DNA of 64,000 nucleotides from Methylohalobius crimeensis 10Ki (GCF_000421465.1 NZ_ATXB01000002.1:124001-188000), one strand, 5' to 3'; positions 1 through 64,000 are shown, counted from the first letter of the stretch. A program made the numbers and translations. The notes: a model not told the origin generated them from the letters alone.

Positions 1-59
1 ACCTTGGAAGTGCCGATGTCGAGCCCTACGATAATATTTCGGTCTCTGCGCTTAGCCAT
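1..59 (-). CDS. ftsA: Cell division protein FtsA, first 19 codons only
   Basis: The window opens inside this gene. The minus strand from 59 reads MAKRRDRNIIVGLDIGTSK, the basic leader followed by the first phosphate-binding strand (DIGTSK) of the actin-like protein FtsA, which tethers FtsZ to the membrane. It lies 9 bases after ftsQ, as in other dcw clusters. Only the N-terminus is visible, so nothing can be said about the rest. Confidence 0.85.
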   Translation of the reverse strand, partial: MAKRRDRNIIVGLDIGTSK

Positions 60-68
60 ATCGTCTCG

Positions 69-794
69 TTATGATTGTTTGTCCTGCTCACGCCAGCGGA
101 CTGCGAATCCGTGTTCGTAGCGAGCATCGAGCCGCTTTACGTTTTGCCTTTGCTCAGGCGTCAAGCGGGCCAAAAGCCGAACCACCTTGCCGAAAGCAGC
201 CTGCGGTTGCTGCCGCCCCAAAACCACCATCGTGCGTGTGGCGGGAGCGGATTGCGAACCGCCTGCGCTGGTCATCGTCAGCCGCCAACTCCGCCGGGCA
301 TCCACCTCGATTCCGAGAATCCGGAAAGATAAAGCCCCGAGGGATCGAATCATCTCCCGATAAGCGGAAAACAGTCTTTTTTCGTGACCGTCCGGTCCTC
401 GCAGCATCGGCAGATCCGTGTATCCTTCAATGGTGGCGGGGACGAACTTTTCCCCCCGCCGATTCAACAGTTCTGTTTTTCCCCATCGCACATACGGCAC
501 CTGCTCTTGGATTTTAAGGCGGATCACGTCCGGCCAGATTCGCATCACTTGCACCTTTTCCACCCAGGCCAGCTTTTCCACCGCCGTCACCGCATCGTCT
601 ACATCCAATTTCCAGTAACCACCCGCCAACAAGGGCGTCAACGCTTGCTTCAAGGCATCGCCGGTCACGTGCCGAACCTGCCCTTCGATCCTCACATACC
701 GGATCGGAGCCGTCGTTTTCAGGCTCCCTATCCAAGTTAACATTCCAATCACCGTCAATCCCATTCCCCAGAGGATCGCGTTACGCCTGGACAC
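69..794 (-). CDS. ftsQ: Cell division protein FtsQ
   Basis: A 241-residue bitopic membrane protein of the divisome that links FtsA/FtsZ in the cytoplasm to FtsL, FtsB and the FtsWI synthase in the periplasm. It has a short basic N-terminus, one membrane segment (about residues 7-25), a POTRA-like domain starting at IRYVRIEGQVRHV and the FtsQ domain behind it, including the VPYVRW strand. The start is GTG with GGA a few bases upstream. It overlaps the end of ddl by 14 bases, so translation is probably coupled. Position between ddl and ftsA is the standard one, which supports the call despite low sequence conservation in this family. Confidence 0.9.
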   Translation of the reverse strand: MSRRNAILWGMGLTVIGMLTWIGSLKTTAPIRYVRIEGQVRHVTGDALKQALTPLLAGGYWKLDVDDAVTAVEKLAWVEKVQVMRIWPDVIRLKIQEQVPYVRWGKTELLNRRGEKFVPATIEGYTDLPMLRGPDGHEKRLFSAYREMIRSLGALSFRILGIEVDARRSWRLTMTSAGGSQSAPATRTMVVLGRQQPQAAFGKVVRLLARLTPEQRQNVKRLDARYEHGFAVRWREQDKQS

Positions 795-1710
795 TGGTTT
801 CCAAAATCCGCCACACCAATTCGTCGAACTCGATACCGGCCGCCCGCGCCGCCATCGGCACCAAACTATGATCGGTCATCCCCGGTACCGTGTTGACCTC
901 GATCAACCAGGGTTGACCGGTTCGGTCGAGGAACAAATCCACCCGTCCCCAACCGCTGACCCTGAGCACTCCGCAGGCCCTGACGACCAACGCCATGAGT
1001 GCTTGCTCCATTTCCGCCGGCAGTCCGCAGGGGCAATGATAACGGGTGCTGTCGGCCCGGTATTTGGCTTCGAAATCATAGAAAATACGCGGCGTCTCCA
1101 GACGGATGAGGGGCAAGATTTCCTTCTGCAGCAAGGTGGCGGTGTACTCCTCGCCGTCGATCCAACGCTCTGCGAACACCGGCGAATCGTATCTTCGGGC
1201 CAGCGTCCACGCCTCGACCAACTGGTGCCGATCGTCCGCCTTGCTCATGCCCAGACTGGAGCCTTCCAGGGCCGGCTTGACGATTACCGGAAACCCCAAA
1301 TAATCACCGCAGCGAGCCAGATCCTCACGGGTTTCCAAAACCTGCCAATCGGGAGTCGGCAAACCCGCACCACGCCAACACCATTTCGTGGTCAGCTTAT
1401 CCATGGTCAAAGCCGAACCCAGCACCCCGCTGCCGGTATAGGGAAGGTCCAGCGCCTCCAGCAACCCCTGCAGCACACCGTCCTCGCCGCCGCGGCCGTG
1501 GAGGATATTGAACACCCGATCGAAGCCTCGCCCCGCCAATTCATCCAGGAAGCGGCGTCCCACGTCCACCGCCTTCGCGTCCACCCCTAGCCGCTGGAGG
1601 GCGGCAAAGACCTGCTCCCCGGAAATCAAGGAAATTTCGCGCTCGGCGCTGGCGCCTCCCATGGCCACCGCCACCTTGCCGAAACGACCGGGATCGCCGA
1701 GTCCCGTCAT
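781..1710 (-). CDS. ddl: D-alanine--D-alanine ligase
   Basis: A 309-residue ATP-grasp enzyme that joins two D-alanines for the end of the peptidoglycan stem peptide. Family marks are FNILHGRGGEDG near residue 65, the ATP-binding stretch around VIVKPALEGSSLGM, and the metal-binding C-terminus LIEVNTVPGMTDHSLVP. Length is normal for the DdlB type. The ATG at 1710 has a strong GGAGGAGC site in front and overlaps the murB stop by 4 bases (ATGA), so the two are translationally coupled within the dcw operon. Confidence 0.97.
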   Translation of the reverse strand: MTGLGDPGRFGKVAVAMGGASAEREISLISGEQVFAALQRLGVDAKAVDVGRRFLDELAGRGFDRVFNILHGRGGEDGVLQGLLEALDLPYTGSGVLGSALTMDKLTTKWCWRGAGLPTPDWQVLETREDLARCGDYLGFPVIVKPALEGSSLGMSKADDRHQLVEAWTLARRYDSPVFAERWIDGEEYTATLLQKEILPLIRLETPRIFYDFEAKYRADSTRYHCPCGLPAEMEQALMALVVRACGVLRVSGWGRVDLFLDRTGQPWLIEVNTVPGMTDHSLVPMAARAAGIEFDELVWRILETSVQA

Positions 1711-2711
1711 GCTTGCTCCTCCGCCACGCCGATGATGCGCACTTCCAACTCCAAATCAATGCCGAAGCGATATTTCACCGCTTCCCGGGCCGCCTCGATC
1801 AAGGCTTCGATATCCGCCGCTCTCGCCCCGCCATTGTTGATGATGAAATTGGCGTGCACTTCCGATATCTTGGCGTCGCCGATCCGCTTGCCCTTGAGAC
1901 CGCAGGCTTCGATCAGCCGCGCGGCGAAGTCGCCGGGCGGGTTTTTGAAGACCGAGCCGCAATTCGGCCAGCGGGTCGGCTGAGTCCGACTGCGTCGCTG
2001 TAAAAGCTCCCGAATGCGGCGCTGGCCGGATTCGATGTCGCCCGGTTGAAACCGCAGCCAGGCGGCCAAGAAATATTCGTCGGCCGGCCCTTGCACGCTG
2101 CGGTAACCGACCTTGTATTCACGCGGCGTGCGCCGGTGCAAGCGGCCACGACGATCCACCGTTTCCACTGCCTCCACCCAGATCCAGGTCTCGCCGCCGA
2201 AGGCGCCGGCATTCATGGCCAGCGCGCCGCCCAAGGTACCGGGAATCCCGGCCAAAAACTCGGCCCCGCCGAGACCGTGGACACTGCAAAAGCGCGCCAA
2301 GTGGGCGCAAGGAACGCCGGCCTCCACGTATACCAAGCCCTCCTCCATCGCCATGCCCCGCAAACGCCCCGCGGAATAAATCACCGTTCCCGGAACGCCG
2401 CCGTCGCGCACCAGCAGATTGCTTCCCAGCCCCAGCCAAGTGAGCGGTTCGTCTGCCGGAAGCCCCTCCAGGAACGCCACCAAATCTTGCTTGTCCGCCG
2501 GTTGAAACAGACGCTCGGCCGGCCCGCCCACTCGCCAGGCGGTAAACCGCGCCAGCGGCACCCGGCCTTGGAGTTCCCCCCGAATACTGCTTCGCAGCCC
2601 TTCGAGCGGATGCCACATGGGATGCCTGTCCACTCCCCCTTTCTCCCGTCCCGGAGACGTTTCGTGGCTCCAATCCAAGTGGCTCATCGGCATTGCCCGG
2701 TTACTGGTCAT
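1707..2711 (-). CDS. murB: UDP-N-acetylenolpyruvoylglucosamine reductase MurB
   Basis: A FAD-dependent cytoplasmic enzyme that reduces UDP-GlcNAc-enolpyruvate to UDP-MurNAc. Visible signatures are LGLGSNLLVRDGG and GIPGTLGGALAMNAGAFGGE in the FAD domain, then PNCGSVFKNP with the proton-donor serine, and HANFIINNG near the end. The ATG at 2711 follows AGGAGAGGCGGG and overlaps murC by 11 bases. This start gives an N-terminal tail of about 45 residues before the first conserved strand, longer than usual. In-frame starts further in exist, but none has a better ribosome site. Confidence 0.95.
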   Translation of the reverse strand: MTSNRAMPMSHLDWSHETSPGREKGGVDRHPMWHPLEGLRSSIRGELQGRVPLARFTAWRVGGPAERLFQPADKQDLVAFLEGLPADEPLTWLGLGSNLLVRDGGVPGTVIYSAGRLRGMAMEEGLVYVEAGVPCAHLARFCSVHGLGGAEFLAGIPGTLGGALAMNAGAFGGETWIWVEAVETVDRRGRLHRRTPREYKVGYRSVQGPADEYFLAAWLRFQPGDIESGQRRIRELLQRRSRTQPTRWPNCGSVFKNPPGDFAARLIEACGLKGKRIGDAKISEVHANFIINNGGARAADIEALIEAAREAVKYRFGIDLELEVRIIGVAEEQA

Positions 2712-4098
2712 CCCGCCTCTCCTGTAACATCTCGGGCAAAGCCGCGGCCAACTGCCCGATACTTCCGGCCCCCATGGTCATCACTACGTCGCCGGGCCGA
2801 AGCGCCTCCATCAATGCCACGGGAACGGTCTCCAACGAATCGAGCATTTTGGGAACCCGACCGCGCGCCGCCAAAGCCTCCGCCAGAGCGGCGCTGTCGA
2901 CTCCCGGGATCGGCGCCTCGCCCGCCGGATAAACGTCGAGCAGCAATACTTCATCCACCTCGGTCAATACCTCCACGAAATCATCGAACAGCTCCCGCGT
3001 TCGGCTATAGCGATGAGGCTGAAAAACCAATACCTGCCGGCGGCCGGGCCAGGCTTGACGCGCGGCGGCGAAGGTCATTTCCAGCTCGCGCGGATGATGA
3101 CCGTAATCGTCCACCAAGGTCACCTCGCCCCCGCGCCACGACACTTGACAGACTTGAAAGCGGCGTCCGATCCCGGCGAAGCGGGCGAGTGCCCGGCGAA
3201 TGGTGGTCGGTTGTACCCCCACCTCCAAGGCGATTACGATGGCCGCCAATGCGTTGAGGAGGTTGTGCCGGCCGGGAAGGTTCAATTCCATCTCCAACGG
3301 TTGATCCAGGCCGTGACCTTCCACCACGAAGCGGGTCTTGAGTCCGTCCGGAACGAGATCCCGCGCGCGCAAGTCGGCTTCCGGGTGGAGACCGTAAGTG
3401 ACCACCGGTTTTTGAATGCGGGGGAGGACCGAAGCCACTCCCGGATCGTCCAGGCACATGACCGCCATTCCATAGAACGGCAAATGATGCAGAAATTCGA
3501 TGAACGTCTCCTTGAGTCGTTGCCAGTCGTCCCCATAGGCACTCATGTGATCGCGGTCCACATTGGTGACCACCGCCATCATCGGCTGCAAGTGCAAAAA
3601 CGAGGCGTCGCTTTCGTCGGCTTCGGCGACCAAGTAGGGACTCGCCCCCAGGGCGGCATGACTGCCCGCGCTGTTGAGACGCCCGCCAATCACGAAAGTG
3701 GGGTCCAGGCCGCCTTCCGCCAGAATGCTGGCGACCAGGCTGGTGGTAGTGGTCTTTCCGTGGGTGCCGGCCACCGCGATGCCGAATCGAAACCGCATCA
3801 ATTCGGCCAGCATCTCCGCCCGGGAAATGACCGGAACCCGGCGCGCTTCCGCCGCCACCCATTCCGGGTTGTCGGGCATCACCGCGCTGGAAACCACCAC
3901 CACATCGGCTCCGTCCACATGCTCGGCGGCATGGCCGACGAAGACGTCCGCCCCCAGGCCGCGTAGCCGCTGCAGAGCGACGCTCTCGCGCAGATCCGAA
4001 CCGGATATTCGATAACCCAGGTTTGCGAGCACCTCGGCAATACCGCTCATACCGACGCCGCCGATGCCGATGAAATGAATCCGCCCGATTCGAGCCAT
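2701..4098 (-). CDS. murC: UDP-N-acetylmuramate--L-alanine ligase MurC
   Basis: An ATP-dependent Mur ligase that adds the first stem-peptide residue, L-alanine, to UDP-MurNAc. It opens with RIHFIGIGGVGMSGIAEVL (dinucleotide-like nucleotide-binding fold), has the P-loop GTHGKTTTTSL near residue 115 and the central and C-terminal Mur ligase domains, with DDYGHHPREL as a MurC-typical motif. I place the start at the ATG at 4098, which gives 465 residues. An upstream in-frame extension to 4248 would run 104 bases into murG and has no family similarity. A non-ATG start between 4098 and 4145 is possible. Confidence 0.95.
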   Translation of the reverse strand: MARIGRIHFIGIGGVGMSGIAEVLANLGYRISGSDLRESVALQRLRGLGADVFVGHAAEHVDGADVVVVSSAVMPDNPEWVAAEARRVPVISRAEMLAELMRFRFGIAVAGTHGKTTTTSLVASILAEGGLDPTFVIGGRLNSAGSHAALGASPYLVAEADESDASFLHLQPMMAVVTNVDRDHMSAYGDDWQRLKETFIEFLHHLPFYGMAVMCLDDPGVASVLPRIQKPVVTYGLHPEADLRARDLVPDGLKTRFVVEGHGLDQPLEMELNLPGRHNLLNALAAIVIALEVGVQPTTIRRALARFAGIGRRFQVCQVSWRGGEVTLVDDYGHHPRELEMTFAAARQAWPGRRQVLVFQPHRYSRTRELFDDFVEVLTEVDEVLLLDVYPAGEAPIPGVDSAALAEALAARGRVPKMLDSLETVPVALMEALRPGDVVMTMGAGSIGQLAAALPEMLQERRDDQ

Positions 4099-4144
4099 TC
4101 GCCGCTGAACCGGTTCTCCCCCCGCTCGCAGCAGTAGGCGGGGA

Positions 4145-5236
4145 TCACTTTCCGTTTTTAACTGGGGCACCACTTTCGGCCTCCTCGAGACAAATTCGCG
4201 CCACCGTTTCCGTGGCATCCAAGCGGGCGGCTTTGCGTGCCGCCGCACCCATGGCCCGCAACCGCTCGGGGCGAGCCAAACAAGCCGTCACCGCTTGTCG
4301 CAGAGACCGCGGCGTCAGCTCGTTCTGGAGCAACATGACCGCCGCTTCTCGCTCCACCAGATATTGGGCGTTCAATCTCTGATGATCGTCGATGGCATAG
4401 GGATACGGCACTAAAATCGCACCGACACCGGCCGCCGCCAATTCGCTCACCGTCATCGCTCCGGCGCGGGCGATCACCAAATCGGCCCAGGCATAGGCGG
4501 CCGCCATATCGTCGATGAATGCTTCCACCCGGGCCGAAACCTTGTTTTTCCGGTAGGCCTCGGCCACGTGGGACGCCATAACCGCACCGCTTTGATGCCA
4601 AACCTCCAATTCAGTGTTTTCCAGTCCCGCCAAGGCTTCCGGGACCGTCTCGTTTAGAATCTGAGCCCCCTGACTGCCCCCCATCACCAACAGCCTCACC
4701 GGGCGCCCTTCGAGCGGACCTTTATCGGCCGACATTCCGACGATTTCGGCCCGCAAGGGATTGCCGGTCCAGCAGGGCCAAAAACGGTCGGGGAAGGTTC
4801 CCGGAAATCCTTCCAATACCCGCTTCGCGCGTGGCGCCAACCAGCGGTTGGTCGTCCCAGGTATTCGATTCTGCTCGTGGAGCACCAAGGGTATCCCCAA
4901 CCACTCTGCCATGAGCCCTCCCGGACCGGCGACGAATCCGCCCATTCCCAGGACTACCGAGGGACGGCGCCGACGTAAATAGCGGCCCGCCTGGATCAAG
5001 GCTCGAGCCAACATCCAGGGAGCCTGTAGTTTGGCTTTCAAGCCCGTCCGCCGCAAACCACTGACCGACACGGTATCCAACTCGAACCCCGCGGCGGGCA
5101 CCACCCGGGATTCCAAACTGCGCGAGGTTCCCATCCAGCTCACTTGGTGGCCTTGCTCGCGCAGCCAAACCGCCACCGCCAGCGCCGGGAAGACGTGGCC
5201 ACCGGTCCCGCCCGCCAGGATCATCACCTCCGCCAT
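4145..5236 (-). CDS. murG: UDP-GlcNAc:lipid I GlcNAc transferase MurG
   Basis: A peripheral membrane GT28 glycosyltransferase (363 residues) that converts lipid I to lipid II on the cytoplasmic face. The N-terminus MILAGGTGGHVFPALAVA holds the first glycine loop, GMGGFVAGPGG the second, and the C-terminal half carries LLVMGGSQGA and the sugar-nucleotide site around RAGAMTVSELAAAG. The ATG at 5236 overlaps the ftsW end by 13 bases. The open frame continues far upstream through ftsW, but that part is not MurG-like. Confidence 0.96.
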   Translation of the reverse strand: MAEVMILAGGTGGHVFPALAVAVWLREQGHQVSWMGTSRSLESRVVPAAGFELDTVSVSGLRRTGLKAKLQAPWMLARALIQAGRYLRRRRPSVVLGMGGFVAGPGGLMAEWLGIPLVLHEQNRIPGTTNRWLAPRAKRVLEGFPGTFPDRFWPCWTGNPLRAEIVGMSADKGPLEGRPVRLLVMGGSQGAQILNETVPEALAGLENTELEVWHQSGAVMASHVAEAYRKNKVSARVEAFIDDMAAAYAWADLVIARAGAMTVSELAAAGVGAILVPYPYAIDDHQRLNAQYLVEREAAVMLLQNELTPRSLRQAVTACLARPERLRAMGAAARKAARLDATETVARICLEEAESGAPVKNGK

Positions 5237-6390
5237 GATTTGCCTCGCGGCTGCTGTGCCTGGATTTCCCGGGCTTCGGCATACACCCTGAGCACCAAAC
5301 CGATCGCCATACAGTTCACCACCAAACTGCCGCCGCCGTAGCTCATGAGCGGCAAGGTCAAACCTTTGGTGGGTAAGACGCCCAAATTGACCCCCATATT
5401 GATCAACGCTTGAAGTCCCAGCCAGACCCCCACCCCGTAGGCGAGGCAAGCGCCGAAAACCGCTTCGTTCGACTCCGCCAGACGGGCGGTAGCGAATACC
5501 CGCCACAACAACCAGCCGAACATCGAAATGACGCCGACCACTCCCAGCAGACCGAGTTCCTCGCCCACCACGGCCAATAGGAAATCGGTATGGCCTTCGG
5601 GCAGATAAAACATTTTCTGGACGCTGTTCCCCAAACCAACGCCTCCCAGCCCCCCTCGACCGAAGGCGATCAGTGCCTGTACCAATTGATAGCCGGAATC
5701 CTGGGCATGGGACCAGGGATCGAGAAAACCGATCCAACGCTTGAACCGATAAGGCTCGAAAACCACCAAGCCCGTCGCGGCGCCTCCCAGAATGGCCATC
5801 AAGGACAGCAGCGGCAACAGCCGGGCGCCGCCCAAGAACAATACCGTCACCGCGGTGGCCAGAAGTACCGCCGCCGCACCGAAATCAGGTTCCCAGAGCA
5901 ACAAACCGGCGCCCAAACCCAATGGAACCAGGGGACGAATCAACCCCATGGCGCGGGTACGCAATTCATGATGGTGACGAACCACGTAACCGGCTAAATA
6001 GATCACCGCCACCCATTTGAACACTTCCGAAACTTGCAGGCGAAGCACCGCCAAATTCAGCCAACGGGTACTGCCATTCACCGTGACCCCGAGACCGGGG
6101 ATTTTCACCGCCACCAATAAGACAAAGCCCCCCAAGAGCAACACCGCCCCGCCGCGCAGCCACCAATGCAACGGCACAGCCAGAACCGCCGCTCCGGCCG
6201 CGAGCCCCAACCCCAGATGGGCCAATTGACGTTTGGCGAAATGCAAGCCGTCCTCGGTCAAGTGCAACGAAGCGGAGGTCATCATCACATAGCCCGCCAC
6301 CAAGAGGATCGTCGCCGCCGCCAGCAAACCGTGATCGAGAAAGATGCCGGTGCCGGTCGGGGACACGGCTTGCCGCGCTTTTACCGCCAT
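5224..6390 (-). CDS. ftsW: Peptidoglycan glycosyltransferase FtsW
   Basis: A SEDS-family polymerase of septal peptidoglycan that works with FtsI. The 388-residue protein has about ten hydrophobic segments. The SEDS signature is clear: QALIAFGRGGLGGVGLG, then LPEGHTDFLLAVVGEELG, and LPLMSYGGGSLVVN near the end. It starts at ATG 6390, overlapping the murD stop by 10 bases. Its place between murD and murG separates it from RodA, the elongation paralogue. Confidence 0.95.
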   Translation of the reverse strand: MAVKARQAVSPTGTGIFLDHGLLAAATILLVAGYVMMTSASLHLTEDGLHFAKRQLAHLGLGLAAGAAVLAVPLHWWLRGGAVLLLGGFVLLVAVKIPGLGVTVNGSTRWLNLAVLRLQVSEVFKWVAVIYLAGYVVRHHHELRTRAMGLIRPLVPLGLGAGLLLWEPDFGAAAVLLATAVTVLFLGGARLLPLLSLMAILGGAATGLVVFEPYRFKRWIGFLDPWSHAQDSGYQLVQALIAFGRGGLGGVGLGNSVQKMFYLPEGHTDFLLAVVGEELGLLGVVGVISMFGWLLWRVFATARLAESNEAVFGACLAYGVGVWLGLQALINMGVNLGVLPTKGLTLPLMSYGGGSLVVNCMAIGLVLRVYAEAREIQAQQPRGKSWRR

Positions 6391-7904
6391 TTAGATTCAC
6401 CCTCCCCGAGATCGGCACCGGCTAGGGATATTTCAGGACGGGGTGACGGAGGAACCGCCTCGTTCGCGATCGACGCGCTTCCTCCCTCGGCGCGCCCTAC
6501 GAGACGCTGCACCCATTGCATGAAACATTCTCCCCGGGCCTGATAATTTTCGAATTGATCGAGGCTGGCGCAAGCCGGCGCCAGCAACACGGTATCTCCC
6601 GGACGGGCGATCCGTCCGGCGACCGTCATCGCGCCAGACAAGTCCTCCACCACGCGTATTTCCGTCGCCCCGGCCAGGGCCTCGGCCAGCCGGTTACGGT
6701 CGCGGCCGTACAGCACCGCCGTTTTGACCTTGGCGGCGACGGCCGGGACGAGCGAAGCAAAATCGGCGCCCTTGCCGTCCCCGCCGGCCAACCAAATCAA
6801 GGGCGCACCCGAACCCGCAATGGCCGCCTCGGCGGCCCCCACATTGGTGGCCTTGGAATCGTTGATCCATGCCACCCCGTCGATTTCCCCCACCGTTTGC
6901 ATCCGATGGGGCAAGCCGCTGAATCGTCGCAGCACCGAGATCGCGGCCTCCGGCGAAATCCCCGCCGTCTCCGCCAACGCCAGAGCCGCCAAGGCATTGG
7001 CCCAATTGTGGCGGCCGCTCAGCCGCATCTCCGCCGCCGGTATGAGCGGTTTCCCATAGGCAACCAACCATTCGCGACCGCGATAGCGAAGCAAGCCGTA
7101 ATCGGCCGTGGGATCGCTCAGACTAAACCGCAGTTGGCGATCGCGAAGCGCACTTCCTGCCAACCTCGTCACAACCGGGTCGTCCCCGTTTACCACTTGC
7201 CGCCGGCTCCATCGCAACAGACGTCCCTTGGCCGAGGCATAGGCTTCCTGATTCGAGTGACGATCCAAGTGATCGGGGCTGACATTCAGCACCGCGCCAG
7301 CCTCCGGACGCAATCGCCGGCTTCGCTCCAACTGGAAGCTGGACAGCTCAAGGACGTAGAGTTGGCAAGCCTCATCCAATAAATCCAGAACCGGGGTGCC
7401 CAAATTGCCGCCGGCGCGCACTTTCAAGCCCGCCTCTTGAGCCATCTCCGCCACCAGGGTCACGACCGTGCTCTTGCCGTTGGAACCGGTCACCCCGATC
7501 ACCGGTGCCCGAACTTGATCGGCAAAAAGATCGATGTCGCTGATCAAGGCGGCTCCGTGCTCCAGAGCTGCGCGGATCTCCGCCTGCTCCAAACCGATCC
7601 CGGGGCTCACCAGCAGATGGGTCGCCCAAGTCAAGCAATCGGCACGCAAACCGCCGGTAAACACCGGCACCCCGCTCAAGGCACTGGCGGCGGCCAAGCC
7701 GGGAGGATTCTCCCGGGTATCCAGGGCCACGCATTCGATCCCGCGGCGATGCAGAAAGTTGAGCGCCGACACGCCGGTCACGCCCAATCCCACCACCGCC
7801 ACTCGGGGATCGGGACCTAACGTCGACAAAGACGATTGCCCATGGCCGCAAGCCCCGTTGGGTTGAATGCCACTGCTGCCTATCGTATCTGTGACCTCTG
7901 CCAT
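6381..7904 (-). CDS. murD: UDP-N-acetylmuramoylalanine--D-glutamate ligase MurD
   Basis: A Mur ligase that adds D-glutamate to UDP-MurNAc-L-Ala. It shows VAVVGLGVTGVSALNFL at the N-terminus, the P-loop [14 protein letters not shown], and WINDSKATN and LLAPACASLDQF in the C-terminal domains. The ATG at 7904 lies 5 bases after the mraY stop. At 507 residues it is about 60 longer than the E. coli enzyme. The extra length is an N-terminal tail of about 33 residues and a C-terminal tail after MQWVQRL that is not typical of the family. Confidence 0.94.
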   Translation of the reverse strand: MAEVTDTIGSSGIQPNGACGHGQSSLSTLGPDPRVAVVGLGVTGVSALNFLHRRGIECVALDTRENPPGLAAASALSGVPVFTGGLRADCLTWATHLLVSPGIGLEQAEIRAALEHGAALISDIDLFADQVRAPVIGVTGSNGKSTVVTLVAEMAQEAGLKVRAGGNLGTPVLDLLDEACQLYVLELSSFQLERSRRLRPEAGAVLNVSPDHLDRHSNQEAYASAKGRLLRWSRRQVVNGDDPVVTRLAGSALRDRQLRFSLSDPTADYGLLRYRGREWLVAYGKPLIPAAEMRLSGRHNWANALAALALAETAGISPEAAISVLRRFSGLPHRMQTVGEIDGVAWINDSKATNVGAAEAAIAGSGAPLIWLAGGDGKGADFASLVPAVAAKVKTAVLYGRDRNRLAEALAGATEIRVVEDLSGAMTVAGRIARPGDTVLLAPACASLDQFENYQARGECFMQWVQRLVGRAEGGSASIANEAVPPSPRPEISLAGADLGEGESKWR

Positions 7905-7909
7905 GTCGC

Positions 7910-8992
7910 CTACCTCAGTTTCAAAGTCGCCAGCCCGATCAGGACCAAAATCACGGTGATGATCCAGAAGCGAACGCTCACCCGCGGCTCCGGCCAGCCC
8001 TGGAGTTCGAAATGATGGTGCAGGGGGGCCATCCGAAAAATCCGTTTCCCGGTCAGCTTGAACGAGATCACCTGAAGGATGACCGAAACCGTCTCGACCA
8101 CGAACACGCCCCCCATGATCATCAAGACGATTTCCTGGCGAACCAGTACCGCCAGGATCCCCAGGGCCGCACCCAATGCGAGGGCGCCGATATCTCCCAT
8201 GAACACTTGAGCCGGATAGGCGTTGAACCATAAAAAACCCAATCCGGCTCCCACCAGCGCACCGCAAAACACCACCAACTCGCCGGCGCCGGGAATGTGG
8301 GGAACGGCCAGATAAACGGCGAAATTCACGTTGCCCGAAACATAGGCGAAGATCCCCAATGCCCCGCCCACCAGCACTGCCGGAAGGATCGCCAAACCGT
8401 CTAGACCATCGGTCAAATTGACCGCGTTGCTGCTGCCCACGATGACCAACCAGGTAAGAGGAATAAATCCCCATCCCAAGCCGATCGATATTTCCTTAAA
8501 GAAAGGGACGATATAGGTGGTCTCCGCCGGCACCTGGGCGGTGTGGTAGAGGAAAGCGGCCGCACCCAACGCCACCGCGGACTGCCAAAACAGCTTCTGG
8601 CGCGCCGAGATTCCCTTGCTGTTTTTGAGAATCAATTTCTTATAGTCATCGACGAAGCCGATCACCCCGTAAGCTAAAGTCACAGATAGCACTACCCAGG
8701 TTTGACGGTTGTTCAAATCCGCCCACAACAGGGTGGCGAGGGTAACGGCCGCCAGAATCAATGCGCCCCCCATGGTGGGGGTACCCGCTTTGCTCAGGTG
8801 CGCTTCGGGCCCGTCCACCCGGATCGGCTGCCCCAGCCCCCGACTTCCAAGGCGACGAATCAAGGAGGGGCCGATCATGAAAGCGATCGCCAATGCGGTC
8901 AGCACCCCCAATATGGCGCGCAAGGTCAGATACTGGAACACCCGAAACGGGCCGTACCAATCACTCAACCATTCCGTCAACTCGTATAGCAC
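7910..8992 (-). CDS. mraY: Phospho-MurNAc-pentapeptide transferase MraY
   Basis: An integral membrane enzyme that loads phospho-MurNAc-pentapeptide onto undecaprenyl phosphate to form lipid I. The 360-residue product has about ten membrane segments and the family marks [24 protein letters not shown] (catalytic aspartates) and [11 protein letters not shown]. The start is GTG at 8992 (VLYELTEWL), giving the usual length. It overlaps the murF end by 16 bases and sits behind a GGGAG site. The frame is open further upstream but loses all MraY likeness there. Confidence 0.95.
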
Positions 8993-10374
8993 CCCTGCTC
9001 TCCCCCCCAGGCCTGCAAGGCCTCCACCGTGGTCTCCAAATGCTGGCTGCGCGACCCTTTGATTAAAATTCGCACCTCGGCGTGGAGGTGGTCGAGCGCG
9101 GCGTCGATCAAGGCTGCCTGAGACGCGAACCATTCCCCCCCGATGCCAAAGGCAGCCACCGCCGCTCTGCTGGCATCGCCCACCGCCAATAAGCGCCGGA
9201 CACCGCGGGCTTTGGCCAATGCCCCCGCCCGGGTGTGCCAAGCTGTACTGTCCGGTCCCAGTTCGCCGAACGCACCCAACACGACCCAGGGCTCGCCGCC
9301 GCAAGCACCTAAGGCGTCCAATCCGGCCTCGAAGGAAGCCGGATTGGCGTTGTAGCAATCGTCCAAGAGCCAAGCTCCGCTCTTGGCCGGCAACGGCCGC
9401 AATCGCCCCGAGACGGGCACCATCCGGGCCAATCCCGCCTGAATCCCGGCGACACTTCCATCCATGGCCAAACCGCAAGCCGTGGCCGCCAGCGCATTGA
9501 TCACGTTGTGACGGCCCGGCAAGGCCAGATCCACATCGAAACGCTCACCCAGCGCTCGAACCCGGAACCGGTTACGAAACCGGCCTTCGCTGAACGCCAA
9601 CGGCTCCATGGCCTCGGCGCTGACATCGGCCGACGAAGACAATCCGAAAGTGATCACCCGTCTGCGGCCGGCGATTTCCCGCCACAATGGAAAAAATCGA
9701 TCGTCGGCGTTGAGCACCGCCGTTCCGGTAGTCGGCAAAGCGGCGATCAATTCTCCCTTCGTCCGGGCCACTCCTTCCAGAGAACCGAAACCTTCCAAAT
9801 GGGCCGGGCCGGCGTTGGTGATCACCGCGGCTTGGGGTTCGGCCAATCCGGCTACATAGGCGATTTCACCGGCGTGATTGGCGCCCATTTCGATCACCGC
9901 GAAGCGATGCGACGGGTGCAGGCGCAACAGGGTCAAAGGCACGCCGATGGCATTGTTGAGGTTGCCCTGAGTCTTAAGGAGGGAAGCGGCGCCGTGCGCT
10001 TCCTCCGCTTCGGCCAATACTTGAGCGATCATTTCCTTGACGGTGGTTTTGCCGTTGCTGCCGGTGACCCCCACCACCATCCCGTCGAAATTTAGATGGC
10101 GCCAATACCGGGCCAACTGCCCCAGGGCCAGTTGGGTATCGGCCACCTTGAGCTGGGGCAATTCGCTCGCCCCGGGCCGCGTCACCAGCGCGCCGACGGC
10201 GCCCGCCTCCCGCGCCTGGGGCAAGAAGTCGTGGCCGTCGAATCGCGCTCCATGCAGCGCCACGAACAAGCGGCCTTGCAAATCCCCGCGACTATCGATG
10301 CCCACGCCGTGAAACTCGACATCCTGGCGGAGGAGCGTTCCTTTCAATACGGGCGCCAACTCGCTCAAGCGCAT
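8977..10374 (-). CDS. murF: UDP-MurNAc-tripeptide--D-Ala-D-Ala ligase MurF
   Basis: A cytoplasmic Mur ligase that attaches the D-Ala-D-Ala dipeptide made by Ddl. It has the N-terminal substrate domain with [18 protein letters not shown], the P-loop [16 protein letters not shown] and the MurF-typical [12 protein letters not shown]. The ATG at 10374 ([10 protein letters not shown]) gives 465 residues and overlaps the murE end by 10 bases. Confidence 0.95.
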
Positions 10375-11861
10375 ACCGGCGCCTCCCGCAAAAGCTCGGC
10401 CACCACCGCCCGGTCGCAGAAGGCGCGCCGCTCTCCTCCTCCGATTTCCTGCCAACTCTCGTGGCCTTTTCCCGCCACCAGGACGATGTCATCGACGTCC
10501 GCCGAGGCGATCGCAGTCGCAATCGCTTCGCCGCGATCCCGCACCACCTGCGGATGGGTGGTCATACCCGCCATAATTTCGGCGACGATGCGATCGCCGT
10601 CTTCCGCGCGGGGATTGTCGTCGGTCAAGATCACCCGGTCGGCCAAACCCTCGGCCACCCGCCCCATCTGGGGGCGTTTGCCCCGATCGCGCTGCCCGCC
10701 GCAACCGAACACCGCCCACAGGCGTCCGCGGCAATGCCGACGCAAACTGCGCAGGGCCAGTTCCAGGGCGGCCGGGGTATGGGCGTAATCCACCACCGCC
10801 AAAGGCCGGTCCGGCGACCGGAAGCACTCCATCCTTCCCGGCACCGGTGTAAGATTCGCCAAAAGGCGGACCGCTTCCGCCAATGCCGACCCCCGCGCCA
10901 GCAATACCGTCAATACCGCCAAGACGTTGGCGAGATTGAATTCCCCGAGCAGCGGCACCTGAACCGGCATCCGCTCGTTTTTCCAGGTCACTTGAAACTC
11001 CATTCCGGCGGCGCGATAACAAACCGCATCGGCGACTAAACGGGGAAAAGGAGCGTCTTTCCCCGGGATTGCGCTAAACCCATAGATCCGAACCCCGGGA
11101 CCGACCCCGCGATGAAAGGCCGGCCAGGCCGGATCGTCCAAATTCAATACCGCCGCCTGAAGCTTCGGATGACTCAGGAGCTTGATCTTCGCGTCGGCAT
11201 AAGCGTCCGGGGTCCCGTGGTAATCCAGATGGTCGCGGCTGAGATTGGTCCATAAAGCGAGATCGAAATCGATCCCGTTGACCCGCCCCTGATCCAACGC
11301 GTGGGAAGAGACCTCCATGGCCACGGAGCGAATTCCTCGTGCCCGCAAGGCGGCCAAGCGTTTTTGGTTTTCCAGGGCCGGTGCGGTGGTGTGATGGGTC
11401 GCTTGCAAAGCGGCCGGACTGCCCCACCCGAGAGTGCCTAGCACCGCGCCCCCGAGTGCTTGAGCCAGGAAAAAGCTGCAAGATGTCTTCCCATTGGTGC
11501 CGGTGATCCCGATCACCTCGATTGCCCGGGAAGGATGGCCGTAGAAACGCGCGGCGATCTCTCCCAAACGCTCATTGAGGCGGGGTACGGCCAGGGCGGG
11601 AACGGTCAAACCGGCCGGCAGACGGGCCCCTTCCGGTTCGTAGACCACCACGACCGCCCCCCGGTCCTGGGCTTCCGGGGCAAATTCGATCCCATGGCGG
11701 CGAACGCCGGCGGGAGCAAGATACGCCTCCCCCGGGCGCACGGAAGAACCGCTGTCGCTGAGTCCCGACACGCACAGGCCGGGCGGACAGGGAACGTCCG
11801 GCATCAGTTCTTGCAGGGGCACCCAGCCGGGCATCCCCCGCCTATCCATCCGGCTGCCCAT
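10365..11861 (-). CDS. murE: UDP-MurNAc-dipeptide--meso-diaminopimelate ligase MurE
   Basis: This Mur ligase adds the third stem residue. The DNPRAED motif is the DNPR signature of enzymes that use meso-diaminopimelate, so the wall is the usual Gram-negative type. The P-loop is GITGTNGKTSCSF, followed by EVSSHALDQGRV. Three ATGs are possible: 11861 (overlaps ftsI by 20 bases), 11849 and 11834. The last has AGG six bases ahead and gives the shortest conventional N-terminus. I list the longest, so the first 9 residues are uncertain. Confidence 0.94.
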   Translation of the reverse strand: MGSRMDRRGMPGWVPLQELMPDVPCPPGLCVSGLSDSGSSVRPGEAYLAPAGVRRHGIEFAPEAQDRGAVVVVYEPEGARLPAGLTVPALAVPRLNERLGEIAARFYGHPSRAIEVIGITGTNGKTSCSFFLAQALGGAVLGTLGWGSPAALQATHHTTAPALENQKRLAALRARGIRSVAMEVSSHALDQGRVNGIDFDLALWTNLSRDHLDYHGTPDAYADAKIKLLSHPKLQAAVLNLDDPAWPAFHRGVGPGVRIYGFSAIPGKDAPFPRLVADAVCYRAAGMEFQVTWKNERMPVQVPLLGEFNLANVLAVLTVLLARGSALAEAVRLLANLTPVPGRMECFRSPDRPLAVVDYAHTPAALELALRSLRRHCRGRLWAVFGCGGQRDRGKRPQMGRVAEGLADRVILTDDNPRAEDGDRIVAEIMAGMTTHPQVVRDRGEAIATAIASADVDDIVLVAGKGHESWQEIGGGERRAFCDRAVVAELLREAPVCA

Positions 11862-13578
11862 CCAATTTCACCAAGAGGGGTTGAGAGGTCTGAGGAACAC
11901 CGTCCGGCGGCACACCCAACAAGCGCAGCGCGATCTCCATGACCCGGGCGAACACCGGCGCCGCCACCAAACCGCCGTAGTAATCCTTGCCACCGGGCTC
12001 ATCGATCACCACCGCCAGGACCAAACGAGGTTTCGAGGCGGGCGCCATCCCCACGAACAAAGCCCGATAACGATCGTCCGCATAACCGCCCGGAATCGCC
12101 ACTTTGGCGGTACCGGTCTTGCCCGCCACTTGATAACCCGCCACCCGGGCCCGAGAGGCGGTGCCATCCCGACTGACCACGCCTTCCAGCATCCGCCGCA
12201 GGCGGGCGGCCAGGCCGGGCGGTAGAATCCGCTGTGCCCGGCTGTCCTGATCGCGGGGCAAGAGGGTGATGCTGTGGCGTATGCCGTCATCGGCCAGCAC
12301 CGCATAAGCGCGCGCCAACTGCAGGGTGGAAACCGCCAAACCGTAGCCGAAGGCGATCGTCGCCTGCTCAAACTGGCCCCAGCCGGACGGATCGGGCACC
12401 ACCCCTTCCGTTTCGCCGGGAAACTCGATTCCGGTGCGCCCGGCGAAACCGAAATCCCTGAGACAGGCGGCAAAAGATTCGGATGGCATTTTCAAAGCCA
12501 CATGGGTAATGCCCACATTGCTCGATTTCCGCAATATCCCCGCCAAATCGAGCACCCCGTAATTGCGATGGTCCCGCACCCGATTCCGTCCCACGCGCAT
12601 CCAACCGGGCGTGGTGTCGACCTTCCAACCGGGAGACACGGCGTGCTCCCGCAGGGCGCATGCCATGGTGAGGGGCTTGAGGGTGGAGCCCGGTTCAAAT
12701 CGGTCGACCAGGGCCCGATTGCGGAAATTGCCCGAGGTCAGCGAATCGCGGAAATTCGGGTTGAAGGCGGGCTGGTTGGCCAGGGCCAACACTTCCCCGG
12801 TTTTCGCATCGAGCAATACCAGCATCCCGCCCTTGGCGCGATGTTCGGTCACTGCACGCTTGAGTTCCAGATAAGCCCAATACTGCAGGCGCCGATCGAT
12901 GCTCAAGCGGATATCGTGGCCCGGTCGCGCCGGCTGAACCGCTTCGATGGATTCGATGATTCGCCCGCGACGATCCTGAATCACCCGCACCTGCCCGGAC
13001 ATCCCCTGCAATTGGGCTTCGAATCGCCGCTCCACGCCTTCCTGACCGTGCTGATCGATATCGGTAAAACCGAGCAAGTGGGCGGTCACTTCGGCGGCGG
13101 GGTAATAACGTTTGAATTCCGGCCTCAGAAACAGGCCGTCGATCTCCAAGCCCGCGATCCGCTCCGCCCTCGCCGGCGGCAGGCGGCGTTTGAGATAGAG
13201 GAATGCGCGCCGGCGGTGGGTATCGATCCGGTGCCGCAAACGCGCTTCGGGGATATTCAGCAAGCGCGCTAAGGTGCGCATTTGTGCCGCGCTGGCCTGA
13301 AATATCCGGGGATTGACGCAAACCGATTGCACCGGCGCGCTGATCGCCAAGGGGGCGCCTTTGCGGTCCAGCAGCCGCCCCCGGTGAGCGGGCAATTCCA
13401 TCACCCGAATCTGCTGTCTATCCGCCCTCCGTTGATAGAAATCCCGCGCCCATACCTGCACGTAAAACGCCCGCACCAGCAATCCCGCCAATCCCAGGCC
13501 GAACCCGGCCAGCACCAATCCGCGCCGCCAGGAAATCAAGTCAATTCGGGGGGGGCTAGTATCCACCATCTCGTTCAA
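11842..13578 (-). CDS. ftsI: Septal penicillin-binding protein 3, FtsI
   Basis: The class B transpeptidase that cross-links septal peptidoglycan in the periplasm as the partner of FtsW. It has one N-terminal membrane anchor (about residues 19-40), the non-penicillin-binding pedestal with RGRLLDRKGAPLA, and the transpeptidase domain with all three active-site motifs: STLK at about 298-301 (acylated serine), SSN in LRKSSNVGI, and KTGT in AGKTGTAKV. The frame starts at TTG 13578, overlapping the ftsL stop (TTGA). An ATG three codons later at 13569 is the alternative. Confidence 0.95.
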   Translation of the reverse strand: MNEMVDTSPPRIDLISWRRGLVLAGFGLGLAGLLVRAFYVQVWARDFYQRRADRQQIRVMELPAHRGRLLDRKGAPLAISAPVQSVCVNPRIFQASAAQMRTLARLLNIPEARLRHRIDTHRRRAFLYLKRRLPPARAERIAGLEIDGLFLRPEFKRYYPAAEVTAHLLGFTDIDQHGQEGVERRFEAQLQGMSGQVRVIQDRRGRIIESIEAVQPARPGHDIRLSIDRRLQYWAYLELKRAVTEHRAKGGMLVLLDAKTGEVLALANQPAFNPNFRDSLTSGNFRNRALVDRFEPGSTLKPLTMACALREHAVSPGWKVDTTPGWMRVGRNRVRDHRNYGVLDLAGILRKSSNVGITHVALKMPSESFAACLRDFGFAGRTGIEFPGETEGVVPDPSGWGQFEQATIAFGYGLAVSTLQLARAYAVLADDGIRHSITLLPRDQDSRAQRILPPGLAARLRRMLEGVVSRDGTASRARVAGYQVAGKTGTAKVAIPGGYADDRYRALFVGMAPASKPRLVLAVVIDEPGGKDYYGGLVAAPVFARVMEIALRLLGVPPDGVPQTSQPLLVKLDGQPDG

Positions 13579-13868
13579 TGCATCGGAGGGCCTGAAGAGA
13601 GCGGCAAATAAACGATTTCATTCGCATCCGGAACCACCATCTGCAAGCGGGTTCGAGCTAAACGTTCGACCCGGGCCGGATCGGCCCAAGCATGTTCCTC
13701 AAGCAACAACTGCTCCCATTCCACCTCGAAGTCGTCCAGCTGACGCTGGAGACGCTGAACTTCGTTGAACAACAAGCGGGCACGGTATTTGCTATGCACC
13801 ACGCCCACCGCTGAAACGGCCGCCAATACCAGCAGGCCGATACACACGCCTTCCGATTTGCTTAACAT
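13575..13868 (-). CDS. ftsL: Cell division protein FtsL
   Basis: A 97-residue bitopic protein with one hydrophobic segment (about residues 7-25) followed by a leucine-rich coiled coil (FNEVQRLQRQLDDFEVEWEQ), as expected for the divisome component that pairs with FtsB and FtsQ. It ends with the short motif RTRLQMVVPDANEIVYLPL seen at the end of gammaproteobacterial FtsL. It is identified mainly by topology and by its position between rsmH and ftsI. It overlaps rsmH by 7 bases. Confidence 0.9.
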   Translation of the reverse strand: MLSKSEGVCIGLLVLAAVSAVGVVHSKYRARLLFNEVQRLQRQLDDFEVEWEQLLLEEHAWADPARVERLARTRLQMVVPDANEIVYLPLSSGPPMH

Positions 13869-14797
13869 GATCGGCGTTCGGCGATTCTTAGGATCGCGCT
13901 CCGTGCCCGGGGATTACGGGACGCCTCCAAGGCGTCGGGACGCTTTTTGCCGAGAACTTTCAGGCGTTGGGGAGACGGCGTCCCGGTCACCGGCAGCCCC
14001 TTGGGCAAGGGCGTTCCCCGGGACTGGGCGCGCAGGAAACGCTTTACGATCCGGTCCTCCAGGGAGTGAAAAGCGATCACGACCAAGCGGCCGCCCGGCA
14101 CCAAGAGATCCACCGCTTGCTCCAGGACGGCTTCCAGACTCTCCAGCTCCCGATTGATGTGAATGCGCAGTGCTTGAAAAGTCCGGGTCGCCGGGTGTTT
14201 GTGGCGTTCCCGGGCAGGAACGGCGCGTTCGATCAGCGCCGTCAGTTGCCGGGTGCGAAGCAGCGGTTGGCGGCTGCGGGCCTCGACGATGGCCCGGGCA
14301 ATGCGGTGGGCGAAACGCTCTTCCCCAAACTTGCGGATGACATCGGCGATTTCCCGCATCGGTGCCTGGGCCAACCAATCTGCGGCGCTCATTCCCACAT
14401 CCGGATTCATCCGCATATCCAAAGGACCGTCATGGAGAAAAGCGAATCCCCGCTCCGGTGTATCCAGCTGCGGCGATGAGACGCCCAAATCCAAAAGTAT
14501 GCCGTCGATCCGGCCGGCGTAACCCATCTCCTCGATGACTTCCCGCAACTGATTGAAATCCGCGTGAATCAAGCTGAACCGACGGTCTTCCGCCAACTGC
14601 CGAGCTTGCGTGGATGCGACGGCATCCGGATCCTTGTCCAGAGCGATCAGCCGGCCTTCGCGGCCCAGTTGCTCTAGAATCGCACGGCTATGCCCTCCGC
14701 GCCCGAACGTACCATCCACGTATACGCCATCGTTACGGACGGCCAACCCCGCTAACGCCTCTTCAAGCATGACGGGCTGGTGAATCATGGCATCCAT
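13862..14797 (-). CDS. rsmH: 16S rRNA (cytosine1402-N4)-methyltransferase RsmH (MraW)
   Basis: An SAM-dependent methyltransferase that modifies C1402 in the 16S rRNA decoding centre. It carries HQPVMLEEAL at the start, the SAM site DGTFGRGGHSRAIL, LDLGVSSPQLD, and near the end AFHSLEDRIVKRF. Possible starts are TTG 14803, ATG 14797 (GAAG upstream, chosen) and ATG 14788. It is placed directly after mraZ as in most dcw clusters. Confidence 0.96.
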   Translation of the reverse strand: MDAMIHQPVMLEEALAGLAVRNDGVYVDGTFGRGGHSRAILEQLGREGRLIALDKDPDAVASTQARQLAEDRRFSLIHADFNQLREVIEEMGYAGRIDGILLDLGVSSPQLDTPERGFAFLHDGPLDMRMNPDVGMSAADWLAQAPMREIADVIRKFGEERFAHRIARAIVEARSRQPLLRTRQLTALIERAVPARERHKHPATRTFQALRIHINRELESLEAVLEQAVDLLVPGGRLVVIAFHSLEDRIVKRFLRAQSRGTPLPKGLPVTGTPSPQRLKVLGKKRPDALEASRNPRARSAILRIAERRSC

Positions 14798-14799
14798 AA

Positions 14800-15258
14800 T
14801 CAAATCTTCAAAGCGCTAAAATCCGGCGGCTCGGCAAGGTCCTCGAGACTCATCTCTTCAATCCAAACGTTGCGGCGGATGTCCCAAGTCTCCTCATCCC
14901 AAATTTCGAATTTGCCACCCACGCCCACCAACACGATGTTTTTGTCCAAATTGGCGTACTTACGCAACGGCGTCGACAATAAAACTCGCCCTTGCCCATC
15001 CAATTGGCATTCGTTGGCATGGCCGATCAACAGCCGCTGCAAGTGGCTGGCTTTCCGATTAAGCGATGAATAGGACACCAATTGTCGTTCCAAAGCTTCC
15101 CATTGGGATAAGGGGTACAACCAAAGGCACCGGTTATCGAGGGCAATGGTGGCGACCACCTGGCCATCCGCTTCGGCCTGCAGGCTCTCCCGGTATTTGG
15201 AGGGCAGCGCCAAACGGCCCTTGCTATCCAAACTCAGCGTGTGAATACCACGAAACAA
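14800..15258 (-). CDS. mraZ: Transcriptional regulator MraZ
   Basis: An AbrB-fold DNA-binding protein that forms ring oligomers and represses its own dcw promoter in E. coli. The core LFRGIHTLSLDSKGRLALPSK matches the family N-terminus if translation begins at TTG 15258, giving 152 residues, the usual length. A longer reading from GTG 15306 would translate straight through the three MraZ boxes, so I reject it. GGGGGGAG lies only two bases before the TTG, a short spacing. It is the first gene of the cluster. Confidence 0.9.
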   Translation of the reverse strand: MFRGIHTLSLDSKGRLALPSKYRESLQAEADGQVVATIALDNRCLWLYPLSQWEALERQLVSYSSLNRKASHLQRLLIGHANECQLDGQGRVLLSTPLRKYANLDKNIVLVGVGGKFEIWDEETWDIRRNVWIEEMSLEDLAEPPDFSALKI

Positions 15259-15290
15259 TTCTCCCCCCGGAGCTTTCCGAATGCCGCAGT

Positions 15291-15320
15291 CCCCACCAAT
15301 CCCCACATTTCCCCACTGGC
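15291..15320 (-). promoter_or_regulatory. MraZ operator, three 10-bp direct repeats
   Basis: On the minus strand three exact 10-base repeats follow each other: GTGGGGAAAT, GTGGGGATTG, GTGGGGACTG. MraZ is known to bind TGGGN repeats separated by 5 bases, and this matches in sequence and period. They lie just downstream of the predicted start of transcription, in the untranslated leader of mraZ, so binding would block promoter clearance. Confidence 0.9.
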
Positions 15321-15328
15321 TTTAAGGC

Positions 15329-15357
15329 ACTATAAGGAGCCGGCGACGCTTCGTCAA
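15329..15357 (-). promoter_or_regulatory. Sigma-70 promoter of the dcw cluster
   Basis: On the minus strand TTGACG (15357-15352) and TATAGT (15334-15329) are separated by exactly 17 bases, a near-consensus sigma-70 promoter. Transcription would begin about 15322, immediately before the MraZ boxes. Confidence 0.85.
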
Positions 15358-15479
15358 GCGTACCTTTTTGGCGACAAAAGTTGCCGAAACCCAACACCAG
15401 GCGGGCATTCAGGGGCAGGGGGAAGACACTTTTCAGCCGAAAAGATCCCCGCAAAGAAAGGCAGAAACGTGAGGAGAAT

Positions 15480-15515
15480 CTCAGAAAAAACCGAAAAGAC
15501 GCCGCTCAAGCGGCG
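15480..15515 (-). terminator. Intrinsic terminator after the CAAX protease gene
   Basis: CGCCGC (15500-15505) and GCGGCG (15510-15515) form a stem whose loop holds the stop codon of the CAAX protease gene. Reading on the minus strand, it is followed by TCTTTTC and a run of six T. It separates this pair of genes from mraZ. Confidence 0.7.
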
Positions 15516-16084
15516 CGTTCGGCACGGTAGGCGGCGACCACGATGATAAAGGCCGCCAAATCGTAAACCGAATGCACCACGATGGGCACCAATAAATTGC
15601 GCTCACCGCCGACATCCAACAGCCAGCCCAAATACATACCGGTCAAGGCGGCCAGGACGGTATATAGAGGTGTCACCGAATGGGCCAGTCCAAAAAGCAG
15701 GTTGCTGATCAGCAGCGCCGGCCCCCATCCCCAGAGACTCTCCAACCAGGGCTGCAGCACCCCACGAAACAACACTTCCTCCCCCACCCCCGCCAGCGCG
15801 GCCACATAGACCAATTCATACCAGCGAGAGGCGGCCAGCAACGAGCCCAAGGTATCGATCAAAAGTCGCTTGATTTTTTCCAGCCCGGAAACGGGCAAGC
15901 GATATGAAATCCCGAAAAAAGCCAACAAAGGGAAAGTCCCCAACAGCCCCAGACTCAAAGCCTCGGAACGCCAGGCAAACGACGCCATGGGGTCGATTTC
16001 CATCCACCACCCTAACAAATAAGCCACCACTACCAACCCCCCTTCGAAGAGGGTGGCCATGATCAGAAACTGGGTTTTATTCAT
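15506..16084 (-). CDS. CPBP (CAAX/Abi) family intramembrane metalloprotease
   Basis: A 192-residue membrane protein with about six hydrophobic segments. It has the CPBP/Rce1-type motifs: EEVLFRG (E102, E103, R107), FGLAH (H135) and HSVYD (H171), which place the metal-binding glutamate and histidines within the bilayer. Substrates of bacterial members are mostly unknown; some act in peptide maturation or immunity. The ATG at 16084 overlaps the stop of the SPOR gene by 4 bases, so the two are co-translated. The link to that protein suggests an envelope role, which is inference. Confidence 0.85.
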   Translation of the reverse strand: MNKTQFLIMATLFEGGLVVVAYLLGWWMEIDPMASFAWRSEALSLGLLGTFPLLAFFGISYRLPVSGLEKIKRLLIDTLGSLLAASRWYELVYVAALAGVGEEVLFRGVLQPWLESLWGWGPALLISNLLFGLAHSVTPLYTVLAALTGMYLGWLLDVGGERNLLVPIVVHSVYDLAAFIIVVAAYRAERAA

Positions 16085-17004
16085 CGGCTCAACCAGACCG
16101 AATTCAATCCCAGTTTCCCGCGCAGATCCTCGCCGCGATCGGAAGCTTTTTTCTGATCGGTAAACGGCCCCACCCGCAGCCGATACCAAGGCTTTCCCTT
16201 GACGGTCGCCGCCTGAATCTCCGCTTGGACGCCGCGACCGGCATAATTCCGCCGTAATTTTTCCGCCGCGGCGCGGCTGTTGAAGGAAGCCAATACAATA
16301 TACCATCCTTGCCGTCCGCTGCCGCCTTCCGCAGCCGCCCCGGCGGAAGGCGACTTGGCTGCCTGGGACGGCGGGCCGGCTTCGAGCCGTCGCTCCAATT
16401 TATCCAAGCGCGGTTCGATCCCGGCCATGGCCTCGTTCAAGCGCTCGACCTCGCCTCGAAGCGCCTCCCCGTCCTCGCCCGTTGCCGCCTCCAGCGCCGC
16501 CAAACGCTGTCCGGCCTGATGTTCGAGCTCGCCCAGCCGGACCTTCATTCGATCCACCTCGCCCCCGAGATAGGCTGCATTGCCTCCCCTACCGGCCCCT
16601 GCTTGCAAGCGCTCCTCCAAGGAAACCACCGTATTGCCCAGATGCTCGATCCGGTCGCTTTGACGATACAGCAGCGCCGCCACCACCAAGACGATCACCA
16701 AAGCCGCCCCCCCGAGCCCCACGGCGATCCACAACCGGCCATCGCCCTCCCCGCTCCGATTCGACGACCACGGCGGCGGCACTTCCGACTCCGCCGAAAC
16801 CGTCGGCGCGGTGGGACGCTCCGCCGAACTGCGCGGATGGCGGGTACTTTCGGGCGCGGTGGACAACTCCAAGGTATCCTCTTCCGGCTCCCAATCCTCT
16901 TCCCGACCCGCAGGCCGGGTCATTCGGGCACGGCGGTCGCGCGCCGCCTTTTCCAACTGCTGTGCGAAATCCGGCTGGTCTGTATTGCGAGAATCGTCGC
17001 TCAT
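16081..17004 (-). CDS. SPOR-domain membrane protein
   Basis: A 307-residue bitopic protein: an acidic, proline-rich cytoplasmic part of about 100 residues, one membrane segment (about 104-126, WIAVGLGGAALVIVLVVAAL), a periplasmic coiled-coil linker, and a C-terminal SPOR domain (from GWYIVLASFNSRAAAEKL to the end). SPOR domains bind denuded glycan at the septum, so this is probably a division-site or cell-wall protein like DamX, though it is not DamX by sequence. The ATG at 17004 is preceded by AAGGAGGGGC. Confidence 0.85.
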   Translation of the reverse strand: MSDDSRNTDQPDFAQQLEKAARDRRARMTRPAGREEDWEPEEDTLELSTAPESTRHPRSSAERPTAPTVSAESEVPPPWSSNRSGEGDGRLWIAVGLGGAALVIVLVVAALLYRQSDRIEHLGNTVVSLEERLQAGAGRGGNAAYLGGEVDRMKVRLGELEHQAGQRLAALEAATGEDGEALRGEVERLNEAMAGIEPRLDKLERRLEAGPPSQAAKSPSAGAAAEGGSGRQGWYIVLASFNSRAAAEKLRRNYAGRGVQAEIQAATVKGKPWYRLRVGPFTDQKKASDRGEDLRGKLGLNSVWLSR

Positions 17005-17128
17005 GGGGCGCCCCTCCTTAAGATATTTGAGGAAACATATCACAACATCCCGGACATCAAAACCGCGGCGACTGACGCACCGACCGGTGAGCCGATGGTA
17101 AAATACGTTTTCGTGCAATTAAGTCTTT

Positions 17129-18178
17129 ATGAGCTCCATGCGTCAACAACTTAAGGCGGTCGCCCTGATTTCCGGCGGCCTCGACTCCATGCTCGCCGCC
17201 CGCGTGGTGATGGAACAGGGCATTCACGTGGAAGGCATCAATTTTTTCACCGGCTTCTGCGTGGAAGGTCACACCCACGCCATTCGCAAGCGCGATCAGG
17301 CCAAACCCAAGCGCAACAACGCCCTCTGGGTGGCCGAGCAATTGGGCATCAAGCTTCACATCGTCGATATTATCGAAGAGTACAAAGATGTGGTGATCAA
17401 CCCCAAACACGGCTATGGAGCCAATCTAAACCCCTGCCTGGATTGCAAAATCTTCATGGTGGGCAAAGCCAGGCAATGGATCGAAACCAACGGCTTCGAT
17501 TTCATCATTACCGGGGAAGTGATCGGTCAACGACCCAAATCCCAACGCAAGGACACCATGCCCTTAGTGGCCCGCGAATCCGGAGCCGACGACCGGTTGT
17601 TGCGTCCCCTCTGCGCCCAAAATCTCCCGCCTTCCAAACCGGAGCGGGAAGGCTGGGTGGACCGGGACAAGCTCTACGCCTTCTCCGGCCGCACCCGCAA
17701 GCCGCAGATGGCGCTGGCGCAGCGGCTGGGCCTCGAGGATTACGCCCAGCCCGCCGGTGGCTGCTGCTTTCTGACCGACGCAAACTACTCGCACAAGCTG
17801 AGCGATTTGTGGCAGGCTCGCGGAGAAAAACGCTACGAACTGGACGACATCATGCTCCTCAAAGTGGGTCGCCATATCCGCCCCCGCGCCCACTATAAAT
17901 TGATCGTCGCCCGGGAAGAGGGAGAAGGTCGTTTTCTGCAAGGCTACAAGAAACGCTTTCCGCACCTGTATCCGGTCAGCCATGCCGGTCCCTTGATCCT
18001 GGTGGACGGCGACCCCACCGCCGAAGATTGGGAGTTGGCGGCGCGCATTCTCGCCCGCTACAGCCAGGGCCGGAATGCGGATGTGGTGGAAGTCAAGGCG
18101 GTCACCGCCGAAAACGAACGCACCCTGCGCGTCGCCCCGCTACCGCCCCATGGAATCCCCGCGGAGTGGGTGCTATGA
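17129..18178 (+). CDS. ThiI/MnmA-like PP-loop protein with NFACT-R-like C-terminus
   Basis: A 349-residue protein of the ATP-pyrophosphatase (PP-loop) superfamily. SGGLDS at residues 15-20 is the adenylating loop and NPCLDCKIFM holds the CxxC cysteine pair of tRNA-thiolating relatives. It lacks an N-terminal THUMP domain. The part from about residue 240 (MLLKVGRHIRPRAHYKLIV) resembles the NFACT-R RNA-binding module that has been reported fused to ThiI-like domains. The product is often mislabelled as a thiouridylate methyltransferase. A role in RNA sulfuration is likely but the target base is unknown. The next gene, tusA-like, overlaps by 4 bases and would supply the sulfur. ATGs at 17129 and 17138 are both possible starts. 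Confidence 0.75.
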   Translation: MSSMRQQLKAVALISGGLDSMLAARVVMEQGIHVEGINFFTGFCVEGHTHAIRKRDQAKPKRNNALWVAEQLGIKLHIVDIIEEYKDVVINPKHGYGANLNPCLDCKIFMVGKARQWIETNGFDFIITGEVIGQRPKSQRKDTMPLVARESGADDRLLRPLCAQNLPPSKPEREGWVDRDKLYAFSGRTRKPQMALAQRLGLEDYAQPAGGCCFLTDANYSHKLSDLWQARGEKRYELDDIMLLKVGRHIRPRAHYKLIVAREEGEGRFLQGYKKRFPHLYPVSHAGPLILVDGDPTAEDWELAARILARYSQGRNADVVEVKAVTAENERTLRVAPLPPHGIPAEWVL

Positions 18179-18402
18179 GCAAGGAAACGGTGGACGCCCG
18201 CGGACTGCTTTGCCCCATGCCGGTCATCCGGCTTCAGGACGCCGCCAAGGATCTTCCCGCCGGGATGGAAGTGGAATTGATCGGCACCGACCCGGGAATT
18301 CTGAACGACGTGCCCGCCTGGTGCCGAATCAACGGCCATCAGATTCAGGACAGCTGGCGCCAAGGCGACGAGTACCACGTCCTGCTCACGGTCGGAGAAT
18401 GA
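18175..18402 (+). CDS. TusA-family sulfurtransferase
   Basis: A 75-residue TusA/SirA-like protein. The sulfur-carrying cysteine is C13 in GLLCPMPVI, the family's signature, followed by a two-layer alpha/beta fold ending in HVLLTVGE. It passes persulfide sulfur to a partner enzyme. It overlaps the PP-loop gene and the cation-efflux gene by 4 bases each (ATGA), so it is best seen as the dedicated sulfur donor of the PP-loop protein rather than the cell's general TusA. Confidence 0.88.
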   Translation: MSKETVDARGLLCPMPVIRLQDAAKDLPAGMEVELIGTDPGILNDVPAWCRINGHQIQDSWRQGDEYHVLLTVGE

Positions 18403-19568
18403 CCCCCCCTTCCCTGCAAGCGGAGCAGCTTCGCGCCAAACAACGCGTCACCCTGGTGGGCGGGGTGGTCAACTTATTGTTGGCCGTGGGCAAGATCGCA
18501 GCGGGATCTTACGGACGTTCCGGGGCCTTGATCGTCGACGGGATTCACTCCTTTTCCGACCTGGCCACCGACCTGTTGATTCTTTTCACCGTCCGCTTTG
18601 CCGGACAAAGCGCCGACGAAAGCCATCCCTACGGCCACGGCCGCTTCGAGACCCTCGCCACCGTGGCACTGGGAGGATTTCTGGCCGCCGTGGCCGCCGG
18701 CATCGTCTGGGACGCGGCGCAAAGATTGCAGGGAACCGCCCCCCTCTGGCACCCCAACCGCTGGGCGCTGATCGCGGTGGGAATTTCCATCCTGGTCAAG
18801 GAAGGGTTGTACCACTACACGCTCCGGGTCGCCCGCCACACCCGCTCCAAGCTCCTGCGCGCCAATGCCTGGCATCATCGCTCGGATGCGGTTTCGTCCG
18901 TCGTCGTCCTGGTGGGGGTGATCGGGGTCTTGGCCGGCTACCACTTCGCCGACGCGGTCGCCGCCATCGTGGTCGGTTTGATGATCGCCAAAATCGGTTT
19001 GGAGCTGATTGTGGAAAGCTTGCGGGAACTGGTGGATACCGCCCTGCCGGCCGAACAAGTGACAAAAATCCAGACCGCCATCCGCACCACCGAGGGAGTC
19101 AAATCCCTCCACGCCTTGCGCAGCCGACGAATGGCCGGAGAAGCCTTGGTGGACGTCCACATTCAAGTGCATCCGCAGATTTCGGTGTCCGAAGGCCACG
19201 CCATCGCCGACCGGGTCCGCGATCGCTTGCTGCAGGAATTCGACGAGGTCACCGACGTGGTCGTCCACATCGACGCCGAGAACGATCTCCAGCAACGCCC
19301 TCAGGCCCTTCCACTCCGCCCCCGGGTGATCGAACAGCTGCAGCAGGCGTGGCGGCATCTGCCCTATGCCCAAGAAATCAAACGAATCAATCTTCACTAT
19401 TTGAGGGGAAAAATCGACGTGGAGGCCTATCTCCCCTTATCCGTTTTAACCCCGAACCGATCCGCCCAGGCTATCCATGAGGAATTGCGAAAAGCCGCCA
19501 AACCGTTTAGCTTTGTAGGCAAGGTGCAAATCTATTTTACGCCCCCAAGATCCGAACGCACCAAATAA
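18399..19568 (+). CDS. Cation diffusion facilitator (CDF) family metal exporter
   Basis: A 389-residue inner-membrane antiporter of divalent metal ions. The metal site is visible as DGIHSFSDLATD in segment 2 and NAWHHRSDAVSS in segment 5, with HPYGHGRFETL between, as in the FieF/MamM group. A cytoplasmic dimerisation domain follows (VDVHIQVHP, DVVVHIDAEND) and then an extra domain of about 80 residues at the C-terminus. It overlaps the tusA-like gene by 4 bases. The metal (Fe, Zn or Mn) cannot be read from the sequence. Confidence 0.88.
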   Translation: MTPPSLQAEQLRAKQRVTLVGGVVNLLLAVGKIAAGSYGRSGALIVDGIHSFSDLATDLLILFTVRFAGQSADESHPYGHGRFETLATVALGGFLAAVAAGIVWDAAQRLQGTAPLWHPNRWALIAVGISILVKEGLYHYTLRVARHTRSKLLRANAWHHRSDAVSSVVVLVGVIGVLAGYHFADAVAAIVVGLMIAKIGLELIVESLRELVDTALPAEQVTKIQTAIRTTEGVKSLHALRSRRMAGEALVDVHIQVHPQISVSEGHAIADRVRDRLLQEFDEVTDVVVHIDAENDLQQRPQALPLRPRVIEQLQQAWRHLPYAQEIKRINLHYLRGKIDVEAYLPLSVLTPNRSAQAIHEELRKAAKPFSFVGKVQIYFTPPRSERTK

Positions 19569-19591
19569 GTACATTATGCACCAAATTAGGG
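19557..19591 (+). repeat. GCACCAAAT direct repeat ahead of glnA, possible NtrC half-sites
   Basis: GCACCAAATAAG and GCACCAAATTAG occur 20 bases apart at 19558 and 19578. The second reads TGCACC-N4-TAGGGAA, which matches only the left half of the NtrC dyad. They lie 55-90 bases upstream of the sigma-54 promoter, a suitable enhancer position. The first copy overlaps the end of the CDF gene. Confidence 0.45.
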
Positions 19592-19645
19592 AACACTTAC
19601 TGAATAAACCCGAGATTCGAGCACGCTCTTCATCTTAAATTTCAA

Positions 19646-19662
19646 TGGCATGTTTCATGCTT
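19646..19662 (+). promoter_or_regulatory. Sigma-54 promoter of glnA
   Basis: TGGCATGTTTCATGCTT has the invariant GG and GC exactly 10 bases apart, the -24/-12 pattern of RpoN promoters. Transcription would begin near 19672, 33 bases before the glnA ATG. glnA is a classic NtrC target. Confidence 0.85.
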
Positions 19663-19704
19663 AAAATGCCTGGAATTTTTCAATTCGTCCAATGAGGTAA
19701 TTCA

Positions 19705-21114
19705 ATGTCCGTTGACAAGGTATTTGAAGTCATCAAAGAAAAAGAAATTCAATTCGTCGATTTGCGTTTCGCCGACACCCGGGGCAAGGAACAGCATGTC
19801 ACCGTACCGGCTCACACGCTCGACGAGGAATTCTTCGAAAACGGCAAAATGTTCGACGGCTCGTCCATCGCCGGATGGAAAAGCATCAACGAATCGGACA
19901 TGATTCTCATGCCGGACCCGGAAACCGCGGTCGAAGATCCGTTCTTCGAAGCGCCCACCCTCATCATCCGCTGCGATATCGTGGAACCTTCCACCATGGA
20001 AGGCTACGAACGCTGTCCCCGCTCGGTGGCCAAGCGCGCCGAAGCTTATATGAAATCCACCGGTGTTGCCGACACCGCTTTATTCGGACCGGAAAACGAA
20101 TTCTTCATTTTCGACGACGTGCGTTGGGCCGCCGATATCCATCGCTGCTTCTATGAAGTGGATTCCGAAGAAGCCAACTGGAACACCGAAAGGGTCTACG
20201 AAGGCGGCAATATCGGTCACCGCCCGGGGCTGAAAGGGGGGTATTTCCCGGTACCGCCGGTGGACTCGCTCCAGGACATCCGCTCCACCATGTGCGAAAC
20301 TCTGGAGGAAATGGGTCTGACCGCCGAGGTTCATCACCACGAAGTGGCCACCGCCGGCCAGTGCGAGATCGGCGTGGGCTGCAACACCCTGGTGAAAAAA
20401 GCCGACGAAGTACTGATTCTCAAGTACGCGGTTCAAAACGTGGCTCACGCCTTCGGCAAAACCGCCACTTTCATGCCCAAACCGCTGGTGGGCGACAACG
20501 GCAACGGCATGCACGTCCACATGTCCTTGGCCAAAGGCGGACAAAATCAGTTTACCGGAGACCTCTACGGCGGCCTCTCGGAAACCGCCCTCTACTACAT
20601 CGGCGGGATTCTCAAACACGCCCGCGCCCTGAACGCCTTCACCAACGCTTCCACCAACAGCTATAAACGCTTGGTGCCGGGCTTCGAAGCGCCGGTGATG
20701 CTGGCTTACTCGGCCCGCAACCGCTCCGCCTCCATCCGCGTCCCATTCATCGCCAATCCCAAGGCACGGCGAATCGAAGTGCGATTCCCCGATTCCACCG
20801 CCAACCCTTACTTCGCCTTCTCGGCGATGTTGATGGCGGGCCTCGACGGCATTCTCAACAAAATCCATCCCGGGGATGCGATGGACAAAAACCTGTACGA
20901 CCTGCCGCCGGAAGAGGAACAAAGCATTCCCCAGGTATGCTTCGCCTTCGATCAAGCGCTGGAAGCCCTGGATCAGGACCGGGAATTCCTCAAGGCGGGC
21001 AACGTCTTCACCGACGATATGATCGACGGCTATATCGCGCTCAAAACCGAAGAAATCACCCGCCTGCGGATGAGCACCCACCCGGTGGAATTCGACATGT
21101 ACTACAGCCTCTAA
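19705..21114 (+). CDS. glnA: Glutamine synthetase, type I
   Basis: A 469-residue type I-beta glutamine synthetase, which assimilates ammonium by ATP-dependent amidation of glutamate and assembles as a dodecamer. Motifs include FDGSSIAGW, the metal and ATP site [29 protein letters not shown] and the adenylylation site [10 protein letters not shown], whose tyrosine is modified by GlnE. Regulation is therefore double: a sigma-54 promoter and reversible adenylylation. It stands alone with its own terminator. Confidence 0.98.
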
Positions 21115-21133
21115 AAAAGAGACTCTAAGCTAA

Positions 21134-21170
21134 AAAAAACGCCCCGTCCGCATAAGCCGGGGCGTTTTTT
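21134..21170 (+). terminator. glnA intrinsic terminator
   Basis: AAAAAACGCCCCG pairs with CGGGGCGTTTTTT around the short loop TCCGCATAAGC and ends in six T. The flanking A run also gives it termination capacity for minus-strand transcripts. Confidence 0.92.
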
Positions 21171-21177
21171 GTGCCCG

Positions 21178-21216
21178 AAAAAAAAGCGGGACGGACGCAT
21201 CCATCCCGCTTTTTTC
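21178..21216 (-). terminator. Porin gene terminator, second hairpin of a back-to-back pair
   Basis: AAAAAAGCGGGA and TCCCGCTTTTTT form a stem around a 12-base spacer, with T runs on both strands. It lies 23 bases beyond the stop of the convergent porin gene and only a few bases from the glnA terminator. Confidence 0.85.
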
Positions 21217-21238
21217 AATCGATCCCGAAGACCGTCAA

Positions 21239-22483
21239 TTAGAACAGCGCAACCACCGCATCCACCGCGAAGGTCAGCTGGTCGTCTTGACTGCCTTCGT
21301 CAAAGGGCTTGCTGTTTTCCGCCCAGTCGTAGCGAACTTCCGGACGCACCTTGAACCAGTGGGTGGGGGTGAAATTGACCCCTACGGTCATCTCGTAGAA
21401 GTTGGTGCTTTTGCCGTTGCCGATGACGCGAATGCCAGCTTCGTCGCGGAACCACTCCATACGGGAGCCGACGCTGAACATATCATTGATGTCGTAGGTC
21501 AGATAGCTGTTGATTCCGTACCAGTGGGCTTCGTTGTCGGTGCCCAATTGCTCCTGCCAACCGTGGTCGTGCTGCAACACCAAGTGCAGGGAATCGGTGA
21601 GGTCGTAACCGAGCACGATGCTGTACAGAGAACGGTCCAGATCGTCCGCCGGGCCGTTGTTGCCGGCAATACTGCCGTGAGTGGCGGTCAACGCCGCGGA
21701 CAGGGCACCGGCGCCTTCCACGCCGTTATCCCAGTTCAAACCGCCGATGAAATTCCAGGCATCGTCGATATCGGCGGTGAAGCTGTCCCAACCGTTGACC
21801 GCGCCCACGGTCACCGACAGATTGTCCACCAGGGGCATGGAGAAAAGCGCCCCGGTGTGGGTGAACGGCTCGCCGTACTGCATGGTGTAGGCATGGGAAT
21901 AGAAGAAGTTGTCGGGGGCGGTGACCACTTCGTAGCCGATGATGGTATAGAAATGACCGAACTTGGCGGTGATGCCGTTCAACACCGGCGCAAACACCTC
22001 CAGATAGGCCTGCGGCATGGCCAGCTTGTTGATGTTGTTGCCGCTATTGGTGTTGCCGACCCACTTTTGCTTGCCGCCATCGGAGATTTCCAGACCGGCG
22101 GCTTGGGTAAACGGGCTGTCCGAGCCGTACATGAAATCCACCCGGCCGCCGATGTCCCATGCGTTGCCTTCGGTGTCGACGGCACGCTCCACGAACAGAT
22201 TGACCTGATTCAGCAACACCCGATCGTTGCGGAAGTTGAAAGTGACGGGGGTGTTGAAATTGTCGCTGCTGTCGAAATTATGGGTATAGCCGAAGTCCAC
22301 CCAACCGCCGAAATGCAGCCCCAAATCCTTCATCAGGGCGGTTTCGTTGTGATTAAAGCCGGTCAAGGCCTTCAAAGCGTTGTCGGGTTGGCTGATATTT
22401 TCGGGAATCGGGTTGGCCCCGGCGACGCCCGAGGCGGCCGCCATCGCGGCAGCCAGCACGGTCGGTTTATAGATCGTTTGCAT
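21239..22483 (-). CDS. Outer-membrane beta-barrel porin, OmpL-like (BBP2) type
   Basis: A 414-residue outer-membrane protein with a cleavable signal peptide (MQTIYKPTVLAAAMAAASGVAGA, cut about residue 23 and written here as the family-like Ala-X-Ala end). The mature part alternates hydrophobic and polar residues in the manner of beta strands (GGWVDFGYTHNFD, IGGRVDFMYG, GITAKFGHFY) and ends in a terminal aromatic strand with final F. It resembles the BBP2/OmpL-like porins. It stands between glnA and amtB, so a link to nitrogen uptake is tempting but unproven. I saw no sigma-54 site directly in front of it. Confidence 0.75.
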   Translation of the reverse strand: MQTIYKPTVLAAAMAAASGVAGANPIPENISQPDNALKALTGFNHNETALMKDLGLHFGGWVDFGYTHNFDSSDNFNTPVTFNFRNDRVLLNQVNLFVERAVDTEGNAWDIGGRVDFMYGSDSPFTQAAGLEISDGGKQKWVGNTNSGNNINKLAMPQAYLEVFAPVLNGITAKFGHFYTIIGYEVVTAPDNFFYSHAYTMQYGEPFTHTGALFSMPLVDNLSVTVGAVNGWDSFTADIDDAWNFIGGLNWDNGVEGAGALSAALTATHGSIAGNNGPADDLDRSLYSIVLGYDLTDSLHLVLQHDHGWQEQLGTDNEAHWYGINSYLTYDINDMFSVGSRMEWFRDEAGIRVIGNGKSTNFYEMTVGVNFTPTHWFKVRPEVRYDWAENSKPFDEGSQDDQLTFAVDAVVALF

Positions 22484-22692
22484 GGCGAATCCTCACTTCA
22501 TGATTGATTGTGTTGTTTTTGCTACAAATCGTTGTTTTTCTGCGATTTAACAGTAAACCAAATAGACGTGACTTTCAAATTCACAAGCGTAAACACTCTT
22601 TTTCCCGGGGCTACCGACCGGCAGGCAACCGCGTCTCCGCTCGTTACCTTCCGTCAGTCGGCCCCTCGTCTACTTTCAGTTGTTCAATTAAT

Positions 22693-23943
<1,251 letters not shown>

Positions 23944-23979
23944 GTTGTTTTCCTCTCTTACATTACGCGTTATTCAACC

Positions 23980-24327
<348 letters not shown>

Positions 24328-24358
24328 TCAAATTCAGTTCGGTTTCTCCGGCAATAAA

Positions 24359-24377
24359 CAAGCACCTTTCATGCCAT
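24359..24377 (-). promoter_or_regulatory. Sigma-54 promoter of glnK-amtB
   Basis: On the minus strand the sequence TGGCATGAAAGGTGCTT has GG and GC 10 bases apart. Transcription would begin near 24350, about 30 bases before the glnK ATG. Confidence 0.85.
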
Positions 24378-24415
24378 GCATGAATATCCCTGGATTGGGC
24401 GAATAGGCTTTCCTA

Positions 24416-24456
24416 CAATGCACATGATTGGACCTTTGCGCACCATCAACGGGCAG
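24416..24456 (-). promoter_or_regulatory. Candidate NtrC sites between glnK and ntrB
   Basis: Two partial matches to the NtrC dyad TGCACC-N4-TGGTGCA lie side by side on the plus strand: TGCACATGATTGG from 24419 and GCACCATCAACGGGCA from 24439. They lie 40-80 bases upstream of the glnK sigma-54 promoter and could also influence ntrB. Each has a good left half and an imperfect right half. Confidence 0.45.
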
Positions 24457-24499
24457 GCCAGCCGATCCTCCCTTTTCTTCTCATTCCTAAACTTAGGTA

Positions 24500-24505
24500 T
24501 ATAAT
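24500..24505 (+). promoter_or_regulatory. Possible -10 box of ntrBC
   Basis: TATAAT lies 18 bases before the ntrB ATG, with no convincing -35 box. Just upstream CCTAA-AC-TTAGG (24486-24497) is a short perfect dyad that could be an operator. The spacing to the ATG would leave a very short leader. Confidence 0.4.
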
Positions 24506-24522
24506 TTGCTTCTCAATATTGC

Positions 24523-25608
24523 ATGAACAATCAAACCATCCACCGCGAAGACGAACCGTTACATCAACGCATCCTGGAACATCTGGGGAACGCGGTATTG
24601 CTGTTCGACCGCACGCAACACCTGCGTTACCTCAACCCGGCGGGGGAAATGCTCTTGGCGATCAGCGCCCGCCAGAGCCTGGGATTACCGGCGTCGGCGC
24701 TGTTCGGTCCCCAGGGAGAAAAATTCGCCGGCGACCTGGCGCACACCATCCGGAGCGGTTCGCCGCGGGTGGAACGCAACCTGCCCCTCCACTTGCCGGG
24801 GCGCATCCTTCCCGTGCATTGCGCCATGACTCCCCTCTTCCAGGACGAGCAAGTGGATGCGGTGGTGATGGAAATCGAGGATGTGGAACGCTACCAGCAA
24901 TTGTCCCGCGACGAACGTTGGCTGGCCCAGCAAAACGTGGTTCACCAGCTCCTCCGGGGACTGGCGCATGAAATCAAAAATCCCCTCGGGGGATTGCGCG
25001 GCGCGGCCCAATTGCTGGCCACCGAAGTGACCGATCCGGCGCTTTCCGAATACACCGATGTGATCATCGCCGAAGCCGACCGTTTGAAAGCCTTGATCGA
25101 TCGCCTGCTGGCTCCCAATCAACCGCCCCGCATGATCGAGCTCAACATCCACCAGATTTTGGAACGGGTCAGCCAGGTCCTGGCGGCGGAGTATCCCACC
25201 CTCGCTTTCCGGCGCGACTACGATCCCAGCCTGCCGCCGATTCACGGCGACCCGGATCAGCTCATTCAAGCCTTCCTCAACATTGCCCGCAACGCCGCCC
25301 AGGCCCTGGAAGGCGACGGCGAGATCACCCTTCGGACCCGCATCAAGCGGCGCGTCACCATCCGCCAGCAGCACCACCGGCAGGCGGTTCGAATCGACAT
25401 CATCGACGCCGGGCCCGGCATTGCCCCGGAACTATTGGATCAGATCTTCTATCCCATGATTACCAGCCGCCCCGACGGGACGGGTTTGGGACTTTCCATC
25501 GCCCAAACCCTGGTCACCCGTCACGGCGGAATGATCGAGTGCCAATCGCAGCCGGGACGGACCTGTTTTTCCATTTATCTGCCACTGGAGAATCGCCATG
25601 CCCAATGA
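24523..25608 (+). CDS. ntrB: Nitrogen sensor histidine kinase/phosphatase NtrB
   Basis: A 361-residue cytoplasmic two-component sensor. It has an N-terminal PAS domain (about 10-130), the H-box GLAHEIKNPLGGLRG with phospho-acceptor H149, the N-box NIARNAAQAL, and DAGPGIAPELL and GTGLGLSIAQTL of the ATPase domain. No membrane segment is present, as expected for NtrB, which is governed by PII. It overlaps ntrC by 11 bases. Confidence 0.95.
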   Translation: MNNQTIHREDEPLHQRILEHLGNAVLLFDRTQHLRYLNPAGEMLLAISARQSLGLPASALFGPQGEKFAGDLAHTIRSGSPRVERNLPLHLPGRILPVHCAMTPLFQDEQVDAVVMEIEDVERYQQLSRDERWLAQQNVVHQLLRGLAHEIKNPLGGLRGAAQLLATEVTDPALSEYTDVIIAEADRLKALIDRLLAPNQPPRMIELNIHQILERVSQVLAAEYPTLAFRRDYDPSLPPIHGDPDQLIQAFLNIARNAAQALEGDGEITLRTRIKRRVTIRQQHHRQAVRIDIIDAGPGIAPELLDQIFYPMITSRPDGTGLGLSIAQTLVTRHGGMIECQSQPGRTCFSIYLPLENRHAQ

Positions 25609-27016
25609 AATCTGGGTCATCGACGACGATCAATCCATCCGTTGGGTCTTGGACAAGGCCCTCAAGAAGGCCGGCTTTCGGGTTCACAGCTTTGCCGACG
25701 CCTCCGAGCCGGAGTTGTTGCTGCAACACTCCCAGCCCGACGTTCTCCTCACCGACATCCGTATGCCCGGCATCGACGGCCTGGAGCTTCTGAGTCAAAT
25801 TCGAAACCGCCACCCGGATCTGCCGGTGATCGTGATGACCGCCCACTCGGATCTGGACAGCGCGGTGGCCTCTCTCCACGGCGGCGCATTCGAATATCTA
25901 CCCAAGCCATTCGATCTGGAGGAAGTGGTCCAAGTGGTTCAGCGGGCCTGTCATAACCGCGAGGAACCCAAGGCGACCGGCAGCTGCGGCCCGGTGCCCG
26001 AAATCATCGGCGAGGCCCCGGCCATGCAGGAAGTATTCCGGGCCATCGGCCGGCTGGCCCGCTCGCCGATCACGGTATTGATCACCGGCGAGTCCGGAAC
26101 CGGCAAGGAATTGGTGGCGCGTGCCCTCCACCGTCACAGCCCTCGCCGGGATGCGCCCTTCATCGCCCTCAACATGGCCGCCATCCCCAAGGATCTGCTG
26201 GAATCGGAATTATTCGGCCACGAAAAAGGCGCCTTCACCGGCGCCCAGCAGCGTCGCATCGGCCGCTTCGAACAAGCCGACGGCGGCACCTTGTTCCTGG
26301 ATGAAATCGGCGACATGCCCGCCGAACTCCAAACCCGGCTTCTGCGGGTCCTGGCCGAGGGAGAGTTCTACCCTCTCGGCGCCCATACTCCGCGCCGAGT
26401 GGACGTCCGCATCATCACCGCCACCCATCAAAACCTGGAGGAACTGGTCAACCAAGGCCGCTTCCGCGAGGATCTCTATCATCGCCTCAACGTGATCCGC
26501 ATCCATACGCCGGCGCTGCGCGATCGACGCGAGGACATCTCCTTGTTGCTGCGCCGCTTTCTCAAGCGCATCGCCAAGGAGCTCAACACCGAACCCAAGC
26601 TCTTGCGCCCCGAAGTGGAGGCATATCTGAGTCAACTGGATTGGCCAGGCAACGTGCGCCAATTGGAAAACACCTGCCGCTGGCTGACGGTCATGGCGCC
26701 GGGTCAAACCATTTATAGGGAGGATTTGCCGCCTGAACTGATGGGAAAACCCTCGCCCCGATCGACACTGGCCGACAGCGGCGGGGATTGGCGGACGAAA
26801 CTGACTCAATGGACCGCCCAACAATTGGCCGACGGCAAAGGCAACATCGCCAAACAAGCGATCGCCGAGGCGGAACGGATTCTGATTCGGACCGCCCTCA
26901 AGCACACCCGGGGCCGACGTCAGGACGCCGCCCGGCTATTGGGCTACGGGCGCAACACCCTGACCCGCAAGATCAACGAGTTGGAATTGGAGGAAGAGGA
27001 ACCGGCAACGCCGTGA
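25598..27016 (+). CDS. ntrC: Nitrogen regulation response regulator NtrC
   Basis: A 472-residue sigma-54 activator: receiver domain with D53 in LLTDIRMPG, AAA+ domain with Walker A GESGTGKE, the sigma-54 contact loop GAFTGA, and GGTLFLDEIGD, and a Fis-type helix-turn-helix at the end (RQDAARLLGYGRNTLTRKI). When phosphorylated by NtrB it drives RpoN promoters. Eight candidates lie in this window, so it is probably the master regulator of most nitrogen genes here. Confidence 0.96.
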   Translation: MPNEIWVIDDDQSIRWVLDKALKKAGFRVHSFADASEPELLLQHSQPDVLLTDIRMPGIDGLELLSQIRNRHPDLPVIVMTAHSDLDSAVASLHGGAFEYLPKPFDLEEVVQVVQRACHNREEPKATGSCGPVPEIIGEAPAMQEVFRAIGRLARSPITVLITGESGTGKELVARALHRHSPRRDAPFIALNMAAIPKDLLESELFGHEKGAFTGAQQRRIGRFEQADGGTLFLDEIGDMPAELQTRLLRVLAEGEFYPLGAHTPRRVDVRIITATHQNLEELVNQGRFREDLYHRLNVIRIHTPALRDRREDISLLLRRFLKRIAKELNTEPKLLRPEVEAYLSQLDWPGNVRQLENTCRWLTVMAPGQTIYREDLPPELMGKPSPRSTLADSGGDWRTKLTQWTAQQLADGKGNIAKQAIAEAERILIRTALKHTRGRRQDAARLLGYGRNTLTRKINELELEEEEPATP

Positions 27017-27109
27017 CCCGCTTTCCGGAAAACGCATCCACGATGACGTTGGCCGACCAAATGAGCCCTGGGCGCCAGTCTCACCGCTGGCGGGATAAGC
27101 CAGAACGAT

Positions 27110-29020
27110 TCAAGCACCGGATTCCCGGGCACGTTCGAGGGAGCTCTCCGACTCGATGATCGCCTGAATGGCATCGGCCTCCAGCGTCTCCTTTTCCAAC
27201 AAGGCCTTGGCCAGATCGTCCAATTGCGGGCGATGGGTCTGGAGCAATTCGGTCACTTTACCCTCGATTTCGCAGAGCAAACCGCGAATCTCCTCGTCGA
27301 TCATCCGCGCGGTATGCTCGCTGAAATCGCGCTGCTGCGCCATTTCCCGGCCCAGGAAAATATGTTCCTCCCCTCGGCGAAACGCCACCGGCCCCAGGCT
27401 CTCGCTCATACCCCATTGAGTGATCATATGCCGGGCCAGGCGGGTCGCCTGCTTGAGATCGTTCTCGGCCCCGGAACTGACCTCACCGAATACGATCTGT
27501 TCGGCGATCCGGCCGCCCAGCATCACACCGATGCGGTCCCGCAGGTAACTTTGCCTGAGATTGTGCCGATCCTCCTCGGGAATCTGCTCGGTGACGCCCA
27601 AGGCCCGCCCCCGCGGAATGATCGTCACCTTGTCCAAGGGATCGGCGTAGGGCAAAAGACTCGCCGCGATCGCATGTCCCGACTCGTGATAGGCGATCTG
27701 CTTTTTCTCCTCGTCGCTGATCACCATTTCGCGCTTGCCGCCCAAAACGATCTTGTCCCGGGCGTTCAGCAGGATCGCCATATCCACTTGGTCCCGATCG
27801 TCCCGTCCCGCCAGCAGCGCCGCTTCGTTGACCAGATTTTCCAGGTCTGCTCCCGAGAAGCCCACCGTGAGCGCGGCCAGGCGATCCAGCGCCACATCCC
27901 CAGCCAAGGGGACATGGGCGGTATGAATTTTCAAAATTTCCAGACGCGCTTTTTTGTCCGGCAAATCGAGGGTGACCTTGCGGTCGAAGCGCCCCGGCCG
28001 CAGCAAAGCGGGGTCGAGCACATCGGGGCGGTTGGTGGCGGCCAGCACCACCACCGCTTCGTGGGGGGCGAAACCGTCCATTTCGTTCAAGATCTGGTTC
28101 AGGGTCTGCTCGCGCTCGTCATGGCCTCCGCCGAGTCCCGTGCCGCGCGCCCGGCCCACCGAATCGATCTCGTCGATGAAAATGATCGCCGGCGCCTCCT
28201 TCTTGGCGCTTTCAAACATGTCCCGCACCCGCGAGGCCCCCACCCCCACGAACATTTCGATGAATTCCGAGCCGCTGATGCTGAAGAAAGGCACGTCCGC
28301 CTCGCCGGCCACCGCCTTGGCCAACAAGGTCTTGCCGGTGCCCGGCGGACCCATCAGGAGAATCCCCTTGGGAATCTTGGCGCCCAATTTGCGGTAGTGA
28401 TCCGGGTCGCGCAAATAATGGACGATTTCGCGCAAATCCAGCTTGGCGTTTTCCAAGCCGGCGACATCGTCAAAGGTCAGATCCGTCTCGCCTTTGCGAA
28501 AACGCCGGGCCCTGGATTTTCCGAATCCGAACACCCCGCCCCCGCCCATACGCTCCTGCATCTTGCGGCTACTGTACCAAAACAGGCCGATGATCAACAT
28601 CCAGGGCAGAATGCCGATCAAGGCCCTGAGCCACCAAGTGGCTTCTTCCGATTTGGCTTGAATTTCCACGCCGTTTTTTTCCAGCAGGGGCATCAACTCC
28701 GGATCTTCCACCGGCGGCAAGGTGGTCTTGAAACGTTCGGCCTTGGCTTGGTCTTTTTCCGAAACCGGTTTCATCGACCGCAACTGACCGGTCACCTGAT
28801 CCCCCTGCAAGGTCACGCTGGCGACTTTTCCGGCGCGGACGGTTTCCTTGAATGCCGTATAGGAAAGGGTCTGCGCCTGATTCTGGCCCAGATTGAACCA
28901 GTACCACGACAGAATCAGCAGCATGAAAAACCAAAGCAGCAGACGCGACCAGGACTGTTGGGGGGACTGCTGGGTATTCACCGGCGGCTGGGATTGATTC
29001 GGGGTTTGCTTGGGAGCCAT
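27110..29020 (-). CDS. ftsH: ATP-dependent zinc metalloprotease FtsH
   Basis: A membrane-anchored AAA+ protease that degrades misfolded membrane proteins and regulators. Two membrane segments (about 25-43 and 125-145) bracket a periplasmic domain. The AAA module has Walker [19 protein letters not shown] and the arginine-rich SRH, and the protease domain has HESGH with its zinc ligands. I use the ATG at 29020 (636 residues); a TTG at 29041 would add seven residues. At 27073-27092 CGCCAG/CTGGCG forms a weak hairpin past the stop, without a T run. Confidence 0.95.
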
Positions 29021-29100
29021 AAGGTTTTCGTCTTTCGTCAAGAGACTCGCAGTTTATCACTCATTGAAAGAGTCCACTTTTTGTGCATGCCGCCATTTGT

Positions 29101-29117
29101 CGCACAGATTCGGTGCA
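29101..29117 (+). promoter_or_regulatory. NtrC-type dyad upstream of nirB
   Basis: CGCACAGATTCGGTGCA contains GCAC-N7-GTGC, the core of the NtrC consensus, with a nearly complete right half (GGTGCA). It lies about 80 bases upstream of the nirB sigma-54 promoter, a normal enhancer distance. Confidence 0.7.
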
Positions 29118-29194
29118 TTTTTCCCTGCTTCCGGATTCCATCGATCCCGACGGATCGCCCGCATAATCATTCCACTGCGTTTATCAAAACGGGT

Positions 29195-29211
29195 TGGCAC
29201 GATGAGTGCTG
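29195..29211 (+). promoter_or_regulatory. Sigma-54 promoter of nirBD
   Basis: TGGCACGATGAGTGCTG has a perfect -24 hexamer and GC exactly 10 bases after GG. Transcription near 29221 would leave a leader of about 50 bases. Confidence 0.87.
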
Positions 29212-29269
29212 GATCAATTCGTATAAATCTTAATCAAGTACCCGATCCATTTCCCAGAAGGCAAAACCC

Positions 29270-31840
29270 ATGTATCGGAATCACCCGACTACAAAGCAGA
29301 AAACCTTGGTGGTCATCGGCAACGGCATGGTCGGTCACCATTTTATCGAAGCCTTGCTCCAGAGCGATGCGGCCGCGAAGTTCAAGATCGTGACCTTCAG
29401 CGAGGAACCCCGGCTGGCCTACGACCGGGTTCACTTGAGCTCGTACTTTGCCAACCGCGATCCGGACGACTTGGCCATGACCACCCCGGAGTTCTACCGT
29501 AAAAACGGGGTGACCGTCCATTTGGGCGACAAGGCGGTGGATATCGATCGAGAGCGCAAAATCGTCCACTCCCGCGAAGGCATCGAAATCCCCTACGATC
29601 AACTCGTCCTGGCCCCCGGTTCCTATCCCTTCGTGCCGCCGATTCCCGGCCACGACCGGGAAGGCTGCTTCGTCTATCGCACCATCGAGGATCTGGAAGC
29701 CATCACCGAAGCCGCGCGGGAAAGCAAGAGCGGAACGGTGGTGGGCGGCGGCCTGCTCGGTCTGGAGGCGGCCAAGGCCTTGCAGGACCTGGGGCTGGAG
29801 ACCCACGTGGTGGAATTCGCCCCGCGCCTGATGGCGGTCCAATTGGACGAAGGCGGCGGCGTCATGCTGCGGCGCAAGATCGAAGACCTGGGGGTAGGCG
29901 TCCATACCGGCAAGAATACCCGGAATATCGGCGCGGGCACTTTCCAAAAGCACGTGATGGAATTCGCCGACGGCGACAAACTGGAAACCGACATGATCGT
30001 GTTTTCCGCCGGCATCCGCCCGCGCGACGAACTGGCGCGCAAAACGGGGCTGGAAGTGGGGCCGCGCGGCGGAATCGTCATTGACGAATGCTGCCGAACC
30101 TCCGATCCGGATATCTACGCCATCGGCGAATGCGCGCTGTGGAACAACCAGATCTTCGGCTTGGTCGCGCCGGGCTACCGAATGGCGGAAACGGTGGTGG
30201 CACAGCTCAACGGAGCAGCAGCCCGCTTTACCGGCGCCGATCTCAGTACCAAGCTCAAATTGATGGGCGTGGACGTGGGGACCATCGGCGACTCCCACGG
30301 CCGCACTCCCGGAGCGCAAACCTATCTCTATCAGAACGAACACGACGAAATCTACAAGCGCCTGATCGTCAGTTTCGACGGCAAACACCTGTTGGGCGCC
30401 GTGCTGGTGGGGGACGCGGCCCAGTACGACACCTTGCTCCAATACTATCTCAACGGCATCGAACTGCCGGAGCAACCGGATACACTCATCCTGCCCGCCG
30501 TGGAAGGAACAGAGACGGGACTCGGCCCTGGCGCCCTGCCCGACAGCGCCACCATCTGCTCGTGCCACAACGTCACCAAGGGCGGCGTGGTCGAATTGAT
30601 CGAGCAAGGCGTGGTCGCCCTGGCCGACATCAAGGCGCAAACCAAGGCCTCCACGGGTTGCGGCGGCTGCGCGGCGATGCTCAAGTCCCTGGTGGATTCG
30701 GAATTGGAAAAACGCGGCCTGGAAGTCAATAAGGACCTGTGCGAGCATTTTCCCTACAGCCGTCAGGAGCTGTATCACCTGATTCGGGTAGAGGAAATCC
30801 GCACCTTCGACGAGCTTTTGGAAAAGTACGGCAAGGGGCTGGGATGCGACATCTGCAAGCCGGCGGTGGCCTCGATCCTGGCTTCCTACTGGAACGACTA
30901 TATTCTGTCCGACAAGCACTTCAAGCTGCAGGACACCAACGACTATCGCCTGGCCAACATGCAGAAGGACGGTACTTATTCGGTGATTCCCCGGGTGCCG
31001 GGCGGGGAAATCCCCCCGGAGAAGCTGATCGTGTTGGGCGAGGTGGCGAAAAAATACCGCCTCTACACCAAGATCACCGGCGCCCAACGGGTCGATCTGT
31101 TCGGCGCGCGGCTGGAGCAACTCCCGTCCATCTGGCAGGAGTTGATCGACGCCGGCTTCGAGTCCGGCCACGCCTACGCCAAGGCGCTGCGCACGGTCAA
31201 ATCCTGCGTCGGTTCCACCTGGTGCCGATATGGGGTCCAGGACAGCGTCAGCATGTCGATTTTATTGGAAAACCGCTACAAGGGACTCCGCTCGCCCCAT
31301 AAGATCAAAATGGCGGTATCCGGCTGCACCCGCGAGTGCGCCGAGGCCCAGGGCAAGGACGTGGGGGTGATCGCCACCGAAAAGGGCTGGAACCTCTACG
31401 TGTGCGGCAACGGCGGCATGAAACCGCGCCACGCGGACCTGTTCGCCACCGATCTGGACGACGAGACCCTAATCAAATATATCGACCGCTTCCTCATGTT
31501 CTACGTCCGCACCGGCGACCGGCTGCAGCGCACCTCGGTCTGGCTGGAGAACCTGGAAGGCGGACTCGACTATCTGCGCGAGGTGGTCGTCGACGACAAG
31601 CTGGGCATCTGCGACGAATTGGAAGCGCAAATGCAGCGCCTCGTGGAAACCTATGAATGCGAGTGGAAGAAAACCCTGGAGAACGAGGAAATCCTCAGAA
31701 AACGCTTTCGCTTCTTCGTCAACAGCGACCGAAGCGACGACAATGTGGTGTTCATCGAAGAGCGCGGACAGATCCGGCCCGCCACCCCGGTGGAACGCAA
31801 GCACCTCGAGGAAATTCCCATCGAATTGGAGACCGCATGA
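29270..31840 (+). CDS. nirB: Assimilatory nitrite reductase, large subunit NirB
   Basis: An 856-residue cytoplasmic NAD(P)H-nitrite reductase that makes ammonium. An FAD/NAD domain comes first (VVIGNGMVGHHF, then GGGLLGLEAAKAL), followed by the BFD-type [2Fe-2S] domain (CSCHNVTKG...GCGGC), and the sirohaem/[4Fe-4S] half with SCVGSTWCRYG and VSGCTRECAEAQ holding the four cluster cysteines. The ATG at 29270 has AAGG eight bases ahead. The stop overlaps nirD by 4 bases. The sigma-54 promoter and NtrC site suggest induction on nitrogen limitation. Confidence 0.97.
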   Translation: MYRNHPTTKQKTLVVIGNGMVGHHFIEALLQSDAAAKFKIVTFSEEPRLAYDRVHLSSYFANRDPDDLAMTTPEFYRKNGVTVHLGDKAVDIDRERKIVHSREGIEIPYDQLVLAPGSYPFVPPIPGHDREGCFVYRTIEDLEAITEAARESKSGTVVGGGLLGLEAAKALQDLGLETHVVEFAPRLMAVQLDEGGGVMLRRKIEDLGVGVHTGKNTRNIGAGTFQKHVMEFADGDKLETDMIVFSAGIRPRDELARKTGLEVGPRGGIVIDECCRTSDPDIYAIGECALWNNQIFGLVAPGYRMAETVVAQLNGAAARFTGADLSTKLKLMGVDVGTIGDSHGRTPGAQTYLYQNEHDEIYKRLIVSFDGKHLLGAVLVGDAAQYDTLLQYYLNGIELPEQPDTLILPAVEGTETGLGPGALPDSATICSCHNVTKGGVVELIEQGVVALADIKAQTKASTGCGGCAAMLKSLVDSELEKRGLEVNKDLCEHFPYSRQELYHLIRVEEIRTFDELLEKYGKGLGCDICKPAVASILASYWNDYILSDKHFKLQDTNDYRLANMQKDGTYSVIPRVPGGEIPPEKLIVLGEVAKKYRLYTKITGAQRVDLFGARLEQLPSIWQELIDAGFESGHAYAKALRTVKSCVGSTWCRYGVQDSVSMSILLENRYKGLRSPHKIKMAVSGCTRECAEAQGKDVGVIATEKGWNLYVCGNGGMKPRHADLFATDLDDETLIKYIDRFLMFYVRTGDRLQRTSVWLENLEGGLDYLREVVVDDKLGICDELEAQMQRLVETYECEWKKTLENEEILRKRFRFFVNSDRSDDNVVFIEERGQIRPATPVERKHLEEIPIELETA

Positions 31841-32217
31841 GTCCGAACGCAACCCCTTGGATCGATGTCTGCAACAGTGACGACTTGGAACCCGATGCCG
31901 GCGTCTGCGTCTTGGTGGAAGGGCGGCAAGTCGCGATTTTTCATTTCCCCAAACTGGATCAGGTATATGCTGTCGGCAACTACGACCCCTTCAGCCAAGC
32001 CAACGTCCTGGCCCGGGGATTGACCGGCAGCATCGGCGAAGAGCCGGTGGTCGCCTCGCCGGTCTACAAGCAGCACTTCAGCCTCAGGACGGGACGCTGC
32101 CTGGAGTCGGACGAAGTGACAATTCCCGTCTATCCGGTGAAAATCGAGGGAGACCGGGTTCAAATCGGACTCGAGGCGCTGGCAGACAATCAATCCGAAG
32201 CGGGGGACAACCCATGA
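31837..32217 (+). CDS. nirD: Assimilatory nitrite reductase, small subunit NirD
   Basis: A 126-residue Rieske-fold subunit of NirBD. As in other NirD proteins, the fold is recognisable (VEGRQVAIFHFPKLDQVYAVGNYDPFS, then SPVYKQHFSLRTGRCL) but the Cys/His pairs that hold a Rieske cluster are absent. It overlaps nirB and the PhzF-like gene by 4 bases each. Confidence 0.93.
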   Translation: MSPNATPWIDVCNSDDLEPDAGVCVLVEGRQVAIFHFPKLDQVYAVGNYDPFSQANVLARGLTGSIGEEPVVASPVYKQHFSLRTGRCLESDEVTIPVYPVKIEGDRVQIGLEALADNQSEAGDNP

Positions 32218-33125
32218 GCGAAGTCCGCTATTACATCGTCGACGCCTTTGCCCGGGAAGCCTTCAGTGGCGCCCAGATCGGTGTCTTTCCCCGGGCGGAA
32301 AAACTGACCGGAACCCGGATGCAACAATTGGCGGGCGAGCTGAACCTACCCCAGACCCTCTTCCTGCTGCCTCCGCAAGACCCCGACCACGATTACCGGG
32401 CGCGGATCTTCATGCCCCACCGGGAGATGAATTTCGCCGCCCAGGCCATTGTCGCCGCAGGTTATGTGTTGGCGCATCTCGACGATTTTCCCAAGGAGAC
32501 AGCCGATACCCGCATCGCCCTGGAAACCCGGCGCGGCGTCCTGCCGGTGCATATAATCCGCGAACACGGCGAACCGCGGCTGATCACCCTGGCGATGAGC
32601 GTGGAACCGATCGTCGATTCGTTCACGCCACCGCTGGAAGAACTGGCGGCGATCCTGGGATTAAAACCGTCCCAGATCGAAACCCAACGCTTTCACCCCA
32701 AAATCGCCGCCTGCGGCCGACCCTTCCTGATCATTCCACTGAAGGACGACGAAACCGTGCGGCGCGCGGTGTTCGACTTCAAAACCTGGGCCGAATCCAC
32801 CGCCCCCGCCACCGCCGCCCAGGAAATTCTTTTATTCAGCGCCCGGACCCGGCGCCCGGAAACGGACTTTCACGCCCGCTTGGTGGGCCCCGATATCGCC
32901 CCCCGGGAAGCGCCGCCGGTGGGGGCGGCCATGCCCGCATTTTGCGCCTACCTGTGCGCGCATCCCCATATCCGCCGGGGGACTTACGTATTTACCGTGG
33001 AGCGGGGAGCGGAAGACGCCCGTCGCAGCCTGATTCATTTGGAAATGGACCACCGGGGATCCGACCGGCTTAATCTTCGTATCGGCGGAGAGGCGACCAT
33101 CGTGGCGGAAGGCAATATTCTCTGA
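32214..33125 (+). CDS. PhzF-like fold protein lacking the catalytic residues
   Basis: A 303-residue protein whose N-terminal pattern YIVDAFAREAFSGAQIGVF...MQQLAGELNLPQTLFLL follows the PhzF/YddE isomerase family. In active members the catalytic glutamate sits in a SET motif; here that place is PQT (Q47). The GH pair of GHAT is AQ (Q77), and the later EDPVTGN loop is APREAPPVG. All three active-site positions are thus changed. It is translationally coupled to nirD by an ATGA overlap, so its job is probably tied to nitrite reductase, as a binding, assembly or regulatory protein. That role is inference. Confidence 0.72.
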   Translation: MSEVRYYIVDAFAREAFSGAQIGVFPRAEKLTGTRMQQLAGELNLPQTLFLLPPQDPDHDYRARIFMPHREMNFAAQAIVAAGYVLAHLDDFPKETADTRIALETRRGVLPVHIIREHGEPRLITLAMSVEPIVDSFTPPLEELAAILGLKPSQIETQRFHPKIAACGRPFLIIPLKDDETVRRAVFDFKTWAESTAPATAAQEILLFSARTRRPETDFHARLVGPDIAPREAPPVGAAMPAFCAYLCAHPHIRRGTYVFTVERGAEDARRSLIHLEMDHRGSDRLNLRIGGEATIVAEGNIL

Positions 33126-33235
33126 CCGAAGCGAGAAGCTCTGACCGACACGCCTTCGCGTGGATATCGGTGGGCAGGGATACGAAAAAAATCGAACTTT
33201 ACCCTCTTGCCGTTCTCGAATATAACGGTTAAGCG

Positions 33236-35200
33236 ATGTCAGATCAGAATTGCCAAATGCCCGTGCCACCGTCCGTTTCTTCTCCGGAGCGATTGAAGTT
33301 CGCCCCCAGGGTTTGGGAAGCGACCCCGGAATATCGTTTGCTGAACAGTTTGTGCCGGGGCTATGCCCCGGAGCAGGCCGAAGCCGTGCGCCGCGCCCTG
33401 GCATCCGTCCTGACCGCGGAACGTCAACCGGGCAAGCGTTCCAACGCCTTCGCCGTGGCCCGAACCCTCAAAAGTGTCTGGGCCGACGCCCCCACCCTGC
33501 AGGCGGCTTTGCTGGTCGATGCCGTACCGGACAGCAACAGATTGTCCACCGAATTCGGCACCCAGGTCGCCGAATGGGTGACCAAGGTCAAGCGACTGGA
33601 GCAATTGGTCTGCCCGGAAGCACAGGCGGCCCTCTCGGATCAGGCGAAGTCCCAAGACCAAGAGGTGGAAATGTGGCGCCGCCTGTTTCTGGCCGTCGCC
33701 AACGACGTGCGTCCCCTCCTGATCGTCCTCGCCCGGCGACTGGAAACGCTGCGCCAGGTCGTCGCACGAAAAGCACCGGAGGGAAATACCCCGCCGACGC
33801 TGGCCCGGGAAACCCTGGCGGTGCATGCGCCCCTGGCCAGCCGCCTCGGCGTGCACCGGTTGAAATGGGAACTGGAGGACCTGGCTTTCCGCCATCTGGA
33901 ACCGGAAGCCTATTACCACTTGGCGACCCGGCTGGCTTCGACCCGCGCCAACCGGGAAAGCTACGTCAACGATTTCATCGCTCACCTGAAGACCGGACTG
34001 CACCACGCCGGAATCACCGCCAACGTCCAGGGGCGTCCCAAGCATTTATTCAGCATCTGGAAGAAAATGCAGCGCAAACAGCTGGATTTCTCGGGACTCT
34101 TCGATCTCAACGCCGTGCGGGTGATCGTCGGCGACGTGCCCGCCTGCTATCGGGTTCTGGCTTTGGTGCACGACCGCTGGGAACCGATTCCGGAAGAATA
34201 CGACGATTACATCGCCCGGCCCAAGGACAACGGCTATCAATCGCTCCACACCGTGATCGAGGGACCGCAGGGCCTGCCGGTGGAAATCCAGATCCGCACC
34301 GACGCCATGCACACCCTGGCGGAATACGGGATGGCGGCCCATTGGCGCTACAAGGAGGGCGGGCGCCACGACGCCACCCTGGAACATACCGTCGCGGCGC
34401 TGCGCCGCTCGCTGCAGACGGGGGCAAAAGGGGAAGACTGGTTCGCCGGACGGGTATTCGTGCTCTCCCCCCGCCATCGGGTGATCTGTCTGCCCGCCGG
34501 GGCGACCCCGGTGGATTTCGCCTACGCCATTCATACCCAGGTGGGCCATCGTTGTCGCGGCGCGCGGGTGGACGACCGCATCGTGCCGCTGGATTATCGT
34601 CTCCGGACCGGACAACGGGTGGAGATTTTGACCGCCAAATCCGGGGGGCCGAACCGCGGCTGGCTCGATCAGATTCGGACCGGCCGCGCCCGCCACCGCA
34701 TCCGGCAATGGTTCAAGCGCCAGGAAGCGGAAAACCATCTCCGCCTGGGGCGCCAACGGCTGGAGCGCGAACAGCGCCGACTGGGATTGAAGGAAATCGA
34801 TTGGCCGGCGATTTTGCGGCGTTTTCGTTTTCGCAAACCGGAAGAAGTATGGATCGCCGCCGGCCGCGGAGAGATCTCGCGCGGTCAAGTCGCAACCGCC
34901 CTGCGTGGGAACATCTCCCCGTCAACCCCACCGGTCGACCCCAAATCCTCAGTAGGAGCGGGCCCCAGTGCCCGTTCTAATTCGGGGCAATCACAGGGGG
35001 TTGCCCCGACATTGTCCGTGCAAGGAGAACCGAATCTGCTGACCCGGCTGGCCCGCTGCTGCCAGCCGTCGCCGGGAGATCCGGTGATCGGCTATCTCAC
35101 CGTCCAGCACCGGATCACCATCCACCGCCGGGATTGTCCCAATATCGTGCATCTGCCGGAAGCACGGCGGGAACGCCTGGTGGAGGCGGCTTGGGAATGA
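33236..35200 (+). CDS. relA: RelA-type (p)ppGpp synthetase, short form without ACT domain
   Basis: A 654-residue alarmone synthetase. The N-terminal hydrolase-like domain has lost the HD pair (AALLVDAVPD where SpoT has HD and ED), so it is of the RelA, synthesis-only kind. The synthetase domain shows GRPKHLFSIWKKM and DDYIARPKDNGYQSLHT, and the TGS domain VFVLSPRHRVICLPAGATPVDFAYAIH follows. The end carries the zinc-finger-like LARCCQPSPGDPVIGY...HRRDCPN, and the protein stops where RelA normally continues into an ACT/RRM domain. Residues about 573-592 come from a REP-like palindrome (see separate entry). Confidence 0.9.
   Translation: MSDQNCQMPVPPSVSSPERLKFAPRVWEATPEYRLLNSLCRGYAPEQAEAVRRALASVLTAERQPGKRSNAFAVARTLKSVWADAPTLQAALLVDAVPDSNRLSTEFGTQVAEWVTKVKRLEQLVCPEAQAALSDQAKSQDQEVEMWRRLFLAVANDVRPLLIVLARRLETLRQVVARKAPEGNTPPTLARETLAVHAPLASRLGVHRLKWELEDLAFRHLEPEAYYHLATRLASTRANRESYVNDFIAHLKTGLHHAGITANVQGRPKHLFSIWKKMQRKQLDFSGLFDLNAVRVIVGDVPACYRVLALVHDRWEPIPEEYDDYIARPKDNGYQSLHTVIEGPQGLPVEIQIRTDAMHTLAEYGMAAHWRYKEGGRHDATLEHTVAALRRSLQTGAKGEDWFAGRVFVLSPRHRVICLPAGATPVDFAYAIHTQVGHRCRGARVDDRIVPLDYRLRTGQRVEILTAKSGGPNRGWLDQIRTGRARHRIRQWFKRQEAENHLRLGRQRLEREQRRLGLKEIDWPAILRRFRFRKPEEVWIAAGRGEISRGQVATALRGNISPSTPPVDPKSSVGAGPSARSNSGQSQGVAPTLSVQGEPNLLTRLARCCQPSPGDPVIGYLTVQHRITIHRRDCPNIVHLPEARRERLVEAAWE
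34951..35010 (+). repeat. REP-like double palindrome inside the relA reading frame
   Basis: The element begins GTAGGAGCGGGC and contains two hairpins: GAGCGGGC...GCCCGTTC and CGGGGCAA...TTGCCCCG. The GTAGGAGCGGGC start is typical of proteobacterial REP sequences, which are normally intergenic. Here it is in frame and translated as a low-complexity Ser/Gly/Pro linker between the helical part after TGS and the zinc-finger domain. Confidence 0.7.
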
Positions 35201-35222
35201 TCCGCATCGTTTTCCCCTAAAA

Positions 35223-35256
35223 ACAGCCCGCTCTTGTAAGGGAGGTCGCGGGCTGT
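35223..35256. terminator. Hairpin between convergent relA and stress-protein genes
   Basis: ACAGCCCGC and GCGGGCTGT form a 9-base-pair stem between two convergent stop codons. No full T run follows on either strand (TTTAGGGG on the minus, GTAAAGTTTG on the plus), so it is a weak or bidirectional terminator. Confidence 0.55.
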
Positions 35257-35272
35257 GTAAAGTTTGCGCGGT

Positions 35273-35560
35273 TTACTTGAAACGCTTCAGGGCATTGCTG
35301 AAAGCGTTGTTCATCTCGTTCAACGCCGCTTCCGCGCCTTGCCGGACGTCCGCCCACGCATCGTCGCTCGCCGATTCCACTTCCCCCAGCTTTTGACGGG
35401 CCTGGTTGCGCAGCTTTTCGAGTTCGTCTATCTGATCCTGGTATTCCAACTTGGCGTCCGCTTCGGCCGCTTCCGCTTGGGCGCTCAGTTTATCCAACTC
35501 GGCGTTCCATTCATCCAGCTTGGCCTTCATCTTTTGTACATAAGCATCACGTTCATTCAT
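35273..35560 (-). CDS. Small coiled-coil protein of the Sll1863 stress family
   Basis: A 95-residue, highly charged, almost wholly helical protein (YVQKMKAKLDEWNAELDKL...DDAWADVRQGAEAAL). The pattern is that of the widely spread Sll1863-like stress proteins; the molecular role is unknown. Of two ATGs, 35560 has AGGAG at a seven-base spacing and is preferred over 35566. It is a single gene. Confidence 0.75.
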   Translation of the reverse strand: MNERDAYVQKMKAKLDEWNAELDKLSAQAEAAEADAKLEYQDQIDELEKLRNQARQKLGEVESASDDAWADVRQGAEAALNEMNNAFSNALKRFK

Positions 35561-35849
35561 CGTCATTCTCCTGCTTTGATCGGTTACGCGTCTGCCGGCC
35601 GATACCCGATAAGTATCAACGGCCCTCGCCCAAATAAGGCGAAAATCCACTATAGATCACTCCGGTTGCGCTTCGCATTGACATTTTTGAGTAAGCGTAT
35701 TATCTACGAACCGATATCTAGAGACCATTGGTATGAAAAAGAAGGGAGGCGGAATTATCCCTCCCCTTAACTGTCCATCGGCATGTAAACTACCACCACC
35801 GATTGTTCCCGGCCGGTGCAAACGCTTCAGATTATCCGACACGATCGAC

Positions 35850-36863
35850 ATGATGAAATCTTCGAACCTAAACATTCCCCTGCCGCCCGTCACTACCACG
35901 GAACACGGCGAGACTCGGAAAATCGGGGTCGAGCTGGAAATGATCGGCATCGACATCGAAACCCTCTCCCGGATCGTGGCCGACCGGGTCTCCGGCACGG
36001 TGGAAAAGCTCAGCCGCTACGAGCATATCGTCCACGGAGATCCCGCCGGGGATTGGAAGATCGAGCTCGATTTCGCCTATTTGAAAAAGAAGGGGCGCGA
36101 AACCGGCCCGTCCGGAAAATTGCGGAAGGACATGGATCAACTCGCGGAGGAATTGCTTCGGGTCGGATCGGAGCAAATCGTGCCGTTGGAAGTGGTCAGC
36201 CCGCCCATTCCCCTGGACCGCCTGATCGCGGTGGAATATCTGATCGAGCGCCTCCGGGAAGCCGGCGCCAAAGGCACCGAAGACGGTTTGCTGTATGCTT
36301 TCGGCATGCACCTCAACCCCGAAGTCCCCGCCACCGACGCCACCACCCTGACGCGTTACCTGAAGGCCTTCCTGTGTCTGTTCGACTGGCTCAAGGCGCA
36401 CGCCCATGTGAATCTGACCCGTCGGCTCACCACCTATATCGACCCTTTTCCCATCGATTACGTGCGCTGGGTGGTGGACCCCGCCTATCGCCCCGAAATG
36501 CGCGATCTGATCGACGATTACCTGAAAGCCAACCCCACCCGCAACCGCGCCTTGGATTTATTGCCCCTATTCGCCCTGCTGGATGAACCCCGGGTGAGGC
36601 AAGTCATCAAGGATCCTCGCATCCAAGCCCGCCCCACCTTTCATTATCGTCTGCCCAACTGCGAAATCGACCGGGAAGGCTGGGGCATCCGATTCGCATG
36701 GGGAGACTGGCTCGAGGTGGAGAAGCTGGCATTCGAACCCGATCGACTGGATGAATTGTGTCGGCTATACGTCCGATTTTTGGACAAGCCCCTCGATCGC
36801 TTATTTAAAAACTGGGCCGAACAAGTAGAAAATTGGCTGCTTTCTCATCCCGGCGACCGCTAA
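35850..36863 (+). CDS. Amidoligase-family enzyme
   Basis: A protein of about 337 residues resembling the Amidoligase_2 group, which adopts the glutamine-synthetase catalytic fold and forms amide or peptide bonds with ATP. Marks are IGVELEMIG (first metal-binding glutamates), GDPAGDWKIELDF, LEVVSPPIPLD and GMHLNPEVPATDATTL. The next gene, a class I glutamine-amidotransferase-like hydrolase, overlaps it by 31 bases; this pairing is a recognised arrangement proposed to make and cleave a gamma-glutamyl-type conjugate. The frame is open upstream to 35733, but the first family-like residues lie after 35850. No clear ribosome site helps to choose. Confidence 0.82.
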   Translation: MMKSSNLNIPLPPVTTTEHGETRKIGVELEMIGIDIETLSRIVADRVSGTVEKLSRYEHIVHGDPAGDWKIELDFAYLKKKGRETGPSGKLRKDMDQLAEELLRVGSEQIVPLEVVSPPIPLDRLIAVEYLIERLREAGAKGTEDGLLYAFGMHLNPEVPATDATTLTRYLKAFLCLFDWLKAHAHVNLTRRLTTYIDPFPIDYVRWVVDPAYRPEMRDLIDDYLKANPTRNRALDLLPLFALLDEPRVRQVIKDPRIQARPTFHYRLPNCEIDREGWGIRFAWGDWLEVEKLAFEPDRLDELCRLYVRFLDKPLDRLFKNWAEQVENWLLSHPGDR

Positions 36864-37525
36864 TCGCGGTCACCGGCCCCCGGAGGCGAGGTATCGCACC
36901 ACGGATTCTGGTCCATCTGGCGGTTTGGCTGGCGGGCGGCCGGGCGGTTCAGCTGAGCCCGGCGCATAATCACGAAGCATTTCAGCTCGATTATCAGGGC
37001 GTCGTCATCACGGGAGGACACGACGTGGACCCGGTATTGTACGCGCAAGAATCGGAGGTCGAGCCGCGCTACGACAAGGAACGCGACGAGTTCGAGTCCC
37101 GCATCATCGACGATGCGCTGGCCCGCCGATTGCCCCTTCTGGGCATCTGCCGCGGCGCGCAATTGCTCAACGTGCGCCTGGGAGGCACCCTGTATCAGGA
37201 GCTCAAGTCCCTGCGCAAAAACACCTCCAACCGCTGGACGATTTTGCCTCTCAAGACCCTGCTGGTGGAAAACACCAGTCGACTGCTCGAACTCCTGGGC
37301 ACGACGCGCACCCGCATCAACAGCCTGCATAATCAGGGCATCGACCGCCTGGGCCGCGGCCTTAGGGTGTCGGGCTGGGATCTGGACGGCATCATCCAGG
37401 CGGTGGAGGACTCTCAGCAGGACTTTCTCATCGGTGTCCAGTGGCACCCCGAATTTCTGCTGTTTTCCTCCCGCCAGAGAAAGCTTTTCAGCGCCTTGGT
37501 CGCCGCGGCGCAAAAACACCTCTAA
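36833..37525 (+). CDS. Class I glutamine amidotransferase-like (peptidase C26) hydrolase
   Basis: A 230-residue protein related to gamma-glutamyl-GABA hydrolase (PuuD). The nucleophile elbow is LGICRGAQLLNV with C in GICRG, and the His-Glu pair is in GVQWHPEFL. It would cleave a gamma-glutamyl amide, probably the product of the amidoligase encoded just before. The start is TTG at 36833, inside the amidoligase gene; no later start leaves room for the first strand PLIAVTGP. Confidence 0.85.
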   Translation: MAAFSSRRPLIAVTGPRRRGIAPRILVHLAVWLAGGRAVQLSPAHNHEAFQLDYQGVVITGGHDVDPVLYAQESEVEPRYDKERDEFESRIIDDALARRLPLLGICRGAQLLNVRLGGTLYQELKSLRKNTSNRWTILPLKTLLVENTSRLLELLGTTRTRINSLHNQGIDRLGRGLRVSGWDLDGIIQAVEDSQQDFLIGVQWHPEFLLFSSRQRKLFSALVAAAQKHL

Positions 37526-37535
37526 ACAGAACAAT

Positions 37536-37982
37536 ATGGAAGCTTATCTGAGTCTGTTTTTCATCTCTTTCCTGGCCGCCACCCTGCTGCCCGCCTATTC
37601 GGAAGTCGTTTTCGCCGGACTTCTGGCGGCCGGCTACGACCCGCTCCCCCTGTGGGCCTGGGCGACCGCGGGCAATACTCTGGGAGCGGCGGTCAACTGG
37701 GTGCTGGGACGTTATCTTTTGCATTTCCAGGATCGACGCTGGTTTCCCTTTCGCGCCGCCAACCTGGGACGCGCGCAACGTTGGTTCCAACGCTACGGCG
37801 TATGGTCGCTGCTGATGGCGTGGGCCCCGGTGGGCGGCGACGCCCTGACCTTCATCGCCGGCTTCATGCGGGTGCGCTTCGACGTTTTCTTTCTCCTCAC
37901 CGGGATAGGCAAAGGAGTGCGCTACGCCATCCTGCTGGGGCTGATGAATTGGATAGACGGTTTATTGCCCTTGGTCGGGTGA
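37536..37982 (+). CDS. YqaA-like VTT (DedA-type) membrane protein
   Basis: A 148-residue membrane protein with four to five hydrophobic stretches, matching the YqaA branch of the SNARE-associated/VTT family: PAYSEVVFAGLLAAGYDPLPLWAWATAGNTLG, then RWFQRYGVWSLLMAWAPVGGDALTFIAGFMR. Relatives move lipids across the membrane or affect envelope homeostasis. It begins 10 bases after the amidotransferase-like gene, so it belongs to that operon. Its 3' end overlaps the convergent nasA by 21 bases. Confidence 0.85.
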   Translation: MEAYLSLFFISFLAATLLPAYSEVVFAGLLAAGYDPLPLWAWATAGNTLGAAVNWVLGRYLLHFQDRRWFPFRAANLGRAQRWFQRYGVWSLLMAWAPVGGDALTFIAGFMRVRFDVFFLLTGIGKGVRYAILLGLMNWIDGLLPLVG

Positions 37983-40625
37983 TTGACGAAGCCATGCTTC
38001 CAACTCCGGCAGACACGAGCCGCAGTTGCTTCCCGCCCCGAGTTGCCGGCCGATGTCCTCCACCGAAGTCAGTCCTTGCTCGATGGCCTGGCGGATCGCC
38101 TGCTCGGATATCCGAAAACAAGCACAAACCGTCCGCTCGCCGCCGCACCCGCTGGCCGAATGGCCGCTCACCAACCGCATCCGGTCGTCGCGGGTGAGGA
38201 CCGGTTTCTCGAACAAATCGTTCAGGCTTTCGCGGGGCGGAAGATCGGGATCGGGACCGATGAAAATGGCCGCCTCCAGCTTCTCGCCGTTCAACACCGC
38301 CGCCCGGTATTGATTGCGGAGGGTGTCGTGATATTCGATCCAAATATCTCCTTCCGTCCCCAATAGTTCGCGCGCCCGTCCCGCCCATTCGGGGGGAGCG
38401 GCGTCGCCGGCGGCCTCGTAACGCCAGAGCGCCTCCCCCGCCCGGACGCGGGCCCAGTAACGGGCGTACCGGAGGCGGGGATGGATTGCCTTTCGGCTGA
38501 GGACGAAACCGTACCAGGCGCATGGGCAGGGACGGATCGCGGCCGGCGCGTGCTTGAATTCCGGCTGGCCGGAAATCGGATCGGTATTCGCCGCCACCAG
38601 GGTATTGACCCGCCCTTGCCCGGTGAATTGCCCGTTCCAGTGCATGGGAACGAACAGGCTGCCGGGGCGCTGCCGCTCGCTGAGTTTGACTCGCATCAGG
38701 ACTTCTTTCCCATCCTTTCCCCGCACCCAGGCCAGACCTTGTTCCGTCAGACTCAGATTTCGGGCATCGTCGGGATGGATCTCCACGAACGGTTCGGGCG
38801 CATGGCCGGCCAAGCGCGGCACGGCGCCGGTGCGCGCCATGGTATGCCACTGATCGCGTACCCGCCCGGTGTTGAGCACGAACGGTAGATCATTATCCGG
38901 CAACCGGGCGGGGACTCTCGGGGTGACGGCGACGAAGCGGGCGCGGCCGTTGGGAGTCGGGAAACGGCCATCCCCGAACAGACGCGGGGTGCCTCGAGGA
39001 GCGGCGACGGTCACCGGCCACGGCAGCGGTTCCAACTCATCGTATTCGGCGTCGGTCAAATCGGCCAGAACACCGATATCGAACTGCCTTTCGCCAGCGT
39101 TTTCGAATCCCGACAGGGCGGCGTGCTCGCGGAAAATCGCCGCCGGCGAGGCGTAGTCGAATTGCGCTCCGTACCCCATCGCCTTGGCCACCCGGGAAAC
39201 GATCCACCAGTCGGGACGGGCCTCTCCGGGCGGCGTCCGAAAGGAGCGCTGCCTGGAAACGATTCGGCTGGAGTTGGTCACGGTGCCGTCCTTCTCTCCC
39301 CAGGTGGCGGCGGGAAGGAGCACATCGGCGAGCGCCGCGGTATCGGTATCGCCGACGCAATCGGACACCACCACGAATTCGCAATCGGCCAAAGCCCTCT
39401 TGACCTGGTCCGCGTCGGGCAGGCTCACCACCGGATTGGTGGCCATGATCCAGACCGCCTTGATCTTGCCCGAGGCGATCGAATCGAACAATTCCACCGC
39501 CTTGAGACCGGGTTCGGACGCCACCCGGGGAGCGTCCCAGAAGCGCCCCACCCGTTCCCGGGCGATCGGATCCTCGATTGCCATGTGCGCGGCCAATTGG
39601 GTTGCCAGTCCGCCCACTTCACGTCCGCCCATGGCGTTGGGTTGCCCGGTGAGAGACAGCGGTCCGCAGCCCTTCCGGCCGATACGGCCGGTGAGCAGAT
39701 GGCAGTTGAGCAAGGCGTTGAGCTTGTCGGTGCCGCTGGAAGACTGGTTGAGCCCCTGGGAATAGCAACTCACCACCCGGCGGCTTGCGGCGAACCGGGC
39801 GTAGAAGGTGCGGACCAGATCCGGGGGCAAATCGCACGCCCGGGCCACGGTTGGGATGTCCGGCGCACTGGCTTCGGCCTCGGCAAGAGCCGCTTCCAGC
39901 CCTTCCGTATGTTCGCGGACGAAGATCTCGTCCATGCAGCCGCTTCCGTGCAAATAGTGCAGCAGACCATTGAACAAGACCGCATCGCTGCCCGGCTTCA
40001 GGGGCAGATGCAAGGAAGCGCGATCGGCGGTGTAAGTGCGCCGGGGATCGATCGCCACCACGTAAAGCTTCGGGTTTTCCCGCTTCGCCTCGGCGAGACG
40101 CCGAAACAACACCGGGTGGCACCAGGCCAGATTGGTACCCGCCAGCACCACCAGGTCCGCCCGGCTCAAATCCTCGTAAGACGCCGGGACGCAATCCTCG
40201 CCGAACGCGCGCTTGTGCGCCATCACCGGCGACGACATGCAGAGCCGCGAGTTGGTGTCGATGTTGGCCGAACCGATGAATCCTTTCATCAACTTGTTGG
40301 CGACGTAGTAATCCTCGGTCAGAAGCTGCCCCGACACATAAAAGGCCACCGCCTCGGGGCCACAGCGGTCGATCACCTGGCGAAACTTGCCGGCCACGGC
40401 GCCGATCGCTTCCTCCCATCCGACACGTTGGCCACGGATGCGGGGATGGCGCAGCCGTTCGGGCAAATCGACGGTTTCGGCAAGTGCGGTCCCCTTGGAG
40501 CAAAGCCGTCCTTGATTGGCGGGATGATACTCATCGCCACGGACGCTGACGCCGCCTTTTTCAAGCGTGACTTGCACGCCGCAGCCGACGCCGCAATAGG
40601 GGCAGGTGGTCCGGATCGGTTTCAT
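37962..40625 (-). CDS. nasA: Assimilatory nitrate reductase, catalytic subunit NasA
   Basis: An 887-residue cytoplasmic molybdopterin enzyme that reduces nitrate to nitrite. The N-terminal [4Fe-4S] site is C8, C11, C15 and C42. The Mo-bis-MGD domains include SRLCMSSPVMAHKRAFG with the likely Mo ligand cysteine, and the dinucleotide-binding C-terminal domain LNTGRVRDQWHTMARTG. A BFD-like [2Fe-2S] domain closes the protein (VCACFRIS...GSNCGSC), as in NasA of many Proteobacteria. The ATG at 40625 overlaps the preceding membrane gene by 4 bases. No nasB-type electron-transfer gene is nearby. Confidence 0.96.
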   Translation of the reverse strand: MKPIRTTCPYCGVGCGVQVTLEKGGVSVRGDEYHPANQGRLCSKGTALAETVDLPERLRHPRIRGQRVGWEEAIGAVAGKFRQVIDRCGPEAVAFYVSGQLLTEDYYVANKLMKGFIGSANIDTNSRLCMSSPVMAHKRAFGEDCVPASYEDLSRADLVVLAGTNLAWCHPVLFRRLAEAKRENPKLYVVAIDPRRTYTADRASLHLPLKPGSDAVLFNGLLHYLHGSGCMDEIFVREHTEGLEAALAEAEASAPDIPTVARACDLPPDLVRTFYARFAASRRVVSCYSQGLNQSSSGTDKLNALLNCHLLTGRIGRKGCGPLSLTGQPNAMGGREVGGLATQLAAHMAIEDPIARERVGRFWDAPRVASEPGLKAVELFDSIASGKIKAVWIMATNPVVSLPDADQVKRALADCEFVVVSDCVGDTDTAALADVLLPAATWGEKDGTVTNSSRIVSRQRSFRTPPGEARPDWWIVSRVAKAMGYGAQFDYASPAAIFREHAALSGFENAGERQFDIGVLADLTDAEYDELEPLPWPVTVAAPRGTPRLFGDGRFPTPNGRARFVAVTPRVPARLPDNDLPFVLNTGRVRDQWHTMARTGAVPRLAGHAPEPFVEIHPDDARNLSLTEQGLAWVRGKDGKEVLMRVKLSERQRPGSLFVPMHWNGQFTGQGRVNTLVAANTDPISGQPEFKHAPAAIRPCPCAWYGFVLSRKAIHPRLRYARYWARVRAGEALWRYEAAGDAAPPEWAGRARELLGTEGDIWIEYHDTLRNQYRAAVLNGEKLEAAIFIGPDPDLPPRESLNDLFEKPVLTRDDRMRLVSGHSASGCGGERTVCACFRISEQAIRQAIEQGLTSVEDIGRQLGAGSNCGSCLPELEAWLRQSPDQGQ

Positions 40626-41632
40626 GATTCCTCCTGCCGGCGACGCTTGAGCAGTATCCGCTCCGCCTGACACCCCAGGTAAACATAGATTCCCAGGCCG
40701 ATCAGCAGCCCCACCGCCGCCAGCATCATCCAGACCGCCGAACTGAGCAGTTCGGTTTCCGTCTTCAGGGATCCCTTGAACATCATCAGCAGGGCCTCAA
40801 TGGAGACGGCGATCAGAATCGCGCCGATAAACCGGGTGATGGTGCGCCGCGTGGCACTGAGACGGAAAATATCCTTGTGCAAAAGCACTTCCTCTTCCAA
40901 GGTCGTCTTGCCCAGATCGAATACCGCCAACGCCAAGGTCAGGTAAATGATGGCGCTGAGGGATTTATAGCTGAGGGTGGGGACGCGCGCGGTGGGCGTC
41001 AGCATGGCGACCAATTCGCTCCCGGCGGACAAAATCAGGGCCGCCGCGACGCTGAACAAGCCTATCGCGATCAAGGCGTAAACCGCCTTGAAATAGGGCT
41101 CCAAACGCCGCCGCTTGCTGTCGCCCTGCAAATAACTGAGGAGTTTCGCCAAGTCCACGTCCATCACCAAAAAGCGTTCCCCGCCGGAGCTCTTCAAGCG
41201 AGTGGCGGCGGATAGGCACAAGCGACTGTTGGCGGTGGAAAGATAAGGGTCGGTGACCACGTTGACCCCGTTCTGGGCGGCGGCGAGGAAATAGGGCCGG
41301 CGACTGCGATCGATCCCTTGCCCCTGATCGGGATAGGTCGTACCGCCCAACCACAAATTGGGACTGCATTGCATGCCCTGTTCGTCGAGGAAATAAATCA
41401 TCGAAACGAAAGGGTAGCGCCGCCCCAAATCCTTGAGCAGGTCTTTGGTTTTGCGGGTCTGCCAGTGGAAAAACTGCTCGTCGGCGAAACCGATGAGAAT
41501 CGATTCGATCAAGCGGCGAATCGCCTGCCGGTGTTCTCGGTGGCGTTCGATCAATTGCAAGTGGTCGATGCTGGACATGGAGTCTCCGCTGAAAACAGCC
41601 GCGGGCCGGGCACGGCGTTCGGTGAAATTCAT
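40622..41632 (-). CDS. Membrane protein with periplasmic PDC/Cache-like sensor domain
   Basis: A 336-residue protein with an N-terminal PDC-like domain (about 50-165: MIYFLDEQGMQCSPN, RRPYFLAAAQNGVNVVTDPYLST, CLSAATRLK) of the kind that binds small ligands in sensors, then four membrane segments (about 185-320) and a basic end. No kinase, GGDEF, EAL or methyl-accepting output domain is visible. The ATG at 41632 overlaps the upstream gene (ATGA), and nasA overlaps its end, so all three are one transcript behind a sigma-54 promoter. It may sense nitrate or redox state, or anchor NasA; both ideas are inference. The later ATG at 41581 is also possible. Confidence 0.7.
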   Translation of the reverse strand: MNFTERRARPAAVFSGDSMSSIDHLQLIERHREHRQAIRRLIESILIGFADEQFFHWQTRKTKDLLKDLGRRYPFVSMIYFLDEQGMQCSPNLWLGGTTYPDQGQGIDRSRRPYFLAAAQNGVNVVTDPYLSTANSRLCLSAATRLKSSGGERFLVMDVDLAKLLSYLQGDSKRRRLEPYFKAVYALIAIGLFSVAAALILSAGSELVAMLTPTARVPTLSYKSLSAIIYLTLALAVFDLGKTTLEEEVLLHKDIFRLSATRRTITRFIGAILIAVSIEALLMMFKGSLKTETELLSSAVWMMLAAVGLLIGLGIYVYLGCQAERILLKRRRQEES

Positions 41633-42129
41633 AGAATGATCAGAAAGGTGGCCAAATAAGTCGCCGTGGCGTAACCGCAGGCCAGCCAGAAGCAGAAGGT
41701 TCGGGATTTTTCCAGAAACCGATGAAAGATATGCTCCAGCACCGCCAACCACCATAGGGGGAACAACAAGAGGGTGTAAAAAGCCAACTGTTGCCTGCCG
41801 GTCTCCACCACCAGCAGCCAGATGCTCGCCGGCACCGCCAACAGACCGACCACGCTGGTCGACCCCAATAAGATTGCCAAAATGAGCCGGAAAGCCTGAC
41901 GCTTACCCACCAGAGCGGTAAGCCCCGCGGTGAAAGCCAGGATCAACATCATCTCGACGACGGTAGCCAATAAGCCTTCGGCCGGACTGGTAAAGAGACT
42001 CTGCAAAATCCAAAAAACGACGAAATAACTCCCCAGCGCATGGGTATAGATTTTCTCCAGACGCTCTATCGCAGGGAGCCGCCACATAAAGACGCACGGC
42101 GCAATGAATGTTTTGATTTCCTCGAACAT
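41629..42129 (-). CDS. Polytopic membrane protein of unknown function, first gene of the nasA operon
   Basis: A 166-residue protein with about five hydrophobic segments (LGSYFVVFWILQSLF, LLATVVEMMLILAFTAGLTALV, LILAILLGSTSVVGLL, FYTLLLFPLWWLAVL, FWLACGYATATYLATFLIIL). I recognise no family. It begins 28 bases from the expected sigma-54 transcription start and overlaps the PDC-like gene by 4 bases, so the two membrane proteins probably act together, upstream of nasA. Confidence 0.65.
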   Translation of the reverse strand: MFEEIKTFIAPCVFMWRLPAIERLEKIYTHALGSYFVVFWILQSLFTSPAEGLLATVVEMMLILAFTAGLTALVGKRQAFRLILAILLGSTSVVGLLAVPASIWLLVVETGRQQLAFYTLLLFPLWWLAVLEHIFHRFLEKSRTFCFWLACGYATATYLATFLIIL

Positions 42130-42167
42130 TCCGCATCATCACTGATATTAACCACACCCTATGTTTT

Positions 42168-42184
42168 AAGCATCATCCATGCCA
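42168..42184 (-). promoter_or_regulatory. Sigma-54 promoter of the nasA operon
   Basis: On the minus strand TGGCATGGATGATGCTT has GG and GC 10 bases apart and differs little from the glnA and glnK elements. Transcription near 42158 leaves about 30 bases before the first ATG. Confidence 0.85.
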
Positions 42185-42255
42185 TGAATAATCACGAAAG
42201 ATCGCCGATCGCCCCCCCCAAAAAACGGCGATAAAAGAGGGAATGCCTTTCAATC

Positions 42256-42272
42256 TGCACCATTGTGATGCA
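42256..42272. promoter_or_regulatory. NtrC-type dyad shared by nasA operon and cynS
   Basis: TGCACC-ATTG-TGATGCA matches the NtrC consensus TGCACC-N4-TGGTGCA at 12 of 13 defined positions. It lies about 72 bases from the nas sigma-54 site and about 97 from the cynS candidate, so a single enhancer could serve both directions. A close copy occurs at 55,299, inside a repeat-rich gap. Confidence 0.65.
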
Positions 42273-42368
42273 CCGGAGACCCCGCCCCATCGCTCTCTCC
42301 TTGGCGGGAGAGGATGGATGCCATTGGCGTTTGTTTCAAAACACTGAAAGACTGTCTTTTTGTATTCT

Positions 42369-42385
42369 CGGCGCGAAATTTGCGT
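42369..42385 (+). promoter_or_regulatory. Candidate sigma-54 promoter of cynS
   Basis: CGGCGCGAAATTTGCGT keeps GG-N10-GC and the TTGC of the -12 box, but starts with C instead of T and has G in place of A in GGCAC. It is weaker than the other sigma-54 sites here. An initiation near 42395 would give a 45-base leader. Confidence 0.55.
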
Positions 42386-42439
42386 TATAAATAATGGATA
42401 GCTTGGTTCCACAAACCCGACAGGAGGCTTCTCTTAGCT

Positions 42440-42877
42440 ATGAATAAGCTGGAAATGACCGAAAAGATCATGGCGGCAAAATCCGAAATCGGCCTGGGCT
42501 GGGAAGCGATCGCGGAACAAGTGGGCTTGTCGCCCGTATTCTTGACTTCCGCCTGCCTGGGCATGAACAGTCTCAAGCCCGAATTCGCCGATAGGCTTTG
42601 CCAGATCCTGGGACTGCCCGCTGAAATCTCGTCCGCGTTGCAAGCATTTCCCCATAAACATTGGGATCAAATCCCCACCGATCCGGTGATTTATCGATTT
42701 CACGAAGTCATCGGCGTGTATGGAGAAACCCTCAAGGAGTTGATTCACGAAAAATTCGGCGACGGCATCATGAGCGCGATCGATTTCTCCATGGAGATCG
42801 ACAAGGAAGCCAATCCCGCCGGGGATCGGGTAGTTATCACCATGAACGGCAAATTTCTTCCCTATAAGCGTTGGTGA
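42440..42877 (+). CDS. cynS: Cyanate hydratase (cyanase)
   Basis: A 145-residue enzyme that breaks cyanate with bicarbonate into CO2 and ammonia; active as a decamer. The N-terminal half is a helix-turn-helix-like bundle (EAIAEQVGLSPVFLTSACLGMNSL), the C-terminal half carries the catalytic Arg and Glu in YRFHEVIGVYGETLK and the Ser in MSAIDFSM. AGGAGG lies 12 bases before the ATG. In many bacteria cynS adjoins an NrtABC-like transporter; here nrtABC follows but has its own promoter and leader. Confidence 0.96.
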   Translation: MNKLEMTEKIMAAKSEIGLGWEAIAEQVGLSPVFLTSACLGMNSLKPEFADRLCQILGLPAEISSALQAFPHKHWDQIPTDPVIYRFHEVIGVYGETLKELIHEKFGDGIMSAIDFSMEIDKEANPAGDRVVITMNGKFLPYKRW

Positions 42878-42997
42878 CCCTCCGCAATCCGGACGATGCC
42901 CGCCGTTTGGCGACCCGACATGCGCTCAGCCATCGAACCGTAATGCCGGGAGCGAGCCACCGCGGGCATCGAGTGCCGGCACAGATTTGAATCATCG

Positions 42998-43014
42998 CGC
43001 ACCGATGCCGTGCA
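42998..43014 (+). promoter_or_regulatory. NtrC-type dyad upstream of nrtA
   Basis: CGCACCGATGCCGTGCA has GCACC and GTGCA half-sites at the NtrC spacing (GCAC-N7-GTGC). It lies 120 bases upstream of the sigma-54 promoter. Confidence 0.65.
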
Positions 43015-43133
43015 TCTGCGGTCCGTCCACTTTGCCCCGCCCAAGTCCCCATGCCCTGCCTTTCCTCCTTGAAATCGGCCGGCGCTCCTTTCCCGACCGC
43101 CTGTTTTCATGACATTTTTTCAACAGATTTTTT

Positions 43134-43150
43134 TGGCATGATACGTGCTT
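43134..43150 (+). promoter_or_regulatory. Sigma-54 promoter of the nrtA operon
   Basis: TGGCATGATACGTGCTT has the GG-N10-GC pattern and follows a T run. Transcription would begin about 43,160, giving a 260-base untranslated leader. Confidence 0.85.
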
Positions 43151-43223
43151 GAATATCTGCAAGTCAGGATTCGGGCGTCGACCCGGCGCGCGATTTTAAT
43201 CCAGGCAATCGGCAGATTTCGAT

Positions 43224-43246
43224 GCGTGTGGCAACGATGCCCGCGC
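43224..43246 (+). promoter_or_regulatory. ANTAR-target hairpin P1 in the nrtA leader
   Basis: GCGTGTGGC (43224-43232) and GCCCGCGC (43239-43246) pair over eight base pairs with one bulged U and close the hexaloop AACGAU. The loop has A at position 1 and G at position 4, the two conserved loop bases of ANTAR RNA targets. Confidence 0.6.
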
Positions 43247-43316
43247 CAGAACGTTTGCCCCGACAACGGCGGCTAGCGCGGCAGATCGGCGTCCCGATCG
43301 TCCGCCACAAAACAGA

Positions 43317-43334
43317 CAGGCCAAAGGCGGCCTG
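43317..43334 (+). promoter_or_regulatory. ANTAR-target hairpin P2 in the nrtA leader
   Basis: CAGGCC-AAAGGC-GGCCTG is a perfect six-base-pair stem closing a hexaloop with A1 and G4, exactly the form known for the second hairpin of NasR/EutV-type targets. It ends 12 bases before the terminator. P1 and P2 are 70 bases apart, longer than usual, but the stem at 43,268-43,306 would shorten the gap in space. Confidence 0.72.
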
Positions 43335-43346
43335 AAACGGACAACG

Positions 43347-43397
43347 GCGTCCATTATCCCGAACGAATTCGGATCGGGGTAATGGGCGCTTTTTTTT
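43347..43397 (+). terminator. Leader attenuator of the nrtA operon
   Basis: A 16-base-pair stem (43347-43362 with 43374-43389, two G-U pairs, no mismatch) with an 11-base loop is followed directly by eight T. It is one of the strongest intrinsic terminators in the window and lies 22 bases before the nrtA ATG, where it must stop transcription unless it is prevented from forming. Confidence 0.92.
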
Positions 43398-43419
43398 GGA
43401 ACAAACGGGAGAAACGCAT

Positions 43420-44844
43420 ATGACTCTCACGGTCGACAACGAATACACGAACAAGGCGGAATCCCGCCGTGGATCTCTGAAAAAAGCCTTGCTGGCCTTG
43501 GCGGCTTGCACGTTTTTGGGAGGCGCCGTCCTATCCCTTTCCGCCCGGGCGGAGATCGGCGAGGCCGAGAAGATGGACTTGAAGTTCGGCTTCATCAAGC
43601 TGACCGACATGGCGCCCCTGGCGATCGCCTACGAGAAACATTTTTTCGAGGAGGAAGGGCTTTACGTCACCCTGGAAGCCCAAGCCAACTGGAAGGTGCT
43701 CCTCGACGGTGTCATCGAGGGGCGTCTCGACGGCGCCCACATGCTGGCGGGCCAACCCTTGGCCGCGACCATCGGCTTCGGCACCCGGGCCCATATCGTC
43801 ACCCCCTTCAGCATGGATCTCAACGGCAACGGGATCACCGTTTCCAATCCGGTCTGGCAACAAATGAAGCCCAACCTTTCCAAGCTGCCCGACGGCCGGC
43901 CCGAGCATCCGATTAGCGCCGAGGCGCTGAAGCCGGTGGTGGCGCAATACAAGGCCGAAGGCAAACCCTTCAAGATGGGGATGGTCTTCCCAGTCTCGAC
44001 CCACAATTACGAGCTGCGCTACTGGCTCGCCGCGGGGGGACTCCATCCGGGGTACTATGCCCCCCACAAAGGGGATACCAGCGGGACCCTCCGGGCCGAC
44101 GTGCTGCTGTCGGTCACCCCGCCGCCGCAAATGCCCGCCACCCTGGAGGCCGGCACCATCTACGGCTACTGCGTGGGCGAGCCCTGGAATCAGCAGGCGG
44201 TGTTCAAGGACATCGGCGTGCCGGTCATCACCGACTACGAGATCTGGAAAAACAATCCGGAGAAAGTGTTCGGCATGACCAAGGCATTCACCGAGCAATA
44301 CCCCAACACCACCATCCGCGTGGTCAAGGCGCTGATCCGGGCCGCCAAATGGCTCGACGAGGACGACAACAAGAACCGCCCCGAAGCGGTGAAGATCCTC
44401 TCCCAGCCCTACTACGTGGGGGCCGACAACCAGGTGATCGCCAACTCCATGACCGGCACCTTCGAATACGAGAAGGGGGACAAGCGTTCGGTGCCCGACT
44501 TCAACGTGTTCTTTCGCTACCACGCCACCTATCCCTACTATTCGGACGCGGTTTGGTATCTGACGCAAATGCGGCGTTGGGGACAAATACCGGAGCACAA
44601 ACCGGACGATTGGTACATGCAGACGGCCAAGAAAGTCTACCGCCCCGACCTTTACCGCAAGGCGGCGGAAGCGCTGATCGCCGAAGGCAAGATGAAGCCT
44701 TCCGACTTTCCCGACTTCACCGAGGAGACGGGGTTTCGCCCCCCGCAGACCGAGTTCATCGACGGGATCACTTTCGACGGCACCCAACCCAACGCCTACC
44801 TGGAACAATTTCCCATCGGCCTGAAAGGCAAAGACAAACTCTAA
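43420..44844 (+). CDS. nrtA: Nitrate ABC transporter, substrate-binding protein NrtA
   Basis: A 474-residue periplasmic binding protein of the NrtA/CmpA family. The N-terminus has a Tat-like signal ([15 protein letters not shown], cut after SARA near residue 46). Family stretches are [32 protein letters not shown], and [12 protein letters not shown], which shape the anion site. The ATG at 43420 follows GGGAG. The family also includes bicarbonate and cyanate binders; nitrate is preferred because of the ANTAR leader and nas context, while cyanate is a fair alternative since cynS is next door. Confidence 0.92.
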
Positions 44845-44866
44845 GCCGATAAGGAGGGCAATCGCC

Positions 44867-45868
44867 ATGACGCAAACCATCGCTTCATCTCATGCCATGA
44901 CGTTTCTGAATCGTCTCACCCATTTATTCGAACGCATCGATCTGCGCCCCACCGCCCGGGGCATTCTGGCTCCCCTGCTGGCGATCGGAATATTCCTCGT
45001 GCTGTGGTCGGTGGGCGCCCGGCAAGTCCATACTTCCCTGGGCGTCCTGCCCGGCCCCGTCCAGGTATGGGAACAGAGCGTGGCGCTGTGGCAGGAGCAC
45101 CGAGCCGAGCGGGACAGGGAACAGGCCTTCTACGAGCGTCTGCAAAAACGCATCGAAAAGACTCAATCCCCGGAGAGAGTCGAGCGTCTCAGGAAGCTCG
45201 CCTATTCCGGCAGAGCGACCTTCATCGATCAGATGTTCACCAGCCTGAAGACCGTGGCGACGGGCTTTTTGCTGGCCTCTTTGATCGCCATTCCCTTCGG
45301 CATCGTCATCGGATTGAATCCCACGCTCCATCGGGCGTTCAACCCCCTCATCCAGCTCTTCAAACCAGTATCCCCCCTCGCCTGGCTGCCTCTGGTGACG
45401 ATGATCGTATCCGCCCTTTACGTCTCCAAGGACCCCGTGTTCTCCAAGGCTTACGTCACCTCGGCCATCACCGTCACCCTGTGCTGCCTGTGGCCGACCC
45501 TGATCAACACCGCGGTAGGCGTATCCGGGGTCAGTCAGGACCTCCTCAACGTCAGCCGGGTACTGCGGCTGGGCTGGTTCACCAAGACCTGGAAGATCGT
45601 CCTGCCGTCGGCGATTCCGATGATCTTCACCGGCCTGCGTTTATCTCTCGGCATCGGCTGGATGGTGCTCATCGCCGCGGAAATGCTGGCCCAGAACCCG
45701 GGGTTGGGCAAATTCGTCTGGGACGAATTCCAAAACGGCAGCTCCGACTCGCTGGCTCGAATCATGGTGGCCGTCGTCGCCATCGGCTTCATCGGGCTGC
45801 TGCTCGACCGCGGCATGCTGGGCTTGCAGAAAACGGTCGACTGGGACAAGCAGGCCGTGCTGCGCTGA
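44867..45868 (+). CDS. nrtB: Nitrate ABC transporter, permease NrtB
   Basis: A 333-residue permease with an N-terminal membrane segment, the charged loop that is usual in NrtB (about 65-120, RAERDREQAFYERLQKR), and a transport domain of five more segments with the EAA-type loop (RVLRLGWFTKTWKIVLPSAIPMIFTGLRLSLG). AAGGAGGGC lies seven bases before the ATG. It is followed by the ATPase gene after 40 bases. Confidence 0.93.
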   Translation: MTQTIASSHAMTFLNRLTHLFERIDLRPTARGILAPLLAIGIFLVLWSVGARQVHTSLGVLPGPVQVWEQSVALWQEHRAERDREQAFYERLQKRIEKTQSPERVERLRKLAYSGRATFIDQMFTSLKTVATGFLLASLIAIPFGIVIGLNPTLHRAFNPLIQLFKPVSPLAWLPLVTMIVSALYVSKDPVFSKAYVTSAITVTLCCLWPTLINTAVGVSGVSQDLLNVSRVLRLGWFTKTWKIVLPSAIPMIFTGLRLSLGIGWMVLIAAEMLAQNPGLGKFVWDEFQNGSSDSLARIMVAVVAIGFIGLLLDRGMLGLQKTVDWDKQAVLR

Positions 45869-45908
45869 TCGCCCGAGGCTATCCGACAACGAAATCAAGG
45901 AGATTTTC

Positions 45909-46778
45909 ATGACTCCCTACCTCAACATCGACCATGTGAGCATCACTTTTCCCACGGAGAAGGGGCCGCTCAATGTCCTAAACCGAATCAATCTCAAGAT
46001 GAAGCAGGGCGAGTTCGTCTCCCTGATCGGCCATTCCGGGTGCGGCAAATCCACGGTGCTCAATATCGTCGCAGGACTTTTGCAGCCCACCGAAGGCGGG
46101 GTCGTTCTGGAAAACAAGGAGGTCAACGACCCCGGACCGGAGCGGGCGGTGGTCTTCCAGAACCACTCGCTCCTGCCCTGGCTGTCGGTCTACGACAATG
46201 TCCGTCTGGCCGTCGACCGGGTATTCAGGAAAACCAAATCCAAGGCGGAACGGCACGAGTGGACCCTGACCAATCTGGAGTTGGTCCACATGAGCCACGC
46301 CCTCGAGCGCAAACCCCACGAAATCTCCGGCGGCATGAAGCAGCGGGTGGGCATCGCCCGCGCCCTGGCCATGGAGCCCAAGGTGCTGCTGATGGACGAA
46401 CCCTTCGGCGCGCTCGATTCCCTGACCCGCACCCATATGCAGGATTCCCTCATGGACATTCAGGCGCGGCTGGGCAATACCGTGATCATGATCACCCACG
46501 ACGTGGACGAGGCGGTGCTGCTCTCCGACCGGGTGGTGATGATGACCAACGGCCCCGCCGCCCGGATCGGCGAAATTCTTTCCATCGACCTGCCGCGCCC
46601 GCGCGACCGCCTGGCGCTGGCGGAGAATTCCACCTTCAACCATTACCGCGCGGAAATCGTCCGCTTCCTGCACGAGCGGCATCTGGAATCGGGGGCGGAG
46701 GACTCACCCCGCCCTCCGGGGGACAGGACGACGACGGGCGCCAAAAACCAGACCGCCAAACTTCGCTTGATCGCCTAA
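45909..46778 (+). CDS. nrtC: Nitrate ABC transporter, ATP-binding protein
   Basis: A 289-residue ATPase of the nitrate/sulfonate/taurine ABC class. Walker A is GHSGCGKST, the signature [14 protein letters not shown], Walker [13 protein letters not shown]. It lacks the NrtA-like C-terminal domain of cyanobacterial NrtC and so is equivalent to NrtD in domain content; one ATPase gene would serve as a homodimer. Good AAGGAG site before the ATG. Confidence 0.92.
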
Positions 46779-46806
46779 CCGATTTAATCACCAAGGAGAA
46801 TCGTTC

Positions 46807-48042
46807 ATGAGCCTACCCTCACCCGCAGCTGCCGGCAGACGCCTCGTTCCCGGCCTGCTCATCGTCGCGCTGATCCCCTCGGTCGGTCGGTCGGACGATC
46901 TGTTGCATCCGGTCGCGGACGCGCTTCAGGGAGAATGGGGCCGGATCCAAGCCGACACCCGCTACCGCTACGAATACGTGGACGAGGAAAACGGTCGGGA
47001 GGAAGCCCACGCTTCCACCCTGCGCCTGCGGCTGGGCTATCTCACGCCACGCTTTCAGGGTTTGCAGGGCTATGCCGAAATGGAAGGCAACTGGGAAGTG
47101 GGACCCGACCGCTACAACAGCCTGCGCAACAACGAGACGGGGCGCTCCGTCGTCGCCGACCCCCAGGAAACCGAACTCAACCAGCTCTGGGTGTCGTTCA
47201 ACGCCGTCCCCGACACTTTCATCAAAGCCGGCCGCCAGCGGATCATCTATGACAACCATCGCTTCATCGGCAACGTGGGCTGGCGCCAATTGGAACAAAC
47301 CTACGACGCCGTGCGCCTGACCAACAATTCGATTCCCGATCTAACCGCCGACGTCGCCTTTCTCTGGCGGGTGCAGAACATCCTCTCGCGAACCGTGGAT
47401 ATGAATTCGCCGCTGCTGAACGTCGCCTATACCGGTCTCCCCTTCGGCAAGCTGACCGCCTACGGCTACTGGTTGGATTACGACGACCGCCGCGACAGCG
47501 CCAACTTCGCCCTTTCCAGCCAAACCTACGGGCTGCGCTTCGACGGCGGCTACGCCGTGACCGACAAAGTCAAACTGCTCTATACCGCCGAATACGCCCG
47601 GCAGATGGACTATCAGCGCAATCCCAACGATTACGCCACCGATTATTACCACTTCATGGGCGGCGTCTCGGCCTATTCCGTCACTTTGAAAGGGGCGATC
47701 GAAAACCTGACCGCCGACAATGGGGTCGGCTTCCGCACCCCGCTCGCCACGCTTCACGCTTTTCAGGGCTGGGCGGACAAATTCCTCGCCACCCCGCCCA
47801 ATGGCGTCCGCGACGTTCAGGCTTCGGTGGGAATCAATCTATGGGGCGCGACGCTCCTGGGTGTCTATCACGACTTCCACGACGAAAACGGCGGCGTCCG
47901 TTACGGCCAGGAGTTCGATGCGCTGTTGACTCGGACTTTCGGCAAACATGTCAGCGTGCTTTTGAAATACGCCTATTACGACGCCCAAAAGTTCTCCATC
48001 GATACCCACAAAGTATGGGGGCAAGTGGCGTTGAATTTCTAA
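46807..48042 (+). CDS. Outer-membrane porin of the alginate-export family type
   Basis: A 411-residue outer-membrane protein with a signal peptide (cleaved near PSVGRSDD, about residue 30) and a strand-rich barrel (ADTRYRYEYVDEENG, LRLRLGYLTP, KAGRQRIIYDNHRFIGNVGWRQ, KYAYYDAQKF) ending in F. The pattern fits the Alginate_exp porin family, whose members are mostly not alginate-specific. It lies 28 bases after nrtC and before the FNT channel, so it probably admits nitrate or nitrite to the periplasm. That substrate is inferred. Confidence 0.8.
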   Translation: MSLPSPAAAGRRLVPGLLIVALIPSVGRSDDLLHPVADALQGEWGRIQADTRYRYEYVDEENGREEAHASTLRLRLGYLTPRFQGLQGYAEMEGNWEVGPDRYNSLRNNETGRSVVADPQETELNQLWVSFNAVPDTFIKAGRQRIIYDNHRFIGNVGWRQLEQTYDAVRLTNNSIPDLTADVAFLWRVQNILSRTVDMNSPLLNVAYTGLPFGKLTAYGYWLDYDDRRDSANFALSSQTYGLRFDGGYAVTDKVKLLYTAEYARQMDYQRNPNDYATDYYHFMGGVSAYSVTLKGAIENLTADNGVGFRTPLATLHAFQGWADKFLATPPNGVRDVQASVGINLWGATLLGVYHDFHDENGGVRYGQEFDALLTRTFGKHVSVLLKYAYYDAQKFSIDTHKVWGQVALNF

Positions 48043-48073
48043 TCCATCAACAACCCATTTAAGGAGTATACCC

Positions 48074-48922
48074 ATGTCCTATTTAGTTCCGACAGAATTC
48101 GTGACCAAAATGGTGGATGCCGGCGAATCCAAAATCTATATGTCGACCCGCGATACGGTCATCCGAGCCTATATGGCCGGCGCGATCCTGGCGTTGGCCG
48201 CGGTGTTCGCGGTGACCGCCTCGGTCCAGACCGGTTATCCGCTCATCGGCGCCATTTTGTTCCCGGTCGGCTTTTCGATGCTCTATCTGCTGGGCTTCGA
48301 CCTGCTTACCGGCGTGTTCGTGCTGACGCCGCTGGCCTGGCTCGACAAGCGGCCGGGGGTGACCATCGGCGGCATCTTGAGAAACTGGGGGCTGGTGTTC
48401 ATCGGCAACTTCCTCGGCGCGCTCACCGTCGCGGTGATGATGTCGATCGTTTTCACCTACGGTTTCTCGACCGAACCCAACGAAGTCGGCAAAGTCATCG
48501 CGACCATCGGCAAAAAACGCACCGTGGGATACGCCGAGTACGGCCTGGCCGGCATGTTGACGCTGTTTATCAGAGGCATGCTTTGCAACTGGATGGTATC
48601 GACCGGGGTGGTCGGCGCGATGATATCCACCTCGGTCAGCGGCAAGGTGATCGCCATGTGGATGCCGGTCATGCTCTTTTTCGGCATGGCTTTCGAGCAT
48701 TCGGTGGTCAACATGTTTCTGTTTCCCTCGGGTTTGATCATGGGCGGGGACTTCTCGATCATGGATTATTTGATCTGGAACGAAATTCCGACGGTGCTGG
48801 GAAACCTGGTCGGCGGGCTGGCGTTTACCGGGTCGACCTTATACGTCACCCACATTAAAACCGCCCCCAAACGGGTCATCCGCCCCAAGGAGGCCATCCA
48901 TTCCAAGCAGCAAGCCGTTTAA
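48074..48922 (+). CDS. Formate/nitrite transporter (FNT) family channel
   Basis: A 282-residue pentameric anion channel of the FocA/NirC family with six membrane segments and FNT marks LTGVFVLTPLAWLDKR, GMLCNWMV and AFEHSVVNMFLFPSGLI. Nitrite is the likely substrate given the operon. AAGGAG lies eight bases before the ATG. It closes the nrtABC operon. Confidence 0.9.
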   Translation: MSYLVPTEFVTKMVDAGESKIYMSTRDTVIRAYMAGAILALAAVFAVTASVQTGYPLIGAILFPVGFSMLYLLGFDLLTGVFVLTPLAWLDKRPGVTIGGILRNWGLVFIGNFLGALTVAVMMSIVFTYGFSTEPNEVGKVIATIGKKRTVGYAEYGLAGMLTLFIRGMLCNWMVSTGVVGAMISTSVSGKVIAMWMPVMLFFGMAFEHSVVNMFLFPSGLIMGGDFSIMDYLIWNEIPTVLGNLVGGLAFTGSTLYVTHIKTAPKRVIRPKEAIHSKQQAV

Positions 48923-48934
48923 CCGCCGCCACCC

Positions 48935-48995
48935 GGAACCTCTGCCCGCGATCTATCCAGGGGTGATAGATTCTTAACCAGGAAGCAGAGGTTCC
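48935..48995 (+). repeat. Two-tier inverted repeat between the FNT and PP2C-kinase genes
   Basis: Outer arms GGAACCTCTGC (48935-48945) and GCAGAGGTTCC (48985-48995) match perfectly over 11 bases; within them ATCTATC and GATAGAT (48951-48971) form a second stem. No T run follows. It may be a processing or attenuation hairpin at the operon end, or a leader structure of the kinase gene 20 bases on. Confidence 0.65.
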
Positions 48996-49014
48996 CCTTT
49001 CCATTGAGAGAAAA

Positions 49015-50739
49015 ATGCCCGGTCAATTGAGCATCTCTTTGGGCCAATACTCGGATAAGGGCCGGAAGCAAATCAATCAGGATTTCCACGGCGCTTATGT
49101 TCCCGAAGAACCTCGATTAAGCGCCAAAGGCATCGCGGTGGCATTGGCCGACGGCATCGGCAGCAGCGAAGTCAGCCAAATCGCCAGCGCCGCGGCGGTT
49201 ACGGGATTTTTGGAAGATTATTTTTCTACGCCGGACGCCTGGTCCGTAAAGAAGTCCGCTCAACAAGTATTGAGCGCAACCAACGCATGGCTGTATTCAC
49301 AAACCCGGCAAAGCCGATACCGTTACGATCAAGACCGGGGGTACATATGCACCTTCAGCGCTCTGATTCTCAAATCGACCACCGTTTACCTCTTTCATAT
49401 CGGTGACGCACGCATCTATCGCTTACAAGGCAATGGCCTGGAGCAATTGACCGACGACCACAGGCTTTGGGTTTCTCAGGACAAAAGCTATCTGAGTCGG
49501 GCGCTGGGTATCGGCCCCCATCTGGAAATCGATTATCAAGCCCTGCCGCTGGATCGGTCGGACTGCTTCCTATTGATGACCGACGGCGTGTACGAATATG
49601 TCGGCGAGCGTTTCATCGTCGACACCCTCGCCCAAGATGACGCCGATCTGGACACCGCCGCCCAAACCATCGCAGCCGAAGCCCACAAACAAGGCAGCCC
49701 GGACAATCTGACCGCTCAGATCGTCCGGGTCGAGGCGTTGCCGCTGAATAACGCGGATGAGCTTCACGCGCGCCTCACCGAACTGCCGTTGCCGCCGCTG
49801 TTGACGGCCGGGAGGATTTTCGACGGCTATCGAATCGTCCGAGAGATCCATGCCAGCTACCGCAGCCACGTCTACCTCGCCATCGATCGTGAAACTCAAA
49901 TGCCGGTGGCGATCAAAATACCTTCCATCGACCTTCGCATCGACCCCGCCTACTTGGAACGATTTTCCATGGAAGCCTGGATAGCCCGGCGAATCGACAG
50001 CCCCCATGTTTTAAAATCCATCGAACCGACTCGTAAGCGCAATTATTTCTACCACGTCACCGAGTTCATAGAAGGCCGAACATTGTCTCAATGGATGATC
50101 GACCATCCGAAACCCGAGCTGGAAAAAGTGCGCGGGATCATTGAGCAAATCGCGAGAGGGCTACGCGCTTTTCACCGTCTGGAAATGGTGCATCAGGACC
50201 TGAGACCGGACAACATCATGATCGATGGCATCGGCACAGTGAAGCTCATCGACTTCGGTTCCACCAAAGTGGCCGGTATCGCCGAAATCGTAAGCCCTGA
50301 CGAACACTGCGAGCTGCTTGGTACGGCCCCCTATACCGCACCGGAATACTTTCTGGGACAAAGCGGAACGCCCCGTTCGGATCTGTATTCATTGGGCGTG
50401 ATTTGTTATCAAATGCTAACCGGCAAGCTACCCTACGGGACTCAGGTCGCCAAATGCCGATCCCGAGCGGCGCAAAACAGATTGATCTATCGATCCATCC
50501 CTCACCATGAGAGCAAGATTCCAGCTTGGGTCGACGAGGCCATCAGAAAGGCGGTACATCCGGACCCGAACCGGCGTTACGAGGAACTCTCTGAATTTAT
50601 CCATGATCTGCGCCATCCCAACCAAGCGTTTCTAAACAAAACCCGTCCGCCGCTCATCGAACGCGATCCGCTGGCTTTCTGGAAAGGCGTCACGCTGATT
50701 CTGAGTTTAATCGTCGCCGCCTTGTTGATTAGGTGCTAA
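49015..50739 (+). CDS. PP2C phosphatase-Ser/Thr kinase fusion, copy 1
   Basis: A 574-residue fusion. Residues about 8-240 are a PP2C phosphatase with metal-binding NQDFHGAYV, VALADGIGSSE, HIGDARIYRL, LMTDGVYEY and DNLTAQIV. Residues about 265-540 are a Hanks-type kinase with VAIKIP (lysine), HQDLRPDN (Asp kept, Arg of HRD replaced by Gln) and KLIDFGS; the glycine loop is poorly conserved. One membrane segment ends the protein, leaving both enzymes in the cytoplasm. It lies between the FNT channel and norB. A similar fusion sits beside nirB and the nitrate transporter in Pseudomonas, as I recall, so a role in nitrate assimilation is likely. Substrates are unknown. Confidence 0.88.
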   Translation: MPGQLSISLGQYSDKGRKQINQDFHGAYVPEEPRLSAKGIAVALADGIGSSEVSQIASAAAVTGFLEDYFSTPDAWSVKKSAQQVLSATNAWLYSQTRQSRYRYDQDRGYICTFSALILKSTTVYLFHIGDARIYRLQGNGLEQLTDDHRLWVSQDKSYLSRALGIGPHLEIDYQALPLDRSDCFLLMTDGVYEYVGERFIVDTLAQDDADLDTAAQTIAAEAHKQGSPDNLTAQIVRVEALPLNNADELHARLTELPLPPLLTAGRIFDGYRIVREIHASYRSHVYLAIDRETQMPVAIKIPSIDLRIDPAYLERFSMEAWIARRIDSPHVLKSIEPTRKRNYFYHVTEFIEGRTLSQWMIDHPKPELEKVRGIIEQIARGLRAFHRLEMVHQDLRPDNIMIDGIGTVKLIDFGSTKVAGIAEIVSPDEHCELLGTAPYTAPEYFLGQSGTPRSDLYSLGVICYQMLTGKLPYGTQVAKCRSRAAQNRLIYRSIPHHESKIPAWVDEAIRKAVHPDPNRRYEELSEFIHDLRHPNQAFLNKTRPPLIERDPLAFWKGVTLILSLIVAALLIRC

Positions 50740-50803
50740 TGCTTGCGTCGAAGCCCGTTTTTCCCCGAGAATCCCCTCAACTAATTTTGCAAAGTGGATC
50801 GCC

Positions 50804-53125
50804 ATGACCGATGCCCCCTCCCAACCTCTCTCCCGTGCTTGGCGCTGGACCGCCCTGGGCGTGCTCGTGTTCGGCTTTATGGTGCTCACTTGGATGACCC
50901 GGGGGTCTTTCGTCAACGCCCCGCCGGTGCCGGAGGAGATACGCACGGAGGGTGGCAAGAAACTCTTCGGCGGTGACGATATCCGTGCCGGCCAAGCCCT
51001 GTTTCTGCGCTACGGATTGATGGAGAACGGCACGGTCTGGGGCCACGGCGCTTATTTGGGGCCCGATTTCGCCGCCGAATATCTCCATCGACTGGTGCTC
51101 ACCCTGCGCGACCGCCTGGCCCGGCTCCGCCACGGACGTCCCTTCGCCGAACTGGAAGCACCCGCCCAGGCGGCGATCGCCGCGGAGGTCAAACTGCAGC
51201 TCAAGGAAAACCGCTACGACGCCGCGCGCGAGATATTGCGCTTCAACGCCGCGGAAGCCGAAACCTACCGCAGCCAAGTGGATTATTGGCGCGAGTATTT
51301 TTCCTCGCCGGCGATCAACGGCGGCCTGCGGAAAAAGCATATCGACGATGACGCCGAACTCGAACGGCTCACCGCATTCTTCGCCTGGGCCGCCTGGGCG
51401 TCGGTGGCCAACCGCCCCGGCGAGGCCTACAGCTATACCAACAATTTCCCCTACGACCCCGAGGCGGGCAATCTGCCCACCGCTTCCGCCGTGCTCTGGA
51501 GCGCCTTGAGCCTGATCGCCCTGCTGGGCGGCACCGGCCTGGTGCTGCTGGCCTTCGGCAAGTTCGACTATCTGGGCTGGAAGGAAAGCGGCCCGCCGCC
51601 GGAATTGACCTTGCACCCCGGCGAATATACCCCGGCCCAATTGGCGGTGGTCAAGTTTTTCCTGGTGGTGACCGCGCTGTTTTTGGCTCAAACCCTGCTC
51701 GGGGGACTGGTGGCCCATTACCGGGCGGAACCCGGAAGCTTTTACGGATTGGACCTCTCCGGTTTCCTGCCCAGCAACCTGGCGCGCACCTGGCACTTGC
51801 AACTGGCGGTGCTATGGGTAGCGGTGGCCTACATCGCCAGCGGCCTGTTTTTAGCCTCGGTGGTGGGCGGCGGCGATCCGGAAGATCAGCCGCAAGGGGT
51901 CAATCGGCTGTTCCTCGCTCTTTTGGCGATCGCCGTGGCCAGCCTGCTGGGCGAATGGATCGGTATTCTCGGCGGCATGGGGCCCTTGTGGTTCTGGCTC
52001 GGCAACCAGGGATGGGAGTATCTGGAATTGGGCCGGCTGTGGCAATGGCTGCTGGCGGGGGGACTGCTTTACTGGCTGTGGCTGATATTCCGCGCCCTGA
52101 GACCCGCCCTGAGCGACTATATCTACCGGGAAATAGGCCTGCTTCTGTTCGCCGCCGCGGCCGCCATTCCGGTGTTTTATCTCCCCGCCCTCCTGTTCGG
52201 CGCCGAAACCCACTTCACCGTGGCAGAAACCTGGCGCTTCTGGATCATTCACCTATGGGTGGAGGGATTTTTCGAGTTCTTCATCACCGTCCTGGTGGCG
52301 GTGCTGTTCCACCGCTTGGGCGTGGTGGGCACCGCCACCGCCCTGCGGGTGATCTACCTGGACGCCATTCTCTACTTCATCGGCGGCATCATCGGCACCG
52401 CCCACCATTGGTATTGGACCGGCCAGTCACCGGCGGTCATGGCCCTGGGCGCGGTCTTCTCCGCCCTGGAAGTGATCCCCCTCATCCTGCTCACCCTGGA
52501 TGCCTGGGATTTCGTACGTCTGGCCGGACACGGAGAAATCTCCCCGGAGCGGGAACGCGTACTCAAGCACCGCTGGACCTTTTACTTTCTCATGGCGGTG
52601 GGCTTCTGGAATTTCGTCGGCGCCGGCATTTTCGGCTTTCTCATCAATCTGCCCATCGTCAGCTACTACGAAGTGGGCACCCTGCTCACCCCCAACCACG
52701 GCCACGCCGCCTTCATGGGGGTGTTCGGCATGCTCGCCCTGGGGCTCGGCGTCTTCGTCATGCGCCAGGTGGCCGACGACGAATTGTGGCAAAAGGCGGA
52801 AAAATGGGTCCGCATCGGCTTTTGGGGAGTGAACCTCGGGTTGGCCGGCATGCTCGCCTCCAACCTGTTCCCCAACGGCGTTCGCCAACTCCTGGACGTG
52901 GTGGAGCACGGCTACTGGCACGCCCGCGGCCTCGATTTCACCGCCGACCCCACCACCCGCTGGATCGAATGGCTGCGCACGCCGGCCGACCTGGTGTTCA
53001 TCGTTTTCGGCGCACTGCCCTTGCTGGTGGCGGCTTCCCGGATCACCGCCGAACGGCTCGATCCCTCCACCCGACAGGTGCTCGGACAGGCCGCAGCTTA
53101 TCTTAAAAAGCGCGGAAAAAGCTGA
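50804..53125 (+). CDS. norB: Quinol-dependent nitric oxide reductase (qNOR type)
   Basis: A 773-residue single-subunit NO reductase that makes N2O from NO with quinol electrons. A first membrane segment (17-37) and a periplasmic domain with the qNOR-typical GQALFLRYGLMENGTVWGHGAYLGPDF precede a twelve-helix haem-copper oxidase core. Haem and non-haem iron ligands lie in RTWHLQLA, HLWVEGFFEFF, GTAHHWYWTGQ and NHGHAAFMGVFG. Standing alone, without NorC or denitrification genes nearby, it probably removes NO formed during nitrite metabolism. Confidence 0.95.
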   Translation: MTDAPSQPLSRAWRWTALGVLVFGFMVLTWMTRGSFVNAPPVPEEIRTEGGKKLFGGDDIRAGQALFLRYGLMENGTVWGHGAYLGPDFAAEYLHRLVLTLRDRLARLRHGRPFAELEAPAQAAIAAEVKLQLKENRYDAAREILRFNAAEAETYRSQVDYWREYFSSPAINGGLRKKHIDDDAELERLTAFFAWAAWASVANRPGEAYSYTNNFPYDPEAGNLPTASAVLWSALSLIALLGGTGLVLLAFGKFDYLGWKESGPPPELTLHPGEYTPAQLAVVKFFLVVTALFLAQTLLGGLVAHYRAEPGSFYGLDLSGFLPSNLARTWHLQLAVLWVAVAYIASGLFLASVVGGGDPEDQPQGVNRLFLALLAIAVASLLGEWIGILGGMGPLWFWLGNQGWEYLELGRLWQWLLAGGLLYWLWLIFRALRPALSDYIYREIGLLLFAAAAAIPVFYLPALLFGAETHFTVAETWRFWIIHLWVEGFFEFFITVLVAVLFHRLGVVGTATALRVIYLDAILYFIGGIIGTAHHWYWTGQSPAVMALGAVFSALEVIPLILLTLDAWDFVRLAGHGEISPERERVLKHRWTFYFLMAVGFWNFVGAGIFGFLINLPIVSYYEVGTLLTPNHGHAAFMGVFGMLALGLGVFVMRQVADDELWQKAEKWVRIGFWGVNLGLAGMLASNLFPNGVRQLLDVVEHGYWHARGLDFTADPTTRWIEWLRTPADLVFIVFGALPLLVAASRITAERLDPSTRQVLGQAAAYLKKRGKS

Positions 53126-53135
53126 ATCAACGGCT

Positions 53136-53717
53136 TTATCGCTCGGTCAGATTCTCAAGTTCCAACAAGGTCCGCGCCACGTCAACCATCTTCAAATTAC
53201 GGTTCATTGCCGTCTTGCGCAAAAGCCGGTAGGCATCGCTTTCGCTCATTCCGCGGCGCTGCATCAACAAGCCCTTGGCCTTTTCCACCACCTTGCGGTC
53301 GTTCAGATGGGTGCGGGTGTTTTCCAATTCGCGCTTGAGGACTTGAAACTCCCGAAACCGGGCCAAGGCCACCTGGACGATGGGCAGCACCCGTTCTTTT
53401 TGCAGGCCGTCCACCACGTACGCGCTGACCCCGGCTTGCACCGCTTGCTGGATATAATCCGGATCGCGCTGGTTGGAGAACAGCACGATCGGCTTGGGAT
53501 GGTCGCGGCTGACTTCGCGCATCTGCTCCAGGGTATCCCTGCCTGGCGCCTCCATGTCGATAATCACCACGTCGGGCTGATGCTCGGCCACTTTCGCGGA
53601 CAATTCACGTTCGCTTTGCAGCCGCGCGACCACCGTATGGCCGGCGTCGGAAAACGCCTGCTCCAGGACCGCGCTGCGGCCGAAATCCCGATCGACAATT
53701 AGAATTAGAAGCCCCAT
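53136..53717 (-). CDS. nasT: ANTAR-domain antitermination regulator NasT
   Basis: A 193-residue response-regulator-like protein: a receiver domain with D54 (VIIDMEAPG) and a C-terminal ANTAR domain (about 128-190: ERKVVEKAKGLLM is here DRKVVEKAKGLLM, then MSESDAYRLLRKTAMNRNLKMVDVA). ANTAR domains bind paired hexaloop hairpins in leader RNAs and prevent termination. The gene lies 4 bases after nasS, whose product holds NasT inactive without nitrate. The nrtA leader is the obvious target. Its end is 10 bases from the convergent norB end. Confidence 0.92.
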   Translation of the reverse strand: MGLLILIVDRDFGRSAVLEQAFSDAGHTVVARLQSERELSAKVAEHQPDVVIIDMEAPGRDTLEQMREVSRDHPKPIVLFSNQRDPDYIQQAVQAGVSAYVVDGLQKERVLPIVQVALARFREFQVLKRELENTRTHLNDRKVVEKAKGLLMQRRGMSESDAYRLLRKTAMNRNLKMVDVARTLLELENLTER

Positions 53718-53721
53718 GACT

Positions 53722-54984
53722 TCAGGGATTGCAAGCGGCGAGATCTTTCAGGCCGACCTTGCGCCGATGAATGGCGAAATCCGCAAGATAGCCCACCGGA
53801 TCGTCGGGATGAAAGGATTTATCGTCGCAAAACCAGTCGGGTCCCATTGACAAGGGACCGGCCGGAGTCTCGAGTGTCCAAGTCTCGGCATGGATTCCTT
53901 CCGGTTTGAGGTCCCCTTCCGGAACCGGAATGCCCAACGCGCTCGCCGCCTGTCGATAGAGATCGGGGCGGTAGACCGTTTCCGCTATCCGCCTTAAATT
54001 GATGGGCTCGACAATTTGACCCCAACGCACCATTTGGGTGAGAAACCAGAGCGCATGGGAGCGCCAGGGAAATGTGGCCGCGTAACGGTAAAAGACGTTG
54101 AAATCGGGCAGCGAAACCGGCGGCTGGCAAGCCGCATAGCGAAAGGTTCCGATCATGGACATTTTCACCACGTCGACGGGGACATCCACATAGGGCGGCG
54201 CGGACAAGATCGTCGCCACCTCGATTCGATTCTCCGGTCGGTCGATCCAGCGAGCCGCCTCCAGCAAGGCCATCAGCAATGCCTGGAGCGTATTGGGATG
54301 GGCCTCGGCCCAGTCCTGATTCACCCCCAGGACTTTTTCCGGATGATTGTTCCAGACCTCGTAACTGGTGGTCCAGACATGCCCGATGCCTCGGGCAACG
54401 GCATATTCATTCCAGGGCTCGCCGACGCAATAGCCCGCCACCTCTCCGGATTCGAGGCAGGCGGCCATTTGCGGCGGAGGGATCACGGAAAAATCCAGAT
54501 CGCTGCCGGGGTCGATTCCCGCGGCGGCGAACCAGTAACGCAGCAAGTAGGTATGCGAAGAACAGGGATACACCGAAGCGAATCGGGGCAGTCCGCGCCG
54601 CTTCCCCCTCCCGATCAGGTGCCGCAAGCCGGTTGCCGACAAGCTTTTACCGGTGGCCTTCGTGGGCGGAGGATAAAGTTCGGTGGAAAGAGTCACCGCG
54701 TTGCCGTTCAAATCCAGGGCGAGCGGCGCGATGGTTGCTTTTTTGATCCCTTCCAATCCCAAAGTCGTAGCGATCGCAAGCGGCGCCAACATATGCGCGC
54801 CGTCGAACACGCCAGCGGCGACCTTATCGCGAATATTCGCCCAGGAGGATTCCCGCGAAAGCGCCACCTCGAGACCGTATTTGCGGAAGTAGCCCTTTTC
54901 GTGGGCGATCACCAACGGCGCACAATCGGTGAGCGGGATGAACCCCAAATGCAACCGTCTTTTCTCCAGATTCTCGCCAGCCAC
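53722..54984 (-). CDS. nasS: Nitrate sensor NasS
   Basis: A protein of about 420 residues in the NrtA/CmpA binding-protein fold ([47 protein letters not shown]) but without a signal peptide, so it stays in the cytoplasm, as NasS does. It binds nitrate or nitrite and then releases NasT. The frame is open to GTG 55056, but a sigma-54 promoter at 55017-55034 lies inside that stretch, so the GTG at 54984 is the more likely start; GGGAAG precedes it closely. Confidence 0.9.
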   Translation of the reverse strand: MAGENLEKRRLHLGFIPLTDCAPLVIAHEKGYFRKYGLEVALSRESSWANIRDKVAAGVFDGAHMLAPLAIATTLGLEGIKKATIAPLALDLNGNAVTLSTELYPPPTKATGKSLSATGLRHLIGRGKRRGLPRFASVYPCSSHTYLLRYWFAAAGIDPGSDLDFSVIPPPQMAACLESGEVAGYCVGEPWNEYAVARGIGHVWTTSYEVWNNHPEKVLGVNQDWAEAHPNTLQALLMALLEAARWIDRPENRIEVATILSAPPYVDVPVDVVKMSMIGTFRYAACQPPVSLPDFNVFYRYAATFPWRSHALWFLTQMVRWGQIVEPINLRRIAETVYRPDLYRQAASALGIPVPEGDLKPEGIHAETWTLETPAGPLSMGPDWFCDDKSFHPDDPVGYLADFAIHRRKVGLKDLAACNP

Positions 54985-55016
54985 ACTACTTCCCGGGTGT
55001 TTGTTTATTTTTCTAT

Positions 55017-55034
55017 ATGCATTTAATGTGCCAA
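55017..55034 (-). promoter_or_regulatory. Sigma-54 promoter of nasST
   Basis: On the minus strand TTGGCACATTAAATGCAT has the full TGGCAC -24 box and GC 10 bases after GG. Transcription would begin about 55007, which decides the nasS start. Confidence 0.83.
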
Positions 55035-55056
55035 ATAAATACCAGTCTCCCGGCAC

Positions 55057-55495
55057 AGGATCTATTTCGTGAAAATGACATATAATTCAACAACTAAGAA
55101 TGTAAAAAATACTCTAAAAGTCTGTTTCAAAACTCGTTTGAGGGTCAGGGTAATCGCGAATGCCATGGTTTCCCTCTCCCGCTCGCGGGAGGGTCGGGGT
55201 GAGGGTGGAATCCATCAGGAAAATGCCTTTATTTAAAACCACCCTCAACCCTAGCCTTCTCCCGCCAGCGGGAGAAGGGACTCTACTTGAGTCATTCCCG
55301 TCGCACCATTGCGATGCAGAATTCACCGAACCGGTTCACAAATGGGTTCTTCGTGCATTAGCATTCGATCGGGCAATAATTGATTAACAAATTAGTCGAT
55401 TGATTTTCATTAAAAATTAATCGAGCTGCTATAGTATGGCATCCGCATTGCATTTCCTTACTTGATCACCACCTCGAATGAGGGAGGGAACAGAA
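55057..55495. other. Repeat-rich intergenic region
   Basis: This gap has no gene that I can support. It holds an AT-rich stretch next to nasS, the inverted repeat element at 55,165-55,290, an NtrC-like dyad (TCGCACCATTGCGATGCA, about 55,299-55,316) and another AT-rich stretch before the hydroxylase gene. The dyad lies about 270 bases from the nasST sigma-54 site. Confidence 0.6.
55165..55290. repeat. BIME-like element of two hairpin units in inverted orientation
   Basis: Each half has a hairpin (CCCTCTCCCGC/GCGGGAGGG at 55172-55193; CCTTCTCCCGC/GCGGGAGAAGG at 55255-55278) beside the tail GGGTGAGGGTGG or its complement CCACCCTCAACCC. The halves face each other, so the whole is an imperfect inverted repeat of about 45-base arms. 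The CTCTCCCGC...GGGTGAGGG unit is of the kind widely repeated between genes in Proteobacteria. Confidence 0.75.
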
Positions 55496-56458
55496 ATGTT
55501 TGAAACCCTGATGCTATTCCCGTCCTTATCGGCCCTCCTCTCCGGTCTGCTGCAACTGCCGGAGGGAATGGGGCGAGTGCTGCTCCTATTCGCCGTGCTC
55601 GCCGGCTTCGTGCTGATGGAATTGCGCTGCGGCAAAGAGAACCCCCGTACGAGCCTCGCCCGCCGATCCCTGCGGATCAATCTCAGCACCCTGGTCATGA
55701 ACGACGTCCTGCTTTCCCTGCTGTCGACTTCGTTTCTCCTGGTGCTCGCCGAGCGGGTGGCCCGGCGCGGTTTGCTCGACGGTCTCGGCGACCCTTGGCG
55801 TGGCCTGGCCACTTTTGTCCTGCTGGATCTGACCCTTTACTTCTGGCACCGGACGTGCCATGCACTGCCCTGGCTCTGGCGCTTCCACCGGATTCATCAC
55901 AGCGATCCGTTCCTGAACGTCTCCACCGCCTTCCGACTCCACCTGGTGGAGGTGTTACTCACCACGGTGATCAAGGCGGATTTTATTTTGGTCACGGGGG
56001 TAGAAGCAACCTTGGTGTTAGCCTCCGAAACCTTGGTCACCCTCTGGGTCATGTTCCATCACGCCAACCTGTGTATCGCCGGCGAACGTTGGTTGGCTTG
56101 GTTATTCACCGTGCCCTCCCTGCACCGACTGCACCACTCCACTCAACGGGACGAGCACGATCGCAACTACGGCTTCGTCTTCTCTTTTTGGGATCGGCTG
56201 TTGGGCACCTTGGCGGTGAGAGAACCCGTCGACATCGGCCTCAATTTGACACCGCCGGGCAATTGGCTGGAATTATTCAAGCTCGGCTTTCAGCCGCTCC
56301 ACGCCCCCGCCGACGCGCCCTTGCCTTCCGGTCTGGTGGAAACAATGATCGCCGAGGCGGCTTATTACCGGGCCGAAAAACGTGGCTTCGCTTCCGGCTT
56401 CGAAATGGAGGATTGGGTGGCCGCGGAGCGGCAGATTCTAGCCCCTAGGCAGCGCTAA
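55496..56458 (+). CDS. Fatty acid hydroxylase/sterol desaturase family membrane protein
   Basis: A 320-residue integral membrane di-iron oxygenase of the fatty acid hydroxylase superfamily. The histidine clusters are HRTCH, HRIHH and HRLHH, plus FHHANL, laid between about five membrane segments. Members hydroxylate or desaturate lipids; the substrate is unknown here. The ATG at 55496 follows GAGGGAGGG at a good distance, which favours it over the GTG-like start at 55478. It is a single gene. Confidence 0.88.
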   Translation: MFETLMLFPSLSALLSGLLQLPEGMGRVLLLFAVLAGFVLMELRCGKENPRTSLARRSLRINLSTLVMNDVLLSLLSTSFLLVLAERVARRGLLDGLGDPWRGLATFVLLDLTLYFWHRTCHALPWLWRFHRIHHSDPFLNVSTAFRLHLVEVLLTTVIKADFILVTGVEATLVLASETLVTLWVMFHHANLCIAGERWLAWLFTVPSLHRLHHSTQRDEHDRNYGFVFSFWDRLLGTLAVREPVDIGLNLTPPGNWLELFKLGFQPLHAPADAPLPSGLVETMIAEAAYYRAEKRGFASGFEMEDWVAAERQILAPRQR

Positions 56459-56574
56459 GGTGGGGCGACATTTGCGGCGTGAGTCGGTAAGAACGCGTCG
56501 GGTCACGATACCTGGCTATTTCGAACCGATCTGCTAAGCTAGCATCCATCGTCCAATGGATTCAGGTGCTCCCC

Positions 56575-59016
56575 ATGGCGACGGAATCCGAGCAGCCCAT
56601 TTATTCCATCAAGGAAACCCTGATCAATCATTTGATCTATTCCCTGGGCAAGGACCCGGTCGAAGCATCCGACCGCGACTGGTTCTACGCCCTGGCCCAT
56701 ACGGTTCGGGATCGCTTGACTTCGCGCTGGATGGAGACCATGCGCCGCTATTACCTGCGCGACGTCAAGCGGATGTATTACCTGTCGATGGAATATCTTC
56801 TGGGGCGCTCCCTCATCAACAACCTCCTCAACCTGGGCGATTACGAACCATTCCGGAAGGCTCTGGAGGAAATGGGGATGGACCTGACTAAATTGGCGGA
56901 TATCGAATACGAAGCCGCGCTGGGAAACGGTGGACTCGGGCGCCTGGCCGCCTGTTTCATGGATTCCTTGGCGACCTTGCAAATGCCGGGTTTCGGTTAC
57001 GGCATCCGCTACGAGTACGGCATATTCTGCCAGACCATCGAAAACGGCTCGCAGGTGGAACATCCGGATCCCTGGCTGCGCGACGAACATCCGTGGGAAT
57101 TGCCCCGCCCGGAAATCCAATACCCGATCCGATTCGGCGGGAGGGTGGAAATCCGGCAAGACGTCGGAGGCGCTCCGCGTCCTCGCTGGGTGGATACCGA
57201 AGACATTTTGGCCATGGCCTACGATGTTCCGGTTCCCGGTTACGGGGGCGAAACGGTAAACAATCTGCGCCTGTGGGCGGCCAAGGCCTCGCGCGAATTC
57301 GACCTGACTTATTTCAACAAAGGCAACTACATCCAGGCGGTGGCGGAAAAAATCCAGTCGGAAACCCTGTCCAAGGTCCTTTATCCCGACGACACCACTC
57401 AAATGGGCCGCGAGCTCCGCCTGCGGCAGGAATACTTTTTCGCCAGCGCCTCCCTGCAGGATATTCTGGCGAAATACCTACAGGACCACATCGGCTTCGA
57501 ATCCCTCCCCCAGGAGGCCGCCGTTCAGCTCAACGACACCCATCCCGCGGTGGCCATCCCCGAGTTGATGCGGATTCTGGTGGACCTCCACGAAATCCCG
57601 TGGGAAACCGCCTGGGATATCACCGTGGCCACCTTCTCCTACACCAATCATACCCTCCAGCCGGAGGCCTTGGAGACTTGGCCGGTGTTCCTATTCGAGA
57701 CCCTCCTGCCGCGTCATCTGCAAATCATCTATGAGATCAACGCCCGCTTTCTGCGTAGGGTGAGCGAACGCCACCCCGGCGACACGGATTTGATCCGCAG
57801 GGTCTCGCTGATCGAGGAAGGCGGGGAAAAACGCATTCGCATGGCCCATCTGGCCATCGTCGGCAGCCACAAAATCAACGGCGTCTCCAAGCTCCATTCC
57901 CGGCTCATGCAGACCACCATCTTCCGGGATTTCGCGCGCATTTTTCCGGACCGCTTTCTCAACGTGACCAACGGCGTCACTCCCCGGCGCTGGCTCAACC
58001 AGTGCCATCCGCCGCTGGCCAAACTCATCACGGAGGCCGCCGGCCCGCAGTGGGTGCGGGAAGCGGAAAGACTCGAGCGGCTCGCCCCGCAGGCCACCGA
58101 TCCGGCCTTTCAACAATCGTTTCGAACGGCGAAACATGCCGGCAAAAAGCATCTTGCGAAATACTTGCAAACCGATTTGGGAATCGAGATCGACCCGAAC
58201 ACCTTGTTCGACGTCCAGATCAAGCGTCTTCACGAATACAAGCGCCAGCTTTTAAACGTCCTCCACGTCATTACCCGTTATAATCGCCTTCGTACCGGAC
58301 GGGATCTGCTGCCCCGCACGGTGATCCTGGGAGGCAAGGCGGCGCCGGGCTATTTCATGGCCAAACTGATCATCAAACTGATCCACGACGTCGCCGCGAC
58401 CGTTCGCCGAGACCCGATCGCCAACGACCGGCTGCGCTTGATCTTCGTGCCCAATTACGGCGTTTCCAACGCCATGATGCTGATTCCGGCCACCGAGCTT
58501 TCCGAGCAAATCTCCATGGCGGGCACCGAAGCCTCCGGCACCAGCAACATGAAAATGGCCTTGAACGGTGCCTTGACCGTGGGCACCCTGGACGGCGCCA
58601 ACATCGAGATTCGCGACGCGGTGGGCGAGGACAATCTCTTCATCTTCGGCCACACCGCCCAGGAACTTGTCGAACTGCGCCGGCAAGGATACAACCCCCG
58701 AGAGTATTACCGCGCCCACCCCGAACTCCAACAGGCCGTGGACATGATTGCCGAGGGCTATTTTTCTCCCGACGATCCCGACCGTTTCCGTCCCTTGATC
58801 GATTCTCTCCTCGGCGAGGACCGTTTCGCGGTGCTTGCCGACTATGCCGATTACATCGCCTGCCAAGCGCGCATCGATCGGATGTACCTGAATCCCCATG
58901 AATGGAACCGGCGGGCGATCCTCAACATCGCCTACGCCGGCCGCTTCTCCAGCGACCGAGCCATTCGCGAATACGCCGCCCAAATCTGGCAAATCGAACC
59001 GATTCCCGCCGCCTAG
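56575..59016 (+). CDS. glgP: Glycogen/starch/alpha-glucan phosphorylase
   Basis: An 813-residue PLP enzyme that releases glucose-1-phosphate from glycogen. It has SMEYLLGRSLINNLLNL and ALGNGGLGRLAACFMDS near the start, VQIKRLHEYKRQLLN for phosphate and substrate binding, and the PLP lysine in EASGTSNMKMALNGAL. Length is typical. The ATG at 56575 is preferred over a GTG three codons earlier. No other glycogen gene is near. Confidence 0.96.
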   Translation: MATESEQPIYSIKETLINHLIYSLGKDPVEASDRDWFYALAHTVRDRLTSRWMETMRRYYLRDVKRMYYLSMEYLLGRSLINNLLNLGDYEPFRKALEEMGMDLTKLADIEYEAALGNGGLGRLAACFMDSLATLQMPGFGYGIRYEYGIFCQTIENGSQVEHPDPWLRDEHPWELPRPEIQYPIRFGGRVEIRQDVGGAPRPRWVDTEDILAMAYDVPVPGYGGETVNNLRLWAAKASREFDLTYFNKGNYIQAVAEKIQSETLSKVLYPDDTTQMGRELRLRQEYFFASASLQDILAKYLQDHIGFESLPQEAAVQLNDTHPAVAIPELMRILVDLHEIPWETAWDITVATFSYTNHTLQPEALETWPVFLFETLLPRHLQIIYEINARFLRRVSERHPGDTDLIRRVSLIEEGGEKRIRMAHLAIVGSHKINGVSKLHSRLMQTTIFRDFARIFPDRFLNVTNGVTPRRWLNQCHPPLAKLITEAAGPQWVREAERLERLAPQATDPAFQQSFRTAKHAGKKHLAKYLQTDLGIEIDPNTLFDVQIKRLHEYKRQLLNVLHVITRYNRLRTGRDLLPRTVILGGKAAPGYFMAKLIIKLIHDVAATVRRDPIANDRLRLIFVPNYGVSNAMMLIPATELSEQISMAGTEASGTSNMKMALNGALTVGTLDGANIEIRDAVGEDNLFIFGHTAQELVELRRQGYNPREYYRAHPELQQAVDMIAEGYFSPDDPDRFRPLIDSLLGEDRFAVLADYADYIACQARIDRMYLNPHEWNRRAILNIAYAGRFSSDRAIREYAAQIWQIEPIPAA

Positions 59017-59172
59017 ACACGGACTTGCCGCCTACTGTTCGAATTCAGTGCATCGACGCACCAATTCAAGGCAGCCGAAGGATTGCTTGAGGCGTGTTTG
59101 GCGTGGGGTCGGAACAGACTCTCAGATTGCTTTGCCGCCAAAAGCAGGCCGCCCTGACTGAAACCCATCTTT

Positions 59173-59189
59173 TGGCATAAAACCTGCTG
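59173..59189 (+). promoter_or_regulatory. Sigma-54 promoter of narK
   Basis: TGGCATAAAACCTGCTG has GG-N10-GC. Transcription near 59199 would leave a leader of about 40 bases, too short for an ANTAR target. The other 150 bases upstream to glgP hold nothing that I recognise. Confidence 0.8.
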
Positions 59190-59240
59190 ATATTTAGAGG
59201 CACATCAATTCAGACCCTACCAGACAAAAGGAAATATCTC

Positions 59241-60698
59241 ATGTCGGAACGCCTCACCTTTCTGACCTTCGGGGGCAGGATGCGCATTCTGCATCTCACT
59301 TGGCTGGCCTTTTTCATCTCCTTCATGGTTTGGTTCAACCATGCGCCTTTGATGGCTTCGATCCGCGAGGTTTTCGATCTCACCGACCAGCAGGTGAAAA
59401 TCCTGCTGATCCTGAACGTGGCACTGACCATTCCGGCGCGCATCGTCATAGGGATGCTGGTGGACAAGCTCGGACCCAAGCGGGTCTACTCGGGCCTGCT
59501 GTTTCTTTCCAGCTTCTTTTGCTTTGCCTTTGCCATCGCCGACGATTACACCACCCTGGCCATCACCCGTTTTCTCCTGGGTTTCGTCGGCGCCGGTTTC
59601 GTGATCGGCATCCGGATGATCGGGGAGTGGTTTCCGTCCCGCGACGTGGGACTGGCGGAAGGCATCTACGGCGGCTGGGGAAATTTCGGCTCGGCGTTCG
59701 CCGCCATGACCCTGCCCACCCTCGCCTTGTGGTACGGCGGGGCAAACGGCTGGCGCTACGCCATCGCCACCACCGGCGTCATCGCATTGATCTACGCGGG
59801 GATCTATTTCTTTTCGGTCTCCGATACGCCCAAGGGTTCCACTTATTTCAAACCCAAAAAATCCGGCGCCCTGGAAGTGACCTCGCCGGGGGATTTCTTC
59901 TTCTACCTGCTGCTCAACTTCCCGCTCTATTTCGCCCTGGGGCTTTTGACCTGGAAGCTGGTTCAGCTGAAATTGTTCGACGTGATCCTGGCCAACGGCC
60001 TGTACCTTGTGCTCAGCCTTCTTTATGCTTACCAGATCTATCACGCCGTCCGGGTTAATCACGGGGTATTCCGGAAGCAAGTGCCGGCATTCGACCGCTA
60101 CAAATTCAAGCAAGTGGCTATCCTCAGCTTGGCTTACTTCATCGCCTTCGGCTCGGAGTTGGCGGTGGTCTCCATGCTTCCCCTGTTTTTCAAGGACACT
60201 TTCGGCATCGGCCAGGTCCATGCCGGCATGCTGGCGGCGGGCTTTGCCTTCATGAATCTTGTCTCCCGCCCCAGCGGCGGACTCATCAGCGATCGCTTCC
60301 ACCGTAAAAAAAGTCTGCTGATTCTGCTTGCCGGCTTGGGCCTCGGCTATTGGACCATGTCCCGGATCGATGCCGGCTGGCCCCTGTTCCTGGCGGTGGC
60401 GGTCACCATGGTCTGCTCCTTTTTCGTCCAGGCGGCCGAAGGAGCGGTCTTCGCCATGGTCCCCCTGGTCAAACGCCGCCTCACCGGCCAGATCGCCGGC
60501 ATGGTCGGCGCCTACGGCAACGTGGGGGCGGTGGTGTTTCTAACCATATTTTCCTTCGTCAGCCCCCAGACCTTCTTTCTGGCGATCGCGATCGCCGCTC
60601 TGGCGGGCATGGTGGCCGCCCTGTTTCTGGACGAACCCAAGGGTCACGTCGCGGAAACTTTGCCCGACGGCACGGTACACATGATCGATGTGGGATAA
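59241..60698 (+). CDS. narK: Nitrate/nitrite transporter of the NarK/NasA MFS family
   Basis: A 485-residue major facilitator with twelve membrane segments. The two nitrate signatures are present: YGGWGNFGSAFA in segment 5 and AYGNVGAVVF in segment 11, along with substrate arginines in the GIRMIGEWF and RPSGG stretches. The AAAGGAA before ATG is a fair site. It overlaps the second PP2C-kinase gene by 11 bases, so the two are translated together. Confidence 0.94.
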   Translation: MSERLTFLTFGGRMRILHLTWLAFFISFMVWFNHAPLMASIREVFDLTDQQVKILLILNVALTIPARIVIGMLVDKLGPKRVYSGLLFLSSFFCFAFAIADDYTTLAITRFLLGFVGAGFVIGIRMIGEWFPSRDVGLAEGIYGGWGNFGSAFAAMTLPTLALWYGGANGWRYAIATTGVIALIYAGIYFFSVSDTPKGSTYFKPKKSGALEVTSPGDFFFYLLLNFPLYFALGLLTWKLVQLKLFDVILANGLYLVLSLLYAYQIYHAVRVNHGVFRKQVPAFDRYKFKQVAILSLAYFIAFGSELAVVSMLPLFFKDTFGIGQVHAGMLAAGFAFMNLVSRPSGGLISDRFHRKKSLLILLAGLGLGYWTMSRIDAGWPLFLAVAVTMVCSFFVQAAEGAVFAMVPLVKRRLTGQIAGMVGAYGNVGAVVFLTIFSFVSPQTFFLAIAIAALAGMVAALFLDEPKGHVAETLPDGTVHMIDVG

Positions 60699-62406
60699 TG
60701 TCCCATCGAAAACGACTTCCTTTCAGCTGAGCATCGGCCAATATTCGGCCACCGGTCACAAAGAGGAGAATCAGGACTCCTTCGGGGTGCTGGTTCCCGC
60801 CGAGCCGGATCTCACCTACAAAGGGATCGCCGCGGTGGTCGCCGACGGGGTAAGTGCCTGCGATGACGGCAAAGTAGCCAGCGAAAGCTGCGTCAAAAGC
60901 CTCCTCAGCGATTATTACGCCACGCCCGATTCCTGGAGCGTCCAGCAATCGGTGGAGAAAGTGCTGGCGGCGGTCAACCGCTGGCTCTACGGCCAAGGCA
61001 ATCAGCCCGGCAGCTGGGCGAGCACCTTGAGCGCGCTGATCGTCAAGTCCCACACCGGCTATCTGTTCCACGTCGGCGACAGCCGGATCTATCGCCTGCG
61101 CGGCGACACCCTGGAACAGCTCACCCAGGACCATAGCTGGGGCCCCGACCGCTATCTGGCGCGGGCGCTGGGGATCGACCTGAGCCTGGACATCGATCAC
61201 CGCACCTTCCCCCTTCTGGCGGGAGATGGCTTCATTTTCACCACCGACGGGGTGCACGATTATTTGTCCGGCGCCGCGATGGTCCGCATCCTCCGGGATT
61301 GGCCGGATCTCGACCAGGCCGCGCTGGAAATCGTCCGCCAGGCGCTGGCGGCGGGCAGTCCGGACAACTTGACCTGCCAAATCGTTCGTTTCGACCGGCT
61401 CCCCGCCACCAACGCAGAAGCGGTTTGGCAAAAGCTGGTCGAATTGCCCTTCCCGCCGCTGCTGGATCCGGGCATGAAGCTGGACGGCTACCGCATTCTC
61501 CGGGAAATCAGCGCCAGCAAGCGAGTGCAAGTCTATCAAGCCGTCGACGAGGAGAACGGGGAAACGGTGGTCCTCAAAACCCCCTCGCCCAACTTCGAGG
61601 ACGATCTGACCTACATCGATCGGTTTTCCCACGAAGAATGGGTCGGGGGCCGCCTGCGCAACCCTCATGTGCTGCGGGTTTTGAAGCCACGGCGGCGGCG
61701 TTCCTGCCTCTACCTGGTGACCGAATACATCGCGGGACAAACCCTGCGCCAGTGGATGGACGACCATCCCCGGCGCAACATCCGGGAAGTGCGCGACCTG
61801 GTGGCGCAAATCGTCAAGGGGCTTCGGGCCATGCACCGACTGGAAATGCTGCACCAGGACCTGAAGCCGGAAAACCTCATGATCGATGGCGACGGCACGG
61901 TCAAACTGATCGATTTCGGCTCGGTCAAGATCGCCGGCGTGGCGGAAATCGAATCGCCCCTGGAGCGCATGAACCTCCTGGGAACCCGGCATTACACCGC
62001 GCCCGAATATCTATTGGGCTATGCCGGAAGCGTCAGATCGGATCAATTTTCGTTAGGGGTGATCGCCTATGAATTGCTGACCGGCCGCCTGCCCTACGGG
62101 GAAAAGTACGGCGAGGGCAACGTTACCCGCCTGAAGTATCACTCCGCCCGCCACTGGAATCCCGACATCCCCCTATGGATGGACAAGGCCCTGGAAAAAG
62201 CCTTGCGGTTCGACCCGGACAAGCGCTATGAAGCCTTGTCCGAATTCCTGCACGATTTGCAACATCCCAATCCTCAATTTTTGCAGCAAGACCGCCAACC
62301 GCTCATCGAGCGCAATCCGATCCGATTCTGGCAGCTTATCTCGGCATTGGCCGGCATCCTCAACCTCATCCTTCTCATCGGGCTGATCTATCTGTTCGAT
62401 CGTTAA
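60688..62406 (+). CDS. PP2C phosphatase-Ser/Thr kinase fusion, copy 2
   Basis: A 572-residue paralogue of the protein at 49015. PP2C motifs are NQDSFGVLV, VVADGVSA, HVGDSRIYRL, FTTDGVHDYL and DNLTCQIV. The kinase part has VVLKTP, HQDLKPEN and KLIDFGS, and a C-terminal membrane segment. The two copies share order, length and the HQD variant, so they arose by duplication. Overlap with narK by 11 bases makes control of, or by, the transporter likely. Its TAA stop coincides with the end of an IS630-type element, so the very last residues may have been changed by the insertion. Confidence 0.88.
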   Translation: MWDNVPSKTTSFQLSIGQYSATGHKEENQDSFGVLVPAEPDLTYKGIAAVVADGVSACDDGKVASESCVKSLLSDYYATPDSWSVQQSVEKVLAAVNRWLYGQGNQPGSWASTLSALIVKSHTGYLFHVGDSRIYRLRGDTLEQLTQDHSWGPDRYLARALGIDLSLDIDHRTFPLLAGDGFIFTTDGVHDYLSGAAMVRILRDWPDLDQAALEIVRQALAAGSPDNLTCQIVRFDRLPATNAEAVWQKLVELPFPPLLDPGMKLDGYRILREISASKRVQVYQAVDEENGETVVLKTPSPNFEDDLTYIDRFSHEEWVGGRLRNPHVLRVLKPRRRRSCLYLVTEYIAGQTLRQWMDDHPRRNIREVRDLVAQIVKGLRAMHRLEMLHQDLKPENLMIDGDGTVKLIDFGSVKIAGVAEIESPLERMNLLGTRHYTAPEYLLGYAGSVRSDQFSLGVIAYELLTGRLPYGEKYGEGNVTRLKYHSARHWNPDIPLWMDKALEKALRFDPDKRYEALSEFLHDLQHPNPQFLQQDRQPLIERNPIRFWQLISALAGILNLILLIGLIYLFDR

Positions 62407-62413
62407 GTGCTTA

Positions 62414-63408
62414 TCAGAAAGTCAGCATGTATTCCGAGCCAAAACCGGCCCCGATTTCACCGATTGCCTGTTCGAGTTCTTCCGGCGTGAACGTCTTGAA
62501 CGGGAGCCATTCGTATTTCATCTTACGCCATAACATTTCGATGCGGTTCAACTCCGGGCTATAAGGGGGCAGGAAGTAGAAACGCAACCCTTTTTCTTCC
62601 AGCAGTTCCCAATATGGCTGCAAGGACTTGGCGGTATGGATCGAGGCGTTATCCAAAATCACCACCAACGGCTTCTTGACACGCTCCACGAGCGCCATCA
62701 GGAAGGCAAAAAAGTACAGTCCGCTGACGTTCCACCACAGTTTGGTCATAAACAGTCTGCCCGACGACAGTAACGCGCCGATCACGTTCAGACGCTTTGC
62801 CCGCTTGGGTGCAACGGCGTGCGTCTCGCCTTTCGCCGTCCACGCCGAGCGGTTCGGCGGTTGCGGCGCAAAACCCGCCTCGTCCACGTAAGCCAGTTCG
62901 ATTGCACCCGCCTGGGCCTGGGTCATCAGTTCGGCGATATCCCGCTGGGCTTGCTCAAAACGTCCTTCATCACGCTTTTTTTTAAACAGTAGCGCGTGCG
63001 CTTCCAGACATAGCCCAGGCGCTTCAATTCGTTGCGCAGCGTCGTCGCGCCGATCTTCACGCCAAATTCCCGCTCCAGCCGCGTCAGTAGGACGCGCGCC
63101 GTCAACGGCTCCGCCTCGACCCAGCACCTCAACTGCACGCGGTGTTCGTCCGTCAGTTTGCTGGGCGCCCCGCTGCGTTGCCGGTCCGGCAAGCTCGCAA
63201 AACCTCTTTTCAGCCATTTCCGCCGCCGCACCCGCACCGTTTCCGGCTTCACCCCTTGCGTTTCCGCAACCTCCGCCACCGTCCGCCCCTCCGACAAGGC
63301 CAAGATCGTTTCCGCTCGGTCACGCTCCCGCCAATCCACGCCTTTTTTGATAATCGCCCGCAGCGTTTCCCGCTCGCCTTCGCTCAATTCTATCGCTTTC
63401 ACGCCCAT
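62414..63408 (-). CDS. IS630-family transposase made by -1 frameshift (orfA-orfB)
   Basis: orfA (63408 to 62926) has the N-terminal helix-turn-helix (VAEVAETQGVKPETVRVRRRKW) and a winged-helix stretch; orfB (ending 62414) has the DDE catalytic triad: AYVDEAGF, VVILDNASIHTAKS and YSPELNRIEMLWRKMK. The frames meet at eight A's on the coding strand (62983-62976), within UUUAAAAAAAAG. A -1 slip there gives one continuous protein of about 331 residues, the normal IS630 length. The element thus appears intact and able to make transposase. Confidence 0.85.
62976..62983 (-). other. Programmed frameshift site of the transposase
   Basis: Eight A's on the coding strand preceded by UUU allow tRNA re-pairing. 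Before the slip the frame reads YCLKKSVM, after it LFKKKRDEG, which joins family-like sequence on both sides. Confidence 0.7.
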
Positions 63409-63617
63409 TGTCCGCTTGTCCCTCAGTTCAAAAAAACGTCATTTTAATGCATGTCAATTTGTTGCGAAGGACTTAACCCACGCCTGCCTTTATTTGGCTA
63501 AAGAAATCCGTTTCCCTACCGATACCATTCCATGGAGTTGTCTCGCCGGCGCGGCATCGACATGTCTAAGGAGCGGGTAAACTTCACGGAATTTGGTGAT
63601 ACGCATAAAAGGATGCC

Positions 63618-64000
63618 ATGAACATTACCCCCAAATTGGTCGCCGTCTCGTCCGCCTTGGCGATTGTTCCCCTCGTCACCGCCTCGTTCATTTTGAGCGC
63701 CATTGCCACTCATACCGCCGGCGATGCCTTGAAAGAAGCCGCTCGAAATCAGCTGGTTTCCATTCGCGACACCAAAAAAGCACAGATCGAGGATTACTTT
63801 CACCACATTCGCAAGCAGGTTGTCACCTTTTCCAGCAACCGGATGACGATCGATGCGATGCGCCAGTTTAAAAGCACCTATAAAGCCTTGCCGGAAGGCG
63901 CGGACATCGATCGCATGCGCAACGCCCTGGGCGACTATTATCGGAACGCTTTCGGTAAGGAGTATGGTCGGCTCAACCACGGCAAATCCGTCGATCTCAC
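63618..64000 (+). CDS. Methyl-accepting chemotaxis protein, N-terminal part
   Basis: A frame that starts at ATG 63618 behind AAAGGATGCC and stays open to the window end (127 codons). It begins with MNITPKLVAVSSALAIVPLV, a membrane segment, then the periplasmic helix pattern KEAARNQLVSIRDTKKAQIEDYFHHIRKQVVTF typical of chemoreceptors with a helical or Cache sensor. The second membrane segment, HAMP and signalling domain lie outside the window, so the assignment rests on the N-terminus. Confidence 0.72.
   Translation, partial: MNITPKLVAVSSALAIVPLVTASFILSAIATHTAGDALKEAARNQLVSIRDTKKAQIEDYFHHIRKQVVTFSSNRMTIDAMRQFKSTYKALPEGADIDRMRNALGDYYRNAFGKEYGRLNHGKSVDL

Follow-up and report, generated by a model that had tools for sequence, protein, structure and literature searches.

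The window analyzed here is a stretch of 64,000 nucleotides from Methylohalobius crimeensis 10Ki, part of contig C2 of a 3.5-Mb genome, and ntrBC, glnK-amt, glnA, nirB, nasS-nasT, and nrtABC all lie within it. On the minus strand, positions 37962 to 40625 encode the assimilatory nitrate reductase catalytic subunit NasA (887 amino acids), which has molybdopterin and Fe4S4 domains and a C-terminal Fer2_BFD [2Fe-2S] domain. Two genes for membrane proteins stand ahead of nasA on the same strand. The first, here called P1 (41629 to 42129), encodes 166 amino acids with about five hydrophobic segments. The second, P2 (40622 to 41632), encodes 336 amino acids, with a Cache/PDC domain at residues 29 to 171 and a module of four transmembrane (TM) segments at residues 184 to 330.

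A sigma-54 promoter-like site, TGGCATGGATGATGCT (42169 to 42184, minus strand), lies about 40 nt ahead of P1. It has 0 mismatches and is one of two zero-mismatch sigma-54 matches in the window. An earlier, sequence-only reading had placed two membrane genes of 166 and 336 residues between a sigma-54 site and nasA, and both ORFs and the site were confirmed. An NtrC-type enhancer-like palindrome with 1 mismatch, TGCACCATTGTGATGCA (42256 to 42272, plus strand), is the window's only NtrC-box match with fewer than two mismatches and falls between the divergent P1-P2-nasA and cynS. The promoter-like site and the putative NtrC box are single-site matches and not proof of function, although the nitrogen genes listed above share the window with them. 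A candidate second sigma-54-like site, CGGCGCGAAATTTGC, occurs in divergent orientation at 42371 to 42440, ahead of cynS (cyanase), and would have the NtrC-like box in common with P1-P2-nasA.

An nrtABC-type nitrate ABC transporter is encoded at 43396 to 46778 (plus strand), and the known nitrate-sensing pair is encoded by nasT, an ANTAR regulator gene (53136 to 53717, minus strand), and nasS, which specifies a cytoplasmic NrtA-like nitrate sensor (53722 to 54984, minus strand). In the nrtA leader region (43134 to 43420), a sigma-54-like sequence, TGGCATGATACGTGCT, stands roughly 270 nt before nrtA, and inverted repeats and a T run were seen there by eye, as expected of a NasT antitermination leader. 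An Rfam scan of 36 to 47 kb gave nothing above threshold, with no curated RNA family in this leader. Behind nrtABC, positions 46807 to 48042 encode a beta-barrel protein (Pfam "Alginate_exp") that is a candidate outer-membrane porin for nitrate/nitrite; an Alginate_exp-type gene also comes after nrtABC in P2-nitrate operons from four P2 groups (12 loci).

The genes had been described as joined by ATGA overlaps throughout. The P2/nasA overlap is real, with an AGGAGG before the nasA ATG inside the end of P2, whereas the P1/P2 overlap depends on the upstream start of P2. A second ATG at 41578 (minus strand; residue 19), which gives a protein of 318 amino acids, is where P2 homologs begin. It is preceded by a GGAG ribosome site, which the upstream ATG lacks, and residues 1 to 18 are disordered in the AlphaFold2 model. 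Because these three observations favor the second ATG as the likelier start, the P1/P2 overlap is doubtful; with a start at 41578, the two genes are separated by about 50 nt.

P1 is not half of a conserved pair

P1 had no match above cut-off in Pfam and no match in NCBIfam, which, together with its roughly five hydrophobic segments, agrees with its earlier description as a five-segment membrane protein of no known family. Within the P1 family, a single Cys is nearly invariant and no His is invariant, and P1 modeled alone gave an uninformative structure (pLDDT 53). With a profile of P1 relatives, 120 of the 229 genomes sampled from the class proved to have a member, in nearly every case a single one, and the sole copy in the window's genome is the one at the nas operon. 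In four congeneric loci (L031, L032, L034, and L037), the P1 homolog lies between NnrS-like and tldD/pmbA-like genes, which were named by eye.

P1 and P2 had been proposed to act as a pair, one possible refutation being that they would be found mostly away from nitrate genes. For P1 this is the case: no nitrate gene was present within 1.5 kb at any of the 29 other P1 loci checked. The 111 P2 loci contained no P1 homolog, by profile search as well. Since the P1 profile is silent in these loci and its homologs are located away from nitrate genes, P1 is not half of a conserved pair, and P1-P2 as a conserved unit was rejected. P1 belongs to a widespread single-copy family and is probably incidental to nitrate, and we judge it to be a bystander captured at the head of the nasA operon.

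P2 combines a Cache-like domain with a separable membrane module

An AlphaFold2 model of P2 built from the alignment of 53 sequences had a mean pLDDT of 83.8. Residues 29 to 171 of this model form a PDC/PAS-like fold with a long N-terminal helix, for which Foldseek and VIA-align returned KinD, DctB, PctA, CtaA, Tlp3, and cytosolic YkuI. A P2 profile search against PDB sequences matched Mlp24, Mlp37, and PctA. P2 itself scored 19.9 bits against the dCache_1 profile (PF02743), below the Pfam cut-off of 45, and its relative L080 scored 47.9 bits, above that cut-off. Pfam and NCBIfam scans of P2 and a set of relatives found no kinase, MCP, GGDEF, or other known output domain. Profiles, predicted structure, and scans thus upheld the proposal that P2 has a PDC/Cache-like ligand domain and no known output domain.

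The best conserved region of P2 is its C-terminal half (DLGKTTLEEEVLMHKDIFRHSSTRRTITRF...), which is made up of four hydrophobic helices. This region had no match in Pfam or NCBIfam. Stand-alone four-TM proteins of about 160 to 200 amino acids match it with an hhalign probability of 99.6 (E value, 7e-24), and by these sequence comparisons, the TM part of P2 is a separate module that also occurs alone. One such stand-alone module, of 165 amino acids, is encoded in the window's own genome directly behind leuS (L002:1492-1989; G000:C1:2508292-2508717). PsiE (PF06146), suggested as the identity of the module by visual likeness, was not supported by hhalign (probability, 2 to 7%), and BAR and sorting-nexin rows in the VIA-align output were read as generic long-helix matches to the TM helices. 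SirB2 was a single weak NCBIfam match in one member only, and the annotation "general glycosylation pathway protein" gave no lead. P2 belongs to a protein family of the inner membrane, undescribed so far, whose members carry a sensor domain for small molecules.

The dCache_1 sensors PctA, CtaA, Mlp24, KinD, and DctB resemble P2 in the PDC fold of residues 29 to 171, and an RPY and T-x-P-Y ligand-side motif is common to both. The pocket residues R112, Y114, Y130, S132, and D158 are invariant across the 53 P2 sequences. The amino-acid-binding dCache_1AA motif comprises, at PctA positions, Y121, R126, W128, Y129, Y144, D146, and D173. Of these, R126, Y121, W128, Y144, and D173 of PctA have been named as motif residues (PMC10104139). 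PctA R126, Y144, and D173 are kept in P2 as R112, Y130, and D158, whereas W128 is replaced by Tyr, Y129 by Phe or Tyr, and D146 by an invariant Ser, and the position of Y121 is variable. P2 therefore lacks the full dCache_1AA motif and, with the PctA pocket only partly kept, is not a standard amino-acid Cache. Judged from these residues, P2 likely has a small-molecule site related to the amino-acid Cache pocket. Unlike the dCache_1 sensors, it has one Cache unit only, is predicted to hold it in the cytoplasm, and carries no kinase, MCP, or cyclase output.

The Cache domain of P2 is predicted to face the cytoplasm

The hydrophobic segments of P2 lie at about residues 185, 230, 277, and 310, and none precedes residue 183 in 53 homologs. 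Across 53 sequences, Lys plus Arg residues averaged 3.75 ahead of TM1, 1.43 between TM1 and TM2, 5.04 between TM2 and TM3, 0.15 between TM3 and TM4, and 3.34 behind TM4. This charge pattern is N-in/C-in and, with the Cache domain preceded by no TM segment, leads to the prediction of a cytoplasmic and not a periplasmic sensor; the Cache domain most likely faces the cytoplasm. Proteins in which no TM segment is evident (L109 and L111) carry homologous domains of this Cache subfamily as well.

Among the extracellular sensors of prokaryotes, Cache domains predominate (Upadhyay et al. 2016, PMC4822843), and all but two small Cache families are principally extracellular (PMC4822843). A cytoplasm-facing membrane version is therefore unusual. 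The usual, though not absolute, arrangement of an extracytoplasmic domain between two TM helices is absent from the predicted topology of P2. One precedent is YkuI of Bacillus subtilis (2w27/2bas), whose cytosolic Cache-fold domain YkuI_C matches the P2 model with a Z score of about 12 and belongs to a principally intracellular family (PMC4822843). YkuI is soluble and has an EAL domain, in contrast to P2, a membrane protein with a four-TM module.

These results bear directly on the proposal that P1 and P2 are a dedicated periplasmic nitrate/nitrite sensor pair acting on NasA or transport. The two genes are adjacent in one presumed operon under the sigma-54 site, and a periplasmic sensor would fit the mostly extracellular placement of Cache domains at large (Upadhyay et al. 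2016, PMC4822843). P1, however, is missing from all 111 P2 loci by profile and has its homologs away from nitrate genes, and P2 has neither a TM nor a signal segment ahead of its Cache domain and shows N-in loop charges. We consider such a periplasmic pair very improbable.

P2 and P1 lack conserved ligands of an electron carrier

The pair had alternatively been proposed to form a quinol-linked membrane electron path to NasA in place of NasB. The sequence-only reading saw no nasB-type gene next to nasA, and both P1 and P2 are membrane bound. Against this idea, the only conserved Cys of P2 is C139 in the Cache domain, with no Cys cluster, and its conserved His residues belong to the N-terminal helix and to the loop between TM2 and TM3 and form no bis-His TM pair; the P1 family has no invariant His and only the nearly invariant Cys noted above. 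Neither protein has the conserved heme or Fe-S ligands of a membrane cytochrome b or quinol dehydrogenase. Congeneric nasA genes, whose products are 61 to 69% identical, have no P1 or P2 in the fetched flanks, and P2 is also found in nrtABC operons with no nearby nasA. An electron path through P1 and P2 is thus exceedingly unlikely, and the congeners that have nasA and lack P2 show that P2 is dispensable for NasA.

P2 recurs in nitrate operons of several lineages

Gene calls in the P2 loci were made with our own codon-score script. When 369 genomes were sampled evenly across the class, without bias towards relatives of the query, full-length P2 was present in 26 other genomes, a few copies having in-frame stop codons. 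In 6 of these 26 genomes, nrtABC, nasA, or nirB lay within 8 kb of P2, and a rough estimate of the chance expectation is about 1% per genome. A second set of 80 named loci is nearest to the query family and biased towards its relatives; within it, nitrate genes were found within about 5 kb of P2 at 15 loci, with four Methylobacter loci in addition at 6 to 8 kb, and glnK/amt, likewise low copy, was near P2 at one.

The arrangement of these loci varies. P2 follows nrtC after a gap of 7 to 130 nt in L139, L147, L156, and L182 (Thiobacillus/Hydrogenophilales type) and elsewhere follows a porin-like gene that itself comes after nrtC; it stands behind nirB in L132 and ahead of nirB-nasA in two genomes. 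When neighbors were clustered across 34 P2 groups, nrtC, nrtB, nrtA, nasT, and a nirB-like reductase gene were the most recurrent, although the nrtC cluster may hold a few other ABC ATPases; a porin-like gene, an unassigned sensory-looking family, and an MFS gene came next. When the nitrate label was mapped onto a tree of 93 P2 proteins, it required 10 changes, compared with a shuffled mean of 17.5, and at least 4 changes were forced by well-supported branches. The nitrate link therefore arose or was lost repeatedly.

Other nitrogen genes also accompany P2. Locus L187 has the overlapping genes glnK-amt-ntrC-P2, and in two gammaproteobacterial genomes, P2 is divergent from nifE-nifN (L128:3903-9449 and L179:3-3122). 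A P2 relative lies near glnA/ntrBC on the Acidithiobacillus caldus plasmid mpAca1.1. This relative, WP_004867800.1 ("PDC sensor domain-containing protein"), belongs to the P2 family, with 44% identity over 79%; its gene is near glnA, ntrC, and glnL, its annotation is by domain only, and a literature search found no published function for it. Nor did that search turn up a paper connecting nasT or nrtABC operons with a Cache/PDC protein.

The proposed link to nitrate therefore holds for P2, which recurs in or beside nrtABC, nasT, nirB, and nasA operons of several lineages. The objection that the genes would lie mostly away from nitrate genes applies to it in part: most copies stand alone or in settings of another kind, yet nitrate genes are the commonest recurrent neighbors. 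Because the majority of copies are solo or have varied neighbors, the family is not nitrate specific, and nitrate is a frequent use of it rather than its definition. Chance insertion of P1-P2 at the head of nasA in this species, with no functional link, would account for the congeners that have nasA but lack P1-P2, for the failure to find P2 in any of 9 congeners searched, and for P1 being unrelated to nitrate elsewhere. The overlap of the P2 and nasA genes and the presence of the P2 family in nitrate operons of unrelated bacteria make this explanation quite unlikely.

Three further genes were seen in P2 loci. Between nrtC and P2, L141:7481-7984 and L189:7238-7747 encode a protein "X" (no Pfam match), which is the C-terminal domain of soluble Cache-X proteins (e.g., L109:4309-5271); Cache-X and the combination of X with Cache-4TM may perhaps be one signaling system. 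A gene for a proteasome-type peptidase (Pfam Proteasome) comes immediately after P2 in L147:9013-9795, L182:8986-9768, and L241:9042-9812; the peptidase is Anbu-like and in A. caldus is accompanied by transglutaminase, ATP-grasp, and alpha-E genes. Genes for single-domain globins are repeatedly present in P2-nitrate clusters (L133:5683-6096, L143:7528-7944, L189:5025-5438, and L182:10035-10427), the L189 copy being confirmed by Pfam, and may serve in nitric oxide handling.

Discussion

We favor, with moderate confidence, the reading that P2 is a membrane-tethered one-protein sensor that serves nitrogen assimilation, above all that of nitrate, through a TM output domain. The N-terminal Cache/PDC domain, predicted on the cytoplasmic side, would bind a small cytosolic molecule, most likely one that reports nitrogen or carbon status; a carboxylate, an amino acid, or some other small anion is the most plausible ligand. 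Binding would change the conserved four-helix membrane module, which in turn would act on a membrane or cytosolic partner from the same operon or regulon; the nitrate transporter, the reductase complex, and the NasT antiterminator are candidates. P2 would thereby signal through its TM module and have a regulatory rather than a catalytic role. Nitrate sensing in the window's genome is already served by NasS-NasT, which counts against this reading.

P2 could instead be a general membrane sensor of cell physiology, reading a metabolite or the redox state, for instance, that is not nitrogen specific and whose gene lies in nitrate operons only in some cases. Most P2 copies are outside nitrate operons, with varied neighbors in the class sample; Shewanella and Colwellia copies have other neighbors, and the stand-alone TM module is beside leuS in the window's genome. 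Nitrate genes are, however, the most frequent neighbors across P2 groups, the nitrate label was gained or lost repeatedly on the tree, and glnK/amt/ntrC and nif genes are neighbors as well. A general sensor is accordingly possible but doubtful.

The nitrogen sensor that we favor has a parallel in NasS-NasT of Paracoccus (PMC3795266), where cytosolic sensing controls nitrate assimilation, as proposed for P2, and nasT is a recurrent neighbor of P2. NasS is an NrtA-like soluble protein, whereas P2 is a Cache membrane protein for which binding of nitrate or NasT would be hypothetical; P2 has the Cache fold and not the NMT1_2/NrtA-like fold of NasS, which is encoded apart at 53722 to 54984. A more specific version of the sensor reading is that the target of P2 control is the NasT antiterminator; the nas/nrt operon would then answer to a cytosolic metabolite instead of, or besides, NasS-bound nitrate. 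In five near-complete genomes from three families (G061, G208, and G315; G366; G211), nasT is in the P2 operon or a few kilobases from P2, and no NasS was identified in any of the five. The only NasS/NrtA-family match in G061, G208, G315, and G366 is the NrtA of the operon, which in G061 has a visible Tat-type signal, and G211 has no NasS/NrtA-family match. Conversely, NasS is kept in the window's genome, and nasT-like genes occur with neither NasS nor P2 in G149, G265, and G363. We regard control of NasT by P2 as unlikely.

The role that we favor for P2 is directly testable in culturable hosts, namely, Methylobacter, Thiobacillus, and Shewanella. With its Cache domain predicted to face inside, its putative output module, and its nitrate company, P2 may add to NtrBC, PII, and NasS-NasT a further level of nitrogen control that has gone unrecognized.
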